Source of the DNA: a virus | DNA length: 45,415 nt | Direction: 5' to 3' (one strand) | IMG/VR virus record: IMGVR_UViG_3300048597_000650 | Coordinates: 1 to 45,415 of that record | In this document: positions 1 to 45,415 of the stretch, piece by piece | Layout of the letters: the number at the start of each line of letters is the position of its first letter | Position numbering within the stretch: the first letter of the stretch is position 1 | Position numbers and translations under genes: made by a program | The notes under the pieces: generated by a model | Seen by the model: the letters and a program-made list of their open reading frames with translations, nothing else | What the model was told of the DNA's origin: nothing | Database searches by the model: none

Positions 1-669
1 TCATCTTGTCAGCTCCAGAGTTTTGGTCTTGGCGTCCCAGGCGTGACCAAGGCCAAGCAATTTGGCGACGGTCACGGCTGAAAGGTAGCTAGTGCCATCA
101 ATCAGCAGGGCCTCCCCGATCTTTTTGCCATCGAGATTTACCGTTGTTGTCTTGGTAGATGGTTCGCTTTCTGCGCTGTCTAGTTTGTGGCCGGCCGGTA
201 GACGCACTTTGCCCAGGCCCCAGTCGACATAAAAGGTTCGCGCCTTTAGTTCGGCTACCCAATACGCTACGCGGCCCCAGTCCTCGGTGGTGATCGTACA
301 GGGACATCCAGCTGACCCAGGAGATGTCAGGCGGTTCGCGTCGGGGTGAATCTCGAAGGCCGAGCGGCCTCCGACTAGGCGATCCAACGGTGTCAGCGGC
401 ATAGTCCGGTCACCGATCCCTGCTGGCCAGATTTCTCCAGCCTCTCTATAGATGGGGAGAGAGATAGCATAGCGCCCCTCTGGCAGAGGTTCTAGAGAGC
501 CGGCCTTGGCCAAGGGGTCGTCATGGGCCCGAAAAACCTGGGCGCCAGGTGCTCCAGAGTTGATCAAGATTGACTTGCCCTTCACCTCTGGGTGGATCAG
601 GTGAAGGCGCAGAAGCTCCAATCCCCCCTCTCGGGTTTTGGTGCGTGCTAGGTAAAGGTAGGGTTTCAT
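1..669 (-). CDS. Putative cell-wall lysin, L,D-transpeptidase-like, with copper-amine-oxidase-N-like C-terminal domain
   Basis: A 222-residue protein and the last gene of the late operon, where phage lysis genes usually sit. Residues about 20-150 contain the pattern FEIHPDANR followed by PGSAGCP, which resembles the His and (S/T)xGC catalytic signature of YkuD-type L,D-transpeptidase-like enzymes that act on peptidoglycan; the Cys of AGC would be the nucleophile. Residues about 175-222 (VNLDGKKIGEALLIDG, then AWDAKTKTLEL) look like a copper amine oxidase N-terminal-like (PF07833) domain, often found on cell-wall proteins of Firmicutes. There is no signal peptide, so export would need a holin or similar. 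I chose ATG at 669 because it overlaps the upstream stop as ATGA and has AAAGGAC about 8 bases upstream; an in-frame start 39 bases further upstream is less likely. The role is inferred from motif and position. Confidence 0.6.
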   Translation of the reverse strand: MKPYLYLARTKTREGGLELLRLHLIHPEVKGKSILINSGAPGAQVFRAHDDPLAKAGSLEPLPEGRYAISLPIYREAGEIWPAGIGDRTMPLTPLDRLVGGRSAFEIHPDANRLTSPGSAGCPCTITTEDWGRVAYWVAELKARTFYVDWGLGKVRLPAGHKLDSAESEPSTKTTTVNLDGKKIGEALLIDGTSYLSAVTVAKLLGLGHAWDAKTKTLELTR

Positions 670-1163
670 GGTGTCTGTCCTTTCTCGGATAGCGTCTCGG
701 CCAAGCATTCAGCCGCCGTGAGCTTGGTTTCCAAACTTTCAATCGCCTGATCCCGCTCAGCGAGTTCGCGCTCCAGCTCCTCTATGAGGACCTGGTCGGA
801 TTCATGCTGGGCCTCAAGGTCGCCGTGAGAGACGAGGAGGCGCTCCAGTTGCTGGCGCACTTCGACCAGCTCGCGGCGAACGCCGCCCAGTTCATTCTCC
901 ATTGAGCTAAGCTTGCTGATAAGCTCTCCTCGTTCGTCCTCAACGCGCCGCCGTCGCTCCTCTTCGGCATCTGCCCGGGCTTCAGCGTCTTTCGCCTCTT
1001 GAGCCTTTTCGTCAGCGTGCCGCTTTAGTCGATCCTGTAGATCTCGGGTGGCCACGACGTGATCGGACCAGGATCCCCATATCCTCCCGATCAGGATTCC
1101 GACTGCCCCGACAAGAGTCGCGAGGCCTGAGAGCATGGCACCTATAACGGCTAAATGACTCAC
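666..1163 (-). CDS. Membrane-anchored coiled-coil protein, lysis-module candidate
   Basis: A 165-residue protein starting with GTG behind a clear AAGGAG site. Residues about 4-30 form one hydrophobic membrane segment (LSGLATLVGAVGILIGRIW). Residues about 40-155 are highly charged, rich in Glu, Arg and Ala, and heptad-like, so a long coiled coil is predicted. It overlaps the lysin gene by four bases. One N-terminal membrane helix followed by a long coiled coil next to a lysin could be a spanin-like or holin-accessory protein, but a unimolecular spanin would need a lipobox or a second membrane segment and neither is visible. A tail-associated coiled coil is an alternative. Topology is clear; function is inference. 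Confidence 0.5.
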   Translation of the reverse strand: MSHLAVIGAMLSGLATLVGAVGILIGRIWGSWSDHVVATRDLQDRLKRHADEKAQEAKDAEARADAEEERRRRVEDERGELISKLSSMENELGGVRRELVEVRQQLERLLVSHGDLEAQHESDQVLIEELERELAERDQAIESLETKLTAAECLAETLSEKGQTP

Positions 1164-1205
1164 TTATTGCTCCTTTTTGGAAGATAGGTAGAAGGTCGAC
1201 AGCAA

Positions 1206-3941
1206 CTAAGACTCTGGCAAGATAGACAGAATGATGCCATCCGTCACGGCTAGCGCGACATCCCCGCAGAGGATTACGAATCTGGGATCGTTGGGCCCGG
1301 ACCCGCTCTCGAGCGTCACCGCAGAGTCGCCTATCAGACTGCCGTCCGTGTCATCAACGACCCTCAGCCGATGCACCCCCGACACGACGTAGTGGAGATA
1401 GAGCCTGCCACCACCGCAGCAAGGGTGACTAAACTTGGGCGCGGCCGCCACGGGGATTTCGTGCCGCCAGGCGACCTCTCCGGTAGTGAGCGATCGGGCC
1501 TCGACCCACCGCCGGCTGTTGTTGTAGGGGCCGCCTAGCGTGACGTTGTGCCTGTATCCGTTAGCGAAATTGCCGCCCGACCACGAGGCAATGGGGTTAT
1601 CCTCTTCGTCGTTGGCGATTACCCCGGCGGTTCCAAAATCGCGACGGGCGCCCGCGAGGAGGATGTCCCCGCCCTCGTCCAGTGCGGGAGCTGGGATCGT
1701 GTCGACAGGGCCGAATATCAACAAAGAACCGCTGGTCGAGACGCAGGCCCTTGCCTTGTCAAATAGCAGAGGGGCGTCAGCAGAGGTCTCGAACTCTATG
1801 GCCTCCCTGCGAAGGCTCCAGCCGCTAGGGCCCGCGACCGCCATCTCGCCACTTGAGAACACGAACCAAGAAGGATTTGCTCCTCGAGCACCAGCGCTAA
1901 AGGTCGACCGCCTGGTTGTCTCGGGATTATAGTTCCCGCTCGCTATCTTCCTGGAAAACGGTAGCAGCCACGGTTGGGTATAGTAGTCTGTGCGCCCCTG
2001 TTCGTAAGGCTCGATTGGAGGCTGCGGGCCTACCGGCCCATAGAGGTCGAGATAGGTCGGCCCGGTATAAGGGAAAATGAACGTGTCGTCCAGGAGGTAC
2101 GTCCAATATGCTCCCGTTTCTGTGCCCAAGTTCGCGCCAGGGTAGTGCGCCTTCGACGTGATCTTGACCGCCGTTAGCGGCTGCGACGCTGTCTTCTCTC
2201 CTGTGGTAGCCGTGAAAATTTCGAGCCTGTCCTCGACAGAGATTAGGACTCTAGCCCTCATAGTTTCGCCTTCGACGAATCCCGCAGGGTAGCTCCGCGT
2301 GCCATAGTAAGGATGCCCGCTGGTCAGCAGTATAGACGTGTCGAAAAAGTCTTCAAAGGTTGAAGTCGCTTGAATTTCGGTGATGTCTATGGTCAGGAAC
2401 CGCGCCCTGCGAGTGATGACCGCTAGTCGGCCGTTGTGGGCCAAGAGAGGGCTGTAGAAGTCTCGCGTCTGAATAGCCCCCGCGCCGCCCCCCTCGTCGT
2501 CAGCCTGCTCCCAGCCCTTGACCTCCCAGGCCCGGCTTCCGTCAACCTTGTGGGCAACCATTCCGGGAGTCACCGTACACGCAGGAATCACAATCGAGGG
2601 CGTGCATTGTATGATGCCGGTGCAGTCTGTGGGCAGCGTGAGGATTGGGGGATCGGCAAAGTCCTCGCCCTCGATACCCCAGTAAAGATCTCGCGAGGAC
2701 GTGCTTGTCCAGTTAACAGGGTCCCGGGGGAAGACCGGCGGAATCCCGAGTCCGATATTGCTCCAACCTTCCCCAATGCGGGCAAACGGGGAAAGGATTC
2801 TGCCAGCTTGGGTCGTGTTTCTCCCGTCCAGATACTCTGGACGGATTTTCATATCGTAGTAAGGGAGTCCGGCTTCGTCGACGATAGGGTCGCCACCAAG
2901 CAACGAGGGCGACCAAAGCTCAAATCTGCGCCAGCCGACGGCCCCGCCCGCGCTTTCAGGCGAGGATACGAGCGGGTAACGCTCGCCAGTTGCAAACTCT
3001 GGAGGAGGGCCCTGTTCGATCCGCTGCAGCGATACCGAGTCACCGGAGGACCGGTCAAACACGTGGAGGTGCAGAGTCGGCTGTCCTGTCGCCTCGTGCG
3101 GCTTGCTCGACAGGCAGCCAAAGGTTGGCGGGAATGCGTCCTCTTCTTCGCCCCCCTCAGGCGTGAACGTCGGCGAGAGAAAGAGACTGGTGCGTATGGG
3201 CCGATAGTTGGCCGTGCCAGTGCTTACCGATCCTGAGCCTAGTGCCGCGGCAAGGATCTGGGTTTGCGTGACCGGGTCGATCTTCTCGATGATGCCAGCG
3301 CCACCACCTGAGCCGGCGAGGACGTACATCACCCCGTCTTCGCCCTCGTCCAGCACCATATCGATCGGTGCGCCGGCGCAAAAATAAAAGGGGTAGTCAA
3401 AGCCAAAATATTGACCGCCAGCCTCCATGAAGGCGAGGATGCCGCCGAAAATATCGGCGTAGATTTTTGCTCCCCAGACGCGGACCAAGCGTTCCGCTCC
3501 CGGAGCGTAGAAATCCGACATCGAACGAAAATTCTGCAACTGAATCGGTGTCCAGGTCGTCCGACCCTTACGGCCTCCGTTTTGTAGGAAGTGAGTCCAG
3601 AGGGCTCCTTCTACGGGCAACAGTTCTGTAAGCTGGCGAACGCTTCGGCGTTTACGAAACGCCAGAATGAACGGAATGCCTGGGTTGTCCTCGACAAATC
3701 CAAGCGTCACAGTAGAGCCCACCTTAAGTTTGACCGGCTCGGTCGGAGGAACCAAGGTGTACGGGTATTCTCGACCTGGGATTAGAACGTCGTAAAGGTA
3801 TCCGTGGCGAGCAACAATCCTGCCTTTTTGAGTCTGGCGCTTTTCGCGGGCCTCAAAGGATAGTTTCCGACGTCGCTCCTCAAGCTCGTCCCTTTCCGGC
3901 TGAGACAGGTTTTCGACGCGAATAGCGATACCAAAGTTCAT
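1206..3941 (-). CDS. Large beta-propeller-like tail-tip or receptor-binding candidate
   Basis: A 911-residue protein between the hub-like gene and the lysis genes. Residues about 35-110 look like a small beta-barrel (VARHGYLYDVLIPG then KLKVGSTVTLGFV). From about residue 200 onward, short beta-rich units recur with repeated motifs such as VMYVLAGSGGGAGIIEKID, TTGEKTASQPL and LTTGEVAWRHEIPV, typical of PQQ-like or other beta-propeller repeats (x-G-x-x-x-W/R-x-x-x near x-G-R-L-Y). Two Cys pairs occur in the C-terminal third (HPCCGGGRLYL). Late position and propeller fold suggest a virion protein that binds host surface polymers. No catalytic motif was found. ATG at 3941 has no obvious Shine-Dalgarno sequence and lies four bases from the upstream stop, so translational coupling is likely. 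Confidence 0.5.
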   Translation of the reverse strand: MNFGIAIRVENLSQPERDELEERRRKLSFEAREKRQTQKGRIVARHGYLYDVLIPGREYPYTLVPPTEPVKLKVGSTVTLGFVEDNPGIPFILAFRKRRSVRQLTELLPVEGALWTHFLQNGGRKGRTTWTPIQLQNFRSMSDFYAPGAERLVRVWGAKIYADIFGGILAFMEAGGQYFGFDYPFYFCAGAPIDMVLDEGEDGVMYVLAGSGGGAGIIEKIDPVTQTQILAAALGSGSVSTGTANYRPIRTSLFLSPTFTPEGGEEEDAFPPTFGCLSSKPHEATGQPTLHLHVFDRSSGDSVSLQRIEQGPPPEFATGERYPLVSSPESAGGAVGWRRFELWSPSLLGGDPIVDEAGLPYYDMKIRPEYLDGRNTTQAGRILSPFARIGEGWSNIGLGIPPVFPRDPVNWTSTSSRDLYWGIEGEDFADPPILTLPTDCTGIIQCTPSIVIPACTVTPGMVAHKVDGSRAWEVKGWEQADDEGGGAGAIQTRDFYSPLLAHNGRLAVITRRARFLTIDITEIQATSTFEDFFDTSILLTSGHPYYGTRSYPAGFVEGETMRARVLISVEDRLEIFTATTGEKTASQPLTAVKITSKAHYPGANLGTETGAYWTYLLDDTFIFPYTGPTYLDLYGPVGPQPPIEPYEQGRTDYYTQPWLLPFSRKIASGNYNPETTRRSTFSAGARGANPSWFVFSSGEMAVAGPSGWSLRREAIEFETSADAPLLFDKARACVSTSGSLLIFGPVDTIPAPALDEGGDILLAGARRDFGTAGVIANDEEDNPIASWSGGNFANGYRHNVTLGGPYNNSRRWVEARSLTTGEVAWRHEIPVAAAPKFSHPCCGGGRLYLHYVVSGVHRLRVVDDTDGSLIGDSAVTLESGSGPNDPRFVILCGDVALAVTDGIILSILPES

Positions 3942-3944
3942 GCG

Positions 3945-4187
3945 CTAGAAAAGGTAGGGACTCTTTGCGAAGATCAAAGGAGCATCATTCTCTCCCCCGC
4001 CGCTCATCAAAGCGCGATCACCAGGAGCGAAGCTAGCGCCAATAACGGTGCCAACCATGGTCCTGTCGGCTTCACGCCCTGCCGTGTTGGTGTCGATCCC
4101 TGAGTTTAGGTCGGTAAGATCTACGCTAGAGATGGTGGTCATCTCGAAGCGGGCAAACCTGCTGAACTCCATGCGAGCTTGATTCAT
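3945..4187 (-). CDS. Small protein of unknown function in the tail-tip module
   Basis: An 80-residue protein whose ATG overlaps the stop of the hub-like gene as ATGA. I do not recognise it. It has an N-terminal Arg/Phe-rich stretch (RMEFSRFARFEMTT) and a Gly-rich C-terminal part (GASFAPGDRALMSGGGEN), with no membrane segment or cysteines. Sitting between two probable tail-tip genes with no spacing, it is probably a minor virion protein or an assembly partner of its neighbours; that is inference from context only. Confidence 0.5.
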   Translation of the reverse strand: MNQARMEFSRFARFEMTTISSVDLTDLNSGIDTNTAGREADRTMVGTVIGASFAPGDRALMSGGGENDAPLIFAKSPYLF

Positions 4188-6019
4188 CCTAGATATCCTC
4201 CAATCACAAAACTCGTCTGGCGCTCGGCCGGATTGTCACTAAAAACATGAGTCGAATTGATGCACGGCCTCTTATGGGTGATGCCGAGAACCTGGTCAAT
4301 AATGGTGATTGGCGTGCCGTCAATGATGGCCGGATTTAGGGGAACAGTGATGTTCAAGGGAAAGAGGGCGGCCTTGAGGCGATTCAAGTAGCCGCGGCCA
4401 AAGCTCGCCGCCTGGGAGGGCGTCGCGATCTGCTCGTTGGTGTCCATCTCTTCCAGAATCTCGCCAAACAGATCCTCCAGCTCGTCGTCAATGACCGGAA
4501 CCAAGAACTCACTCTGAAACTCCTCAGGTAGGTCATCCTGGTTGGGGAGATCAGCGGTGGAGCCAGTGAAGACAATCTCACCGTAGCCCTCTTCGCCGAT
4601 GACTCCAGGCATAGCGCCGAAGGTATACTCGACAGAGGCGGCATTAGTGATAGGAGCACCCAGCAGGAAGACTGGCCAAACGCCTCCTCGCGTGTTCCGC
4701 ACCGAGATAACGTTGCCCGCGGCGTTACGGAAGATGAAATCCGAGAAAACGCCCTGGGTCTGAGTTATGATTTCCCACTGGACGCCCGACAGCTCTGGAC
4801 TGAAGGTCTTGTTGTATTTGCCGAATTTGATGCAAACTTCCGGCTCTTCCGTAGCTCCGCCGTTGTCGGCCTCGTTCAGACGGCGAACCTGGACACGGGT
4901 CTTAACGTCGGCTATGGATGACTCGTAGGTCTCGGAGCGGACCGGGATTTCGGCCGAGTAAGTGAAGCCGGACCCCTCTCCCTTCCAGGAGTCGTAGGCA
5001 CGGACCGTCTTGCCCACCATGTGCCACTCCTGGCCGTCCATTTCGATCAGGCGGGCCAGCAAGTTGCCATAGGTGCCCTTCTGGCGATGGAAAAGCCGGA
5101 TCGGGCCGTCCTTAAGCCCGCTGAGTGACAGTCCGGCCGCCTGCACAATCTCTAACGCCGTGGGGAGTTTTCTGGCGACCCCCTTCCTGGTTGAGCGCAC
5201 CGTGGGCATGCTCTTGCTGGGCAAGAATAGCGGCCTCGATTCGTCAATGCCGCGCCAGGCGAGATCCTTGAACCAGCCGCCGTCACGGTTCTGTCGTGAA
5301 TGCCCAAATCCTGAAGCGAATCCAGTGTACTCAAATAGCCGACCGCCCCATCTAATGGCCGCCCTCATTTTGTGGTCTTTGGTCTTGCCAAAGACGTTGG
5401 CATAAGCGCCACCAGTTTTCAGGGGGTGGAACTGGCCGGTGTGGTCCACAGTCAACATCTGCCAGGTAGCCGACTGGGATCGGCCGTGGGTGATCTCAAC
5501 CTTGTAAGGGATGCCGGTGATGTCGATGTTGGCGTTGATGCCTCCGAAGAGGGACCACTCGAGGTCGCCTTTCCCAAACATCCAGGCGAGATCCCATTCG
5601 GACAAACCAGGGTGGGTCTCGCCCGGAGGTCGGCTCGAACCTTCCGGAGGCTCGCCCATCACGGGGCCGGAAGACGTTTCCGGGCCCGGTGACTCCGTTC
5701 GATGTACGAGAGTCGCTTGTAGCTCGTTGTGCGCCTGGGTTCGATGCGTAAGGAGGGCCTGGTCGAACATGTCGGAGCATCGGTGGCTCACATGGCTGAG
5801 GCTCTGAGTCGATGATTCGACCCTATGATTCAGGAGTGCGCTTACCTCGGCCATACTTTGGCACCTATGGACAAGTTCGACCACCGAGACTTCGTGGTTT
5901 TGGGCGCGGTGAATCGGTTTGATGAGATGCCCGTTGCATCGCATCTCTCCCGCGCGGCCATAGCCGGCGGCCATCCAGTTGACCAACTCTGGCGCGGGCA
6001 GATAAGGCTGAATAGGCAC
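4184..6019 (-). CDS. Tail hub/baseplate-like protein with N-terminal 14-residue His-Arg repeats
   Basis: A 611-residue protein. Residues 37-110 contain six units each beginning (I/V/L/S/N/T)-H-R; the HR pairs are at 37, 51, 65, 79, 92 and 106, so the period is 14, 14, 14, 13 and 14 residues. A Pro/Gly-rich linker follows (about 110-140). The rest (about 150-611) is beta-rich and mentions of EITHGRSQSATWQML, GRLFEYTGFASG, a stretch with RLIEMDGQEWHMVG, and a C-terminal Pro-Leu-Asn segment are reminiscent of tail-hub proteins such as lambda gpI/J N-terminal or phage late control D-like families, though no signature is decisive. The start is GTG with a weak AGG site; ATG at codon 16 is an alternative. 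It follows the HExxH protein gene by four bases. Confidence 0.5.
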   Translation of the reverse strand: MPIQPYLPAPELVNWMAAGYGRAGEMRCNGHLIKPIHRAQNHEVSVVELVHRCQSMAEVSALLNHRVESSTQSLSHVSHRCSDMFDQALLTHRTQAHNELQATLVHRTESPGPETSSGPVMGEPPEGSSRPPGETHPGLSEWDLAWMFGKGDLEWSLFGGINANIDITGIPYKVEITHGRSQSATWQMLTVDHTGQFHPLKTGGAYANVFGKTKDHKMRAAIRWGGRLFEYTGFASGFGHSRQNRDGGWFKDLAWRGIDESRPLFLPSKSMPTVRSTRKGVARKLPTALEIVQAAGLSLSGLKDGPIRLFHRQKGTYGNLLARLIEMDGQEWHMVGKTVRAYDSWKGEGSGFTYSAEIPVRSETYESSIADVKTRVQVRRLNEADNGGATEEPEVCIKFGKYNKTFSPELSGVQWEIITQTQGVFSDFIFRNAAGNVISVRNTRGGVWPVFLLGAPITNAASVEYTFGAMPGVIGEEGYGEIVFTGSTADLPNQDDLPEEFQSEFLVPVIDDELEDLFGEILEEMDTNEQIATPSQAASFGRGYLNRLKAALFPLNITVPLNPAIIDGTPITIIDQVLGITHKRPCINSTHVFSDNPAERQTSFVIGGYLG

Positions 6020-6023
6020 ACGA

Positions 6024-6491
6024 TTAGCCTGCCGGCCTCGTCCAGCTCCAGCCGTCGATCACTACCGGCGGAGCATTCCTCCACCGCTGCGCCAGCTTGG
6101 CCTGATGCTCGTAGGCATGGACCTCCTCGGCTATCTGCCGATATCGGAACCCGCCTCGGATCCACTGCCAGACGTAGCGCAACAGGTAGAAGGGCCAGGC
6201 AATGCCCCTTTGCTCGAGCACGTGAACCGGCTCGTGCCAGGCGAGAGTCGAAACGGCCCAGAGGTGGCGAAGGCTCAGCTCGTTGTTAGGGCCCAGGTCG
6301 TTGAGCACAGGCTGAATCCACTCGCGGCGGATCAAAACCTCTCCGCGCCAGGTCATGGCGTGTGCGTCGGCGCCGAACGGAAGCTGTTCGACGACGCGAA
6401 ACTTGACGGCACCGAGACCGCCAACCTTGAGCAGTTCCGTCCAGGCTTCGTTTGTCCACTCTATGAGAGCGGGCGGGAGTGTCAGGTTCAT
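6024..6491 (-). CDS. Putative zinc metalloprotease (HExxH) in the tail module
   Basis: A 155-residue protein with HEPVH at residues 86-90, a match to the gluzincin/zincin HExxH signature, and a Glu-rich helix AEEVHAYEHQA at 121-131 that could give the third zinc ligand. Between them lies an aromatic amphipathic stretch (WPFYLLRYVWQWIRGG). The layout HExxH, aromatic helix, then (I/A)xxEVxAY resembles small bacterial proteins related to the DUF4157 group. I chose ATG at 6491 because it overlaps the upstream stop as ATGA with GGAGAGG six bases before it; a start at 6518 would add nine residues. Proteolytic activity and its substrate (a tail protein during assembly, or a host surface protein) are inference. 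Confidence 0.5.
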   Translation of the reverse strand: MNLTLPPALIEWTNEAWTELLKVGGLGAVKFRVVEQLPFGADAHAMTWRGEVLIRREWIQPVLNDLGPNNELSLRHLWAVSTLAWHEPVHVLEQRGIAWPFYLLRYVWQWIRGGFRYRQIAEEVHAYEHQAKLAQRWRNAPPVVIDGWSWTRPAG

Positions 6492-7702
6492 AGATACCTC
6501 TCCATGTACACTGAACAAATGTCAAGCGAGATGCTCGTTGCCGATGTGTTATTGGAACGCCAGGCGCGATAGGACAACAGGCTTGAAGTTGCTGGTAAAT
6601 CGGTTGTCCAATGTGCGGTTTGCCTAACGTCGTTCTCTAAATCTTCTAGCCAGCCATAAATGTCTGTAGAATACGGCGGCGAGAAAATAGTCAAACAATA
6701 CAGAGTGTTGTCTGTAGGAGTTATAGAGGTGTGGTTTGTGGTGGCTGTACCGGAACCGTCGTTGTTAATGAAAGAGAAAGTAGATTGGCCTCCCAGTTTT
6801 GCAATCCCGAACATATTGGTGATTGTATTTGGCTCAACGTTGCTTGGAACGTTGTTGCTAGTAGAGAATCCTATGAACAGTCTACCATTACCTAAAGTCG
6901 TAACTATGCCAAAATAGACACATAGGAAGAATCCTTGACTAGTCCCTGTTCCTCTTGCAAACTGATTGGCGCCCATGTGTTGCCCGCAAAGATTTCCTGC
7001 GGTTGCTGCAGAGTTATAGCGCAACCTGGTCCGATACTGCAGCCTAGAGCCACCTGCAACTACATTTGCCGTCCCAGCATTTCCAGTAGTCTGCATAGCC
7101 CCCATGCCTAACACTCCCGGCACACTAATCCCGTTCCCAGGCGGTTTCCAAAAAGAGATATCGGCGTGTCTAATCGCGTTCTGTAAGACCTGGCTTTTAG
7201 AAAAAGTACCATTGGCCAGGTGTCTAACTGAAGGCAAATAGCAATCATCAGAAGACCATAGCGCCGACAAACCTGCAGCAGGAGTGACATCACCCAAGGC
7301 TTGATGAGGGGGTGCAGTTCCCAACTGCAAAGACCTGCCCGCACCGCCCCCAGCAGCCTTAATCAAAGCCCCCGAGTCCTGAATCAACTCACCTGTGGTG
7401 GAGTCAAACGTTGCTATCGCATCATCAACAGCCGATGCAGGACCAACAACGTCACCGGAGCCTCCGCCTCCTCCAGGCGCGAAAGATAGCCAGGCTCCAT
7501 CGCCAGTGCAAACGTAGAGCACTCCGGAGTAAAGCCAAAACGAGCCCAGGGACCAGCCGGCCGCGAAGTTGTCACCTCCCGTTGGCGCGGCAGAGGCCGC
7601 CAGGTTATCCTTGACGGCGCTCATCACGCCACTGTTGTTGATCAGCCTCCCGTTAGCAAGGTTGGTGATCTTGATCTGGTCGTCGCGGACGGTCTGGCTC
7701 AT
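6488..7702 (-). CDS. Tail fibre or appendage protein
   Basis: A 404-residue protein. The N-terminal region holds RDDQIKITNLANGRLINNSG, and residues about 75-110 have a glycine run followed by GDVVGPASAVDDAIATFDS, a short element common at the joint of phage fibre proteins. The C-terminal 250 residues are Asn/Thr/Ser/Gly-rich and beta-prone, as expected for a receptor-binding head domain. The bases coding for the C-terminal part (about 6490-7300) are clearly more AT-rich than the neighbours, which suggests that this domain was exchanged. It lies next to two other fibre-type genes. Assignment rests on composition, the joint motif and context. Confidence 0.55.
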   Translation of the reverse strand: MSQTVRDDQIKITNLANGRLINNSGVMSAVKDNLAASAAPTGGDNFAAGWSLGSFWLYSGVLYVCTGDGAWLSFAPGGGGGSGDVVGPASAVDDAIATFDSTTGELIQDSGALIKAAGGGAGRSLQLGTAPPHQALGDVTPAAGLSALWSSDDCYLPSVRHLANGTFSKSQVLQNAIRHADISFWKPPGNGISVPGVLGMGAMQTTGNAGTANVVAGGSRLQYRTRLRYNSAATAGNLCGQHMGANQFARGTGTSQGFFLCVYFGIVTTLGNGRLFIGFSTSNNVPSNVEPNTITNMFGIAKLGGQSTFSFINNDGSGTATTNHTSITPTDNTLYCLTIFSPPYSTDIYGWLEDLENDVRQTAHWTTDLPATSSLLSYRAWRSNNTSATSISLDICSVYMERYL

Positions 7703-7706
7703 TCGA

Positions 7707-8954
7707 TTAGGCCACCAATCCGAACACGGCGATGTCGTCTCCCGTTTCCGGCGCCGTTGCGAAAGTGAGGGTCGTAGACGAGAAGGTGAAGTCGGTGGTC
7801 GGGCGCTGCCTGACCCCGTTGAGCCATACGATAAGACTGGCAGCGGTTGGCGTGCCGCTCATGGTGTAGTTCGTGTTGGATCCATTGACCAGCCCGGTCA
7901 CAGTCTGGGCCAAAAAGCTGACCTTCGAGCCGGTCACCGCATTGCCCGCGATCTTGGCCGTGGTCACATTGGCATCAAGAATTTTGACTGTGGTGACGGC
8001 GTCTGACGACAACTTCGCGGCCGTCACATTGGCATCGAGGATCTTAGCCGTGGTAACCGCGTCTGCCAGGATTTTGACCGCGGTCACCGCGTTGCTGGCC
8101 AGTTCGTTGGCAGTCACGGCGCCCGTGGCGATCTTGGCGGTAGTAACGTTGGCGTCGAGGATTTTGGCCGTCGTGACGGCGTTCGTCCCCAGCTCGTTGG
8201 CAGTCACGGCTCCGGTGGCAATCTTGCCCGTGGTAACCGAGGTGTTTGCCAGTTGAGTAGTGCCAACCCCGGCTGGTTTGATTGAGAACTGGTTGGCCGA
8301 TACGGTCAGCGTTGTTTCGTCCGCCGTATAGGTCGCTCCAGCGCCAAACTGGGCGAAGGTCAAGGCGGAGCCAGAGGCGCCCCCTACCGTGATCGGTGCG
8401 TTGGTGGTCAGGACCCACTGGGTAGTGGCGTTGGCGGTTCCCTCGCCGACCATGACCGCGGTGCCATCGGTGACCTCGGGGTCACCGTCCGCATCGGTGG
8501 CGCGGTCCCAGACGCCGTTTGCACCGGTCCCTAGGGTGGTGACGACATAGATGCCGTTCTGGGCAGCAGTGCTTTGATTTTTCAAAAGCACCCTGTTGCC
8601 GGCAGCAAGGGTGACGCCGTCGAGGGCGTTAGGCATCGCGGTAAACTGCCCCCGAGCAGAAGCTCCCCCCGTCGCAGCGTAGGTGCCAGAGACGTTGGTA
8701 GTTGAGGCGACCCTGACCGGCTGCTTGACTGCCAGGCCGGCTGCCGAGGCTGTGATAGCCGCATCCAACTGGCCTTTGGTAACAGCGTCGGTGGCGGCCG
8801 TCCCATCGGCCAAATTGACGGCCTTGAAGCCACCAAAGTTTCGGTCCGCGGTCATGGTAGCCAGCTTGGTGCTGGCGATAGCGGCCGCCGCGTCTATCTT
8901 CGCGTTGTTGATGGCTCCGTCTGTGATCTGACGGCGTGTAATCTGTACTGACAT
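7707..8954 (-). CDS. Tail fibre with decapeptide repeats
   Basis: A 415-residue protein with a strong AGGAG site before its ATG. The N-terminus (QITRRQITDGAINNAKID) and the next domain, with AVNLADGTAATDAVTKGQLD, are typical of phage tail fibre shafts. Residues about 235-345 consist of eleven consecutive 10-residue units of the form (N/D/G)AVTTAKILD, coded by a 30-base periodic DNA stretch at about 7910-8245. The C-terminal 75 residues contain VWLNGVRQRP, then TLTFATAPETGDDI, a compact beta domain that also occurs in the next gene upstream. This is probably a trimeric fibre; homotrimerisation is inferred from the repeat type. Confidence 0.65.
   Translation of the reverse strand: MSVQITRRQITDGAINNAKIDAAAAIASTKLATMTADRNFGGFKAVNLADGTAATDAVTKGQLDAAITASAAGLAVKQPVRVASTTNVSGTYAATGGASARGQFTAMPNALDGVTLAAGNRVLLKNQSTAAQNGIYVVTTLGTGANGVWDRATDADGDPEVTDGTAVMVGEGTANATTQWVLTTNAPITVGGASGSALTFAQFGAGATYTADETTLTVSANQFSIKPAGVGTTQLANTSVTTGKIATGAVTANELGTNAVTTAKILDANVTTAKIATGAVTANELASNAVTAVKILADAVTTAKILDANVTAAKLSSDAVTTVKILDANVTTAKIAGNAVTGSKVSFLAQTVTGLVNGSNTNYTMSGTPTAASLIVWLNGVRQRPTTDFTFSSTTLTFATAPETGDDIAVFGLVA
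7910..8245 (-). repeat. 30-base periodic repeats coding for decapeptide units
   Basis: Eleven imperfect copies of a 30-base unit inside the fibre gene code for units such as NAVTTAKILD, ANVTTAKIAT and GAVTANELGT. Runs of this kind allow copy-number change by slippage and so variation in shaft length. Confidence 0.7.
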
Positions 8955-8956
8955 TT

Positions 8957-9268
8957 TTACGCTCCTGTGCTGTAGGTGATTTGAAGCACGTCTCCGGGCT
9001 CCGGTGGCTCGACGAAAGTTACTGTGGCGCCGCTAGTCGAATAGTCGACAGCTGGTCTCTGGGCTAATCCGTTCACGAAGACCGTCTCCGTGTTAAGAGC
9101 AATGACTTGTGAAGTCGAAAAACTAGCTAAAACGTTATCAGGCATCCCCGAAAGAATCTCTCGGATAAGAGTCCGGGTCTCAAGCGCATTGATGGCCTCG
9201 GAAAATGCGTTTAGGTGCTCAGCGTCGACCCTTGTCCCTTCGAAGAACTCGACGAAATCGGTGGGCAT
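8957..9268 (-). CDS. Small tail-tip protein with a domain shared with the adjacent fibre
   Basis: A 103-residue protein. Residues 1-40 are helical (FVEFFEGTRVDAEHLNAFSE). Residues about 47-103 carry VFVNGLAQRPAVDYS and TVTFVEPPEPGDVLQITY, which match the C-terminal beta domain of the downstream fibre (VWLNGVRQRPTTDFTF, TLTFATAPETGDDIAVFG). The ATG follows the upstream stop directly (TAG ATG). Probably a fibre-associated or adaptor protein; the shared domain is seen directly, the role is inferred. Confidence 0.5.
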   Translation of the reverse strand: MPTDFVEFFEGTRVDAEHLNAFSEAINALETRTLIREILSGMPDNVLASFSTSQVIALNTETVFVNGLAQRPAVDYSTSGATVTFVEPPEPGDVLQITYSTGA

Positions 9269-10069
9269 CTATCCCTCGAAATCGCTACCGTAGACCCCGA
9301 TGACACACTGCAGGTCAAATCGCGGTCGGGTTCCGGGCTGCAGGCTCCAAAGCAGCCAGATTGCTTGGGCTGCCTCTGCTGTTAGGGTGCCGCTATTCGC
9401 GATAGCCAGAGCTGTTTCCACGGTCCGCGGCCTACTCCAGCTGGCGCCGGACGGGTTCGTGAAGGTGTCCGTCGCGGTGCCTGTATCGTTGAGGCTGGCC
9501 GGTAGCCAGATCTTGAATTCGTTTGTGGCCGAATAGTGGCCGGGCGGAATCTCCCCGAGGACAAGGCTCCCGCCTCGAGAGATCCTTATGCCGCCGGCGC
9601 CCGGCTGGAGAACTCCCGTGGCCTGGTCTCTAAGCTCCGCTGAGTGAAGGGCGGTCAGGGTGTCCGCGCTAGCGACAAGCGTCGTTCCGTTGACGTTCGT
9701 TTCTAGCTGGATCGGGTCCCCATTGGTGTCATTTCCAATCGCTCTAACCTTGAGCCCGGTGTCGCTAACGCTGGTGCTCTGGACCCCAAAAGTCGTGTTG
9801 TTGATCGCCCAATCGTCGAGCCCGTTGGCAAGGTAGATCTTGCCCTCTTGCAGATCCTCAGTAGGGTGTGAGTTCTTCACGAACCACTTTGCGCGCTGCT
9901 CCCTTACGGATCCGCCGGCTGGCTGGGCCGATTGACGAAAGAGCACCTCGTTGAGGGTTGTGCCGGTGACGGGGGCCTCTTCGTCGATGCCTCCACCAAT
10001 CGGGGTCGTGGTGCCGTCAATCGCCGGATTCTCGCATTTGTATTGCTCTAGGTAGGCCTGCAGGCTCAT
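9269..10069 (-). CDS. Tail-associated structural protein, function unknown
   Basis: A 266-residue protein. It has a short N-terminal helix (MSLQAYLEQYKCENP) followed by a beta-rich, Thr/Gly/Asn-rich body with no cysteine clusters or membrane segments. The composition and position (after the tape measure, before the fibres) fit a tail tip or distal tail protein. Pieces such as GHYSATNEFKIWLPASL and WSLQPGTRPRFDLQCVIG do not match a family I can name. ATG at 10069 overlaps the upstream stop as ATGA. Confidence 0.5.
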   Translation of the reverse strand: MSLQAYLEQYKCENPAIDGTTTPIGGGIDEEAPVTGTTLNEVLFRQSAQPAGGSVREQRAKWFVKNSHPTEDLQEGKIYLANGLDDWAINNTTFGVQSTSVSDTGLKVRAIGNDTNGDPIQLETNVNGTTLVASADTLTALHSAELRDQATGVLQPGAGGIRISRGGSLVLGEIPPGHYSATNEFKIWLPASLNDTGTATDTFTNPSGASWSRPRTVETALAIANSGTLTAEAAQAIWLLWSLQPGTRPRFDLQCVIGVYGSDFEG

Positions 10070-10317
10070 CGGTAAACCTCAAATATGATCGGTGTTCTGG
10101 TGTCTAGCATCAGGGTTCTTCTCAGCCATTCGCGCACAGTGGTAAGTCCCAAATCTGCTAACGCCTTATAAGCGGTCGGACAAATTTGGATGAAGATTGG
10201 GATCGGATGCTTGCTGAAGGTCCACCTGGCCAGGGCTTCTAGGATCTCAACCGGAAGGCGCTCGGTGGCCTGGCGTCGCTCGGCCAGGCGCAAAGTGTAG
10301 CGATTGGGGAGACTCAT
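10066..10317 (-). CDS. Small protein between tape measure and tail tip
   Basis: An 83-residue protein linked to both neighbours by ATGA overlaps. It is rich in Arg, Leu and Pro with two predicted helices (RLAERRQATERLPVEILEALARW and YKALADLGLTTVREWLRR). No known motif is visible. Its place directly behind the tape measure suggests a minor tail protein. Confidence 0.45.
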   Translation of the reverse strand: MSLPNRYTLRLAERRQATERLPVEILEALARWTFSKHPIPIFIQICPTAYKALADLGLTTVREWLRRTLMLDTRTPIIFEVYR

Positions 10318-13283
10318 TCGCCCACCCTCGAAGTCTTCCAGGCCGCCCGCCAGTCGTTGTTTTTCTGGCCGTTGGGGGCAGTGATGTTGACCTGCACGGC
10401 TAGCTGTACAGGTTGAGGGGCAGAGGATTCTGAGTCTCCAGCCTTCGCTCTCTCCGCCTCCGCCGCGGCCTTGGCTTCGGCCTCTTCGCGATCGCGACGC
10501 GATACGCCCCAGTCACCACTGCTCGGGCCGGTGGAGCCAGGGACAGTAGCGTTCGGGTTCACACCCAGTTGGTTTGCTGCCTTGTTGCGTTCGGCCTCAG
10601 TGAGACCTTCGTCCTCGGCCGGCTCTCCGCTGTTTCGCTGTTTCGCGAAAGCATCGTTTGTGCTCTTCACGAACTCGTCCAGGCCCATGATTCCGCCCAA
10701 GGTAGCGCCTTTGAGGTCCTCGGCTCGCTTTTTAGCCTTCTCCAGCTCTTCACTGGCTTTGGCTAGCTCTTCCGTCGAGGACTTGCGCAGGTTGAAGATA
10801 TCTAGCTCTAGCTGAGACTGAATCCTAATCTTTGCCTCGGGAGTCGCTTTCATTGCGGCCAGATCGGCCTCTACCCGGAGCTGCTCTTCGGCCAGAAGGA
10901 GGCGCTCCTTGGCAGTCTTGGTGAGGTCGCCCTGGGTGACATCCTTGTCGGCCTCAAGCTTGGCTTTGGCGAGCTGATCCTGGAGCTTTAGAGCTTCGAG
11001 CGTCTCCTGTTTTTTGCGCTCGTTTACCTCGCGGTCCAGGGCTTCAGATTCTCGAGCTGAATCCTTCTGGGACATCTTGATGGCGTCCGCGGCCTGCTTG
11101 TCGATTGACGCCTTTTCGGCTGCCGACTTGCCGATCTTGTCCTGGGCCGCGGCCTCTCTGATCAACTCTTCGTTGAGCTTTTGCCGGGCCTCAATCTGGT
11201 CTTTGATCTGCTCGGTGACATCCTCGCCTCGGCTTAGCCGCTCGTTCAGGATTTCCAACTCTTGATCGGCTACTGCCTTATCGGACTGAGCATTGGCAAC
11301 ACGAATCTTTGCGGCTGTTTCTTCGGCCTTGAGCTTTTCTTCGGCGGCCTTCTTGGCAGTCTCCGCGTCCTGCTCAGCAATCTGCCTCTTGGTTTCCAGA
11401 ACCTCGAGTTCCAGCTTCTTGCGCTCATCTGCATTGAAGATGGTTAGAGACAGAAGTTCTTCCAGCTTCGCTTTTCGGGCTCGAAGATTGTCGTCGTCTA
11501 GCGCCTTCAAAACGTCTAGCTCATGAAGTGCGGCATCAACTGACTTCTTGCGCGATTCTTCGGCTGCCTTGACCTCTTCGGCGGCCACCTCCCGGGCCAG
11601 CTTGACGCGCGACAGCGAGAGCTTCTCAAAGTCGGCGTGGAAAATTCCGGTCTTCTTGAGGATTTCGTCCAAGGCGGCAAGTTGGATCGCTTTGGTGGCA
11701 TAGACTCCGGCCGTGGACTTCTTCTCATACTCCTCCAGCGACTTGGCGCGGGACTCTTCGGCCTTTTTTGCGTCTTCGGCGGCCTTTTGCGCACCCTTGT
11801 CTTTCTCTGCCTGAGTTCCAGCAAGTCGCTCGCGGACGCCGCTAAGAACTTTGATCCTCTCGATCAGAGTGTTCGCTCGCGCTTTGTCTCCGTCTAGCTG
11901 CGCCTTGTCTCTCTGATCGCGAAGAGCGTCAATAGCCTTGGCCGCATCAAGATCGGTCTTTCCAGCCTTCTTAAACCTCTCAACGGTGGCTTCTGTCGCC
12001 TTTTCTAGGTCGCCCTGATATTCGCGGAGCGCCGTGGCTGCCTCGGCTATAGCGGTCTTAGAGTTTCTGAACTCATCGGCCATCTTTTGCTGAGAGACCC
12101 TGGTCTCTTCGGCCTTTTTGTTAAGCTGGCCCATCACTACAACTGCGCCAGTTGCAGCTACGGCAAGGATCGAAAAAATGCCGATTGGCGTAGCAAGTAA
12201 AGCCATCGACATAGCCCGTATTGATATCGTTGTCGCCGCAGAGGCCGCTCCAGCAGATGCAACTCCTCCCGTCAGGGTGGCCATTCCAGCACTGCCCGTT
12301 ATGGCTGCCTGCGTCGATGCCGAGATAGATGCCGTCAAGCCGGTCACCGTGATAGTGGTGAGGGCGTTGATTGCCTGAAATCCCTTCCATGCTGTCGTAA
12401 GAGGGCCGATGACTAACGCTATTCCGGCCAGGGCAACTCCAAGGCCTGCGAATGCAGTAGCGGCGACGACAGCATAAGCAATCATTTGCTTCGTCGTGTC
12501 GGGCAGGGCGCCCAGGTCTTGCACTAGAGTCGTTAGGTACTTTGCGACGGTGGCGAATTCATCTGTCAGCTCCGCGCCCATCGCCGCCTTTAGCTGGTCG
12601 ACGGCATCAGACAAATTAGAGAAAGCTCCAGCGGCAGTCTTAGCTTGCTGCTCCATCGCTCCGCCATACTTTGTCTTGATGACCTTCTCCAGTGCGTCTC
12701 GCAACTTGTTTAGAGCGTCAACGTCGCCTTCAGTCTTGATGGAGCCATCTGCCTTCTTTACCGCTCCAAACTTGATAAGTTCGGCCTTGGCGATTCCGAA
12801 TGAATCAGCGAGCTGAGTGAGTCCATCCTGACTGCCGGAAAACGACTTGCCAACAGCATCAGCTGCATCGCGAATATCGCGCTTGAAAACTGCCGCCAGT
12901 TCACCGGCGAGCGGGAGGAATCGGTCGATGTCAGCTTGGAACGTCCTGAGCTTCACGCCTGCAGCGACAACGCCCGCGACATCAAAGGGCGTCTTCGCGG
13001 CGAAGTCGATCATCTTCCGAAGAGCCATATCGGCCGCCTCGGTGTCTTTCATCACCGCGATGAGAGTGCCGCGGTACTGCTGCATCTCTACGGCCTTATC
13101 GACAAAAGACTTCGTCAATAGAGCGCCAGAGACCGCCATGCCCGCTAAAGCGGCGCCAGCGGACTGAGCCGCACCCTCAATGGCGCCAAAGCTCTCATCG
13201 GCCTGATTCTGGGCTTCCTTCAACTTGGCGTTGAAGTCCCTAACTTGACCAGAGAGTATAATTTCTAAGCGATTTCTTGCCAT
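10314..13283 (-). CDS. Tape-measure protein
   Basis: A 989-residue protein, the largest virion protein after the portal fusion. The N-terminal part (about 1-250) contains a typical tape-measure segment, MIDFAAKTPFDVAGVVAAG, then DAADAVGKSFSGSQDGLTQL, as in the phage tail tape-measure N-terminal family. Two hydrophobic stretches lie at about 264-300 and 350-385. From about 390 to 900 it is almost continuous charged coiled coil rich in Ala, Lys and Glu. The C-terminus is Pro/Ser-rich. It sets tail length and is ejected with the DNA. At roughly 1.5 angstroms per residue it would specify a tail of about 150 nm. No Shine-Dalgarno sequence is obvious just before the ATG; a terminator-like hairpin lies 21 bases upstream. 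Confidence 0.85.
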   Translation of the reverse strand: MARNRLEIILSGQVRDFNAKLKEAQNQADESFGAIEGAAQSAGAALAGMAVSGALLTKSFVDKAVEMQQYRGTLIAVMKDTEAADMALRKMIDFAAKTPFDVAGVVAAGVKLRTFQADIDRFLPLAGELAAVFKRDIRDAADAVGKSFSGSQDGLTQLADSFGIAKAELIKFGAVKKADGSIKTEGDVDALNKLRDALEKVIKTKYGGAMEQQAKTAAGAFSNLSDAVDQLKAAMGAELTDEFATVAKYLTTLVQDLGALPDTTKQMIAYAVVAATAFAGLGVALAGIALVIGPLTTAWKGFQAINALTTITVTGLTASISASTQAAITGSAGMATLTGGVASAGAASAATTISIRAMSMALLATPIGIFSILAVAATGAVVVMGQLNKKAEETRVSQQKMADEFRNSKTAIAEAATALREYQGDLEKATEATVERFKKAGKTDLDAAKAIDALRDQRDKAQLDGDKARANTLIERIKVLSGVRERLAGTQAEKDKGAQKAAEDAKKAEESRAKSLEEYEKKSTAGVYATKAIQLAALDEILKKTGIFHADFEKLSLSRVKLAREVAAEEVKAAEESRKKSVDAALHELDVLKALDDDNLRARKAKLEELLSLTIFNADERKKLELEVLETKRQIAEQDAETAKKAAEEKLKAEETAAKIRVANAQSDKAVADQELEILNERLSRGEDVTEQIKDQIEARQKLNEELIREAAAQDKIGKSAAEKASIDKQAADAIKMSQKDSARESEALDREVNERKKQETLEALKLQDQLAKAKLEADKDVTQGDLTKTAKERLLLAEEQLRVEADLAAMKATPEAKIRIQSQLELDIFNLRKSSTEELAKASEELEKAKKRAEDLKGATLGGIMGLDEFVKSTNDAFAKQRNSGEPAEDEGLTEAERNKAANQLGVNPNATVPGSTGPSSGDWGVSRRDREEAEAKAAAEAERAKAGDSESSAPQPVQLAVQVNITAPNGQKNNDWRAAWKTSRVGE

Positions 13284-13295
13284 TTTGGTACGGGA

Positions 13296-13332
13296 GAAAA
13301 TGAAGAGGGGACCCTGTTTCCAGGATCCCCTC
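13296..13332 (-). terminator. Terminator-like hairpin with GAAA tetraloop upstream of the tape measure gene
   Basis: Arms 13305-13316 and 13321-13332 form a 12-pair stem (eleven Watson-Crick pairs and one U-G pair in the minus-strand RNA) closed by a GAAA loop, followed by UUCAUUUUC. This is a strong Rho-independent terminator shape, placed between the tail chaperone and the tape measure gene, so it probably lowers but does not abolish read-through, or marks an RNA processing site. Confidence 0.65.
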
Positions 13333-13416
13333 TCGAGGTATGTATTCGGTTGTTTTGCAGCTTCGTCTCAAAATGTGAGACCCGCTACTGCTCGCGGATT
13401 GACCCTATTTTGTTGC

Positions 13417-13800
13417 CTACCCTGGACTGCTGGGCATACCCAGAAATGCGCGCGCGGCAGCCTGTTCAATGGTCAAGAAGGGCTCTATAACAGCGGTCTG
13501 ATTCAGAACGTCTTGAGCGGCTATTACAGCTCTCCGCTCCTGGTCGGTCATCTCTGCAGCAGTTAAAATGTCGCAGCCCAGAGCCTGAGCAGTGCGCTCA
13601 TAGCCTCGCATATAAAGGCTCCTGATCGTTTCGTCGGAGATGGCGGTATCGCCCAGGGCCGCCGCCATGATTCGCCCGTCCTCAATAGTTGCTTTCACCC
13701 AATCCATTCCGGCCTGGTCAGTCATGGGTTTGAGCACCCAGGTTTTGCCTCCGGCTTGGATGGTTGTTGAGTGGTCTTTGGGGTTGGCGAAAGGTAGCAT
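13417..13800 (-). CDS. Putative tail assembly chaperone
   Basis: A 127-residue protein between the tail tube and the tape measure gene, the usual place of the lambda gpG/GT-type chaperone. It is acidic and mostly helical: the N-terminal part (TIQAGGKTWVLKPMTDQAGM) is a small beta unit and the remainder is helical (RAVIAAQDVLNQTAVIEPFL). Its ATG shares one base with the upstream stop (TAATG). A downstream region of 133 bases is open in the +1 frame for sixteen further codons, so a frameshifted longer product is possible but unproven. Identification rests on position, size and composition. Confidence 0.55.
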   Translation of the reverse strand: MLPFANPKDHSTTIQAGGKTWVLKPMTDQAGMDWVKATIEDGRIMAAALGDTAISDETIRSLYMRGYERTAQALGCDILTAAEMTDQERRAVIAAQDVLNQTAVIEPFLTIEQAAARAFLGMPSSPG

Positions 13801-15188
13801 TACTGATACGGCCCCGCAGTTAGGTTGAAAACTCTGATCTTCAGCTCGGTCCCTTCACTGGGGTCGGTCTGAGCCGAAAAGTTGATCCCCTCGGTGATTC
13901 GTCCCGGGCCTCCCACGTTTCCGCCGGCCTGGCCGATGCTGCACTGATAGACGTCGGTGATCATGCAGTACTGGAAGGGGTAGGCTTCGATCAGGGCGTT
14001 AGGAACCACGCACGCGGTGTTGTCCACGTGCCCACCGTGACAGTATGTCCGCAGATTGAACCGGCATCCCTGGCGCATCAAGTCAAAGAACTTGTGGTCT
14101 TCGAACCCTCTGGTCAACGTGCCAGTAATAGCTCGCTGGCCGTAGCCAACGTCTCGATACCTGGCCTTCCCGGACGTGCCAGGGACCATCTCGCAGTTGT
14201 TGGTCCCGACGATAGTGAAGCCCTCGGGGATTTCCGAGTACTCTCCGTCGACAGCGATTTGAGACTGCCAGCCCATCATCTTGTTCAGCACGCTGTGGGT
14301 GATGGAGGGATTGGCTACCCGTTCCCAGTCACGGCACATCATGTCGAATTGGGCAGTAACCGGGTTGTTCCCGCCCCCCATGGTCAGCGTGAACTGATTC
14401 ATCTTGCACAGCAGGAATCGATCGCTGAAATCGTTGTCCTTTACCACGGTCGTTGAGAATGCCGGCAGAGGGTCGGTGCCCGGCGTGAAAGACTTCACGA
14501 ACGTGTGCATCCTGATCGAAGCCGAATACGGCGAAAGAGAGGCGATCCGGGGTTTGGCCGCGGGGTCGCTATCCGACCAACTATTGGCCGTACCCTCCAC
14601 ATAATGAACCGCGCGCATTGTCGCGGCTACGCCGTCCGGCTCGCTCCTGAAAATCAGCGTTCCGACGTGGGTGAACCCGTCCGGTGGGTTCAGGCCGCTG
14701 GGGCTAGCCCAACCGAGGTCGGCCGTCAGATCTCCCGAGCCAAGAACGACTGAATCTTCTGCGGAGGCTGGCATGTAGAACAACTGGCCATCGGTATTGC
14801 GCTCCCAGACGCTGGCGACCGCAAAGAGGTAGGTACCTGGCACATGGGTTCCCCCGGCTGCGGGGGTTGCTGTAGGTGCAGCTGTGATCAAGCCGCTGAT
14901 AGCAGCGCTGGTACTGGCGCCAGATGCGTTCCCGTTCCAGTAGTACAGGGGTCGCACAAACGACGATCCGTCGACCACGGTAGTGAAGCCGCCTGAGCCG
15001 CTGCGAAGACCGTAGAGCCGAGACAGGATTGATCTGTCTCCGTAGATTGTGCCGTCCTCTACCAGGTCGCGCTTTGCCTGAACTGACTCCTGTGTAAACG
15101 GGTGCCAGGTGGTTGGGGCAACTCCGGTCCCAGGCGTAACTTCCGTGCCCAGGCCGACGCCCGCGCCGACTCCATATCCTACAGTCAT
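13800..15188 (-). CDS. Major tail tube protein
   Basis: A 462-residue protein with the Gly-rich start VGYGVGAGVGLGTEVTPG and VAPTTWHPF, typical of tail tube proteins of siphoviruses and similar to their N-terminal arm. The core (about 20-85 and 225-462) is beta-rich. A block at about 95-215 (GTYLFAVASVWERNTDGQL, then HVGTLIFRSEPDG) looks like an inserted fibronectin-III-like domain, probably exposed on the tail surface. The gene lies between neck proteins and the tail chaperone, as expected. A tube of this length is longer than the usual 200-350 residues because of the insertion. Confidence 0.65.
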   Translation of the reverse strand: MTVGYGVGAGVGLGTEVTPGTGVAPTTWHPFTQESVQAKRDLVEDGTIYGDRSILSRLYGLRSGSGGFTTVVDGSSFVRPLYYWNGNASGASTSAAISGLITAAPTATPAAGGTHVPGTYLFAVASVWERNTDGQLFYMPASAEDSVVLGSGDLTADLGWASPSGLNPPDGFTHVGTLIFRSEPDGVAATMRAVHYVEGTANSWSDSDPAAKPRIASLSPYSASIRMHTFVKSFTPGTDPLPAFSTTVVKDNDFSDRFLLCKMNQFTLTMGGGNNPVTAQFDMMCRDWERVANPSITHSVLNKMMGWQSQIAVDGEYSEIPEGFTIVGTNNCEMVPGTSGKARYRDVGYGQRAITGTLTRGFEDHKFFDLMRQGCRFNLRTYCHGGHVDNTACVVPNALIEAYPFQYCMITDVYQCSIGQAGGNVGGPGRITEGINFSAQTDPSEGTELKIRVFNLTAGPYQ

Positions 15189-15412
15189 TTGCTCTTACCT
15201 TTCTTTTTTTCTGCAGGGACCGGGCCCGCGAGGGGAGCCGGCGGATCGACCTGCTTGAATTGGCCGTACTGCGCTAGCAGCGCTTTCGCCATCTGCTCGT
15301 TGCACTCGAAAGCCTCGCCGGGCGTCACAACGAAATTGAACGGCGAACCGATACGCTTTGGCTCCGGGCCCTCGTTCGGGTCGCACTGGTATACTAGAAA
15401 AACTTTGGACAT
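15185..15412 (-). CDS. Small basic-tailed protein in the neck/tail module
   Basis: A 75-residue protein behind a strong AGGAGAGG site. It has an ordered N-terminal part (KVFLVYQCDPNEGPEPKRIG) and a Pro/Ala/Lys-rich tail ending in EKKKGKSK. No family was recognised. ATGA overlap with the tail tube gene suggests that the two are translated together. Confidence 0.5.
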   Translation of the reverse strand: MSKVFLVYQCDPNEGPEPKRIGSPFNFVVTPGEAFECNEQMAKALLAQYGQFKQVDPPAPLAGPVPAEKKKGKSK

Positions 15413-15420
15413 AACCTCTC

Positions 15421-15903
15421 CTATCTTCGGTTGTGGGACTTTCCGACCATCACTATTTCAGCAACAGAGACTCGCCGGGCCGGATCGTCAATTCTGGGAT
15501 GTCGCAGCTCGGCGTGGTAAATCGTCTGAATGGGTGCCAGGTAGTCACATCCGACCATGGCGACTGGTGGCGGTGTGAACTCTCCTAGCAACGGGTCTTT
15601 GATTTTCTCTACAGCATCAATCAGAAGCTCCTGGTGATTCTGTCCGGGCACCTGGATCCGGTAGTAGAAGAGGCTCAGAGCAAAATCAAAGTCGACGCCC
15701 TTGCCGGGCATGGCCAAATTGTCTTCCGTTTGCAGGCGAGCCACTATCCTGGGGCATTGAGTCACCGGATCCGCCGGATAGACGGGGTCAGTCGCCATGT
15801 TTCGGCGCCAGCCATAGGAGACCAGGCTTATGCTCTGCTCTGCAATCTTAGGCGCGTGCCAGGCGAAAAGGGCGTTCCCTATGGCTAGTCCTATGGGTCT
15901 CAC
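15421..15903 (-). CDS. Neck or tail-terminator-like protein
   Basis: A 160-residue protein with a GTG start overlapping the upstream stop (GTGA). Contains CPRIVARLQTEDNLAMPGKG and FDFALSLFYYRIQVPG, then VAMVGCDYLAPIQTIYHAEL. The place, between a tail-completion protein and the tail tube, and an alpha/beta pattern fit one of the neck or tail-terminator proteins, but no family signature is clear. Confidence 0.45.
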   Translation of the reverse strand: MRPIGLAIGNALFAWHAPKIAEQSISLVSYGWRRNMATDPVYPADPVTQCPRIVARLQTEDNLAMPGKGVDFDFALSLFYYRIQVPGQNHQELLIDAVEKIKDPLLGEFTPPPVAMVGCDYLAPIQTIYHAELRHPRIDDPARRVSVAEIVMVGKSHNRR

Positions 15904-16364
15904 GCGCGAAGGATCTCCTCTACGAGGAATGATGACTCGGCCTTGTATGCCGAGACTGTCTTCTGGAACGACACCTCTGTGATGGACTGGAAATCCGGCA
16001 CCGAATAGGTGTTGACCAGGCCGCCCAATGTCCGAGGTCCCGTCCTGAAGGACGCGCTTACGGCGTCAAGAGCCGCCTGAAACGCAGACTCGGCGTCCGC
16101 GCCTAGTTTCAAGGCGCGGAGCGCTGTGATTGAAACCTCGTGCGTCACGAGAGTCACCGTCTCATCGTCAACAGAAATCTCTTCGAGGTAGCCCGTCCTC
16201 TGGATCGACCAAAAATTGAAGACTCCCTCGTGTAAGAACAAGGACTGCCAGCTCGGGTGGGTCGGTGCGTCAGACGATAAGGGCCAGTAAGAATAGACTC
16301 TTCCGGTGCCCTCCACGGCAGCGACCTTGCTGACTAGAGCCGTTTTGAACGTTGCCCAACTCAT
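15900..16364 (-). CDS. Neck/tail-completion protein
   Basis: A 154-residue protein with mixed alpha/beta composition (WATFKTALVSKVAAVEGTG at the start, helix ADAESAFQAALDAVSASF in the middle). It lies immediately downstream of the gp10-like gene with an ATGA-type overlap. Position fits a tail terminator (gpU/gp11-like) or completion protein. I recognise no diagnostic motif. Confidence 0.45.
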   Translation of the reverse strand: MSWATFKTALVSKVAAVEGTGRVYSYWPLSSDAPTHPSWQSLFLHEGVFNFWSIQRTGYLEEISVDDETVTLVTHEVSITALRALKLGADAESAFQAALDAVSASFRTGPRTLGGLVNTYSVPDFQSITEVSFQKTVSAYKAESSFLVEEILRA

Positions 16365-16858
16365 CGGTCCAACTCCGCGACAATCGCCGCGCCAACAGGG
16401 CCGAGAAAGGCCGAATTTATCGTTGCAGTCAAACGATCAAAGGGCCCAAAGAACCAGTTGGTCTTGGGAGTAGTGCCTTTTCGCTCTTTCCAACGCGCAA
16501 TAGCATACGCTGTCTGTCGCGCCTCGAGACCACTCTTCCCAAGCTTTAGCTCAGCCCACTTAACCAAACCCTCCATTGCCACCTTGGTTTGGCTAGCACC
16601 AGACTCAACAGGGATGCCATAACTCAATCCCGAGCCAGGCGTCTGGGCGACGACCCGCACCGACAAGCCGGAACGGCTCGTGACTATCTGGACTCCGCTG
16701 GCCAGAGTTCCGCTGGCACGGGGGGCTCTAGCCTTGATGGCTGGCTGCAAGAGCCTGGCCGCGCCCTGAAGTGCCCGAGCGGTCTTGGCGCGGGCAACTT
16801 GATCAGCCTGATAATGCCAGAGCTGACCGGTCTTCTTGATCGCGATGCCAAGGTTCAC
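16361..16858 (-). CDS. HK97 gp10-like neck/tail-completion protein
   Basis: A 165-residue protein. The arrangement AARLLQPAIKARAPRASGTL, then a beta segment and SYGIPVESGASQTK, and a C-terminal helix, is the typical layout of the HK97 gp10-like family (KxxAPxxTGxL followed by xxYxxxVExG). It joins head and tail during completion. GTG start, four-base overlap with the upstream connector gene. Confidence 0.65.
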   Translation of the reverse strand: MNLGIAIKKTGQLWHYQADQVARAKTARALQGAARLLQPAIKARAPRASGTLASGVQIVTSRSGLSVRVVAQTPGSGLSYGIPVESGASQTKVAMEGLVKWAELKLGKSGLEARQTAYAIARWKERKGTTPKTNWFFGPFDRLTATINSAFLGPVGAAIVAELDR

Positions 16859-17514
16859 GAAAAACGATCATCCTGAAACATTCTGCCAAGACCAGATCGA
16901 GATCGAGAAGACCAATTCACAGTTGCTGAGCGCTTAGGTGTGCGACGCTTGAGATGCTCCTCATAAAGCTTGGCCTCGTCGCGACTCCTCATAAAGTACT
17001 CGCCGGAAAGACGAGCATAATCAACACTATCGCCGTCAATGCTAGAATTTTTCTTTTGGGCGTAGTCGTTTGCGGCCTGGCTCAGCACAAGAGAAGCAGC
17101 CAGGTGGCTGACGGCCTCATGATCGATTGCCGGAATGGTAGTGCCCGAAGAGTCAAGTTCGTGAGTTCTCCCATAGATGACTTGGACCGTCCCGGTCACC
17201 GAAGCTGTGATCTGAGGGTGGCCCTCTCCGCTCACTCCTGAAACCCAAGTGTTGCCGGGTAGGCGGATACCGTCTTGGTAGACCTCTTTCACATTCCAGC
17301 CATCGACCCAGCCCGCTATGTCCGTCAGGTTTCCTCGGTGGTCCGTGAGGACTATGCTCCCTGAGCGCACCAAAGGCAGCCTGGTGGAGTAGGCCTTCAC
17401 CGCCCCGCTGATGGCCTGATCTTCCTGGCTGTCGTCGCCGGTGGACAGAATTTCGCTTCCCGCCGGAATTCGATGATTGTTGGAGACGAGGACTCTGAAT
17501 TCAATGAGATTCAT
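16855..17514 (-). CDS. Head-tail connector (gp6-like adaptor)
   Basis: A 219-residue protein directly after the capsid gene. The C-terminal half contains SHLAASLVLSQAANDYAQKK, then YARLSGEYFMRSRDEAKLYE, the helical bundle pattern of connector/adaptor proteins that bind the portal. The N-terminal half (about 1-120) is beta-rich, with SGSIVLTDHRGNLTDIAGW, so it may carry an extra domain. It is the first gene after the capsid terminator. Confidence 0.55.
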   Translation of the reverse strand: MNLIEFRVLVSNNHRIPAGSEILSTGDDSQEDQAISGAVKAYSTRLPLVRSGSIVLTDHRGNLTDIAGWVDGWNVKEVYQDGIRLPGNTWVSGVSGEGHPQITASVTGTVQVIYGRTHELDSSGTTIPAIDHEAVSHLAASLVLSQAANDYAQKKNSSIDGDSVDYARLSGEYFMRSRDEAKLYEEHLKRRTPKRSATVNWSSRSRSGLGRMFQDDRFS

Positions 17515-17526
17515 GCTTATGGGTCC

Positions 17527-17565
17527 GACAAAAGAGGGAGAGGATTCCGCAGAACCCTCTCCCTC
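17527..17565 (-). terminator. Strong terminator hairpin with UGCG loop after the capsid gene
   Basis: Arms 17534-17547 and 17552-17565 pair over 14 positions with one U-G pair in the minus-strand RNA. The loop is UGCG (a UNCG-class tetraloop), followed by UUUUGUC. The hairpin lies 28 bases after the capsid stop and about 13 bases before the connector start. On the plus strand it is followed by a T run after seven bases, so it may also stop antisense transcription. Probably it raises capsid mRNA relative to downstream genes. Confidence 0.8.
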
Positions 17566-17592
17566 GCTGTCATTTTTTTTAGCTTGAGGCTA

Positions 17593-20232
17593 CTAGGTTC
17601 CGCCGCTCACCAGGTTGGCGTGCAGTCCGCGGTGATCGTCCTGGACTCCGCCGTACTCGTGACGAACCTTCCAAACGATGCGATCAAAGTTGAACATATC
17701 GTAGTCGGTAGGCCCTTCCTCTAGAATGAACTCTGGCTCTTCCTTGCCGTCCAAGTAGCCCATTCGCAAGGACGCATGGTCGCGTTTGTCGTTGCCTAGG
17801 AACCAGTTGTTGGAGTCACTGTTTAGGTAGACGCGGTGGACCGAGTGAGGGATAATCTGGCCCTCTTTGGCCTTCACGTTGATGAAGTTCGCGTCGTTGT
17901 TGGCTGACCCCGGAAGCTGAACACTGTTCAGAGCGGTGAAAGCTACGTCTTCGAGTTCGCTCGGGAAGTAGAGGTGAGTTGCTCTAGCTGGGATGGGTCG
18001 GCCTAGCTGCCGCACCACGGCGCCAGAGGTGTGCGCCGCGGCGGTTGTCCCGTCGTACGCCCTTGTGATAGTCAGCGCAGTTGCAGAGCCGACCGCAGTC
18101 ACTCTTACTACCTCCGACTCGATGAGCAGAAGGGCTCCAACAAAGAGTCCTTTGGTCGATGCGACCGTTAGCGAAGTTGCCGAATCGGTAATGTCCGCTC
18201 CAGTGGTAGTGGTGTTGGCGAACTCCTTCTGATTGATCATGTCCAGACGAGAGAGGAAGATCTCGGCCTTTGACAGAGCGGCCGTCCGCAAGTTGCCGTG
18301 AGAGGCGTGATAAAGAACCAGATTCGTCCAACTCGTATCGGTGTTAATGGCTCCGCCGCCGAGCTGGCCGGTGACCATCCGTCCACGGAACAGGTTCTCT
18401 TCGTGACGAGCGCCCTGGCCGATACGTCGAGGAATGTCCTGGAAGGCACGCAGGTCATCATTCTTGATCATCTTGCGAGTGATAACCGCAAGTCCGCCGC
18501 GGGTATCCACGTTGTATCCGCGCTTAGCTTCACCAGGGAATCCAAGGTTGGGGTACTGAGTATCTTCCGGCACGATGGGGAGGCCGGAATAGCCGTGCAT
18601 CAAGAGGCCCTGTTGCTCCTTGAAGTCCGTTACTCCCGGCTGGATGTAAATGATGTCTTCGAAGTGGCGCGGAGAGTCTTCGAAGTACTGCAGCATCACC
18701 TTGTTCATCGCGTTGCTCAGGATGAGAGGCAAGTCCCCGGACACAGCCTCCGACAAGGCTCCTCGGCCCCGCTCGAACCAACTCTTGACAGAATAGACCT
18801 GGCCCAGGTTCCTGTACTGTTGCTTCTGAGCCTCAGTCAGACTGCTGTCCCGAACTGGGTCATAGCCGAAGAGAAGTTCGCCCTCCTGCATCCACTTGTC
18901 GCCCTGGTCGTGCGTAATGGAGACGCTCACTCCGGCCTCCTGGACAGGACCCGAAACGGGTGAATGCTCGGCGATTACCGCGCGAACATTGTCGATCTCT
19001 TGCTGCAGTTCAGCGGCCTCGAACAGACGGTTCTCGAATCGACTCCGCACCAAAGCGGCGGCCTTGTCGGGAAGCTTGCTGTTCTCGAGCATCCGATCCA
19101 ATCGGATGGCCGCAGTCTCCAGGCGCGCCTCTCGGTTGGCCCTGGCGGTCTCGCTCTCGGCAATACTCTCGGTTACGGGCGGTCCGACTGCTACAGTTTC
19201 GTCTGTGACCTCCTCAGCCGGGGCTCTGGTAGACGCCAGCTTGGCTAGCACCTTAAGGGCCTCCTCGGTCTTGCCCTCGCCGATGAAGTCCATGGCGACC
19301 TCGATCATCGGCTGGGAAGGATCCATCTCCAGCAGTACCTTGGCTGATGCCCCGGCCAGTTCCGATTCAGTAAAGCTCCCGACAGCCGCCGGAGCTACGC
19401 CGGCCTTATGGCCGAACTTCAGCAAAAACGTGATAAGTCTCTTCTTATTAGGGTTCACGTTGTATCTCCTTTCGTAGTTCTCGGAGGCGATTAGCCTCGT
19501 TATTTTGCCGCCGGCGGCTGGCCGGTCAACTATTGTTCCTTCGTAAATGTGATCGATAGCGATCACGATGGCACCGCGACGTCCCTCGGCTACGCCCTCG
19601 CGGCTCTGGCCGATGCCATCAATGCTGATGCCGAACGGAATGGGTCCACCCATCTCCGTCGCTCGCAGGAGGAGGCTGCGCACGTGCTCGGATACGCACT
19701 CGAAATCAGCAAGGACGGCGAACTTTCCGTTCTCCTCTCCTTCACGAACGTTCACCCCCCATCCAGCAATGTTGGCGACCAGGCCGGGAGCCGCGTCGCG
19801 GTACTGGGTGGGAACGTGCTCGCGCTGATTCTGCTCGTAGCCGTAGAGACTGATCGGGGCCCGCTCAAAAAGATGGAGAGCCTGGCGGAGAATCTCTGAC
19901 GAGTAGTAACGACCGTTAAGAGACCATCCGGAAGTGATGAAGACCATCTCCCACTGGCGGCCCCTTTCCGTCTCGCGAATTGAGCCGGTAAGGACCAGAG
20001 GGGTCGGTCTAGCGCTTTCCTCCAAGGAGTCGGTAAAGACAACGCCAGCCAGCTCGGGAGCCTGCTGGACAGACTCTGTCGATTGCTGCTCTTCCGGGCC
20101 AGCCGCCGATGTCCCGGAATCAGTAGGAATGGAAGAGGGCTCACCTTGCGGCAAGCCCTCTTCATTCTCCCATAGCCTGATTCGCTTCGGCCTGGACCGC
20201 GCGAATAGTCTGATTCCTGGGGGTTTAGACAT
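17593..20232 (-). CDS. Prohead protease-major capsid protein fusion
   Basis: An 879-residue protein. Residues about 85-270 form a prohead-protease-like domain: SGWSLNGRYYSSEIL at about 100-115, a His in REHVPTQ at about 141 and a Ser in PFGISIDG at about 201 fit the His/Ser pair of T4 gp21/HK97-type proteases. Residues about 290-445 are helical and charged, like a scaffold (delta) segment. From about 447 the sequence (YDPVRDSSLTEAQKQQYRNL, then RGMVTGQ, LPIVPEDTQYPNLGF) reads as a major capsid domain. An Ig-like beta insertion lies at about 674-744 (TSLTVASTKGLFVGALLLIE). Fusing all three steps would require self-cleavage. The start is MSKPPG at 20232, overlapping the upstream stop by eight bases; longer forms overlap that gene. 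Confidence 0.75.
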   Translation of the reverse strand: MSKPPGIRLFARSRPKRIRLWENEEGLPQGEPSSIPTDSGTSAAGPEEQQSTESVQQAPELAGVVFTDSLEESARPTPLVLTGSIRETERGRQWEMVFITSGWSLNGRYYSSEILRQALHLFERAPISLYGYEQNQREHVPTQYRDAAPGLVANIAGWGVNVREGEENGKFAVLADFECVSEHVRSLLLRATEMGGPIPFGISIDGIGQSREGVAEGRRGAIVIAIDHIYEGTIVDRPAAGGKITRLIASENYERRYNVNPNKKRLITFLLKFGHKAGVAPAAVGSFTESELAGASAKVLLEMDPSQPMIEVAMDFIGEGKTEEALKVLAKLASTRAPAEEVTDETVAVGPPVTESIAESETARANREARLETAAIRLDRMLENSKLPDKAAALVRSRFENRLFEAAELQQEIDNVRAVIAEHSPVSGPVQEAGVSVSITHDQGDKWMQEGELLFGYDPVRDSSLTEAQKQQYRNLGQVYSVKSWFERGRGALSEAVSGDLPLILSNAMNKVMLQYFEDSPRHFEDIIYIQPGVTDFKEQQGLLMHGYSGLPIVPEDTQYPNLGFPGEAKRGYNVDTRGGLAVITRKMIKNDDLRAFQDIPRRIGQGARHEENLFRGRMVTGQLGGGAINTDTSWTNLVLYHASHGNLRTAALSKAEIFLSRLDMINQKEFANTTTTGADITDSATSLTVASTKGLFVGALLLIESEVVRVTAVGSATALTITRAYDGTTAAAHTSGAVVRQLGRPIPARATHLYFPSELEDVAFTALNSVQLPGSANNDANFINVKAKEGQIIPHSVHRVYLNSDSNNWFLGNDKRDHASLRMGYLDGKEEPEFILEEGPTDYDMFNFDRIVWKVRHEYGGVQDDHRGLHANLVSGGT

Positions 20233-20455
20233 CGGGAACAAAGTATTCCTGGCCATCGGGCCAAGACAGGAAGCGGACCTGATTGGCTCCCGTGCGATGG
20301 GCCCAGGCCGCGGTGCGATCTTTGCCCAGAATCTTCTGAGCGGCGTCATACCCTGCCTGGGTATCGAACTCGAAATCTCCCTCGCGGGTAGCGAGAACGA
20401 GAGAAGGCTCCTTAGGGGGAGCCTTCTTGATTTCGGTTTTGGTGTCTTTAGACAT
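20225..20455 (-). CDS. Small protein upstream of the capsid fusion
   Basis: A 76-residue protein. The N-terminus is Lys/Glu-rich (SKDTKTEIKKAPPKEPS). The remainder contains GDFEFDTQAGYDAAQKILG and RFLSWPDGQEYFVPD, a small alpha/beta pattern. No family is recognised. It overlaps the upstream gene by one base and the capsid gene by eight. It could be a minor head protein or scaffold accessory; this is inference from place. A 9-base inverted repeat at 20403-20411 and 20418-20426 lies in its coding sequence. Confidence 0.5.
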   Translation of the reverse strand: MSKDTKTEIKKAPPKEPSLVLATREGDFEFDTQAGYDAAQKILGKDRTAAWAHRTGANQVRFLSWPDGQEYFVPDV

Positions 20456-20766
20456 CAGCGTGTCTCCTTCTTGTAAATATGCTCCAGCAGAGCCCTCAAC
20501 TCAAATTCCTGACCATCCAAAACGTAGGGACCCAAAGATTCAGCCGCCTTCCCTTCGGCGGACCACTCTTGCCAAAACTCACCCCGCGGACCGAAATGTG
20601 ATTCCGCCCCTATGAGGGCGATGTGATGGAGTGCCCCGTTATAGAATGCTCCGTCCACCATCGGCAGAGTACAAAGGTCTTTTCTCTCCAGGTTAGAGCG
20701 CTCTACCTCGGTAAAGGACACCAAGAGACATCGGTCCTCTAACTGGTGGCCTACTACCGGAACCAT
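20455..20766 (-). CDS. Small protein of unknown function, head module
   Basis: A 103-residue protein that overlaps the portal gene end by 13 bases. GAAGG site six bases before the ATG. It contains DGAFYNGALHHIALIGAESH and GPRGEFWQEWSAEGKA, with no motif I can place. It is probably a minor head protein, given its place between portal and protease-capsid genes. Confidence 0.5.
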   Translation of the reverse strand: MVPVVGHQLEDRCLLVSFTEVERSNLERKDLCTLPMVDGAFYNGALHHIALIGAESHFGPRGEFWQEWSAEGKAAESLGPYVLDGQEFELRALLEHIYKKETR

Positions 20767-23726
20767 CTAACCTTCTCCATCGCCTTGATCACGTTATTCG
20801 CCTTTTGCAGCCCTTGATCGACCTCGTACCAGGTAACCAGAGATTCTCCTGAGTCTTGCCTTTTGGTTATTACCATAAAGACGGAGGCTTCGCCAGTCGG
20901 GTCCTTCTGAAACCTCTTGAAATAGTAGTACTGACCCATCCGGCCAAAGAAGCCCCTAGCGTCCGGGTCTCGCAAGGTCTCTAACGCAATTGGATAGAGG
21001 CGAGGTCGGTCCCGATGGCCAGGAATGGTGAAGTGAGTTAGGCAAGAACCTCCGTCCTCATAACGCAGGCCAACCGTGCCACCAATCTTGGCGGGCATCG
21101 GGCCGCGAGCCTCGATTGCTGCGAGCTGCTGTGACAAATCGAGGCCGGAGATGTCCCATTCAGGAACAACTGGCGCCGGTAAGCGGCCCTGTTTAGCCAA
21201 GAAGCCTCCGCTCGTAGTCCATGCCGCGCCTTCGGCTTGGAACACTTCTCTGGCTACAGCCGGAAAGACCGATACTGCTTGAAATGCGGCGGGAAGCCCT
21301 TCATCGGAGAACAGTTCTGCATCATACCTCCCAAATGGCGATGAGGCTCCGCCTACGCTAGGGAGGTATGTACATCCACATTTCCTATGCATCGGAAGAC
21401 TGGGGCCTTCACGCAGGAGATAGACTTTTCCTGAGTGAGGATCGCACCTTCCACAGGGACCACTTGAACTCTTGATCCTTAAGAACTTTCGGGCGATACC
21501 GGCAAGCGGATTTTCTCGTTGATAATCGAGAAGCGCCATCTGCTCAGCTCTTCTCACTGCTTTGAGCTGGAAATACTCGGCATTGTCGGCAATCTTATCG
21601 CCCATAGCCGCGGCCAAGCTGTCCCGTAGTCGCGTATCTGACGCGAGAGACCCCGCGAACTGTGCCATCGTTAAGCCCTGTGACTTTGCTTCCGTGGCGC
21701 GCTTGCGAATCTCGGCCGCGAAATCAAGGCTGCTGAAGTAGGCCCAGGCTTCACCCTCTCGTCGAATGTTGCGATTGCGCCCTCCGACGCTGCGATCTAT
21801 TCCATCCGGCGCCCGACGGATAACTTCCAGAGACACTCGGCGCTGCCAGGTCAACTCCTCAGGCTCTCTTCCGGCCCTGGGGATGAATATCGAGCCGCTT
21901 GGCACTGTCAAGCCCCATGGCTGAAACGACTTATCAACAAAGCTTTTGGCGCTATCAGCCATCAAAGAAAAGCCCTTGGCGGGATAATCCTTACGGAACT
22001 TCTCTGAAATGCCGATCAGTCGATCCTCAATATCGTCCAGGTTAATCTCAAGGCCACTGTTTTTAAGGAGAACTTGAGATGCCAGTCGCGACATGGCCTC
22101 TGCGTGAGTTCTCGCGGCCTCGCGTGTTAGCTGAACAGATTCGGTTCGATTCTCTAGTTCCGATACGAGACTTTGTTCATATTCAGCAGCAAGGACTTTT
22201 TTTTTTAGGTCTTCAGAAGATTCTGACTCAGCAACGAACGTCGCCTCGGGGAGCTTTGTCGGATACTGTTGTTGGAGGGTCTGCTTCTGTAACTCCAGCC
22301 GTTGCTTGACCATCTCCTTAGCCTGGGCAAGAGACTGCTCATCGACCCCGGGGAAGTCTCCTAAACCCAGGCCCGAAGCAGCCATTCGGTAGGCTCTGGC
22401 TGCCTCGACGTTCGAGATGTACCCCTGTTGCTCCCCGAGCTGCAGGGCTTCGGCAAGCTTTTTGAGCATATCGCCGATTAGGTCGTAGGCCGATCGGTCT
22501 GGGTCGCGAGAAACGATCTCGAATTTCAGATCATCTTCTGTCATGCCGGCCAAGGTGCCAGCGCGAATCAGGTTCCGTAACGCGCGCACAATACAGCGTC
22601 GGAGGAAGGAGCGAAGTTGGCCCTTTCTGTCGCGGGTGAACGCCCAGACCGGAGTGTCCATGTTCGCGCTAGTAGCCTTGTTGACGTCACCGCCGCTGGC
22701 GAAGTAATGCTCTGGCATGATCAGTCCGCCGAAGCAGATGAGCATTATTAGCTTGATAAAAGCCACGCTGTCTTCAAGGTGAAGCTCGGGAGACTTTGGA
22801 TCCCAGTCCTCGCCGTTCCCATGGACCTTTAGGGAGCCGGGCACAGGTGGCCCTTGCTCATTTAGCTCGTCACGCTTCTGATCGATGATTGCCTGATCAT
22901 CTGTATCCAGCTTGACGAACCAAGAAAAGTTCCGCTGAAACTGGACTCGTTCAATCTCAGTGAACGTTAGTGTGTCCAAGTAGTCTAGCCAGTCCGAAAC
23001 GACTAGCAGATCGCTGAAGCCTCGAGTCTGTCCGGTCAGCGTGTTGATTTGCAGGACATGAACGTCGCCATCAAGATTCTGCTCGTCGATGATCGATAGG
23101 TGATGCTTTACATGTCTGGCTTCCCCGACGCAGAACTCAAGGGGCTGTCGCAGTGTCACCCGATGCATCCGCTCGGCATCAAGGGGATCTCTTTCTACGT
23201 GCCTGACGTTCTCGGGTAGTATTGCGCAGAGCTTGGCTATGCCTTCAGCGTCCGGCAGTCCCTCCCAGTAAAACCACTCTGCTTCAACGGATAGCGTCTC
23301 GACCCGCTTCGAGAAAAGGTCGTCCCACTGGTTCTTTTCCCACCATTTATCAAGGTATTTCTGAACCCGCTCTCTTTTCTTGGGATCTGTGGCCAGGGAG
23401 CGCACCCGAAAGCCCTCCGAGGTCACAAAGGCCTTCAAGTTCTGAATCCCGCGCTTGGCTACCGGATTCTGCCGCCAGAGATAACGAGCGATCTCCCGCA
23501 TTCGCTCGTGTTTCATTTCGGACAGGTCTCGGCGATTGTCGCGGGTGAGAGGCGGCTTAACCGCTGTCCGAGTAGGCGCGGGACCGTCCTCGACAAACCT
23601 TCGGCGGCGCTTGCGCGGCTCTGGCTCGGCCACTGATGTCTGCGCAGCTTGACCCTCAAGAGAGTGACCTTGCGCCGGGACCTGCTTTGGGGCGCGCCAT
23701 CGATCAAGTATGCCGAAAAGAGCCAT
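20754..23726 (-). CDS. Portal protein fused to MuF domain and C-terminal nuclease-like domain
   Basis: A 990-residue protein. Residues about 60-450 are a SPP1/lambda-B-like portal: ARYLWRQNPVAKRGIQNLKAF, then FGGLIMPEHYFASGGDVNKA. Residues about 600-790 match the MuF/gp7-type head morphogenesis domain; the zinc-like Cys cluster CGRCDPHSGK and MHRKCGCTYLP lies at about 755-785. Residues about 860-990 form an extra domain with SCLTHFTIPGHRDRPRL, then YYYFKRF and VFMVITKRQDSGESLVTWYE, a pattern I read as a BECR-fold (phage Barnase-EndoU-ColicinE5/D-RelE-like) nuclease. The normal portal is 450-520 residues. Its stop lies 13 bases into the next gene. Confidence 0.8.
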   Translation of the reverse strand: MALFGILDRWRAPKQVPAQGHSLEGQAAQTSVAEPEPRKRRRRFVEDGPAPTRTAVKPPLTRDNRRDLSEMKHERMREIARYLWRQNPVAKRGIQNLKAFVTSEGFRVRSLATDPKKRERVQKYLDKWWEKNQWDDLFSKRVETLSVEAEWFYWEGLPDAEGIAKLCAILPENVRHVERDPLDAERMHRVTLRQPLEFCVGEARHVKHHLSIIDEQNLDGDVHVLQINTLTGQTRGFSDLLVVSDWLDYLDTLTFTEIERVQFQRNFSWFVKLDTDDQAIIDQKRDELNEQGPPVPGSLKVHGNGEDWDPKSPELHLEDSVAFIKLIMLICFGGLIMPEHYFASGGDVNKATSANMDTPVWAFTRDRKGQLRSFLRRCIVRALRNLIRAGTLAGMTEDDLKFEIVSRDPDRSAYDLIGDMLKKLAEALQLGEQQGYISNVEAARAYRMAASGLGLGDFPGVDEQSLAQAKEMVKQRLELQKQTLQQQYPTKLPEATFVAESESSEDLKKKVLAAEYEQSLVSELENRTESVQLTREAARTHAEAMSRLASQVLLKNSGLEINLDDIEDRLIGISEKFRKDYPAKGFSLMADSAKSFVDKSFQPWGLTVPSGSIFIPRAGREPEELTWQRRVSLEVIRRAPDGIDRSVGGRNRNIRREGEAWAYFSSLDFAAEIRKRATEAKSQGLTMAQFAGSLASDTRLRDSLAAAMGDKIADNAEYFQLKAVRRAEQMALLDYQRENPLAGIARKFLRIKSSSGPCGRCDPHSGKVYLLREGPSLPMHRKCGCTYLPSVGGASSPFGRYDAELFSDEGLPAAFQAVSVFPAVAREVFQAEGAAWTTSGGFLAKQGRLPAPVVPEWDISGLDLSQQLAAIEARGPMPAKIGGTVGLRYEDGGSCLTHFTIPGHRDRPRLYPIALETLRDPDARGFFGRMGQYYYFKRFQKDPTGEASVFMVITKRQDSGESLVTWYEVDQGLQKANNVIKAMEKVRWFR

Positions 23727-25183
23727 TAGGACGCCATCCTCTGGCGAATCTGCGGACGCTTCGGCTTGTAGGCATCCGCGGGGACTATGATCTGTCTGGC
23801 GCTGGTAATTTTCACGGTTTGTTCACGTTCGGGGAAGAGCAATGACATCGCCATGATTAGCGCGTCGATGCGATTGGGGCTGTACTTGGACTCCAAGGGT
23901 GACCAATCGGTCATCTCATTTTCGAGCTTCTTCAGGAGGAGCTTGGCCAGGTGGTGAACCCTGTGCTTCTCCCAGAGTCCGGAATACAGCTCGATCCGGC
24001 TCAGCTTGTCTAGTTCCTGAGAGTTGATCTCGTCGATGGGAGGGAGTTCGAATTTCTCCCCATCGGCGACCATCTCGATGTTCCGGCGAACCAGGTTTCC
24101 GCCGCGAACCGTTTCAACTTTTATTCCGTCTACATCAAAGTCTCGGCAGGCCTCGATGAGTGCCTTGCCCCACTCTTCGGCACTACCGTGAACGCTGTAG
24201 TCGCCAAGCACGTAGGCGTGACCATTGGCGCACTTCCCGACAACTACAATGCCGTTCTCGTCGGAGCGACTGTTGGAGCTGATTGCAGGGTCGACGCCCA
24301 CGGCAATCTGTACAAGCGCTGGGGCTTCTTCCACCCGGTCGGCGTCAATCTTAGCTTCCGTCCAATAGGCGCCTTCAACTTCGTCAAGGACTTCGCCCTC
24401 TAACTCTTGCCGACCCATAGTTGTGTCGGCATAAGTCTCCTCCAATTCGAGGAGTGATTCATCAGCCAGGTTGCCGGAGTTTTCCCAGGTCGTTCCGCGG
24501 GTAACGACGATTCGACTCGACTCCCCGGCTTTGGCTCTCTCGAGAAGCTGATTCAAGATCGGGTGTCGCCGCTTGGGCGTCGTCGTTATGATGATCTTCG
24601 GCTTGCCTAGCCGGATGGCTGGAATCAGGAAGTCCCAGCACTTCCTGGAGTTCTTTAGAGCGCATAGCTCTTCGACCCAGAGGGTGTCGAACTGGCCTCC
24701 CCTGAGCAGCTCTGGCTCCTCGGAAGAGAAGTAGGTGAGCTGAGCGCCGTTCTTCCAAACCAGGCGCCGCTTCGAGGATAAAAACCTTGGCTTGTTCCAG
24801 GGCGGGCAAATCTCGAGGATTCCACTTTCACCCTCAACAACCACATCTCGGGCAACTGCCGCTGTTGGGGCGAGAACACATATCCGACGAGCCTCGCCGG
24901 ACTCAACCCTCTCTCGGATAGCCTCGGCAGCGGTTCTTGTCTTCCCGAATCCTCGGCCGGCCATGAGTAGCCAGATGAACCAGGTTAACAAGATCGGTAG
25001 GCACTGCTTGGGCCTTCGCCAGTGCGACCACTCGTAGCGCAGGACTTGCCATTCGTCCTCGGTTAGACTCTCGTAGAACTCTTCTGCCTCTGCAGGCATA
25101 AGGGCCAGTTGCTCTGCCGTCGACATGTTGTCGATGTCGAGCCCGAGGTCCAGGCACTCCTCAAGGGAGTCACCGCTTATCAT
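23726..25183 (-). CDS. terL: Terminase large subunit
   Basis: A 485-residue protein. Walker A motif GRGFGKTR at 76-83, Walker B DTLWVEE at 166-172 with catalytic Glu, and a coupling/motif III segment IIITTTPKRR. The C-terminal nuclease domain begins near AVGVDPAISS (about 294) with the first metal-binding Asp, then a conserved VEWGKALIEACRD region. It is the ATP-driven motor and headful or cos nuclease that packages DNA into the prohead. It overlaps the small subunit gene by 14 bases; ATG at 25183 has an AAGG directly adjacent and ATG at codon 20 is an alternative start. Confidence 0.9.
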   Translation of the reverse strand: MISGDSLEECLDLGLDIDNMSTAEQLALMPAEAEEFYESLTEDEWQVLRYEWSHWRRPKQCLPILLTWFIWLLMAGRGFGKTRTAAEAIRERVESGEARRICVLAPTAAVARDVVVEGESGILEICPPWNKPRFLSSKRRLVWKNGAQLTYFSSEEPELLRGGQFDTLWVEELCALKNSRKCWDFLIPAIRLGKPKIIITTTPKRRHPILNQLLERAKAGESSRIVVTRGTTWENSGNLADESLLELEETYADTTMGRQELEGEVLDEVEGAYWTEAKIDADRVEEAPALVQIAVGVDPAISSNSRSDENGIVVVGKCANGHAYVLGDYSVHGSAEEWGKALIEACRDFDVDGIKVETVRGGNLVRRNIEMVADGEKFELPPIDEINSQELDKLSRIELYSGLWEKHRVHHLAKLLLKKLENEMTDWSPLESKYSPNRIDALIMAMSLLFPEREQTVKITSARQIIVPADAYKPKRPQIRQRMAS

Positions 25184-25805
25184 CCTTGGGTTTCTTGGCT
25201 TCGGGCTTTGCCACTTTGGCCCGAGCTTTGGCGATGGCGTTGGCGGCCTTCAGGGCGGCCTTGGCGACCTTCTCACGGACAGCCTTAACCTCGCCCTCGA
25301 AGTCTCCGAATCCCTCGCCCAGCGTGCCCAGGAGGACTCCGGCAGCCTTGGCCAAGCAGAGCATCGCGCGATCCTGAGAGACAAGTTTAGGAGTCGCCAC
25401 AACATCGCCCTCAGATGTTGTCTGGTAGGTGACGGACTCGAGTAGCATCTTTTGCTCCGGAGTCCATTGTTTGAGCGGCTTAACCCGGAAGGTTTGATCG
25501 TCGTAGATCGACGACCTGTCCACGAAGGCTTGCACTCGCCATCTCTCCATCAGTTGCTGGTGGACGGCGACGTTCAAATCGGCCAGGCCCTTGGTGAAGA
25601 GCCTGCTGATCGCCTTGCGTACGTGAGGAACCTTGCAGAATTCCTCTCCTGCAACCCGAGCCTGCTCGTCCTTCGACCCACAGACTTGCGTGGCCGCGGC
25701 AGCTTTATTCATGTCATTCGCGAAATACGCGGTGACAAACTCAATCTCGTGAGTGGTCCACGGACCCTCGACGCCGTGATGGGAAGATTTCTTGGTTTTT
25801 GCCAT
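25170..25805 (-). CDS. terS: Terminase small subunit
   Basis: A 211-residue protein. Sequence FVTAYFANDMNKAAAATQVC and SKDEQARVAGEEFCKVPHVR match the N-terminal DNA-binding helices of the terminase small subunit family (x-AYF-x-N-x-x-K-A-A-x-x-x-G). The C-terminal third is Ala/Lys-rich with repeated KA/AK. It recognises viral DNA for packaging and works with the large subunit. I chose ATG at 25805 with GGGGGA about eight bases upstream, rather than TTG two codons earlier. It is the first gene of the late operon. Confidence 0.85.
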   Translation of the reverse strand: MAKTKKSSHHGVEGPWTTHEIEFVTAYFANDMNKAAAATQVCGSKDEQARVAGEEFCKVPHVRKAISRLFTKGLADLNVAVHQQLMERWRVQAFVDRSSIYDDQTFRVKPLKQWTPEQKMLLESVTYQTTSEGDVVATPKLVSQDRAMLCLAKAAGVLLGTLGEGFGDFEGEVKAVREKVAKAALKAANAIAKARAKVAKPEAKKPKDDKR

Positions 25806-25846
25806 TGTCAAGTCCCCCAGGGGGTTGGGGATTTTTTGCGGCGACG

Positions 25847-25855
25847 ATTATATCA
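25847..25855 (-). promoter_or_regulatory. Extended -10 promoter for the late operon
   Basis: On the minus strand TGATATAAT is a perfect extended -10 (TGn plus consensus TATAAT). No good -35 is present at 17 bases. Start would be near 25840, about 35 bases before the terS ATG, giving a short leader. The call is motif-based only. Confidence 0.55.
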
Positions 25856-25928
25856 GGGGTCATCTATGGCCGCACATGAGGCGCCCGAACGGAAGGACCC
25901 CCCTTCGAAAAATTGGTCCGAGTATCAC

Positions 25929-25942
25929 AGGACGCGCGTCCT
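25929..25942. promoter_or_regulatory. 14-base perfect palindrome
   Basis: AGGACGCGCGTCCT reads identically on both strands and lies about 85 bases upstream of the late extended -10 promoter, so an operator for a dimeric DNA-binding protein is possible. Confidence 0.35.
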
Positions 25943-25974
25943 TACCCCACAAGCGGTTTATTGAGGTAATTTCA

Positions 25975-26005
25975 TGTTAACATATTTGTAAAATTTTGTT
26001 AACAT
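25975..26005. repeat. Two TGTTAACAT sites, 22 bases apart
   Basis: Identical 9-base sites at 25975-25983 and 25997-26005, each centred on the palindrome GTTAAC. They are 22 bases apart, about two helical turns, inside a block (25971-26010) that I count as 32 of 40 A/T. This fits a pair of operators or an AT-rich unwinding or activator site upstream of the late promoter. Confidence 0.5.
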
Positions 26006-26070
26006 TTTCCGCTTGACATTGGTGCTGGTCGAGCCTGTGCCGGGCTTCTAGGCGCGAAGGCCCTGATATG

Positions 26071-26097
26071 AAAAACGGCCCCGTCATTCGGAGGCCG
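26071..26097 (-). terminator. Rho-independent terminator of the early operon
   Basis: On the minus strand, CGGCCTCCG and CGGGGCCG pair as a stem with one U-G pair and a bulge, followed by TTTTT (26071-26075). It lies about 70 bases past the stop of the last early gene, so it closes the early operon. Confidence 0.65.
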
Positions 26098-26128
26098 CCT
26101 TCATTTGGGCACAGGTTTACGAGATTTA

Positions 26129-26157
26129 ATTTATGTCATTTCTCGATCAGGTGTCAA
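26129..26157 (-). promoter_or_regulatory. Possible sigma-70-like promoter
   Basis: Perfect TTGACA at 26152-26157 (minus strand) with ATAAAT 17 bases downstream (CATAAA at 16). It lies between the stop of the early regulator gene and the terminator, so its transcript would meet the hairpin after about 25-50 bases. It could make a short RNA or be an attenuated promoter. The -10 is weak. Confidence 0.3.
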
Positions 26158-26165
26158 ACGTCTTT

Positions 26166-26903
26166 TTAGAGGAATGTCCTCAGGCTGTCTTCGCGAATCT
26201 CCTCCAGGCCCCTGCGCAAACTCGGTCTCCGACGCAGAATGTCAAGTATCATCGCGACGTAATGACCAAGTCGGACGACTCCAGCCGAAGCAGCCATTGA
26301 AGTGAGTGTGGGTTTCTCGTTGGTTCGTAAGCAAAAGCAGATCCGCTTGCGTTGCTTCCACTGGCTTGACAGGTTCTTGCCGTCCACCTCTGGGGCTTGG
26401 CGCCTGGCCCATTCAAGGCAAAGCCTTATGAAGTCTGACTGTGTCATCCGATATGCAACCATGCTCGCCTGGAGCCAATCGTCAACCTCCCGGGTTATCG
26501 TCGCGTAAATGGGCGCGGCCATTGGGTTGATCGTCTCGCTCTTCTGTCCGTCTGCATACCGCTCGGGAAATCCGGGCCAGGCCTGGTCCATCCTGATGGG
26601 GTTTGGAGGGACATTCTCTCTTCGCGGCCCCTTGTTGCCACTCCCGCCGCCTCGCTCCCCGCGCTTGCGGTCCTCGTGCCAGCACTCCAGGATCTCCCCT
26701 CGACTCGGGCCGCCGGACTTGCTCTCGGGCTGCTCCTCGAAGTAGATGGTGCCGCACTCTGGGCAGTCCACCCCAACAGGTCGGCCACCAACCGGGCCGA
26801 ACTCCATCGGGACTTTGCCACCGGGCCCGACCTCTAGCGGGTCTAGCCAGCACTGGGGGCAGGTGGTTTCGTGTCGCTCCTCTGCCGCTGCAACCTCGGT
26901 CAT
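26166..26903 (-). CDS. Zinc-finger and double ribbon-helix-helix-like regulator
   Basis: A 245-residue protein, the last gene of the early operon. Residues about 13-50 hold two CxxC motifs (CPQC, then CPEC), a likely zinc ribbon. A basic, Gly/Arg-rich linker follows (about 85-105). Residues about 135-165 (IYATITREVDDWLQASMVAY, then FIRLCLEW) and about 190-225 (ICFCLRTNEKPTLTSMAASA, then VAMILDIL) each read as a beta strand followed by two helices, the ribbon-helix-helix pattern of MetJ/Arc repressors. Placed next to the late control region it may bind there. Start at 26903 (ATGA overlap; GGCGGAAGC upstream); a longer start adds nine residues. Function is inferred. Confidence 0.55.
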   Translation of the reverse strand: MTEVAAAEERHETTCPQCWLDPLEVGPGGKVPMEFGPVGGRPVGVDCPECGTIYFEEQPESKSGGPSRGEILECWHEDRKRGERGGGSGNKGPRRENVPPNPIRMDQAWPGFPERYADGQKSETINPMAAPIYATITREVDDWLQASMVAYRMTQSDFIRLCLEWARRQAPEVDGKNLSSQWKQRKRICFCLRTNEKPTLTSMAASAGVVRLGHYVAMILDILRRRPSLRRGLEEIREDSLRTFL

Positions 26904-27577
26904 ACCGCTTCCGCCCGCTGCCTTAGGCAATAGTGGTTATCCAGGATGCGCCACAACTGATCGGCCAGGTCAGCAGGTACACCCTCGTTGACCAGCACAT
27001 GATGCGCCTGGACGGCCTGGTGCTCGCTGGCGTGCCCGTTCAGGGGTTCATACCCTGGTCGCAGGATACGGAATACCACATCGCAGACATCGCCCTCGTT
27101 ACCGAAGCAAACGTCAGAGGCGACCACGATCTGCTTCCCGGTCTGCAGAACTCGGGATCGCCATCGGTCGATCCAGTATCCCGGCGATACCCGCTCCCGA
27201 AAGATCTCGGTGCCCACGACCTGCATCAGCCGGCGCACTTCGGGGAGGTGCTTTAGATCGTCCCAAGAGTACCTCTCCAGCAGCTTTCTGATCGGCGATG
27301 GAGGTCGAGGGTGTCCGAAATCGATCAAGGGATTGATGATCTCAATGGTGTCCCGGAGTTCGTCGGCGAAGGCTACCTTGGCCGCGTCATAGCGCTCCAG
27401 GATGAAGGCCGCAAGTGTATCCTTGCCCACCTGAGCATAGCCACTCAGGCCGACAACAAAAGGGAATCCGTCTCCACACATAACCATCGTAATACCTCGG
27501 ACAAATTGTCCCACCCAGGGTGACGGACAGTAAAGAAGGCGATCAGGATACATTTTCACACTTGGATGGCATGCCAT
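26900..27577 (-). CDS. Deoxynucleoside monophosphate kinase
   Basis: A 225-residue protein. GLSGYAQVGKDTLAAFI is a P-loop close to that of T4 gp1-type dNMP kinases (GxxxxGKD(T/S)), followed by AFADELRDTIEIINP and the conserved RRLMQVVGTEIFRERVSPGYWI with a late VVASDVCFGNEGD. It phosphorylates dNMPs for DNA synthesis and fits thyA in the same operon. The start at 27577 has a GGGAG site and follows the upstream stop directly. ATG at 27487 (GAGG site, 195 residues) gives an N-terminus closer to the family and leaves a 90-base leader with a palindrome, so it is a real alternative. Confidence 0.75.
   Translation of the reverse strand: MACHPSVKMYPDRLLYCPSPWVGQFVRGITMVMCGDGFPFVVGLSGYAQVGKDTLAAFILERYDAAKVAFADELRDTIEIINPLIDFGHPRPPSPIRKLLERYSWDDLKHLPEVRRLMQVVGTEIFRERVSPGYWIDRWRSRVLQTGKQIVVASDVCFGNEGDVCDVVFRILRPGYEPLNGHASEHQAVQAHHVLVNEGVPADLADQLWRILDNHYCLRQRAEAV
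27499..27511. promoter_or_regulatory. Operator-like inverted repeat upstream of the kinase alternative start
   Basis: GGACAA-A-TTGTCC, a perfect inverted repeat of six plus six bases around one base, 12 bases before ATG 27487. A 14-base sequence, GACGGACAGTAAAG at 27522-27535, lies just upstream and recurs at 34719-34732. Together these suggest a regulated leader if the kinase starts at 27487. Confidence 0.3.
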
Positions 27578-28072
27578 TCAGAACTCCCACTGGTAAACGT
27601 TGAAATAGATCTCGTCCCCGAAGTGAAACTCCAGGCGCCGCCGGATGTCAGTCATCTCCTCCGATTCGCCCAGGCTGAGCCAGACGAGCTCTTCGCGGCG
27701 CCCGGTTGCCGGATGTGGCTGCGTCATCACCCTGACCGCCCCTTGGACTCGCCAGCATCGCAGAGCGTAGAAGGCCAGGAGCTTGGCCAGCTTGCTGCTC
27801 ATGTTCAGGTTGCCCCTGTCGCAGTGTAGGCAGCCGATGGCATGGGCGAAGTTGCTGGCCGCGCCACATTCGCATCGGTGCAGGCCCGCCTCCGTGAGGT
27901 CTTGAGGGAGGTCGTTGAATATCTCGGCCAACCGCTTCTCGAGCTTAGGCTTCCTCGGATCGGTCATAGCCCATCCGGGGCCGAGGTACCTGATTCGCGC
28001 TCCGGAGCTAGCCAGATGGACCTGGACCGTCTCCCAGAGCTGGTGAGGCGTCTGGGTGGCCACGGCACTCAC
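27578..28072 (-). CDS. Zinc-binding protein of unknown function
   Basis: A 164-residue protein. Residues about 67-86 (CECGAASNFAHAIGCLHCD) contain CxC and CxxC motifs that can hold one zinc. The remainder is mixed alpha/beta (GARIRYLGPGWAMTDPRKP; RRRLEFHFGDEIYFNVYQW). GTG start with AGGGAC upstream, overlapping the membrane protein gene by four bases. No function can be assigned. It belongs to the replication operon. Confidence 0.5.
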   Translation of the reverse strand: MSAVATQTPHQLWETVQVHLASSGARIRYLGPGWAMTDPRKPKLEKRLAEIFNDLPQDLTEAGLHRCECGAASNFAHAIGCLHCDRGNLNMSSKLAKLLAFYALRCWRVQGAVRVMTQPHPATGRREELVWLSLGESEEMTDIRRRLEFHFGDEIYFNVYQWEF

Positions 28073-28401
28073 GGCCAGTCCCTCAGAAATCGTTTACCTT
28101 TCGAGGTTTCGCGATTTATGCAAGACTTGAGAGCGCAGCCGAGGAGAACCCCGATGAATAGCGGCGCCAAGCTTGCGGGCAGGATCACGCCGATTCGGTG
28201 GACGAGAACCCCAAGACCCCACAAGGCAAGAGCCATTAGCCCTGACGCAGGCACTCCGACCGCGAATACCACGGCGATTCTGCCGAGAGCGTCAGCGAGA
28301 TCGACGGAATTGTGAGCCAACTGGCGCTCGGCCTCCTTGAGTGCAATCCGTTGGCGATCAGTCTCAGCCCAGAACGGCTCTTGTGCCTCACTCATCGCCA
28401 T
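28069..28401 (-). CDS. Two-helix membrane protein
   Basis: A 110-residue protein: an amphipathic charged N-terminal helix (about 5-38), two hydrophobic segments (about 40-67, LGRIAVVFAVGVPASGLMAL; about 72-93, VILPASLAPLFIGVLLGCAL) and a basic tail. It follows the primase gene with an overlap of 14 bases; GAGGGG site. It might anchor replication proteins or alter the host membrane. It could also be an early membrane-active protein unrelated to the late lysis module. Confidence 0.5.
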   Translation of the reverse strand: MAMSEAQEPFWAETDRQRIALKEAERQLAHNSVDLADALGRIAVVFAVGVPASGLMALALWGLGVLVHRIGVILPASLAPLFIGVLLGCALKSCINRETSKGKRFLRDWP

Positions 28402-31400
28402 GGCCGCCCCTCTTCACCTCTTGGTCCCAGACGTGGAAGATCTCGAACATCTCCTCCGGGTACTTCCGCGGGCCCTGGTTGGTCTCAACGAGGATCATCC
28501 CATCGCGGGCGTAGCTAGGCTTCTTGAGGGGTCGAACCCCGGGACCCAGCAGACGATCCCAGGGTGCTGGGTCGGGCGGTGCCTGCGGAACCTCGCGGAA
28601 CCTCTCCCCCTTTATACAAAATCCTAATTCGCCTTGAATATATTTCTCCTGATCCAATTCCTCGCGCGCGCGCATGCATGGAGGGTCAGAAAAAGGTTCC
28701 GCAGTTCCGCACACTGGGTGCTCTAGCGAGGAATCATAAGGCTTTGCGCTTGCGGAACCTCCCCTAAATGAGGTTCCGCGAGGTTCCGCAGGTTCCGCAG
28801 GTTCCGCATCCCGAGCGACCCAGTAGACCCGCCCATTTCGCCCCTGCCGGTAGTACATGTGTACTCCTCTCCGAGACTGCTCCACATGCCCGTTGAGCCA
28901 CTTGCCCATCTTGGTCACCACCGACCGAGAGGACAGCAGTTGACCCTCTTCGATCCTGATGGTGTTGCCCAGGTAGTCCACGGTCTTCCCGTAGCGGTCC
29001 ATTGTGCGCAACAGTAGGGCTGCCTCGGCCGCTGTGAACTCCACCCTGTCTTTGAACTTCTCCGATAGGAACTCGAAGAAATCGTTAGCTTCCTGGTCGT
29101 CGAATGCTGCTCGGGATTGGGCGGCCTTGTAGTTGGTCATGAACCCCTCGATACCGGCCCAGTCCAGGATTCCGCCAAGGACATCGGCCCAGCTTTCAAA
29201 GGAGTCGAAGCGTCGCGGAGAGCCATCTTTACCCATGCACGTCTCAGGCCTCAGAGTCTTCCAGAGCGGCCTCCCAGCCTGGATCCAGCCTCGGACTAGC
29301 ACCCTTACCGCCCAGGCCATACGCCCCAGGTTGGCAGCAGTCCATTCCTCAATCTCGCCGTTCTTGAACGCCTCACGGTCTTCTGGTTGGTGGTGGATCT
29401 TGATGTAGTAGCAGCGCCTGGCGGTGTCCTCGTGCAGCTCCAGATTATTGCCGGTGGCCACCCATGTCTTGTTGTTGGTCAGGGTCAGGGAGCGCTGAGC
29501 GAAGAACTCTCGAGGAGAGAAGGACGGGCTGGTGAGCAGCCTGTCTAGCATCTGGTTATCCAGGGCGTGACCGCGCATGTTGTCGGCCAGCACGGCTTCA
29601 GCGGCGGAGTTGAGGCACTTGGTAAGCTCCTTGCTCCATTCTACGTTATTGTCTTTCTCGGGTGGGTTCAGGTCGTCTGGCCTGGCGCCAGTCCCAACAA
29701 GGATGGCAGACCTGGCCAGCTTGGACTTACCGGCATTCCTTCGTGAGGCCTGGATCATCGCCAGCGGAGACACGGAGCCCGGCTTCATTTGGCTTCTGGC
29801 CGTGGGCTCCAGCATCAGAGCGATGGTATTGGCGAGAGAGGCAGAGCAAGCCTCACCGTCCCAGCTAAGCCCGTCCTTGGCGAACTTGAAGTCTACTAGC
29901 ATCTCATCCCTAAAGAGCTTAACAGCCTCAGCTCCGTGCATCGGCGTGATGGTTTCTGGGATAGGCGGAACGGTAACTCCCAGAGCGGGCTCATAGATGG
30001 TCTTAGTGTTGGGGTCGTAGCCGGGCTGCGTGCGGACATTGCCCTCATAGTCCATAACCGGAAGGGCGGTCACGCGGCGGAGCTGGGGCAGGTTTAGCAC
30101 CTCGTTAGCGCTGTGGATCGATGCTATCAGTTCGGGCGATGGTGATGATTCTGTCACAATCCAGGTGTCCTCATCTTTCTTTTTCTTGCGCTGAAATCGA
30201 ATGCGCTGCGTCAAAATGGCCTTGAAGAGCTTCTCGGTGATGGGCTGAATCACGGCGCCTCTTTGATCAGCTAGCGCCGGCAGGACGCGAATGATTTCTG
30301 TATCTCTTGCGAAGATGAAGGGAGGATCGTTGATCCGCTGGACAGCATCGGCCGTGTCCTCCATCTCGCGATTGAGATCGCCATTCAGGCTCACAATCGG
30401 TTTGGGAGGTGCAAAAATGAGAATCTGAGCTGTCTGAGCTTGGCCAAGAGATGGTTCATTTGTACTAGCTTGCCCAAGGGTCTCTAGCCAGTCCAGATTC
30501 TCAGATGCTTCAACCAAGGTGTCATGTTGGGAATCGAACATGACACCTTGCGACACCTCCGAACTTGAATACATGACACCTTTTGAGGTGTCATGAGGTG
30601 TCATGTTGGGCCCAGAAGGTGTCATGTATTCAAGTTCATGACACCTCATGACACCTTGATCGGGCCCCGAAGGTGTCATGTTCGATTGGTCGCATGACAC
30701 CTCAAGCTCCATTTGGGCCTCTTTGCGGAACCTCGCGGAACCTCCAAACTGATAGGTTCTCTGGATCCCTCGCTTGAAAATGAGCGTTCCCTGGTCAACT
30801 TGAGCCTTCAGCCAGGGGCCGATCTTGGTGGCCGATCCCTTGTTGCCCTCACCGATCAATACCTCGGCGGCCTGGCCGGCTGTGAAGGGCTTGAGGCCGA
30901 AAACGCCCTTGAGGCGACCAAGATTTTCCGAGTGGGGTCTTTGGTCCCAGGGCACTTCCAGGGTCTCGAGCCAGTCTAGAGACTCGGTGGGCAGCTCCTT
31001 GTTCTCCTTGGAGTATTTGCCGCCGAACCTCAAGGCGTTATTGAGCTTCGATCTCAAGCCTTTCTCGCTCCAAGGGGGCTGACAGGTCTCGTTCCAGTCT
31101 ACGAGCAGAGACCACGCTTCATCCTGGGTTATACCGAACTCTAGCAGGTTGCAGGCGGTCAGGAAGGTGTGCTGGTCGCCGCCCTGACCCTCGATGGCTG
31201 GCTCGCGTCTTAGAATCCATTCGGAGGCCCTGTTATACGGTGCGGTTCTTTTGCCGCTATCTGCCGATGGTGATCGGTTGATCGGCTCGGAGCGCAGAGG
31301 GTGTTGTGGCAATTCTTCAACAACGGGCCACCAGCTGGGGTCGTAAACGGGCAGAGTGGCTATCTCGGCTGGGTCCCATTGGCGCGTGGGCTCATAGGTG

Positions 31401-31840
31401 ACCCCTGACTCGTGAGGGCTCCCTGGCCCGACCACAAAACCCCCATCAGCTCGGACGTCGAGGGCTATCTTTTGACCTGGCGCGACTTTGATACGAGCCC
31501 TGTTTGGGTACCTGGCGCCGTCTAGCGGGTGCCGATAGTACCTGTGAACGCCTCGGAAGCCGTCGTCTCGCCGGCCGGCCAACACAACCCAGGGTGTTTC
31601 CGGGAGGTTCTGCTTAGCCCATTCTTCGGCTTCTGGATTGTCCGTATCAACGATGACAACACCTGAAACCCCGCCAGTTATTATGCCCCAACGCTCGTAG
31701 ACCGCCGACCACTCGGCGACCTGATCGAGAGTGGGTCTTTTTGTCTGATAGTCCGTCCAGGTCTCAAGCCACGGCCGTTTGGCGCCTGGATAACAAGGGA
31801 CAACACTGAAACCGAAGTCCGTATGGAGCCGGAGAAACAT
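28388..31840 (-). CDS. Primase-polymerase/helicase with embedded iteron repeats
   Basis: An 1150-residue protein. Residues 1-170 form an archaeo-eukaryotic prim-pol domain: GFSVVPCYPGAKRPWLETW, then VVIVDTDN at about 61-68 with paired Asp and SPHESG at about 141. Residues about 215-275 (DQHTFLTACNLLEFGITQDE, then GLRSKLNNALRFG) resemble the primase C-terminal PriCT-1 domain. Residues about 620-950 hold an ATPase of the phage helicase type, with SRRNAGKSK at about 702 (the first P-loop residue is Ser, not Gly/Ala) and VATGNNLEL near 800, which fits an SF3-like arrangement. Low-complexity linkers at about 379-441 and 1011-1085 are coded by DNA repeats. It probably primes and unwinds for replication and binds its own gene. 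Confidence 0.8.
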   Translation of the reverse strand: MFLRLHTDFGFSVVPCYPGAKRPWLETWTDYQTKRPTLDQVAEWSAVYERWGIITGGVSGVVIVDTDNPEAEEWAKQNLPETPWVVLAGRRDDGFRGVHRYYRHPLDGARYPNRARIKVAPGQKIALDVRADGGFVVGPGSPHESGVTYEPTRQWDPAEIATLPVYDPSWWPVVEELPQHPLRSEPINRSPSADSGKRTAPYNRASEWILRREPAIEGQGGDQHTFLTACNLLEFGITQDEAWSLLVDWNETCQPPWSEKGLRSKLNNALRFGGKYSKENKELPTESLDWLETLEVPWDQRPHSENLGRLKGVFGLKPFTAGQAAEVLIGEGNKGSATKIGPWLKAQVDQGTLIFKRGIQRTYQFGGSARFRKEAQMELEVSCDQSNMTPSGPDQGVMRCHELEYMTPSGPNMTPHDTSKGVMYSSSEVSQGVMFDSQHDTLVEASENLDWLETLGQASTNEPSLGQAQTAQILIFAPPKPIVSLNGDLNREMEDTADAVQRINDPPFIFARDTEIIRVLPALADQRGAVIQPITEKLFKAILTQRIRFQRKKKKDEDTWIVTESSPSPELIASIHSANEVLNLPQLRRVTALPVMDYEGNVRTQPGYDPNTKTIYEPALGVTVPPIPETITPMHGAEAVKLFRDEMLVDFKFAKDGLSWDGEACSASLANTIALMLEPTARSQMKPGSVSPLAMIQASRRNAGKSKLARSAILVGTGARPDDLNPPEKDNNVEWSKELTKCLNSAAEAVLADNMRGHALDNQMLDRLLTSPSFSPREFFAQRSLTLTNNKTWVATGNNLELHEDTARRCYYIKIHHQPEDREAFKNGEIEEWTAANLGRMAWAVRVLVRGWIQAGRPLWKTLRPETCMGKDGSPRRFDSFESWADVLGGILDWAGIEGFMTNYKAAQSRAAFDDQEANDFFEFLSEKFKDRVEFTAAEAALLLRTMDRYGKTVDYLGNTIRIEEGQLLSSRSVVTKMGKWLNGHVEQSRRGVHMYYRQGRNGRVYWVARDAEPAEPAEPRGTSFRGGSASAKPYDSSLEHPVCGTAEPFSDPPCMRAREELDQEKYIQGELGFCIKGERFREVPQAPPDPAPWDRLLGPGVRPLKKPSYARDGMILVETNQGPRKYPEEMFEIFHVWDQEVKRGGHGDE
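28585..28807. repeat. Iteron family B (GAGGTTCCGC) flanking an AT-rich segment
   Basis: Copies of GAGGTTCCGC or its reverse complement occur at 28585-28594 and 28595-28604 (tandem, reverse), 28694-28702 and 28703-28710 (forward, second partial), 28752-28761 (reverse) and 28770-28779, 28780-28789, 28790-28798, 28799-28807 (forward, tandem). Two more are at 30725-30744. Between them, 28611-28660 is 70 % A/T by my count and 28663-28680 is 18 bases of alternating pyrimidine-purine. Iterons plus an unwinding element fit a replication origin. Confidence 0.6.
30517..30702. repeat. Iteron family A: ten perfect copies of AGGTGTCATG
   Basis: Forward copies start at 30517, 30586, 30596, 30617 and 30671; reverse copies (CATGACACCT) start at 30539, 30572, 30637, 30647 and 30693; a partial GACACCT is at 30552-30558. 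Forward-reverse pairs at both ends have starts 22 bases apart. The repeats are read in different frames (GVM, MTP, HDT) in the linker of the primase gene, so selection is on the DNA. Similar arrangement to the iterons inside the lambda O gene. Best single candidate for an initiator-bound origin, or an autoregulatory site. Confidence 0.75.
30561..30637. repeat. 22-base perfect inverted repeat within iteron array A
   Basis: Arms 30561-30582 and 30616-30637 are exact reverse complements over 22 bases, with a 33-base spacer that contains two tandem forward iterons. It could form a cruciform or a long hairpin in single-stranded DNA or in the mRNA. Confidence 0.75.
30725..30744. repeat. Tandem pair of iteron family B next to array A
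   Basis: Two abutting GCGGAACCTC copies (30725-30734, 30735-30744), identical to the pair at 28585-28604 and 23 bases beyond the end of array A. Links the two repeat families at one locus. Confidence 0.7.
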
Positions 31841-31856
31841 CGTATATGGGTCCTAT

Positions 31857-32321
31857 CTAAAGTGGGGTTTCGTGGATAAAAAGCAGGTAGGCCAGGGCTC
31901 TGGCCTTGTCCGGTAGGGTCTCCCAGTGCTGAAGGTCAGCGGAAGCGCAGAGTTGGAACTTGGGGTCCTGGACCAGGAAGCCAATCACGTCCTTGGTCTC
32001 GGCTATCCTGATGGTGAAATGGCCCGCTTTGCGAAGGTGCTCGAACTGAGGGTGGCCGACCACCGGGCGCCAGTCGCGATCAAAAGCCTGGCCATTGAGG
32101 GCCTCTTTCCAGGCTCCGTCCACCGGCAGCCGGCAGTCAACGCATCGGTGAGACTGCTCTTTCTTGGTGACCACATGGCCCCAAGCGGTGGGCTTGCCTA
32201 CTCGCACAGATTTGATTACCGAGTAGACTCCGAGCCTATCAGGCCCACACTTGCAAAGCCGCCGCTTGGGGAACACAGGTCCCCGGTCGCTGTCGTCGTC
32301 TTCTTTGAGGCGCCTAGCCAT
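31857..32321 (-). CDS. Zinc-binding protein of unknown function upstream of the primase
   Basis: A 154-residue protein. A Cys pair near residue 23 (LCKCGPDRLG) and another near 60 (HRCVDCRLP) can form one zinc site. The remainder is alpha/beta with PQFEHLRKAGHFTIRIAETK. The C-terminus ends in a helix rich in Leu (ARALAYLLFIHET). It overlaps the upstream gene by eight bases and precedes the primase, so a helper of replication is possible. No known family recognised. Confidence 0.5.
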   Translation of the reverse strand: MARRLKEDDDSDRGPVFPKRRLCKCGPDRLGVYSVIKSVRVGKPTAWGHVVTKKEQSHRCVDCRLPVDGAWKEALNGQAFDRDWRPVVGHPQFEHLRKAGHFTIRIAETKDVIGFLVQDPKFQLCASADLQHWETLPDKARALAYLLFIHETPL

Positions 32322-32697
32322 CCCAGTGCTGGCCCTTGCGAGCCCTGGCCAGAGCGGTTGTCAGTAGGGCTTCATTCTGCTCCAGAAGCTCTCTAGGCAT
32401 CTTCTTGTCCATCACGTGGCGAGGCATCACCAGGTCAACCACATCGCCAAGACGAGGCTTAGGAGAAGCTTCCTGAGCCTCTTGGAAGTCTATCTTCTTG
32501 CCCTTGATGCGGTATGTGCCAGCAACGGAGTACCGAAGCTCCTCCTCAACCAGGGTGAACTCCTTAGGGAGCTGACTCTTGGTGCCCTTGGATTGATCGG
32601 CGTAGAGCTGCTTTACAATCTTCGCGGCCTCTTCCAGTGTGTCCATCGGGCGGTTATGCTGCAGGATTCCCGAGCGGAACAGCCAGTAGCGCTTCAT
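32314..32697 (-). CDS. Protein of unknown function, replication operon
   Basis: A 127-residue protein. ATG at 32697 overlaps the stop of the preceding gene (ATGA); a start 66 bases further upstream would lie inside that gene. Contains YWLFRSGILQHNRPMDTLEE and YSVAGTYRIKGKKIDFQEAQ, and a basic C-terminal helix (ALLTTALARARKGQHWDG). It is predicted mixed alpha/beta with no motif that I can assign. Confidence 0.5.
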   Translation of the reverse strand: MKRYWLFRSGILQHNRPMDTLEEAAKIVKQLYADQSKGTKSQLPKEFTLVEEELRYSVAGTYRIKGKKIDFQEAQEASPKPRLGDVVDLVMPRHVMDKKMPRELLEQNEALLTTALARARKGQHWDG

Positions 32698-33212
32698 GCT
32701 GACACCGCCATTCCGCGAGAGAACTCCCGGAGCAGATAAAACGAAAACTGCGCCTTGAACCATGGCTCAAACCACCATTCAGGGAGACTCCCCTTACGGC
32801 CCCAGTCCGCCGGCAGCAGCGGGATAGGGAAAAGAAAGGGGCACCGGTCCGGCCCTTCCAGGACGACACTCCCAGGCTTATTGCCCAGGCCCATGACCAG
32901 CATATCGGCGTAAAGGATACACCAGGCCCTGCGGTCACCGAGAGCCACATCCTGAGCAATGGCAACGAAGGAAAGTCCGCCGGCTAGATGGTTGGCGTGG
33001 AGAACCGTCAGCTCATTGGTGGTCAGCCTGGAGAATTCCAGCCGGTCACTCTCAGTGAACTTGCTTTCACATCGCCAACTCATCCCGCGATAGGTCCCGT
33101 AGCTATCGTTATCAGGGAGGGTGCTGTTCCCGCTCTTGCAATAGATGGCCGGGACCTGGCTGAGTGCCCCCCGACACTCGACCTCCCAGCCGCAATCATG
33201 GATCTTAGGCAT
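32694..33212 (-). CDS. Protein of unknown function, replication operon
   Basis: A 172-residue protein with an excellent GGGAGG site before ATG 33212, overlapping the preceding gene by eight bases; a longer start is rejected for this reason. It has several Cys but no clean zinc motif, and aromatic-rich C-terminal segments (GSLPEWWFEPWFKAQFSFY). I recognise no family. Confidence 0.5.
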   Translation of the reverse strand: MPKIHDCGWEVECRGALSQVPAIYCKSGNSTLPDNDSYGTYRGMSWRCESKFTESDRLEFSRLTTNELTVLHANHLAGGLSFVAIAQDVALGDRRAWCILYADMLVMGLGNKPGSVVLEGPDRCPFLFPIPLLPADWGRKGSLPEWWFEPWFKAQFSFYLLREFSRGMAVSA

Positions 33213-33501
33213 GGGCGCCTCCCGAACCGAAAAAGTCTCCCCACTCGTCCAGCTTGTAGATTGGCTCACCAGATTTGCGGGAGATCTCTCGTATAGCTCC
33301 CTGGTCCTTGAGCCGCCTGAGCACGCGGTAAGTGGCCTTCTCGCCCAGCCCCACTTCTGGGGCCAACTTGCGCACAGAGACAGCGACTTTAGGGCTCCCC
33401 TCCTCGAGACACCGCGTCCTCAGTCTACAGAGGACAACGGCGTCATTCTGGAGGGAAAGCCGGAGGGATTTACTCTCTACCGACATCCCTACGCCGGCCA
33501 T
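33205..33501 (-). CDS. Winged-helix DNA-binding protein
   Basis: A 98-residue protein. The central part (VSVRKLAPEVGLGEKATYRV, then LRRLKDQGAIREIS) has the helix-turn-helix plus wing pattern of small winged-helix regulators: helix 2, turn, recognition helix ATYRVLRRL, then a beta wing (ISRKSGEPIYKL). It sits directly behind the ssDNA-binding protein gene with one shared base (TGATG). It could regulate this operon or act in origin recognition. Confidence 0.55.
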   Translation of the reverse strand: MAGVGMSVESKSLRLSLQNDAVVLCRLRTRCLEEGSPKVAVSVRKLAPEVGLGEKATYRVLRRLKDQGAIREISRKSGEPIYKLDEWGDFFGSGGAHA

Positions 33502-34532
33502 CAGAATGGAATTTCGTCGGTATCTTCGTCATCAACGGCGAGATCAATCGGCTCTTGGGAGGTTGCGGGGGCGTGGACCAGAGCCGTGGAAGACTGCAGT
33601 GCTCCGGCAGCGGCCGGAATAGAACTCAGCAACCTTTGCTGCGTGGCTCTGACCTCGAACATGTCTTTCATGTCTTGGTACTCGCCAAGCCGACTACCAT
33701 CGTTCCATTTAACGGCTTTGAGCCGAACCTTGTAGAACGTCTGGCCCGAATCGTTCTCGAAGGACTCCTGATAAAATCGCACCCTGATGGAGTGAAATGG
33801 GTACTTGCCCTTCTTGAACACAGAGAGCAGGTCGCCATCAACTGACTCGATAGCCCGAAGACCGCTGACCTGGATCAGGGCGTGATGCTCCTCGACGGGG
33901 CCGTATTTCACGACCTCTTTCTTCCCGTCGCCCTTAACAATCTCTCTTGTCGTCTCGGGTTGGCTGTGCATGATCACGCCAAAGATTCGGCTGGGGTCGC
34001 ACAGGGGCGGTAGGTTCTCGTCTCCCCCTTCCACCTTCAGCCAGTTCTTCCAGTTGCAGGCCGAGCAATTGCCCGCTCCACGATGATGCAGGAGCTGGTG
34101 ATGGACAGGCTGTAACGAAGAATGAAACTGTGGCGCCGCGGCGATGCCCTGACGAGAGCAGAGCGGAACGTTTGCCGGAAGCCCAAACTTTTTCAGCTTT
34201 GCGTGCCACGGCGAGGCTTGCTTAGGTGCAAAAAACGTGCGAGGAATGTCGGTAAAGACGATCGTCGCCTCAAACTCCCGGACCTGAACCTTCTCTTCAG
34301 GTCGGAGGAGAAAGAATCCCTTGGTCGCCTTGTGTCGCCATGGCGGAAGCTTTGGCCCACCCGACTCACTCCAGAATGGATCATCGTCGTGGTCTTCATG
34401 GACATAGTCCGGGGCCTCCTCGTAGCGAAACTCGTCCTCTTCCTGGCTCACAGCCACGGCGATCTGTGTCTCCTCGGCGGGAGCTTCTTCCTTGGCTTTC
34501 TTGCCCTTGGCACTGGTGCTGGTGGTACTCAA
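33501..34532 (-). CDS. Putative single-stranded DNA-binding protein with SSB-like acidic tip
   Basis: A 343-residue protein with a TTG start behind AAAAAGGAG. The N-terminal 50 residues are acidic and disordered. The middle has a possible zinc site (PLCSRQG, CSACNW, LCDPS at about 125-180) and beta-rich segments (KGKYPFHSIRVRFYQESFEN, YKVRLKAVKW) compatible with an OB fold. The C-terminus ends DDEDTDEIPF, close to the DDDIPF tip by which bacterial SSB recruits replication and repair proteins. It stands at the head of the block containing the winged-helix and primase genes. I infer a ssDNA-binding role; the OB fold itself is not certain from sequence alone. Confidence 0.6.
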   Translation of the reverse strand: MSTTSTSAKGKKAKEEAPAEETQIAVAVSQEEDEFRYEEAPDYVHEDHDDDPFWSESGGPKLPPWRHKATKGFFLLRPEEKVQVREFEATIVFTDIPRTFFAPKQASPWHAKLKKFGLPANVPLCSRQGIAAAPQFHSSLQPVHHQLLHHRGAGNCSACNWKNWLKVEGGDENLPPLCDPSRIFGVIMHSQPETTREIVKGDGKKEVVKYGPVEEHHALIQVSGLRAIESVDGDLLSVFKKGKYPFHSIRVRFYQESFENDSGQTFYKVRLKAVKWNDGSRLGEYQDMKDMFEVRATQQRLLSSIPAAAGALQSSTALVHAPATSQEPIDLAVDDEDTDEIPF

Positions 34533-34626
34533 TTGTGTATCTCCTTTTTGGTTTGGGTCGGCCAGTCAGGCGGGCTCTTCTTTGAAATGGACATGCCAAT
34601 GGCAAGGCAGAAGATTGGAAGAGATG

Positions 34627-34653
34627 CCCGGCCAGGGATGACCCCTGGCCGGG
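34627..34653. other. GC-rich 11-base-pair perfect hairpin
   Basis: Arms 34627-34637 and 34643-34653 (CCCGGCCAGGG / CCCTGGCCGGG) pair perfectly around a five-base loop. There is no T run on either side, so it is not a canonical terminator; it may be a structural RNA element in the leader of the ssDNA-binding protein gene. Confidence 0.5.
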
Positions 34654-34828
34654 ACTTGTACCACCTGAAAAGAGCCAATGGCCTATGGCTCGGACTTCAT
34701 CATGTTGCGTTATGAACAGACGGACAGTAAAGGCGTAAGTGGTATGGTTTATTTCTGGCGCATTTTGTGTCTCCGGGCGACCCACCCGAATTAAGGCTCA
34801 CGTTTACTAGCGATGATGTTGGCCAGGC

Positions 34829-34879
34829 TGCTCAACCCGTTTCCGGGGTGACTCTGAGCACCTGGCGGCAGCTTGCTCA
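34829..34879 (-). promoter_or_regulatory. Alternative-hairpin (attenuator-like) element
   Basis: In minus-strand order: TGAGCA at 34879-34874, TGCTCA at 34860-34855, TGAGCA at 34834-34829. The middle segment can pair with either flanking copy, and a small CCCG-GAAA-CGGG hairpin lies between the second and third. Two mutually exclusive hairpins are the minimal layout of a transcription or translation switch. Read from sequence only. Confidence 0.35.
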
Positions 34880-34886
34880 ATAGGGA

Positions 34887-35435
34887 CTATTTGTTCTGGC
34901 GCGTCCATTTGACGGACGTGCAGCCGGGAATCTTGAAAGGCGCCTGGGCTTCAGCCTTCGCCTTTGCCGCCTTCTCAGCTGCGGCCTCGATTCTGGCTAG
35001 CTCCTTGGCTCGCTTCACGGCAGCCTTCCACTCCTCGTCAGAGGAAAAGTCTGGCCGTGCCGGTGAAAGTTCGCGCGACCAGGCAGCTTTATCAAGGCCG
35101 CCAGCGCGGGTGTGATGGGTGACTTTCCAGCCGTCGATTTCTACTGAGTTGCTAACGGGGACAACCATCTTGACATAGGTGTTGGCTACTTCCTTGGCCA
35201 GGTCGATCATGTGCTCCAGGTCGGTAATGACACTTCGAAACCTCACTGCTGTCCGAAGTCGAGCCGCCTCGCTCTTGTACTCTTTCAGTTGGCCGCGGAA
35301 ACCCTTGAACTGATCGCGAAGATTCGTTTCAAGTTGCCGGGCCGAATTCAGAAAGTCTTTGTACTCCAGGTCGGCCACCAGGCCAGGAGGCGCTCCCTCA
35401 TACGAGAAATCATCATCGTCATCAAACTGCTCCAC
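34887..35435 (-). CDS. Acidic/basic coiled-coil protein of unknown function
   Basis: A 182-residue protein. The N-terminus (MEQFDDDDDFSYEGAPPG) resembles the acidic piece EEDEFRYEEAP in the ssDNA-binding protein. The middle is a coiled coil (LETNLRDQFKGFRGQLKEYK), followed by VEIDGWKVTHHTRAGG and a Lys/Ala-rich helix. It overlaps the upstream gene by 14 bases. No function is assigned; a replication or recombination accessory is possible by context (it lies before the ssDNA-binding gene). Confidence 0.45.
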   Translation of the reverse strand: MEQFDDDDDFSYEGAPPGLVADLEYKDFLNSARQLETNLRDQFKGFRGQLKEYKSEAARLRTAVRFRSVITDLEHMIDLAKEVANTYVKMVVPVSNSVEIDGWKVTHHTRAGGLDKAAWSRELSPARPDFSSDEEWKAAVKRAKELARIEAAAEKAAKAKAEAQAPFKIPGCTSVKWTRQNK

Positions 35436-35700
35436 TGTTACCCTCCTTTACTTTTTTGGCGAATTCGAAGGACGGCCTATCCAACAGCCTCCCATCCTCA
35501 AGCCCGGCATCCGTGATCTCGTCTATACGCGACTGGAGCGCCTCGACAACGTTCTTCATGCCGGCCAGGTCGAGAGTCATAGAACCCGTAGGCAGGATCC
35601 GGAACTCAATCCGATTGGTCTTCAGGCCGATGTAAGCATTGGCCGGCCCCAGGAGCAGAATCTCGCTGGGCTTAACTCCGGCAACCTCTAAGTGAGCCAC
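35422..35700 (-). CDS. Small protein of unknown function
   Basis: A 92-residue protein with GTG start overlapping the upstream gene by 13 bases. Contains EILLLGPANAYIGLKTNRIE and LDLAGMKNVVEALQSRIDEI, an alpha/beta layout with an amphipathic helix. No motif recognised. Confidence 0.45.
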   Translation of the reverse strand: MAHLEVAGVKPSEILLLGPANAYIGLKTNRIEFRILPTGSMTLDLAGMKNVVEALQSRIDEITDAGLEDGRLLDRPSFEFAKKVKEGNSGAV

Positions 35701-35978
35701 TGTAAATCCACCTCATCCTGTCGCTTAGTTTCGTAGGCCTCATCTGGGCAAGGGCCGGGCTCATCCTGGCAAGGACACTCGTAGCCGTCCAGTTCATCCA
35801 GGTCGACCTCACGGCCGCAGTAGGCGCATTTGGCTTCCAGGTCATAGGAGTCAAAATCCAGCGGAGCCTGGCTAGTCTCATCTGCCAACAGGGTCAGCAG
35901 GTTGCCCGGTTCTCCTCCGGTTGGCACGGTGATAAAGCCGTCAACCGACAGGTGGTAGCAAATGGTCACCGGTGTCAT
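35688..35978 (-). CDS. Small zinc-ribbon protein
   Basis: A 96-residue protein. CAYCGREVDLDELDGYECPC at about 51-70 is a CxxC...CxC zinc ribbon, and an acidic C-terminal tail follows (ETKRQDEVDLQW). No family identified. Probably an early regulator or host-interaction protein. Confidence 0.5.
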   Translation of the reverse strand: MTPVTICYHLSVDGFITVPTGGEPGNLLTLLADETSQAPLDFDSYDLEAKCAYCGREVDLDELDGYECPCQDEPGPCPDEAYETKRQDEVDLQWLT

Positions 35979-36014
35979 AGCGCCAACCTACTGGTTGCTT
36001 TGGCCTTCATGCCG

Positions 36015-36278
36015 CTACCCTCCATGCTTGTGATACTCAAATTCCGATGGCCCATCGGTGACCGGCTGGCCAGCCCATTTGCGGGCGGCGTGAAAGGCAT
36101 CTCCTTCGCCGTCGAACGGTCCTACGAGGTCCATTCCCGCTGTTGCGTCGTGCCAGTGTTGCCCGCGTGCATCGCGGTAAATAGAGTCGCTTGATGAACA
36201 GTCGGCCCCATAGCGGCTGAATTGGCGGACAATCCGCAGGCTTTCATGGTCAACAGCAGCCAGAGAGGTGTTAGCCAT
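36015..36278 (-). CDS. Small protein of unknown function
   Basis: An 87-residue protein; ATG at 36278 overlaps the upstream stop by eight bases. It has HESLRIVRQFSRYGADCSS at the start and a Gly/Asp/His-rich end (GPSEFEYHKHGG). No motif recognised. Confidence 0.4.
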   Translation of the reverse strand: MANTSLAAVDHESLRIVRQFSRYGADCSSSDSIYRDARGQHWHDATAGMDLVGPFDGEGDAFHAARKWAGQPVTDGPSEFEYHKHGG

Positions 36279-36579
36279 GGTTAGCCTCCCATCTGATGCC
36301 GGGCGGCCAGATGGACGGATCGGCTAGGATGGCTTGCATCCCGGCTTCGCTGATGCTCCAATAGAGCAGAACTTGATGATCTGGCTTGTGGGGATAGTAA
36401 AGGTTGGCTCTGCCTTCAGCGATCAGGCCTTTGCTCCGAAGGGCGAGAATGCTGGCGCATCCGGTTAGGTCCAGGCCTTTTTGATTGAAGTGATGCTTGA
36501 TGGCGTTCCAACATGCCGACTTCCGAAAGGCTAGAAATTGAAGTATGTCTCGTTCAGATTTGCTCAGTACACTAGTCAT
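36271..36579 (-). CDS. Winged-helix-like small protein
   Basis: A 102-residue protein. LSKSERDILQFLAFRKSACW, then a turn and LTGCASILALRSKGLIAEGR, then YYPHKPDHQVLLYWSI, resembles a winged-helix fold (helix, helix, recognition helix, wing). The C-terminal helix (EAGMQAILADPS) could pack on it. Possible transcription regulator of the early region. Confidence 0.5.
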   Translation of the reverse strand: MTSVLSKSERDILQFLAFRKSACWNAIKHHFNQKGLDLTGCASILALRSKGLIAEGRANLYYPHKPDHQVLLYWSISEAGMQAILADPSIWPPGIRWEANHG

Positions 36580-37018
36580 CCAGGCCCCCTTTGTTACAAG
36601 TACATTCGGTGTAGCGGGTGTAGAAAAGGTGAACAGCGCACGCCCCTAGCCAGCCACCGAAGACAAGTAGCCCGAAGGCCTTGATAGGTTTGCCGTCTGT
36701 AGCGCCCTCGTAGGCCATCCAGGCGAGCATCAACATCCAGGCGGTTGGATAGAAGGTGGCCAGGCCATCGGTAAGCGCCCGGCCAAAAGTGCGCATCGTA
36801 AAGCTCTCCCATCGTGACTGCTGTTCGTAGCCGTGAATCACGTGGGTGTTTAGGATTTGGCGCGCAATCTCCGGGGGTAGGTCATAGCGGCGCATGTGCT
36901 CTGAGGGATTCAGAAGGTTCCACCAGCAATACGTGCACAAATAGTGACCGCCCGCGTATTTCATTTTCTCGGCGGAGCGCTTACAGCCGGAGCATTGGCC
37001 GTCGTGATGTCGGGTCAT
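36572..37018 (-). CDS. Zinc-finger membrane protein
   Basis: A 148-residue protein. Residues 8-31 contain CSGC and CTYC (a four-Cys zinc finger). Residues about 85-105 (WMLMLAWMAYEGATDGK is the end) and 110-125 (AFGLLVFGGWLGACAVHLF) are hydrophobic, two probable membrane helices. ATG at 37018 overlaps the upstream stop (ATGA). The end bears CTCNKGG. A cytoplasmic zinc domain linked to a membrane anchor is unusual among phage early proteins. Confidence 0.5.
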   Translation of the reverse strand: MTRHHDGQCSGCKRSAEKMKYAGGHYLCTYCWWNLLNPSEHMRRYDLPPEIARQILNTHVIHGYEQQSRWESFTMRTFGRALTDGLATFYPTAWMLMLAWMAYEGATDGKPIKAFGLLVFGGWLGACAVHLFYTRYTECTCNKGGLDD

Positions 37019-37425
37019 TGGGTCAACCATCCGGCAGCCTGGCCCATCGTGATAGCAATTATTCTGATTCTATTGGCGCTGGGGGGCTCGGTGTCCAAGC
37101 ATTCCGAACGGTGTTGTTCTTCCGTCCAGGCCATCAACTCCGCCCACAGGCTCTTTAGGTCGGCGATGTCGCTTTGGAGTTCGCTGCAATCCCGTTCCGC
37201 TTTTTCCAGCTTGACGGAGCATTCTCCATGGTCCTTATCTGTGGCTCGAATCTCCTCGCGCTGGTGGTCGATGACCGCGTTAAGGTGGCGAATCTCGTCA
37301 ATAAGGGGGATGACATGGTTGATTGCTCCAGGTGCCAAAGCCCTGTAATCTTTCAGTATCGCCTCCAAGTTCGGACCGTTGCGTCCGTGCGGGCGGTGAG
37401 GGGCTGGTTTGTATTCGTGAGTCAT
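37015..37425 (-). CDS. Coiled-coil protein of unknown function
   Basis: A 136-residue protein with a His/Pro/Arg-rich start (PAPHRPHGRNG) and a central coiled coil (EIRHLNAVIDHQREEIRATD, then CSVKLEKAERDCSELQSDIA). ATGA overlap with the downstream membrane protein gene. No assigned function. Confidence 0.45.
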   Translation of the reverse strand: MTHEYKPAPHRPHGRNGPNLEAILKDYRALAPGAINHVIPLIDEIRHLNAVIDHQREEIRATDKDHGECSVKLEKAERDCSELQSDIADLKSLWAELMAWTEEQHRSECLDTEPPSANRIRIIAITMGQAAGWLTQ

Positions 37426-37922
37426 AGCGGTTCCTCTTCGCCTTCAAGGCTATCAAGCCAAGCCCGGAGACGAGGCAAAAGGTCTGGCCTAGCCTTCTCC
37501 ACCTGGTTTCTGTTGGTGCGGATTTCGAACCGTCGATCATTGATGAGCAGCGTCACGTTTTGAGCCAACCGAAAGGTCTCGGTCTTCAGGTCCCAAGTCT
37601 GGATAGATTCAGGCTTGGGACCGAGGCGGACCATGAACATCAGGTATTCCGGCCACTCGCAATACCCATGAATCCAGGAGTAATGGACCTGTATCCCTCT
37701 CAACATTTCAGGCTCACTGGCAAGATAGAACGTCGCCATCGAGCCGTTGAAGAACTTCCATGTGCGCTGGGGTCGGTAGTAGACTGCTTCGATGCCGTCA
37801 AGACCTTCAAGAGCCTTTAGCATCCGCCCAAGAGTATTGTAGTCTTCCGCTACCATAGCGATTCTAACGTTCGGCTGGCTGGCCCACTCGTGGACTTTCG
37901 CGGCGCCGTCTTCGAGGTTCAT
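37422..37922 (-). CDS. Terminase-ATPase-like protein lacking the P-loop
   Basis: A 166-residue early protein. Residues 19-40 (VRIAMVAEDYNTLGRML) align with the strand after Walker A of this phage's terminase (RRICVLAPTAAVARDVV, about 99-115), and 58-84 (NGSMATFYLASEPEMLRG) align with terminase 145-162 (NGAQLTYFSSEEPELLRG). The Walker A motif is absent because the protein begins after it. At the Walker B position, DTLWVEE is replaced by YSWIHGY, so ATPase activity is not expected. A truncated, catalytically dead terminase-like protein may bind a terminase partner or be a derived DNA-binding protein. The alignment is by eye and needs profile confirmation. Confidence 0.5.
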   Translation of the reverse strand: MNLEDGAAKVHEWASQPNVRIAMVAEDYNTLGRMLKALEGLDGIEAVYYRPQRTWKFFNGSMATFYLASEPEMLRGIQVHYSWIHGYCEWPEYLMFMVRLGPKPESIQTWDLKTETFRLAQNVTLLINDRRFEIRTNRNQVEKARPDLLPRLRAWLDSLEGEEEPL

Positions 37923-38500
37923 TCCGACACCTCGGGGCGAACCACTTGGCCCAGGCGGTCTATTTCATAGCGCTTGACGTTGATGACGGGCCCTTCGCGG
38001 GCAATCTCGAACCGATCGGACAGGCCGTATCCCCGTTCAAAGGCCTGCCACAGCCCCTCGTGGATGTTCCAAAACCTGAACTCAGCCGCTTCCGGGCCGC
38101 TGGTGATTAGGTTCAAGAATTGATCGGTTCTTTTGAGTAACTCTGAATCAAGCTCCGACCTTACGATCGTAAAGAAAGCCGTCGCATCATTGCCAGGGAC
38201 CGCAGGATCTACAGCGACAATCAGGTCACCATCAACTTCTAAGAGCTGATGGTCCGATGCGTGGTCTTTCGTGCTCTCAGCTTTCCATCCCATGAAGGTG
38301 GCCAGCTTTTCGGCCATGAGCGCCGCTACATCGCAATGCTCCTTGTTGATGCCGTAGGTGGTCAGGTGTTCGCCATGCGGCTCGGGTGGTTCCCCAACCC
38401 TGCGGGCGAACACTACCACTTGGTCGTAGCCGAATCTATGCGCGATATCTTTAGCCGCCGCAATCGGGACAGGCTTCATGGCGCGGTCCTGGCCCTTCAT
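37919..38500 (-). CDS. Conserved phage protein of unknown function
   Basis: A 193-residue protein. AKDIAHRFGYDQVVVFARRV, then HGEHLTTYGINKEHCDVAAL, is a pattern frequent in phage and prophage hypothetical proteins (x-HLTTYG-x-x-x-x-HC-x-x-AA); no activity is known to me. The C-terminal half (AFFTIVRSELDSELLKRTDQ) is different and probably a separate domain. ATG at 38500 overlaps the upstream stop as ATGA; a second ATG at codon 8 is possible. Confidence 0.5.
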   Translation of the reverse strand: MKGQDRAMKPVPIAAAKDIAHRFGYDQVVVFARRVGEPPEPHGEHLTTYGINKEHCDVAALMAEKLATFMGWKAESTKDHASDHQLLEVDGDLIVAVDPAVPGNDATAFFTIVRSELDSELLKRTDQFLNLITSGPEAAEFRFWNIHEGLWQAFERGYGLSDRFEIAREGPVINVKRYEIDRLGQVVRPEVSE

Positions 38501-38715
38501 ACCGCCTCCCCCTGATCCAAGCTGCGCATTATGGCCATGCCGCCAGCATAGATTTTCGCCATCTCTTTGGCTCGCGCGGCCTTGCCCTGACCTCGGCTGA
38601 GACAGGACCAACAGTTCCACCAGGCCAACTCTTCAGGGGTTAGCCGGCGCAGCTCGTTGCCGTTCTTGTCGAGCAGAACCACATCGGTGACTATTCCATG
38701 TAGGGTTTCAGACAT
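38497..38715 (-). CDS. Small protein of unknown function
   Basis: A 72-residue protein with a beta start (TDVVLLDKNGNELRRLTPEE) and then WWNCWSCLSRGQGKAA, a Cys/Trp-rich knuckle. It overlaps the upstream gene by eight bases. No family assigned. Confidence 0.4.
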   Translation of the reverse strand: MSETLHGIVTDVVLLDKNGNELRRLTPEELAWWNCWSCLSRGQGKAARAKEMAKIYAGGMAIMRSLDQGEAV

Positions 38716-39157
38716 TGGTCGCCCCCTTCACTCGCTCAAGAGTCTTGGCGCAGACTTCCAGGGCCGCCCAGCGCTTTGAGGGGCCGATATCCTTAAAGGC
38801 GTTGACGACATCTTTCAGGCCCGGAACGCGCGAAGAGCGCAGATAGTCGTCGGACTTCCAGTCCTCGTGATCGGAGAACGTCTCTTCCAGCACTCTGGCC
38901 TGAACCTTTAGGGCGCCCAGGTTGTTGGAGTAGAGGACGCCTAGCTTGGTTGGGACGTGTACGGCCGTATACTTGAACAGCATCGACTTGCCGACCGGGC
39001 TTTTATCGTCTCCCGATTCGAAGTATGGGTTCAGGTGGATGACAATCTGGCCGTACTGCGCCAGAACGTCTAGCTCTTTCACGAAGAATTCGGGTTCGCT
39101 CCCGAGCTGAGCGCCCCTGACGCGGTAGGTTATGGTGATGGTCTTGAGCTTAGACAC
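38708..39157 (-). CDS. Protein of unknown function
   Basis: A 149-residue protein. The first 60 residues are beta-rich (KTITITYRVRGAQLGSEPEF, then QIVIHLNPYFESGD). The second half is helical (DVVNAFKDIGPSKRWAALEV). No motif identified. ATG at 39157, overlap of eight bases with the DUF5662 gene. Confidence 0.45.
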   Translation of the reverse strand: MSKLKTITITYRVRGAQLGSEPEFFVKELDVLAQYGQIVIHLNPYFESGDDKSPVGKSMLFKYTAVHVPTKLGVLYSNNLGALKVQARVLEETFSDHEDWKSDDYLRSSRVPGLKDVVNAFKDIGPSKRWAALEVCAKTLERVKGATNV

Positions 39158-39653
39158 GCTTCACTACCCCCATGTCTTTAAGCGCTTTGACTACAAGAAT
39201 TCGAGCCGTGAAGTTGAGCTTGATTTTCCCCTGGTTCTGCAGATACCAGTCCATGGCGTCCCAACGACCGTGAATAGCCCGTCCCGCTCCGGCCCAATCG
39301 CAAGCCATCTCAACGATGGCATTGATGGATGGAATCAGAAGCTCTTCAGTTCCATCGTCGTTTGTCAGGACCCAGTATTGCCAGTGATGATCGTTGCGCT
39401 TCTGGTGATGGTTCCAAGCGATGTCAAAGGCTTCGCGGGTCTGCTGTGGCAGGTCTTCCCACTTGCATCCGCTGTAAAAAGAGGTGACATAGGGAAGCCA
39501 TTCACTGGGCAGGAACTTTGTCCAATCGTGCTTCACCAGACGCCAAAAGATTTGCGGGTGATTCCAGGGGCGAATCCCCAGTTTCATCCCTGCGACGAAC
39601 ACCCACCACTTGTGACGAAGGAGATAGCTCAGGTACTGGAGGTGCTTTTTCAT
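39150..39653 (-). CDS. DUF5662-family protein
   Basis: A 167-residue protein. VKHDWTKFLPSEWLPYVTSF, AFDIAWNHHQKRNDHHWQYW and ACDWAGAGRAIHGRW match the conserved signature of DUF5662 (HDxSKFxxxExxPY, then AxxxHHxxNxHHWQYW, then DWxGAGRAIxG), a His-rich probably metal-binding phage protein family whose function is unknown. ATGA overlap with the next gene. The His-rich motifs suggest a metal-dependent hydrolase. Confidence 0.75.
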   Translation of the reverse strand: MKKHLQYLSYLLRHKWWVFVAGMKLGIRPWNHPQIFWRLVKHDWTKFLPSEWLPYVTSFYSGCKWEDLPQQTREAFDIAWNHHQKRNDHHWQYWVLTNDDGTEELLIPSINAIVEMACDWAGAGRAIHGRWDAMDWYLQNQGKIKLNFTARILVVKALKDMGVVKRV

Positions 39654-40303
39654 GGCTTGCTCAGGCCTCCAGCGATGTCGGTCAGCATCATGGAATAGTT
39701 GGCCACGTTGGCCGCCTTCTTGCTGACATTGGCAGTTGGCTCGCCATTCTCCACGGAGGCAAGCAAAAGAGAGTAGTTCTCTCCAAGATGAGCCAAAAGG
39801 ACATCAGCAGCAGTATCTTTCCAGCCTGGCCGGTCATCGTGCCGGCAGAGCTGGTCTTCCATGAGGACGGCAAAGTCCATTACCTCACGTCGCAGATGCT
39901 CAACCTGGTCGAACTTCTTGGCCAGGGCAGCAGCCGGTTCGTCGTTTGGATCATCCGACCAGAGGTCGAACAGCATTCCCCAGACTCCGGTGTTGTCTCT
40001 GTCCTGATAGAGAATGGATCGGCCGCGGGCCAGCTTGGCTTCAGCTTCGGCCAGCTTGACCTCAGTCTGAGCCAACCTGGCGGCCAACTCATTCTCCTCG
40101 GTCGGCCACAGACGGGCCCGCATCACGTCCACTTCTCGCGGGTCGTTGGTGGGAAGGATGGCCATCAGGATATCTGCGTCGGCGGTGGCCTGAAGTTCGT
40201 TAACGGCCTGAGACTTGTCATCAACTTGCCTGGCCAGCCTTAGAACCTCGGTGAGAGATGACTTAAAGCCCATGAGTTCCGACTGGAATTTTGTAGTCTT
40301 CAT
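39650..40303 (-). CDS. MazG-like/NTP-pyrophosphatase-like C-terminal protein
   Basis: A 217-residue protein. Residues about 1-120 are coiled coil (ELAARLAQTEVKLAEAEAKL). Residues about 140-215 (MEDQLCRHDDRPGWKDTAAD, then KKAANVANYSMMLTDIAGG) fit the helical layout of phage MazG-like or dUTPase-like all-alpha pyrophosphatases (H-x-x-x-W, E-x-x-x-L, K-x-A-x-V-A-N). The metal-binding E-E-x-x-E box is not obvious, so activity is uncertain. It lies right before thymidylate synthase, which supports nucleotide metabolism. Confidence 0.5.
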   Translation of the reverse strand: MKTTKFQSELMGFKSSLTEVLRLARQVDDKSQAVNELQATADADILMAILPTNDPREVDVMRARLWPTEENELAARLAQTEVKLAEAEAKLARGRSILYQDRDNTGVWGMLFDLWSDDPNDEPAAALAKKFDQVEHLRREVMDFAVLMEDQLCRHDDRPGWKDTAADVLLAHLGENYSLLLASVENGEPTANVSKKAANVANYSMMLTDIAGGLSKP

Positions 40304-41097
40304 ACCGCCACCTTGGCCCTGATGGGCGGATGGGGATTGTAGTGCTCCAGCCTGATATCATCGTGCGTAAAGGCGAAGATATCCTTGACGTGGGGATTCA
40401 GGACCAGGACGGGTAGGTCGCGGGGCTCTCGGTCTAGCTGCTCTTCTACCTGCTTAATGTGGTTCTGGTAGATATGCACGTCACCAAAGGTGATCAGGAG
40501 CCGCTTGGCCCGAAGCCCGGTGACCTGGGCGAGCATCCTTAGCAACAGGGCATAAGAGGCGATATTGAACGGCACGCCGATAAACAGGTCTGCGCTCCGC
40601 TGATACAGGTGAAGGTCCAGTTCATCGTTCCGGACGTAGCACTGAAACAAGCAGTGGCACGGGGGCAGCTTCATTCTTTCGATGTCGCCAACGTTCCAGG
40701 CCGAAACTATGTGCCTCCGTGAATCAGGGTCTTTCTGGAGGCCAGAGACAAGGTCAGATATCTGATCGATAGGCCTGTACTGCCTGAGCCTTCCCCAGCT
40801 ACGCCACTGGGATCCGTAGACCGGGCCGAGATTGCCGTCCTGGTCGGCCCAAGCGTCCCAGATGTGACAATCGTGCTCGTGCAAGAATTTGATGTTCGTG
40901 TCACCCCGGAGAAACCAGAGCAATTCGGTCACGACGTGCTTGAAGTAGACCGTCTTAGTGGTGAGCACCGGGAAACCGTGGTCGAGGTCGAAGACTAACT
41001 GATCGCCAAAAGACGAGAGGGTTCCGGTCCCCGTCCGAACGCCCTTGCTGACTCCAGAGCAGTAGATGTCGCGAAGCAGTGAGAGATAATTTTTCAT
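40300..41097 (-). CDS. thyA: Thymidylate synthase
   Basis: A 265-residue protein, the standard ThyA length. Signature RTGTGTLSSFGDQLVFDL at the start; KTVYFKHVVTELLWFLRGD; PVYGSQWRSWG; catalytic Cys in LPPCHCLFQCYV near 144; folate/dUMP residues QRSADLFIGVPFNIASY and LVITFGDVHIYQNH-like (LITFGDVHIYQNH) at about 205; ends IRAKVAV. It makes dTMP from dUMP with methylene-tetrahydrofolate. All key motifs look intact. ATGA overlap with the upstream small zinc protein gene. Confidence 0.97.
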   Translation of the reverse strand: MKNYLSLLRDIYCSGVSKGVRTGTGTLSSFGDQLVFDLDHGFPVLTTKTVYFKHVVTELLWFLRGDTNIKFLHEHDCHIWDAWADQDGNLGPVYGSQWRSWGRLRQYRPIDQISDLVSGLQKDPDSRRHIVSAWNVGDIERMKLPPCHCLFQCYVRNDELDLHLYQRSADLFIGVPFNIASYALLLRMLAQVTGLRAKRLLITFGDVHIYQNHIKQVEEQLDREPRDLPVLVLNPHVKDIFAFTHDDIRLEHYNPHPPIRAKVAV

Positions 41098-41309
41098 GGT
41101 GTGCCTCCTTGGGGCAAAAGTGATTCTTGCTGAGCCGCCCTTGCGTGGCGCTTAGCCTTCTGTGCCTCAGCCGACTGGCGATAAGTTCGCTGCCTCCAAC
41201 AGGCCCAAGCCATGCAGATGACCTGATTCGGCCGATGCGCAGTGAACGCCACCAAACACTCAGGGCAAACCCTGGGACCGAAGTCACCACGGCGATGCCG
41301 GCGCTTCAT
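41094..41309 (-). CDS. Small zinc-finger protein
   Basis: A 71-residue protein with an excellent GGGAGG site before ATG 41309 (a much longer upstream start is rejected). CPECLVAFTAHRPNQVICMA, then WRQRTYRQSAEAQKAKRHAR, is a short zinc knuckle of the CxxC type followed by a basic helix, common in small phage proteins near HNH genes. It could bind DNA. Confidence 0.55.
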   Translation of the reverse strand: MKRRHRRGDFGPRVCPECLVAFTAHRPNQVICMAWACWRQRTYRQSAEAQKAKRHARAAQQESLLPQGGTP

Positions 41310-41392
41310 TTCGCCTCCCGGTGCAAGGCGCCGGAGCCAGAGACTGTGTAGCCCATTAGCGTGAACGAGAAGCTGAACCCAAGCAGCGTCAT
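41306..41392 (-). CDS. 28-residue membrane peptide
   Basis: MTLLGFSFSFTLMGYTVSGS then ALHREAK. ATG 41392 has GAGG upstream and overlaps the stop of the upstream small gene (ATGA), and its own stop overlaps the ATG of the zinc-finger gene at 41309 (ATGA). A hydrophobic peptide of about 20 residues; possible membrane-acting or regulatory peptide. It is below common length cutoffs. Confidence 0.45.
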   Translation of the reverse strand: MTLLGFSFSFTLMGYTVSGSGALHREAK

Positions 41393-41514
41393 GGCTCAGC
41401 CTCGCCCAAAGAAACCTCACCAACCTGGGGGCTATAGTTGGGCTCGCCCTTAAAGAACTCCGGGAAAAAGATGCGATAGAAGTCTTGGACCTCAAAATCT
41501 TGCAGCGTGTTCAC
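41389..41514 (-). CDS. 41-residue acidic peptide
   Basis: GTG start with AAGGAG nine bases upstream. Sequence begins MNTLQDFEVQDFYRIFFPEF and ends GEVSLGEAEP. It overlaps the upstream gene at 41492 by 23 bases and the next small gene by three (ATGA). The Shine-Dalgarno sequence and overlap pattern support a real gene; function unknown. Confidence 0.45.
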   Translation of the reverse strand: MNTLQDFEVQDFYRIFFPEFFKGEPNYSPQVGEVSLGEAEP

Positions 41515-41686
41515 GAGGGAACTCCTTTCCCTCTGCCAGTCTTCGAAGCAGCGAAGCCACCTCAGAACACATTGAAGAGCGGTTGATGCCAGATAGGTAG
41601 AGCAGGGATTTCACGAGTCCGGAATCCTTGCGCTTGGGATGGGTATGATAGCCTTTACGATGGCGACGCCTCTGGAGCAGTTTCAT
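41492..41686 (-). CDS. Small basic protein
   Basis: A 64-residue protein. MKLLQRRRHRKGYHTHPKRK is strongly basic; the rest (LVKSLLYLSGINRSSMCSEV, then LLRRLAEG) is helical. ATG at 41686 overlaps the stop of the HTH gene (ATGA). It may bind nucleic acid. No family. Confidence 0.5.
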   Translation of the reverse strand: MKLLQRRRHRKGYHTHPKRKDSGLVKSLLYLSGINRSSMCSEVASLLRRLAEGKEFPREHAARF

Positions 41687-42057
41687 CTCCGCGCCTCGCA
41701 CGGCTCTTCTGGTTTGGTCTTCCACTTTACGGCCACCTCGATTTCGAAGTGACCGGCAAACTCGCCGGCCAGGGTGTTCATGCGGCGCTGGGCGGTCTGA
41801 TGAAGCTGGCGCGTGAACATGGTGGTCAGAGCGTTGACCTGGTCGTTGGACGGGTCTACGAACACCACTCCCGATTCGACCTGTGACAGCCATGAATCAA
41901 GAGTTTGCAGGGCCGATTCAGGGATTGATTCACCTTTCCCGGCCCGTTGGACTTGGATCAGCTTTGCTCCCGTGATGGCGGCGATTGCGCGCTGACTGAG
42001 CCCGGTCTTCTCCTGGGCTTGCTGCATTCGGGTAGCGATGTTTTCGAGGATTGGCAT
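41683..42057 (-). CDS. Helix-turn-helix protein
   Basis: A 124-residue protein. Residues about 15-35 (QAQEKTGLSQRAIAAITGAK) and the next helix fit a Xre-like HTH (KTGLSQRAIAxxTG). The remainder contains coiled-coil (TRQLHQTAQRRMNTLAGEFA) and a basic end. The start is ATG 42057 or GTG two codons earlier. A regulator of early genes. Confidence 0.55.
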   Translation of the reverse strand: MPILENIATRMQQAQEKTGLSQRAIAAITGAKLIQVQRAGKGESIPESALQTLDSWLSQVESGVVFVDPSNDQVNALTTMFTRQLHQTAQRRMNTLAGEFAGHFEIEVAVKWKTKPEEPCEARR

Positions 42058-42103
42058 TGGCACTCACTTTCAGGATGGTTTGATAGCAGCCAGCGTTATG
42101 CGG

Positions 42104-42634
42104 CTATTGGTTGAGGTTTGTAGTTGGCGGTTTGTAGTTGGCGCGGCCAGGCTTCCAGGTCTTTTTCTTCAGGATGGCGTGGACGGTGGAGTGATGAATC
42201 CCGTACATCCTCGCTATCGACCTGAGAGACCCGCCGATGACGGCCAAGCGGCGTATATGAGCGACCTGGTCAGCGGTCAGCCTGGAAGCGGCGGACTGCT
42301 CGCCCCTGGGCTGCCTGCCATGCCTTCTCCGGTCGCCGGCATTAGTGCGGTCATTGCCCCAGCGAAGATTCTCGATCCGGTTGTCGGTTGGGTCGCCGTT
42401 AAGATGACGAACGAGGTTGCAGGTGGACCGGCGGCGCGGCCCCCAAGCAAGGATGACCGCCCTGTGAATCCAAAGCTTGCGCTGCTTTCCAGCGGTGACG
42501 GTCCAGACATAGAGATGACCGTAATCCGGCTTGGCAATGAGCCTCAACTCATGCCCGCGGCGGCCCCAAACGCGACCGTCAGATGTGCAAGAGTATCCTG
42601 GAAATCCGGGCACGGGGCGAAGGTCGGGCTTCAT
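42104..42634 (-). CDS. HNH endonuclease with NUMOD4-like and HTH domains
   Basis: A 176-residue protein. N-terminal PVPGFPGYSCTSDGRVWGRR is a NUMOD4-like motif (xGFxxYxVSxxGxVxS). The central HNH_3-type core is HRAVILAWGP, then CNLVRHLNGDPTDNRIENLRW (His, Asn and Asn in RHLNGDxxDNRxENL). A C-terminal HTH follows (SIARMYGIHHSTVHAILKKK). A homing-type endonuclease, mobile within phage genomes; it may also nick competing phage DNA. ATGA overlap with the ParB-methyltransferase gene. A 14-base tandem duplication lies at the end of the gene. Confidence 0.8.
   Translation of the reverse strand: MKPDLRPVPGFPGYSCTSDGRVWGRRGHELRLIAKPDYGHLYVWTVTAGKQRKLWIHRAVILAWGPRRRSTCNLVRHLNGDPTDNRIENLRWGNDRTNAGDRRRHGRQPRGEQSAASRLTADQVAHIRRLAVIGGSLRSIARMYGIHHSTVHAILKKKTWKPGRANYKPPTTNLNQ
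42115..42142. repeat. 14-base perfect tandem duplication at the 3-prime end of the HNH gene
   Basis: GGTTTGTAGTTGGC at 42115-42128 and again at 42129-42142. Because 14 is not a multiple of three, the duplication changed the C-terminal frame; the protein now ends in PPTTNLNQ rather than a reading beyond the repeat. Confidence 0.9.
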
Positions 42635-44457
42635 GCTGGCCTCCGGAACGTATAGACATACTCATGTTTGAAAATCTGGAATCCATATCGGAGGGCTCTC
42701 CAGCGCCAAAGGTTGGCGTTCTTCCCCTTGGCCTTCTCGTTGCCCTGAATGTCCTTGATGTTCTTGGCGACAAGTCGGAAACCGCACGCCTGCATCTTCC
42801 GGGCGCACAGAGCGCTTAGTTCTATGGTTTCGCTCTTGTCCGGTATATCGCCGATAACCAAGGTCGCGAACTGGCCGGGGCGGAGCGATTGATATGCGTT
42901 ACGAGCTACGCTGTAGAAGCTATGGAGGAACTCTTCCAGGTTTTCGGCTGACGAGAGGTCAGACAGATTCTGGCCATTCGTGAATTTGATGATGTCGAAG
43001 TACGGAGGATGAAGGAAGACGTGATCGACGCCTTCCAGATTGCGTCCGGCGCCATGAGAGAAAAGGCATTTCTGAATTTCTCGCGGCGTATTCGCGGCAG
43101 AGCTATCGCCCTCAATGACATGGATTTGGACGTTTGCGGGGTTTTCGAGCTGATCCAGCAGAGCCCAGGCTTTATCCACCATCTCGGACTGAAGCTCCAC
43201 GCCGATGATGTGCCGCCCAAGCCGGAGACACTCGACCATGGTTGTCGCGCCGCCAAGGAACATGTCCAGCACGATGGCGCCTTCTTTGGTGTAACGGCGG
43301 AGCTGTTGGTCAACGATTTGCGGGATGAAGTTGCCGTGATAAGAGCCGTCGCGGCCCGGCCCCTTCCATCGGGCCCCTAGATTCCAAAGAGTGTCGGTGA
43401 TCAGGTCTTCGTTGGATTCTTTCCAGCCTGACTTGCTGAGGTCCAAATCATGGAAGGGGTGAGGCTTGGCGGCCGGCTCTGCCTTCAGGCCTTCATGGAT
43501 CTGAGCCAGTTCGGGCGGCATTGGTCGATCCGGCGGCTCGATGTCGGCAAACATGCCGGGAGGCTCTTCGGGGGACTCTTCGGGGACGGCTGAGCAGTCT
43601 TCGCACAAGTCAGACCCTGGCTCGGCCTCAGGAAGATTGCACTCTTGGCAGACGGCCTTGCCTTCCATCGCTGCAGCCTCTTCGGTGTAGCACCCGCAAC
43701 AGGTATCGCCACAGCGGTCACAGGCCTCCTCTTCGTCATCATCGATGACCAGGCGGGAGGCCCGTTCTATGTGGCGATCGCAAATCTCGTCGATGCTTTC
43801 TTCGGGCACTGGGGCAGCGACTTCCGCCTTCAAGTCGGCCGCGACCGTGCCAGTTGAAATGTTTTCCTCTTTGGCGATGGCGCGGACGCTTTTCCCCTCG
43901 GCTTTTTTGGCCTTGACTCTCTCGCGACGCTCGGAGAGTTCGGCTTCGTCGGGCTTGCTGGAGGGATGACTCTTGCCGTCTTCTCCGGTAATTCTTGACC
44001 GTTCGGCTCCGATTGATATCGGACCTGAACGGTTCTTGTCTTGGCGGACGGTGAAGTCACTGATTCCAAGACTCTTTGCGATAGCCGTGTTGCTAAGCCC
44101 CTTGCCGGCCAGGTCCGCCACAAGCCTTTGTCTGGCCTCCTTATCCATATGGCGACGCAGGAGATTCAGGTTTATGGCCCGCTGTCTCTCCTGTTCGGGT
44201 GAAAGCCCAAGGATTTCGTCCTTCCTAACTTCGGCCCAAACCATGCCCAGTTCGCGACACGCGCGAAGCCGATGCTGCCCATCAATGATGGCAATCGTGC
44301 CGTCTTCTCGAGTCGTATAGACAACCGCATAAGTAAAGCTCCCGGTGGCCCCGATGTCCGCCTTCATCAAGGCGAACTCGGCTTCCGACATAGGCGGAAA
44401 GATGTCCGCATACGGCAATTGGAAGACAGTGCCACAGTCCAAGGTGATGGTCTTCAT
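42631..44457 (-). CDS. ParB-like/zinc finger/DNA methyltransferase fusion
   Basis: A 608-residue protein. Residues 1-100 are ParB/sulfiredoxin-like (IAIIDGQHRLRACRELGM at about 54-70). Two HTH segments lie at about 115-145 (GLSNTAIAKSLGISDFTVRQ) and 185-210 (SVRAIAKEENISTGTVAADL). Residues about 240-290 are Cys-rich (CDRCGDTCCGCY; CQECN; CEDC), possible zinc sites. Residues about 355-605 are a class-beta DNA methyltransferase: LDMFLGGATTMVECLRLG is the SAM-binding FxGxG loop, and LHPPYFDIIKF at about 483 is the (D/N/S)PP(Y/F) motif with His first. Possible role: marking phage DNA against host restriction. Catalytic motif is non-canonical. Confidence 0.7.
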   Translation of the reverse strand: MKTITLDCGTVFQLPYADIFPPMSEAEFALMKADIGATGSFTYAVVYTTREDGTIAIIDGQHRLRACRELGMVWAEVRKDEILGLSPEQERQRAINLNLLRRHMDKEARQRLVADLAGKGLSNTAIAKSLGISDFTVRQDKNRSGPISIGAERSRITGEDGKSHPSSKPDEAELSERRERVKAKKAEGKSVRAIAKEENISTGTVAADLKAEVAAPVPEESIDEICDRHIERASRLVIDDDEEEACDRCGDTCCGCYTEEAAAMEGKAVCQECNLPEAEPGSDLCEDCSAVPEESPEEPPGMFADIEPPDRPMPPELAQIHEGLKAEPAAKPHPFHDLDLSKSGWKESNEDLITDTLWNLGARWKGPGRDGSYHGNFIPQIVDQQLRRYTKEGAIVLDMFLGGATTMVECLRLGRHIIGVELQSEMVDKAWALLDQLENPANVQIHVIEGDSSAANTPREIQKCLFSHGAGRNLEGVDHVFLHPPYFDIIKFTNGQNLSDLSSAENLEEFLHSFYSVARNAYQSLRPGQFATLVIGDIPDKSETIELSALCARKMQACGFRLVAKNIKDIQGNEKAKGKNANLWRWRALRYGFQIFKHEYVYTFRRPA

Positions 44458-45155
44458 GGCGCATTCCTTGCCGCGATAGGCTCTTCAGTCGGCCAACGAG
44501 GCGTATCAAGAAGTACCTCGGGGCTTAAGGCGAACCACTCGCCCTCAAGACGGAATGCGGCGAATCTTTTATGATAAAACTTCTCTGCGGCATAACGGTC
44601 AGATACCGCTATACAGGCAAGGAGCTTAGTCTTGAAAGGTAGCTTCGTTCCGATCTGGTGGGTCCTGATATCGGGATGCGTCGAGCAGCCGATCTTGACG
44701 CTAGTCGGTCCGCCGAGAAAGTAGACAAATCCGCTCTTGTCCTTAACTCTAATCTCTGGCTCTCTTGTTCTTTCATGCCAAAACCTCTCGCGCTCATGGT
44801 GCAGCGCAATATTGATAGCGTACATCTCTCCGCCGGTAAAAGCGGGGCCGGAACTCTTAACTATGCCAGGACCGTTATAGCAAGAGCCTTCTTCCAGGCC
44901 GGTGCCAGAATTGAAAGTCACACGTTGCTGTCTGATTACTAAGCCCAGAGCATCAACTTCTTCCTTTGAAAGCTCCAAAATCAGATGGAATCTTTCCGCC
45001 CCAATGCGATGCTCATCACGGCAATCGGGACAATGCTTTGCCGAAAATCCGTGCTTGCAGTTACCGGGAAGGCTCGACCTTCTCTCTACCAGTCTCTCCG
45101 CCCCCTCCAACTCCCCTGGCGGCATCTTTAGGGTCGGATTGACAGCACTCGTCAT
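44454..45155 (-). CDS. T5orf172/Mug113-like (GIY-YIG-type) protein
   Basis: A 233-residue protein. A Cys pair near residue 33-45 (CKHGFSAKHCPDC) suggests a zinc knuckle. Residues about 140-225 contain GFVYFLGGPTSVKIGCSTHP, then DRYAAEKFYHKRFAAFRLEG and EWFALSPEVLL, which match the T5orf172/Mug113 pattern (VYxL...VKIGxS.....R......L, ... A...E..LH..F...R..GEWF.L). These relate to GIY-YIG nucleases. The catalytic Tyr pair is partly replaced (YFL), so activity is uncertain. Confidence 0.7.
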   Translation of the reverse strand: MTSAVNPTLKMPPGELEGAERLVERRSSLPGNCKHGFSAKHCPDCRDEHRIGAERFHLILELSKEEVDALGLVIRQQRVTFNSGTGLEEGSCYNGPGIVKSSGPAFTGGEMYAINIALHHERERFWHERTREPEIRVKDKSGFVYFLGGPTSVKIGCSTHPDIRTHQIGTKLPFKTKLLACIAVSDRYAAEKFYHKRFAAFRLEGEWFALSPEVLLDTPRWPTEEPIAARNAP

Positions 45156-45415
45156 GCCTCAAGACCCCCCGACATCTCCTCAAGCACCATGCCCTCTAGG
45201 GCTTCTCCGTTTGCTCTCAGAGCAGCGTTCTCGGCCTCCAGCTCAGCAATCCGCGCTTGAAGCCGAGCCAATTTCTCATCAGGGTTCTGCCGATGCCAAA
45301 GAACCTCCCCATAGAGGTTTGCCATGATGTTCGCGCTCTGAATCACCACATCCCCGAGAGCATGAGCCCAAGAGATGCTCCTGGACTTGTCCTCCTCAGG
45401 CTTCTTGAATCGAAC
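45152..45415 (-). CDS. Partial gene at the right edge, coiled-coil protein
   Basis: The frame is open from the window edge to the stop at 45152, so the 87 visible residues are the C-terminal part of a gene that begins outside. It starts VRFKKPEEDKSRSISWAHAL, continues with NIMANLYGEVLWHRQN and ends in a coiled coil (LARLQARIAELEAENAALRA). A GTG at 45349 could be mistaken for the start. ATGA overlap with the downstream gene. Confidence 0.6.
   Translation of the reverse strand, partial: VRFKKPEEDKSRSISWAHALGDVVIQSANIMANLYGEVLWHRQNPDEKLARLQARIAELEAENAALRANGEALEGMVLEEMSGGLEA

Follow-up and report, generated by a model that had tools for sequence, protein, structure and literature searches.

A probable iteron-type replication origin inside the reading frame of a phage primase-helicase, with a second array in an interdomain linker

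Ten exact copies of a 10-base motif, AGGTGTCATG, are crowded into the coding sequence of a linker of the primase-helicase of the viral record IMGVR_UViG_3300048597_000650, which was analyzed over its whole length of 45,415 bases (hereafter the window). The locus raises the question of what such an array (array A) does within a replication gene, and whether the gene carries its own origin of replication. The first-pass annotation had proposed that array A is either an initiator-bound origin or an autoregulatory operator; it contained neither the second array at the 3' end of the gene (array B) nor the B-type doublet located beside array A, both of which are described here together with the domains of the encoded protein (Table 1).

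Table 1. Features of the primase-helicase locus, in coordinates of the window
Feature	Coordinates	Strand	Basis
Primase-helicase gene, 1150 aa	28388..31840	-	ORF; contains arrays A and B
Prim-Pol domain, residues 9-164	31349..31816	-	Pfam PF09250, E=4e-19
Winged-helix-like segment 1 (tentative), residues about 311-372	30725..30910	-	weak similarity to C-terminal domain
Helicase domain, residues about 580-935	29036..30103	-	phrog_10537; tblastn and blastp against relatives
C-terminal winged-helix-like domain, residues about 919-1013	28802..29086	-	aligns with the domain conserved at the C-terminus of relatives
Array A: AGGTGTCATG, ten exact copies (five on each strand) and a degenerate one	30517..30702	both	
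Doublet of B-type sites in tandem, 2 x GCGGAACCTC, next to array A	30725..30744	+	exact 20-mer
Array B: GCGGAACCTC-type sites in C-terminal tail	28585..28807	both	repeat scans; layout as in relatives and pWTY27
Candidate DNA-unwinding element (AT-rich, within the central gap of array B)	28611..28660		

The primase-helicase and the repeats in its gene

Prim-Pol was the sole Pfam match of the protein and also weakly matched the PDB chains 1rni, 1ro0 and 3m1m of pRN1 ORF904 (E about 1e-3). The PHROG matches were phrog_10537 (residues 534-921, E=5e-42) and primase families, and no homology to lambda O was detected by these searches. Close relatives of the primase-helicase were absent from the collections searched, in which the best match had about 35% identity and covered the helicase part. 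The motif TKMGKWLN of the C-terminal domain aligns with TRLGKAL of the relatives, and AlphaFold run without an alignment predicted for this domain the order H-E-H-H-E-E at low confidence (pLDDT 53). Segment 1, likewise modeled without an alignment, gave a low-confidence fold; it weakly matches the same profile columns as the C-terminal domain, with 12 of 38 residues identical in a weak pairwise comparison. The fold search with both low-confidence winged-helix models was uninformative. Segment 1 and array A are together flanked by the copies of a direct repeat (30480-30508 and 30960-30990, core identical in 16 of 17 bases) encoding [ES]-[LN]-LDWLETL, which may serve protein interaction or be the scar of a duplication.

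The exact copies of AGGTGTCATG in array A, at 30517, 30586, 30596, 30617 and 30671 on the plus strand and at 30539, 30572, 30637, 30647 and 30693 on the minus strand, were all found where the first-pass annotation had placed them, and the 45,415-base record contains no further exact copy. A degenerate eleventh site, AGGTGTCGCA, occupies 30549-30558 on the minus strand, and with one mismatch allowed the motif has 11 matches against 2.2 expected (100 shuffles, maximum 5). In 500 codon shuffles of the gene no 10-mer exceeded 3 copies within 190 bp, as compared with the 10 copies observed. Two structural claims of the annotation were also borne out: the starts are 22 bases apart in both outer pairs (30517+/30539- and 30671+/30693-), and the array contains a 22-nt perfect inverted repeat (30561-30582 and 30616-30637), which proved to be nested in 25-nt arms at 96%. 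Since the copies of AGGTGTCATG fall in all three codon frames and on both strands, selection apparently acts on the DNA rather than on the protein, as the annotation had supposed from translation in several frames.

Searches for array A outside the window returned nothing of its kind: blastn against phages gave no match, and an exact search of viral contigs for the tandem A unit found none. A search with the A inverted pair matched only actinophage-like promoter operators with the core TGTCATGACA and an unrelated layout, and this candidate was rejected. In the six actinophage-like contigs concerned (L017, L018, L019, L020, L021 and L022) palindromic TGTCATGACA operators are repeated at an apparent promoter and are likely repressor sites unrelated to array A. 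None of the relatives carries an array at the position of the A linker, and the linker itself has no detectable homologue; for residues 203-394 the apparent Vibrio phage matches can be trusted only ahead of the linker, at which these phages have no array.

Array B lies directly 3' of the part of the gene encoding the C-terminal domain, still inside the ORF, with sites at 28585+, 28595+, 28693-, 28752+, 28770-, 28780-, 28789- and 28798-, plus weaker ones. The 20-mer of the B doublet occurs exactly three times in the window, twice in array B and once 23 bp from array A, with no occurrence in shuffled sequences. The AT-rich stretch enclosed by array B in its central gap ranks second in AT content among stretches of 30-50 bp in the genome, and for an interval of the array's length AT-richness of this order has p=0.009. 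AT content peaks in the genome at 25957-26007, between the ORFs 25170-25811 (small terminase) and 26166-26930, where there is no repeat array. In a genome-wide repeat scan arrays A and B were the two strongest repeat clusters of the window, far above the rest. A direct repeat cluster at 7851-8300, inside the ORF 7707-8954, is much weaker than both. Neither array coincides with a GC skew switch or with a strong terminator or promoter signal, and no DnaA boxes were found.

Repeat clusters behind related helicases

Single-protein and two-sequence scans yielded almost no relatives, which were found by means of a DNA pattern for the helicase motif GGI[LV]-x-x-AG-x-x-GF. The viral set comprised 74 loci identified by this pattern, all of them helicase homologues by tblastn; the prokaryotic set comprised 97 stretches, of which 80 were taken as loci and 58 were confirmed. 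Repeats were scored as repeated 8-mers on both strands in every 250-bp window of each locus. A strong cluster was present within 900 bp after the helicase in 46 of the 63 testable short-tail loci (our window included), and the best cluster of the locus lay within this distance in 42 of 62 testable relatives, where under 7 (6.8) were expected; after collapse at 60% identity, with our window left out, the proportion was 17 of 29 versus 3.2 expected. The loci from prokaryotic genomes, which represent many bacterial phyla and one archaeon, gave 42 of 51 versus 6.8 expected. To the weakest of these cases an ordinary terminator hairpin can contribute; most scores are derived from 5-14 copies.

Many relatives resemble the window in that their array falls within the ORF. 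Relatives that carry a fused DNA polymerase, with tails of more than 450 aa, mostly lack the array, as do the large Caulobacter-type phages. The unit of helicase, C-terminal domain and array was found behind Toprim, Prim-Pol and TOTE-type primases, and this variation of the primase in front of the array assigns the array to the helicase module. Carrying an array at the 3' end may also be a habit of a primase joined to a helicase of another type: a strong both-strand array of 12 copies of GCGTGACA (6824-7133) lies at the 3' end of p101, a Prim-Pol/RecA-like gene of Rhizobium phage 16-3 (L113).

The best-resolved relatives follow a common plan. On either side of a central gap of roughly 64-100 bp stands a tandem group of two or three sites spaced by 8-11 bp, the two groups being mirror images, and outer sites follow at a further distance of about 38-50 bp; this spacing is kept between relatives while the sequence of the motif changes. 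The plan is seen in L042 ('> 20 > 17 < 38 > 9 > 9 > 64 < 9 < 9 < 38 > 16 < 12 <') and, in nearly perfect form, in the Streptomyces plasmid pWTY27 ('> 11 > 16 < 40 > 9 > 72 < 9 < 40 > 16 < 11 <'), and is less regular in L010, L024 and L025. RepA of pWTY27 (H70), which is homologous to the helicase of the window (tblastn, 27% identity, E=2e-21), was footprinted on the iteron region of the plasmid (PMC3583192). Array B ('> 9 > 9 > 10 > 19 < 50 > 8 > 99 < 10 < 9 <') fits the plan except that the outer sites are missing on its right-hand side. Array A, which has no long central gap, does not fit it; a strong AT-rich stretch is lacking there as well. Two arrays in one locus are found in the L042/L167 lineage, about 2 kb apart and with the variant motifs AGGTTCCCAC and AGGTTTGCAC; the second array lies around 12543-12675 in L042 (reverse-complement orientation) and around 5396-5521 in L167.

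Roles of the two arrays

The conserved position after the helicase, together with the mirror layout common to the relatives and footprinted pWTY27, points to array B as the replication origin of the phage, an assignment that we hold, on comparative grounds, to be probable with good confidence. The locus very probably belongs to the class of iteron origins of initiator helicases that lie inside the reading frame, with an extra array in the present case. For array A the chances of being an initiator-bound element are even or slightly better. It lies in the initiator gene, a weakly winged-helix-like segment precedes it much as the C-terminal domain precedes array B, the neighboring B doublet ties it to the same initiator, and the related L042/L167 lineage has two arrays as well; hence we read it as an auxiliary or second initiator array. 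Its role is open to doubt since no relative has it and its linker has no recognizable counterpart. The explanation that we favor as reasonably probable is, thus, that the gene carries its own origin, with array B as the core and array A as an auxiliary or second array bound by the same initiator. Against it speak the lack of a counterpart of array A in the relatives and its departure from the common plan, the missing skew switch, the incomplete right side of array B, the location of the most AT-rich stretch elsewhere and the weak link between segment 1 and array A. As to the first-pass annotation, its initiator-bound origin stands with respect to the gene and was probably centered on the wrong array, since it is array B that holds the conserved position. 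An autoregulatory operator has become less likely: array A is about 1.1 kb into the gene, and no A site (0-1 mismatch) is present upstream of the gene start at 31840.

Other explanations concern mainly array A. The origin might reside at array B only, array A being bound for control, partition or another purpose by some other protein, be it a phage repressor, a host factor or the ParB-like/methyltransferase fusion. Such a division would agree with the motif and layout of array A, which differ from those of array B, and with its absence from relatives; moreover, the second array of the L042/L167 lineage, AGGTTTGCAC, is intergenic, two letters off the in-gene AGGTTCCCAC, and precedes an ORF with a ParB-like start, and ParB-like and DNA methyltransferase matches are likewise found in a protein of the window (42631-44457). 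However, array A lies inside the initiator gene close to a B-type doublet, and no A-type sites (0-1 mismatch) occur near any promoter or near the ParB-like gene, so that we regard this explanation as unlikely. That array A is the main origin and array B a secondary or decaying one appears improbable: it does have more copies, ten of them perfect, and no other place in the genome gives so strong a repeat and fold signal, but the conserved position, the layout and the AT-rich gap belong to array B.

Array A could also have no origin role at all, being a palindromic element grown by inverted duplication, an mRNA hairpin or an internal translation start. Its nested inverted repeats take in the spacers, its RNA fold is strong (z=-9), and an in-frame ATG lies within three of the gene-strand copies of AGGTGTCATG. 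Yet any both-strand iteron array folds strongly anyway, five copies have the opposite orientation, and AGGTG lies too close to the ATG to act as a normal ribosome-binding site; a dispersed palindromic element was rejected as the identity of array A, which occupies a single locus and has no second genomic copy of the kind such an element would be expected to leave. We consider this explanation highly improbable. A further arrangement, also rather unlikely, assigns to the protein two DNA-reading domains, each with its own array encoded right behind it (array A behind residues 311-372, array B behind residues 919-1013). These would form a bipartite origin within the frame of the initiator, probably derived from the fusion of primase and helicase modules that each brought an array, and worked by pairing of the arrays in a DNA loop.

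If, as we prefer, array B is the core of the origin and array A an accessory to it, the protein would bind the mirror-image B iterons through its C-terminal domain, and two facing helicase rings would assemble over the AT-rich gap (28605-28690). The opposed rings would presumably melt this gap, whereupon the fused Prim-Pol could prime synthesis. Array A, 1.9 kb from array B, might be an auxiliary site, serve in loading or copy control, or constitute a second origin.

From the comparison of relatives there follows a sequence rule for locating origins, namely to look just behind the C-terminal domain of the helicase, often still in the reading frame, and the rule applies to a large set of phages and mobile elements, most of which are unstudied. 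The layout is kept while the motif and the type of primase change, which makes the co-evolution of initiators and iterons directly testable. Should the protein also read array A, the window would present an unusual two-array origin within one gene.

Comparison with known systems

In phage lambda iterons are located within the coding sequence of the initiator gene O, as four direct iterons with an AT-rich region and not as mirror arrays, and the O protein is neither a primase nor a helicase. The parallel with lambda drawn in the first-pass annotation is fair as far as an origin inside an initiator gene is concerned, and extends to the AT-rich region, which in the window lies within array B; RepA of pWTY27 and SaPI Rep are closer precedents. 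The alpha protein of phage P4 is a Toprim primase-helicase whose winged helix binds repeats in two separated arrays (ori and crr). P4 resembles the window in having a primase-helicase, with a winged helix that in the window is putative, and two separated arrays in one genome, and differs from it in the type of primase; the P4 arrays are not known to lie in coding linkers. A description of alpha is given in PMC4234260.

ORF904 of plasmid pRN1 combines Prim-Pol, helicase and winged helix in one protein, as the protein of the window probably does, and an essential stem-loop is located downstream; specific binding was not detected (PMC4234260). Both systems have an inverted-repeat structure 3' of or at the 3' end of the gene, which is one stem-loop without iterons in pRN1 and consists of multi-copy iterons in the window. 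In SaPI Rep and SCCmec Cch2 it is the C-terminal domain that reads the iterons, which follow directly downstream of the gene (PMC7581432). The likeness to them is functional, that of an initiator helicase whose iterons lie at the 3' end of the gene that encodes it, although their known arrays are intergenic and those of the window lie in an ORF. Unlike the window, pWTY27 has separate primase and helicase genes and non-coding iterons, and no second array was seen in its primase-helicase region. In common with array B it has short both-strand iterons, arranged as mirror images immediately 3' of the helicase gene (PMC3583192), and its motif GTGGGAACC resembles GCGGAACC of array B.
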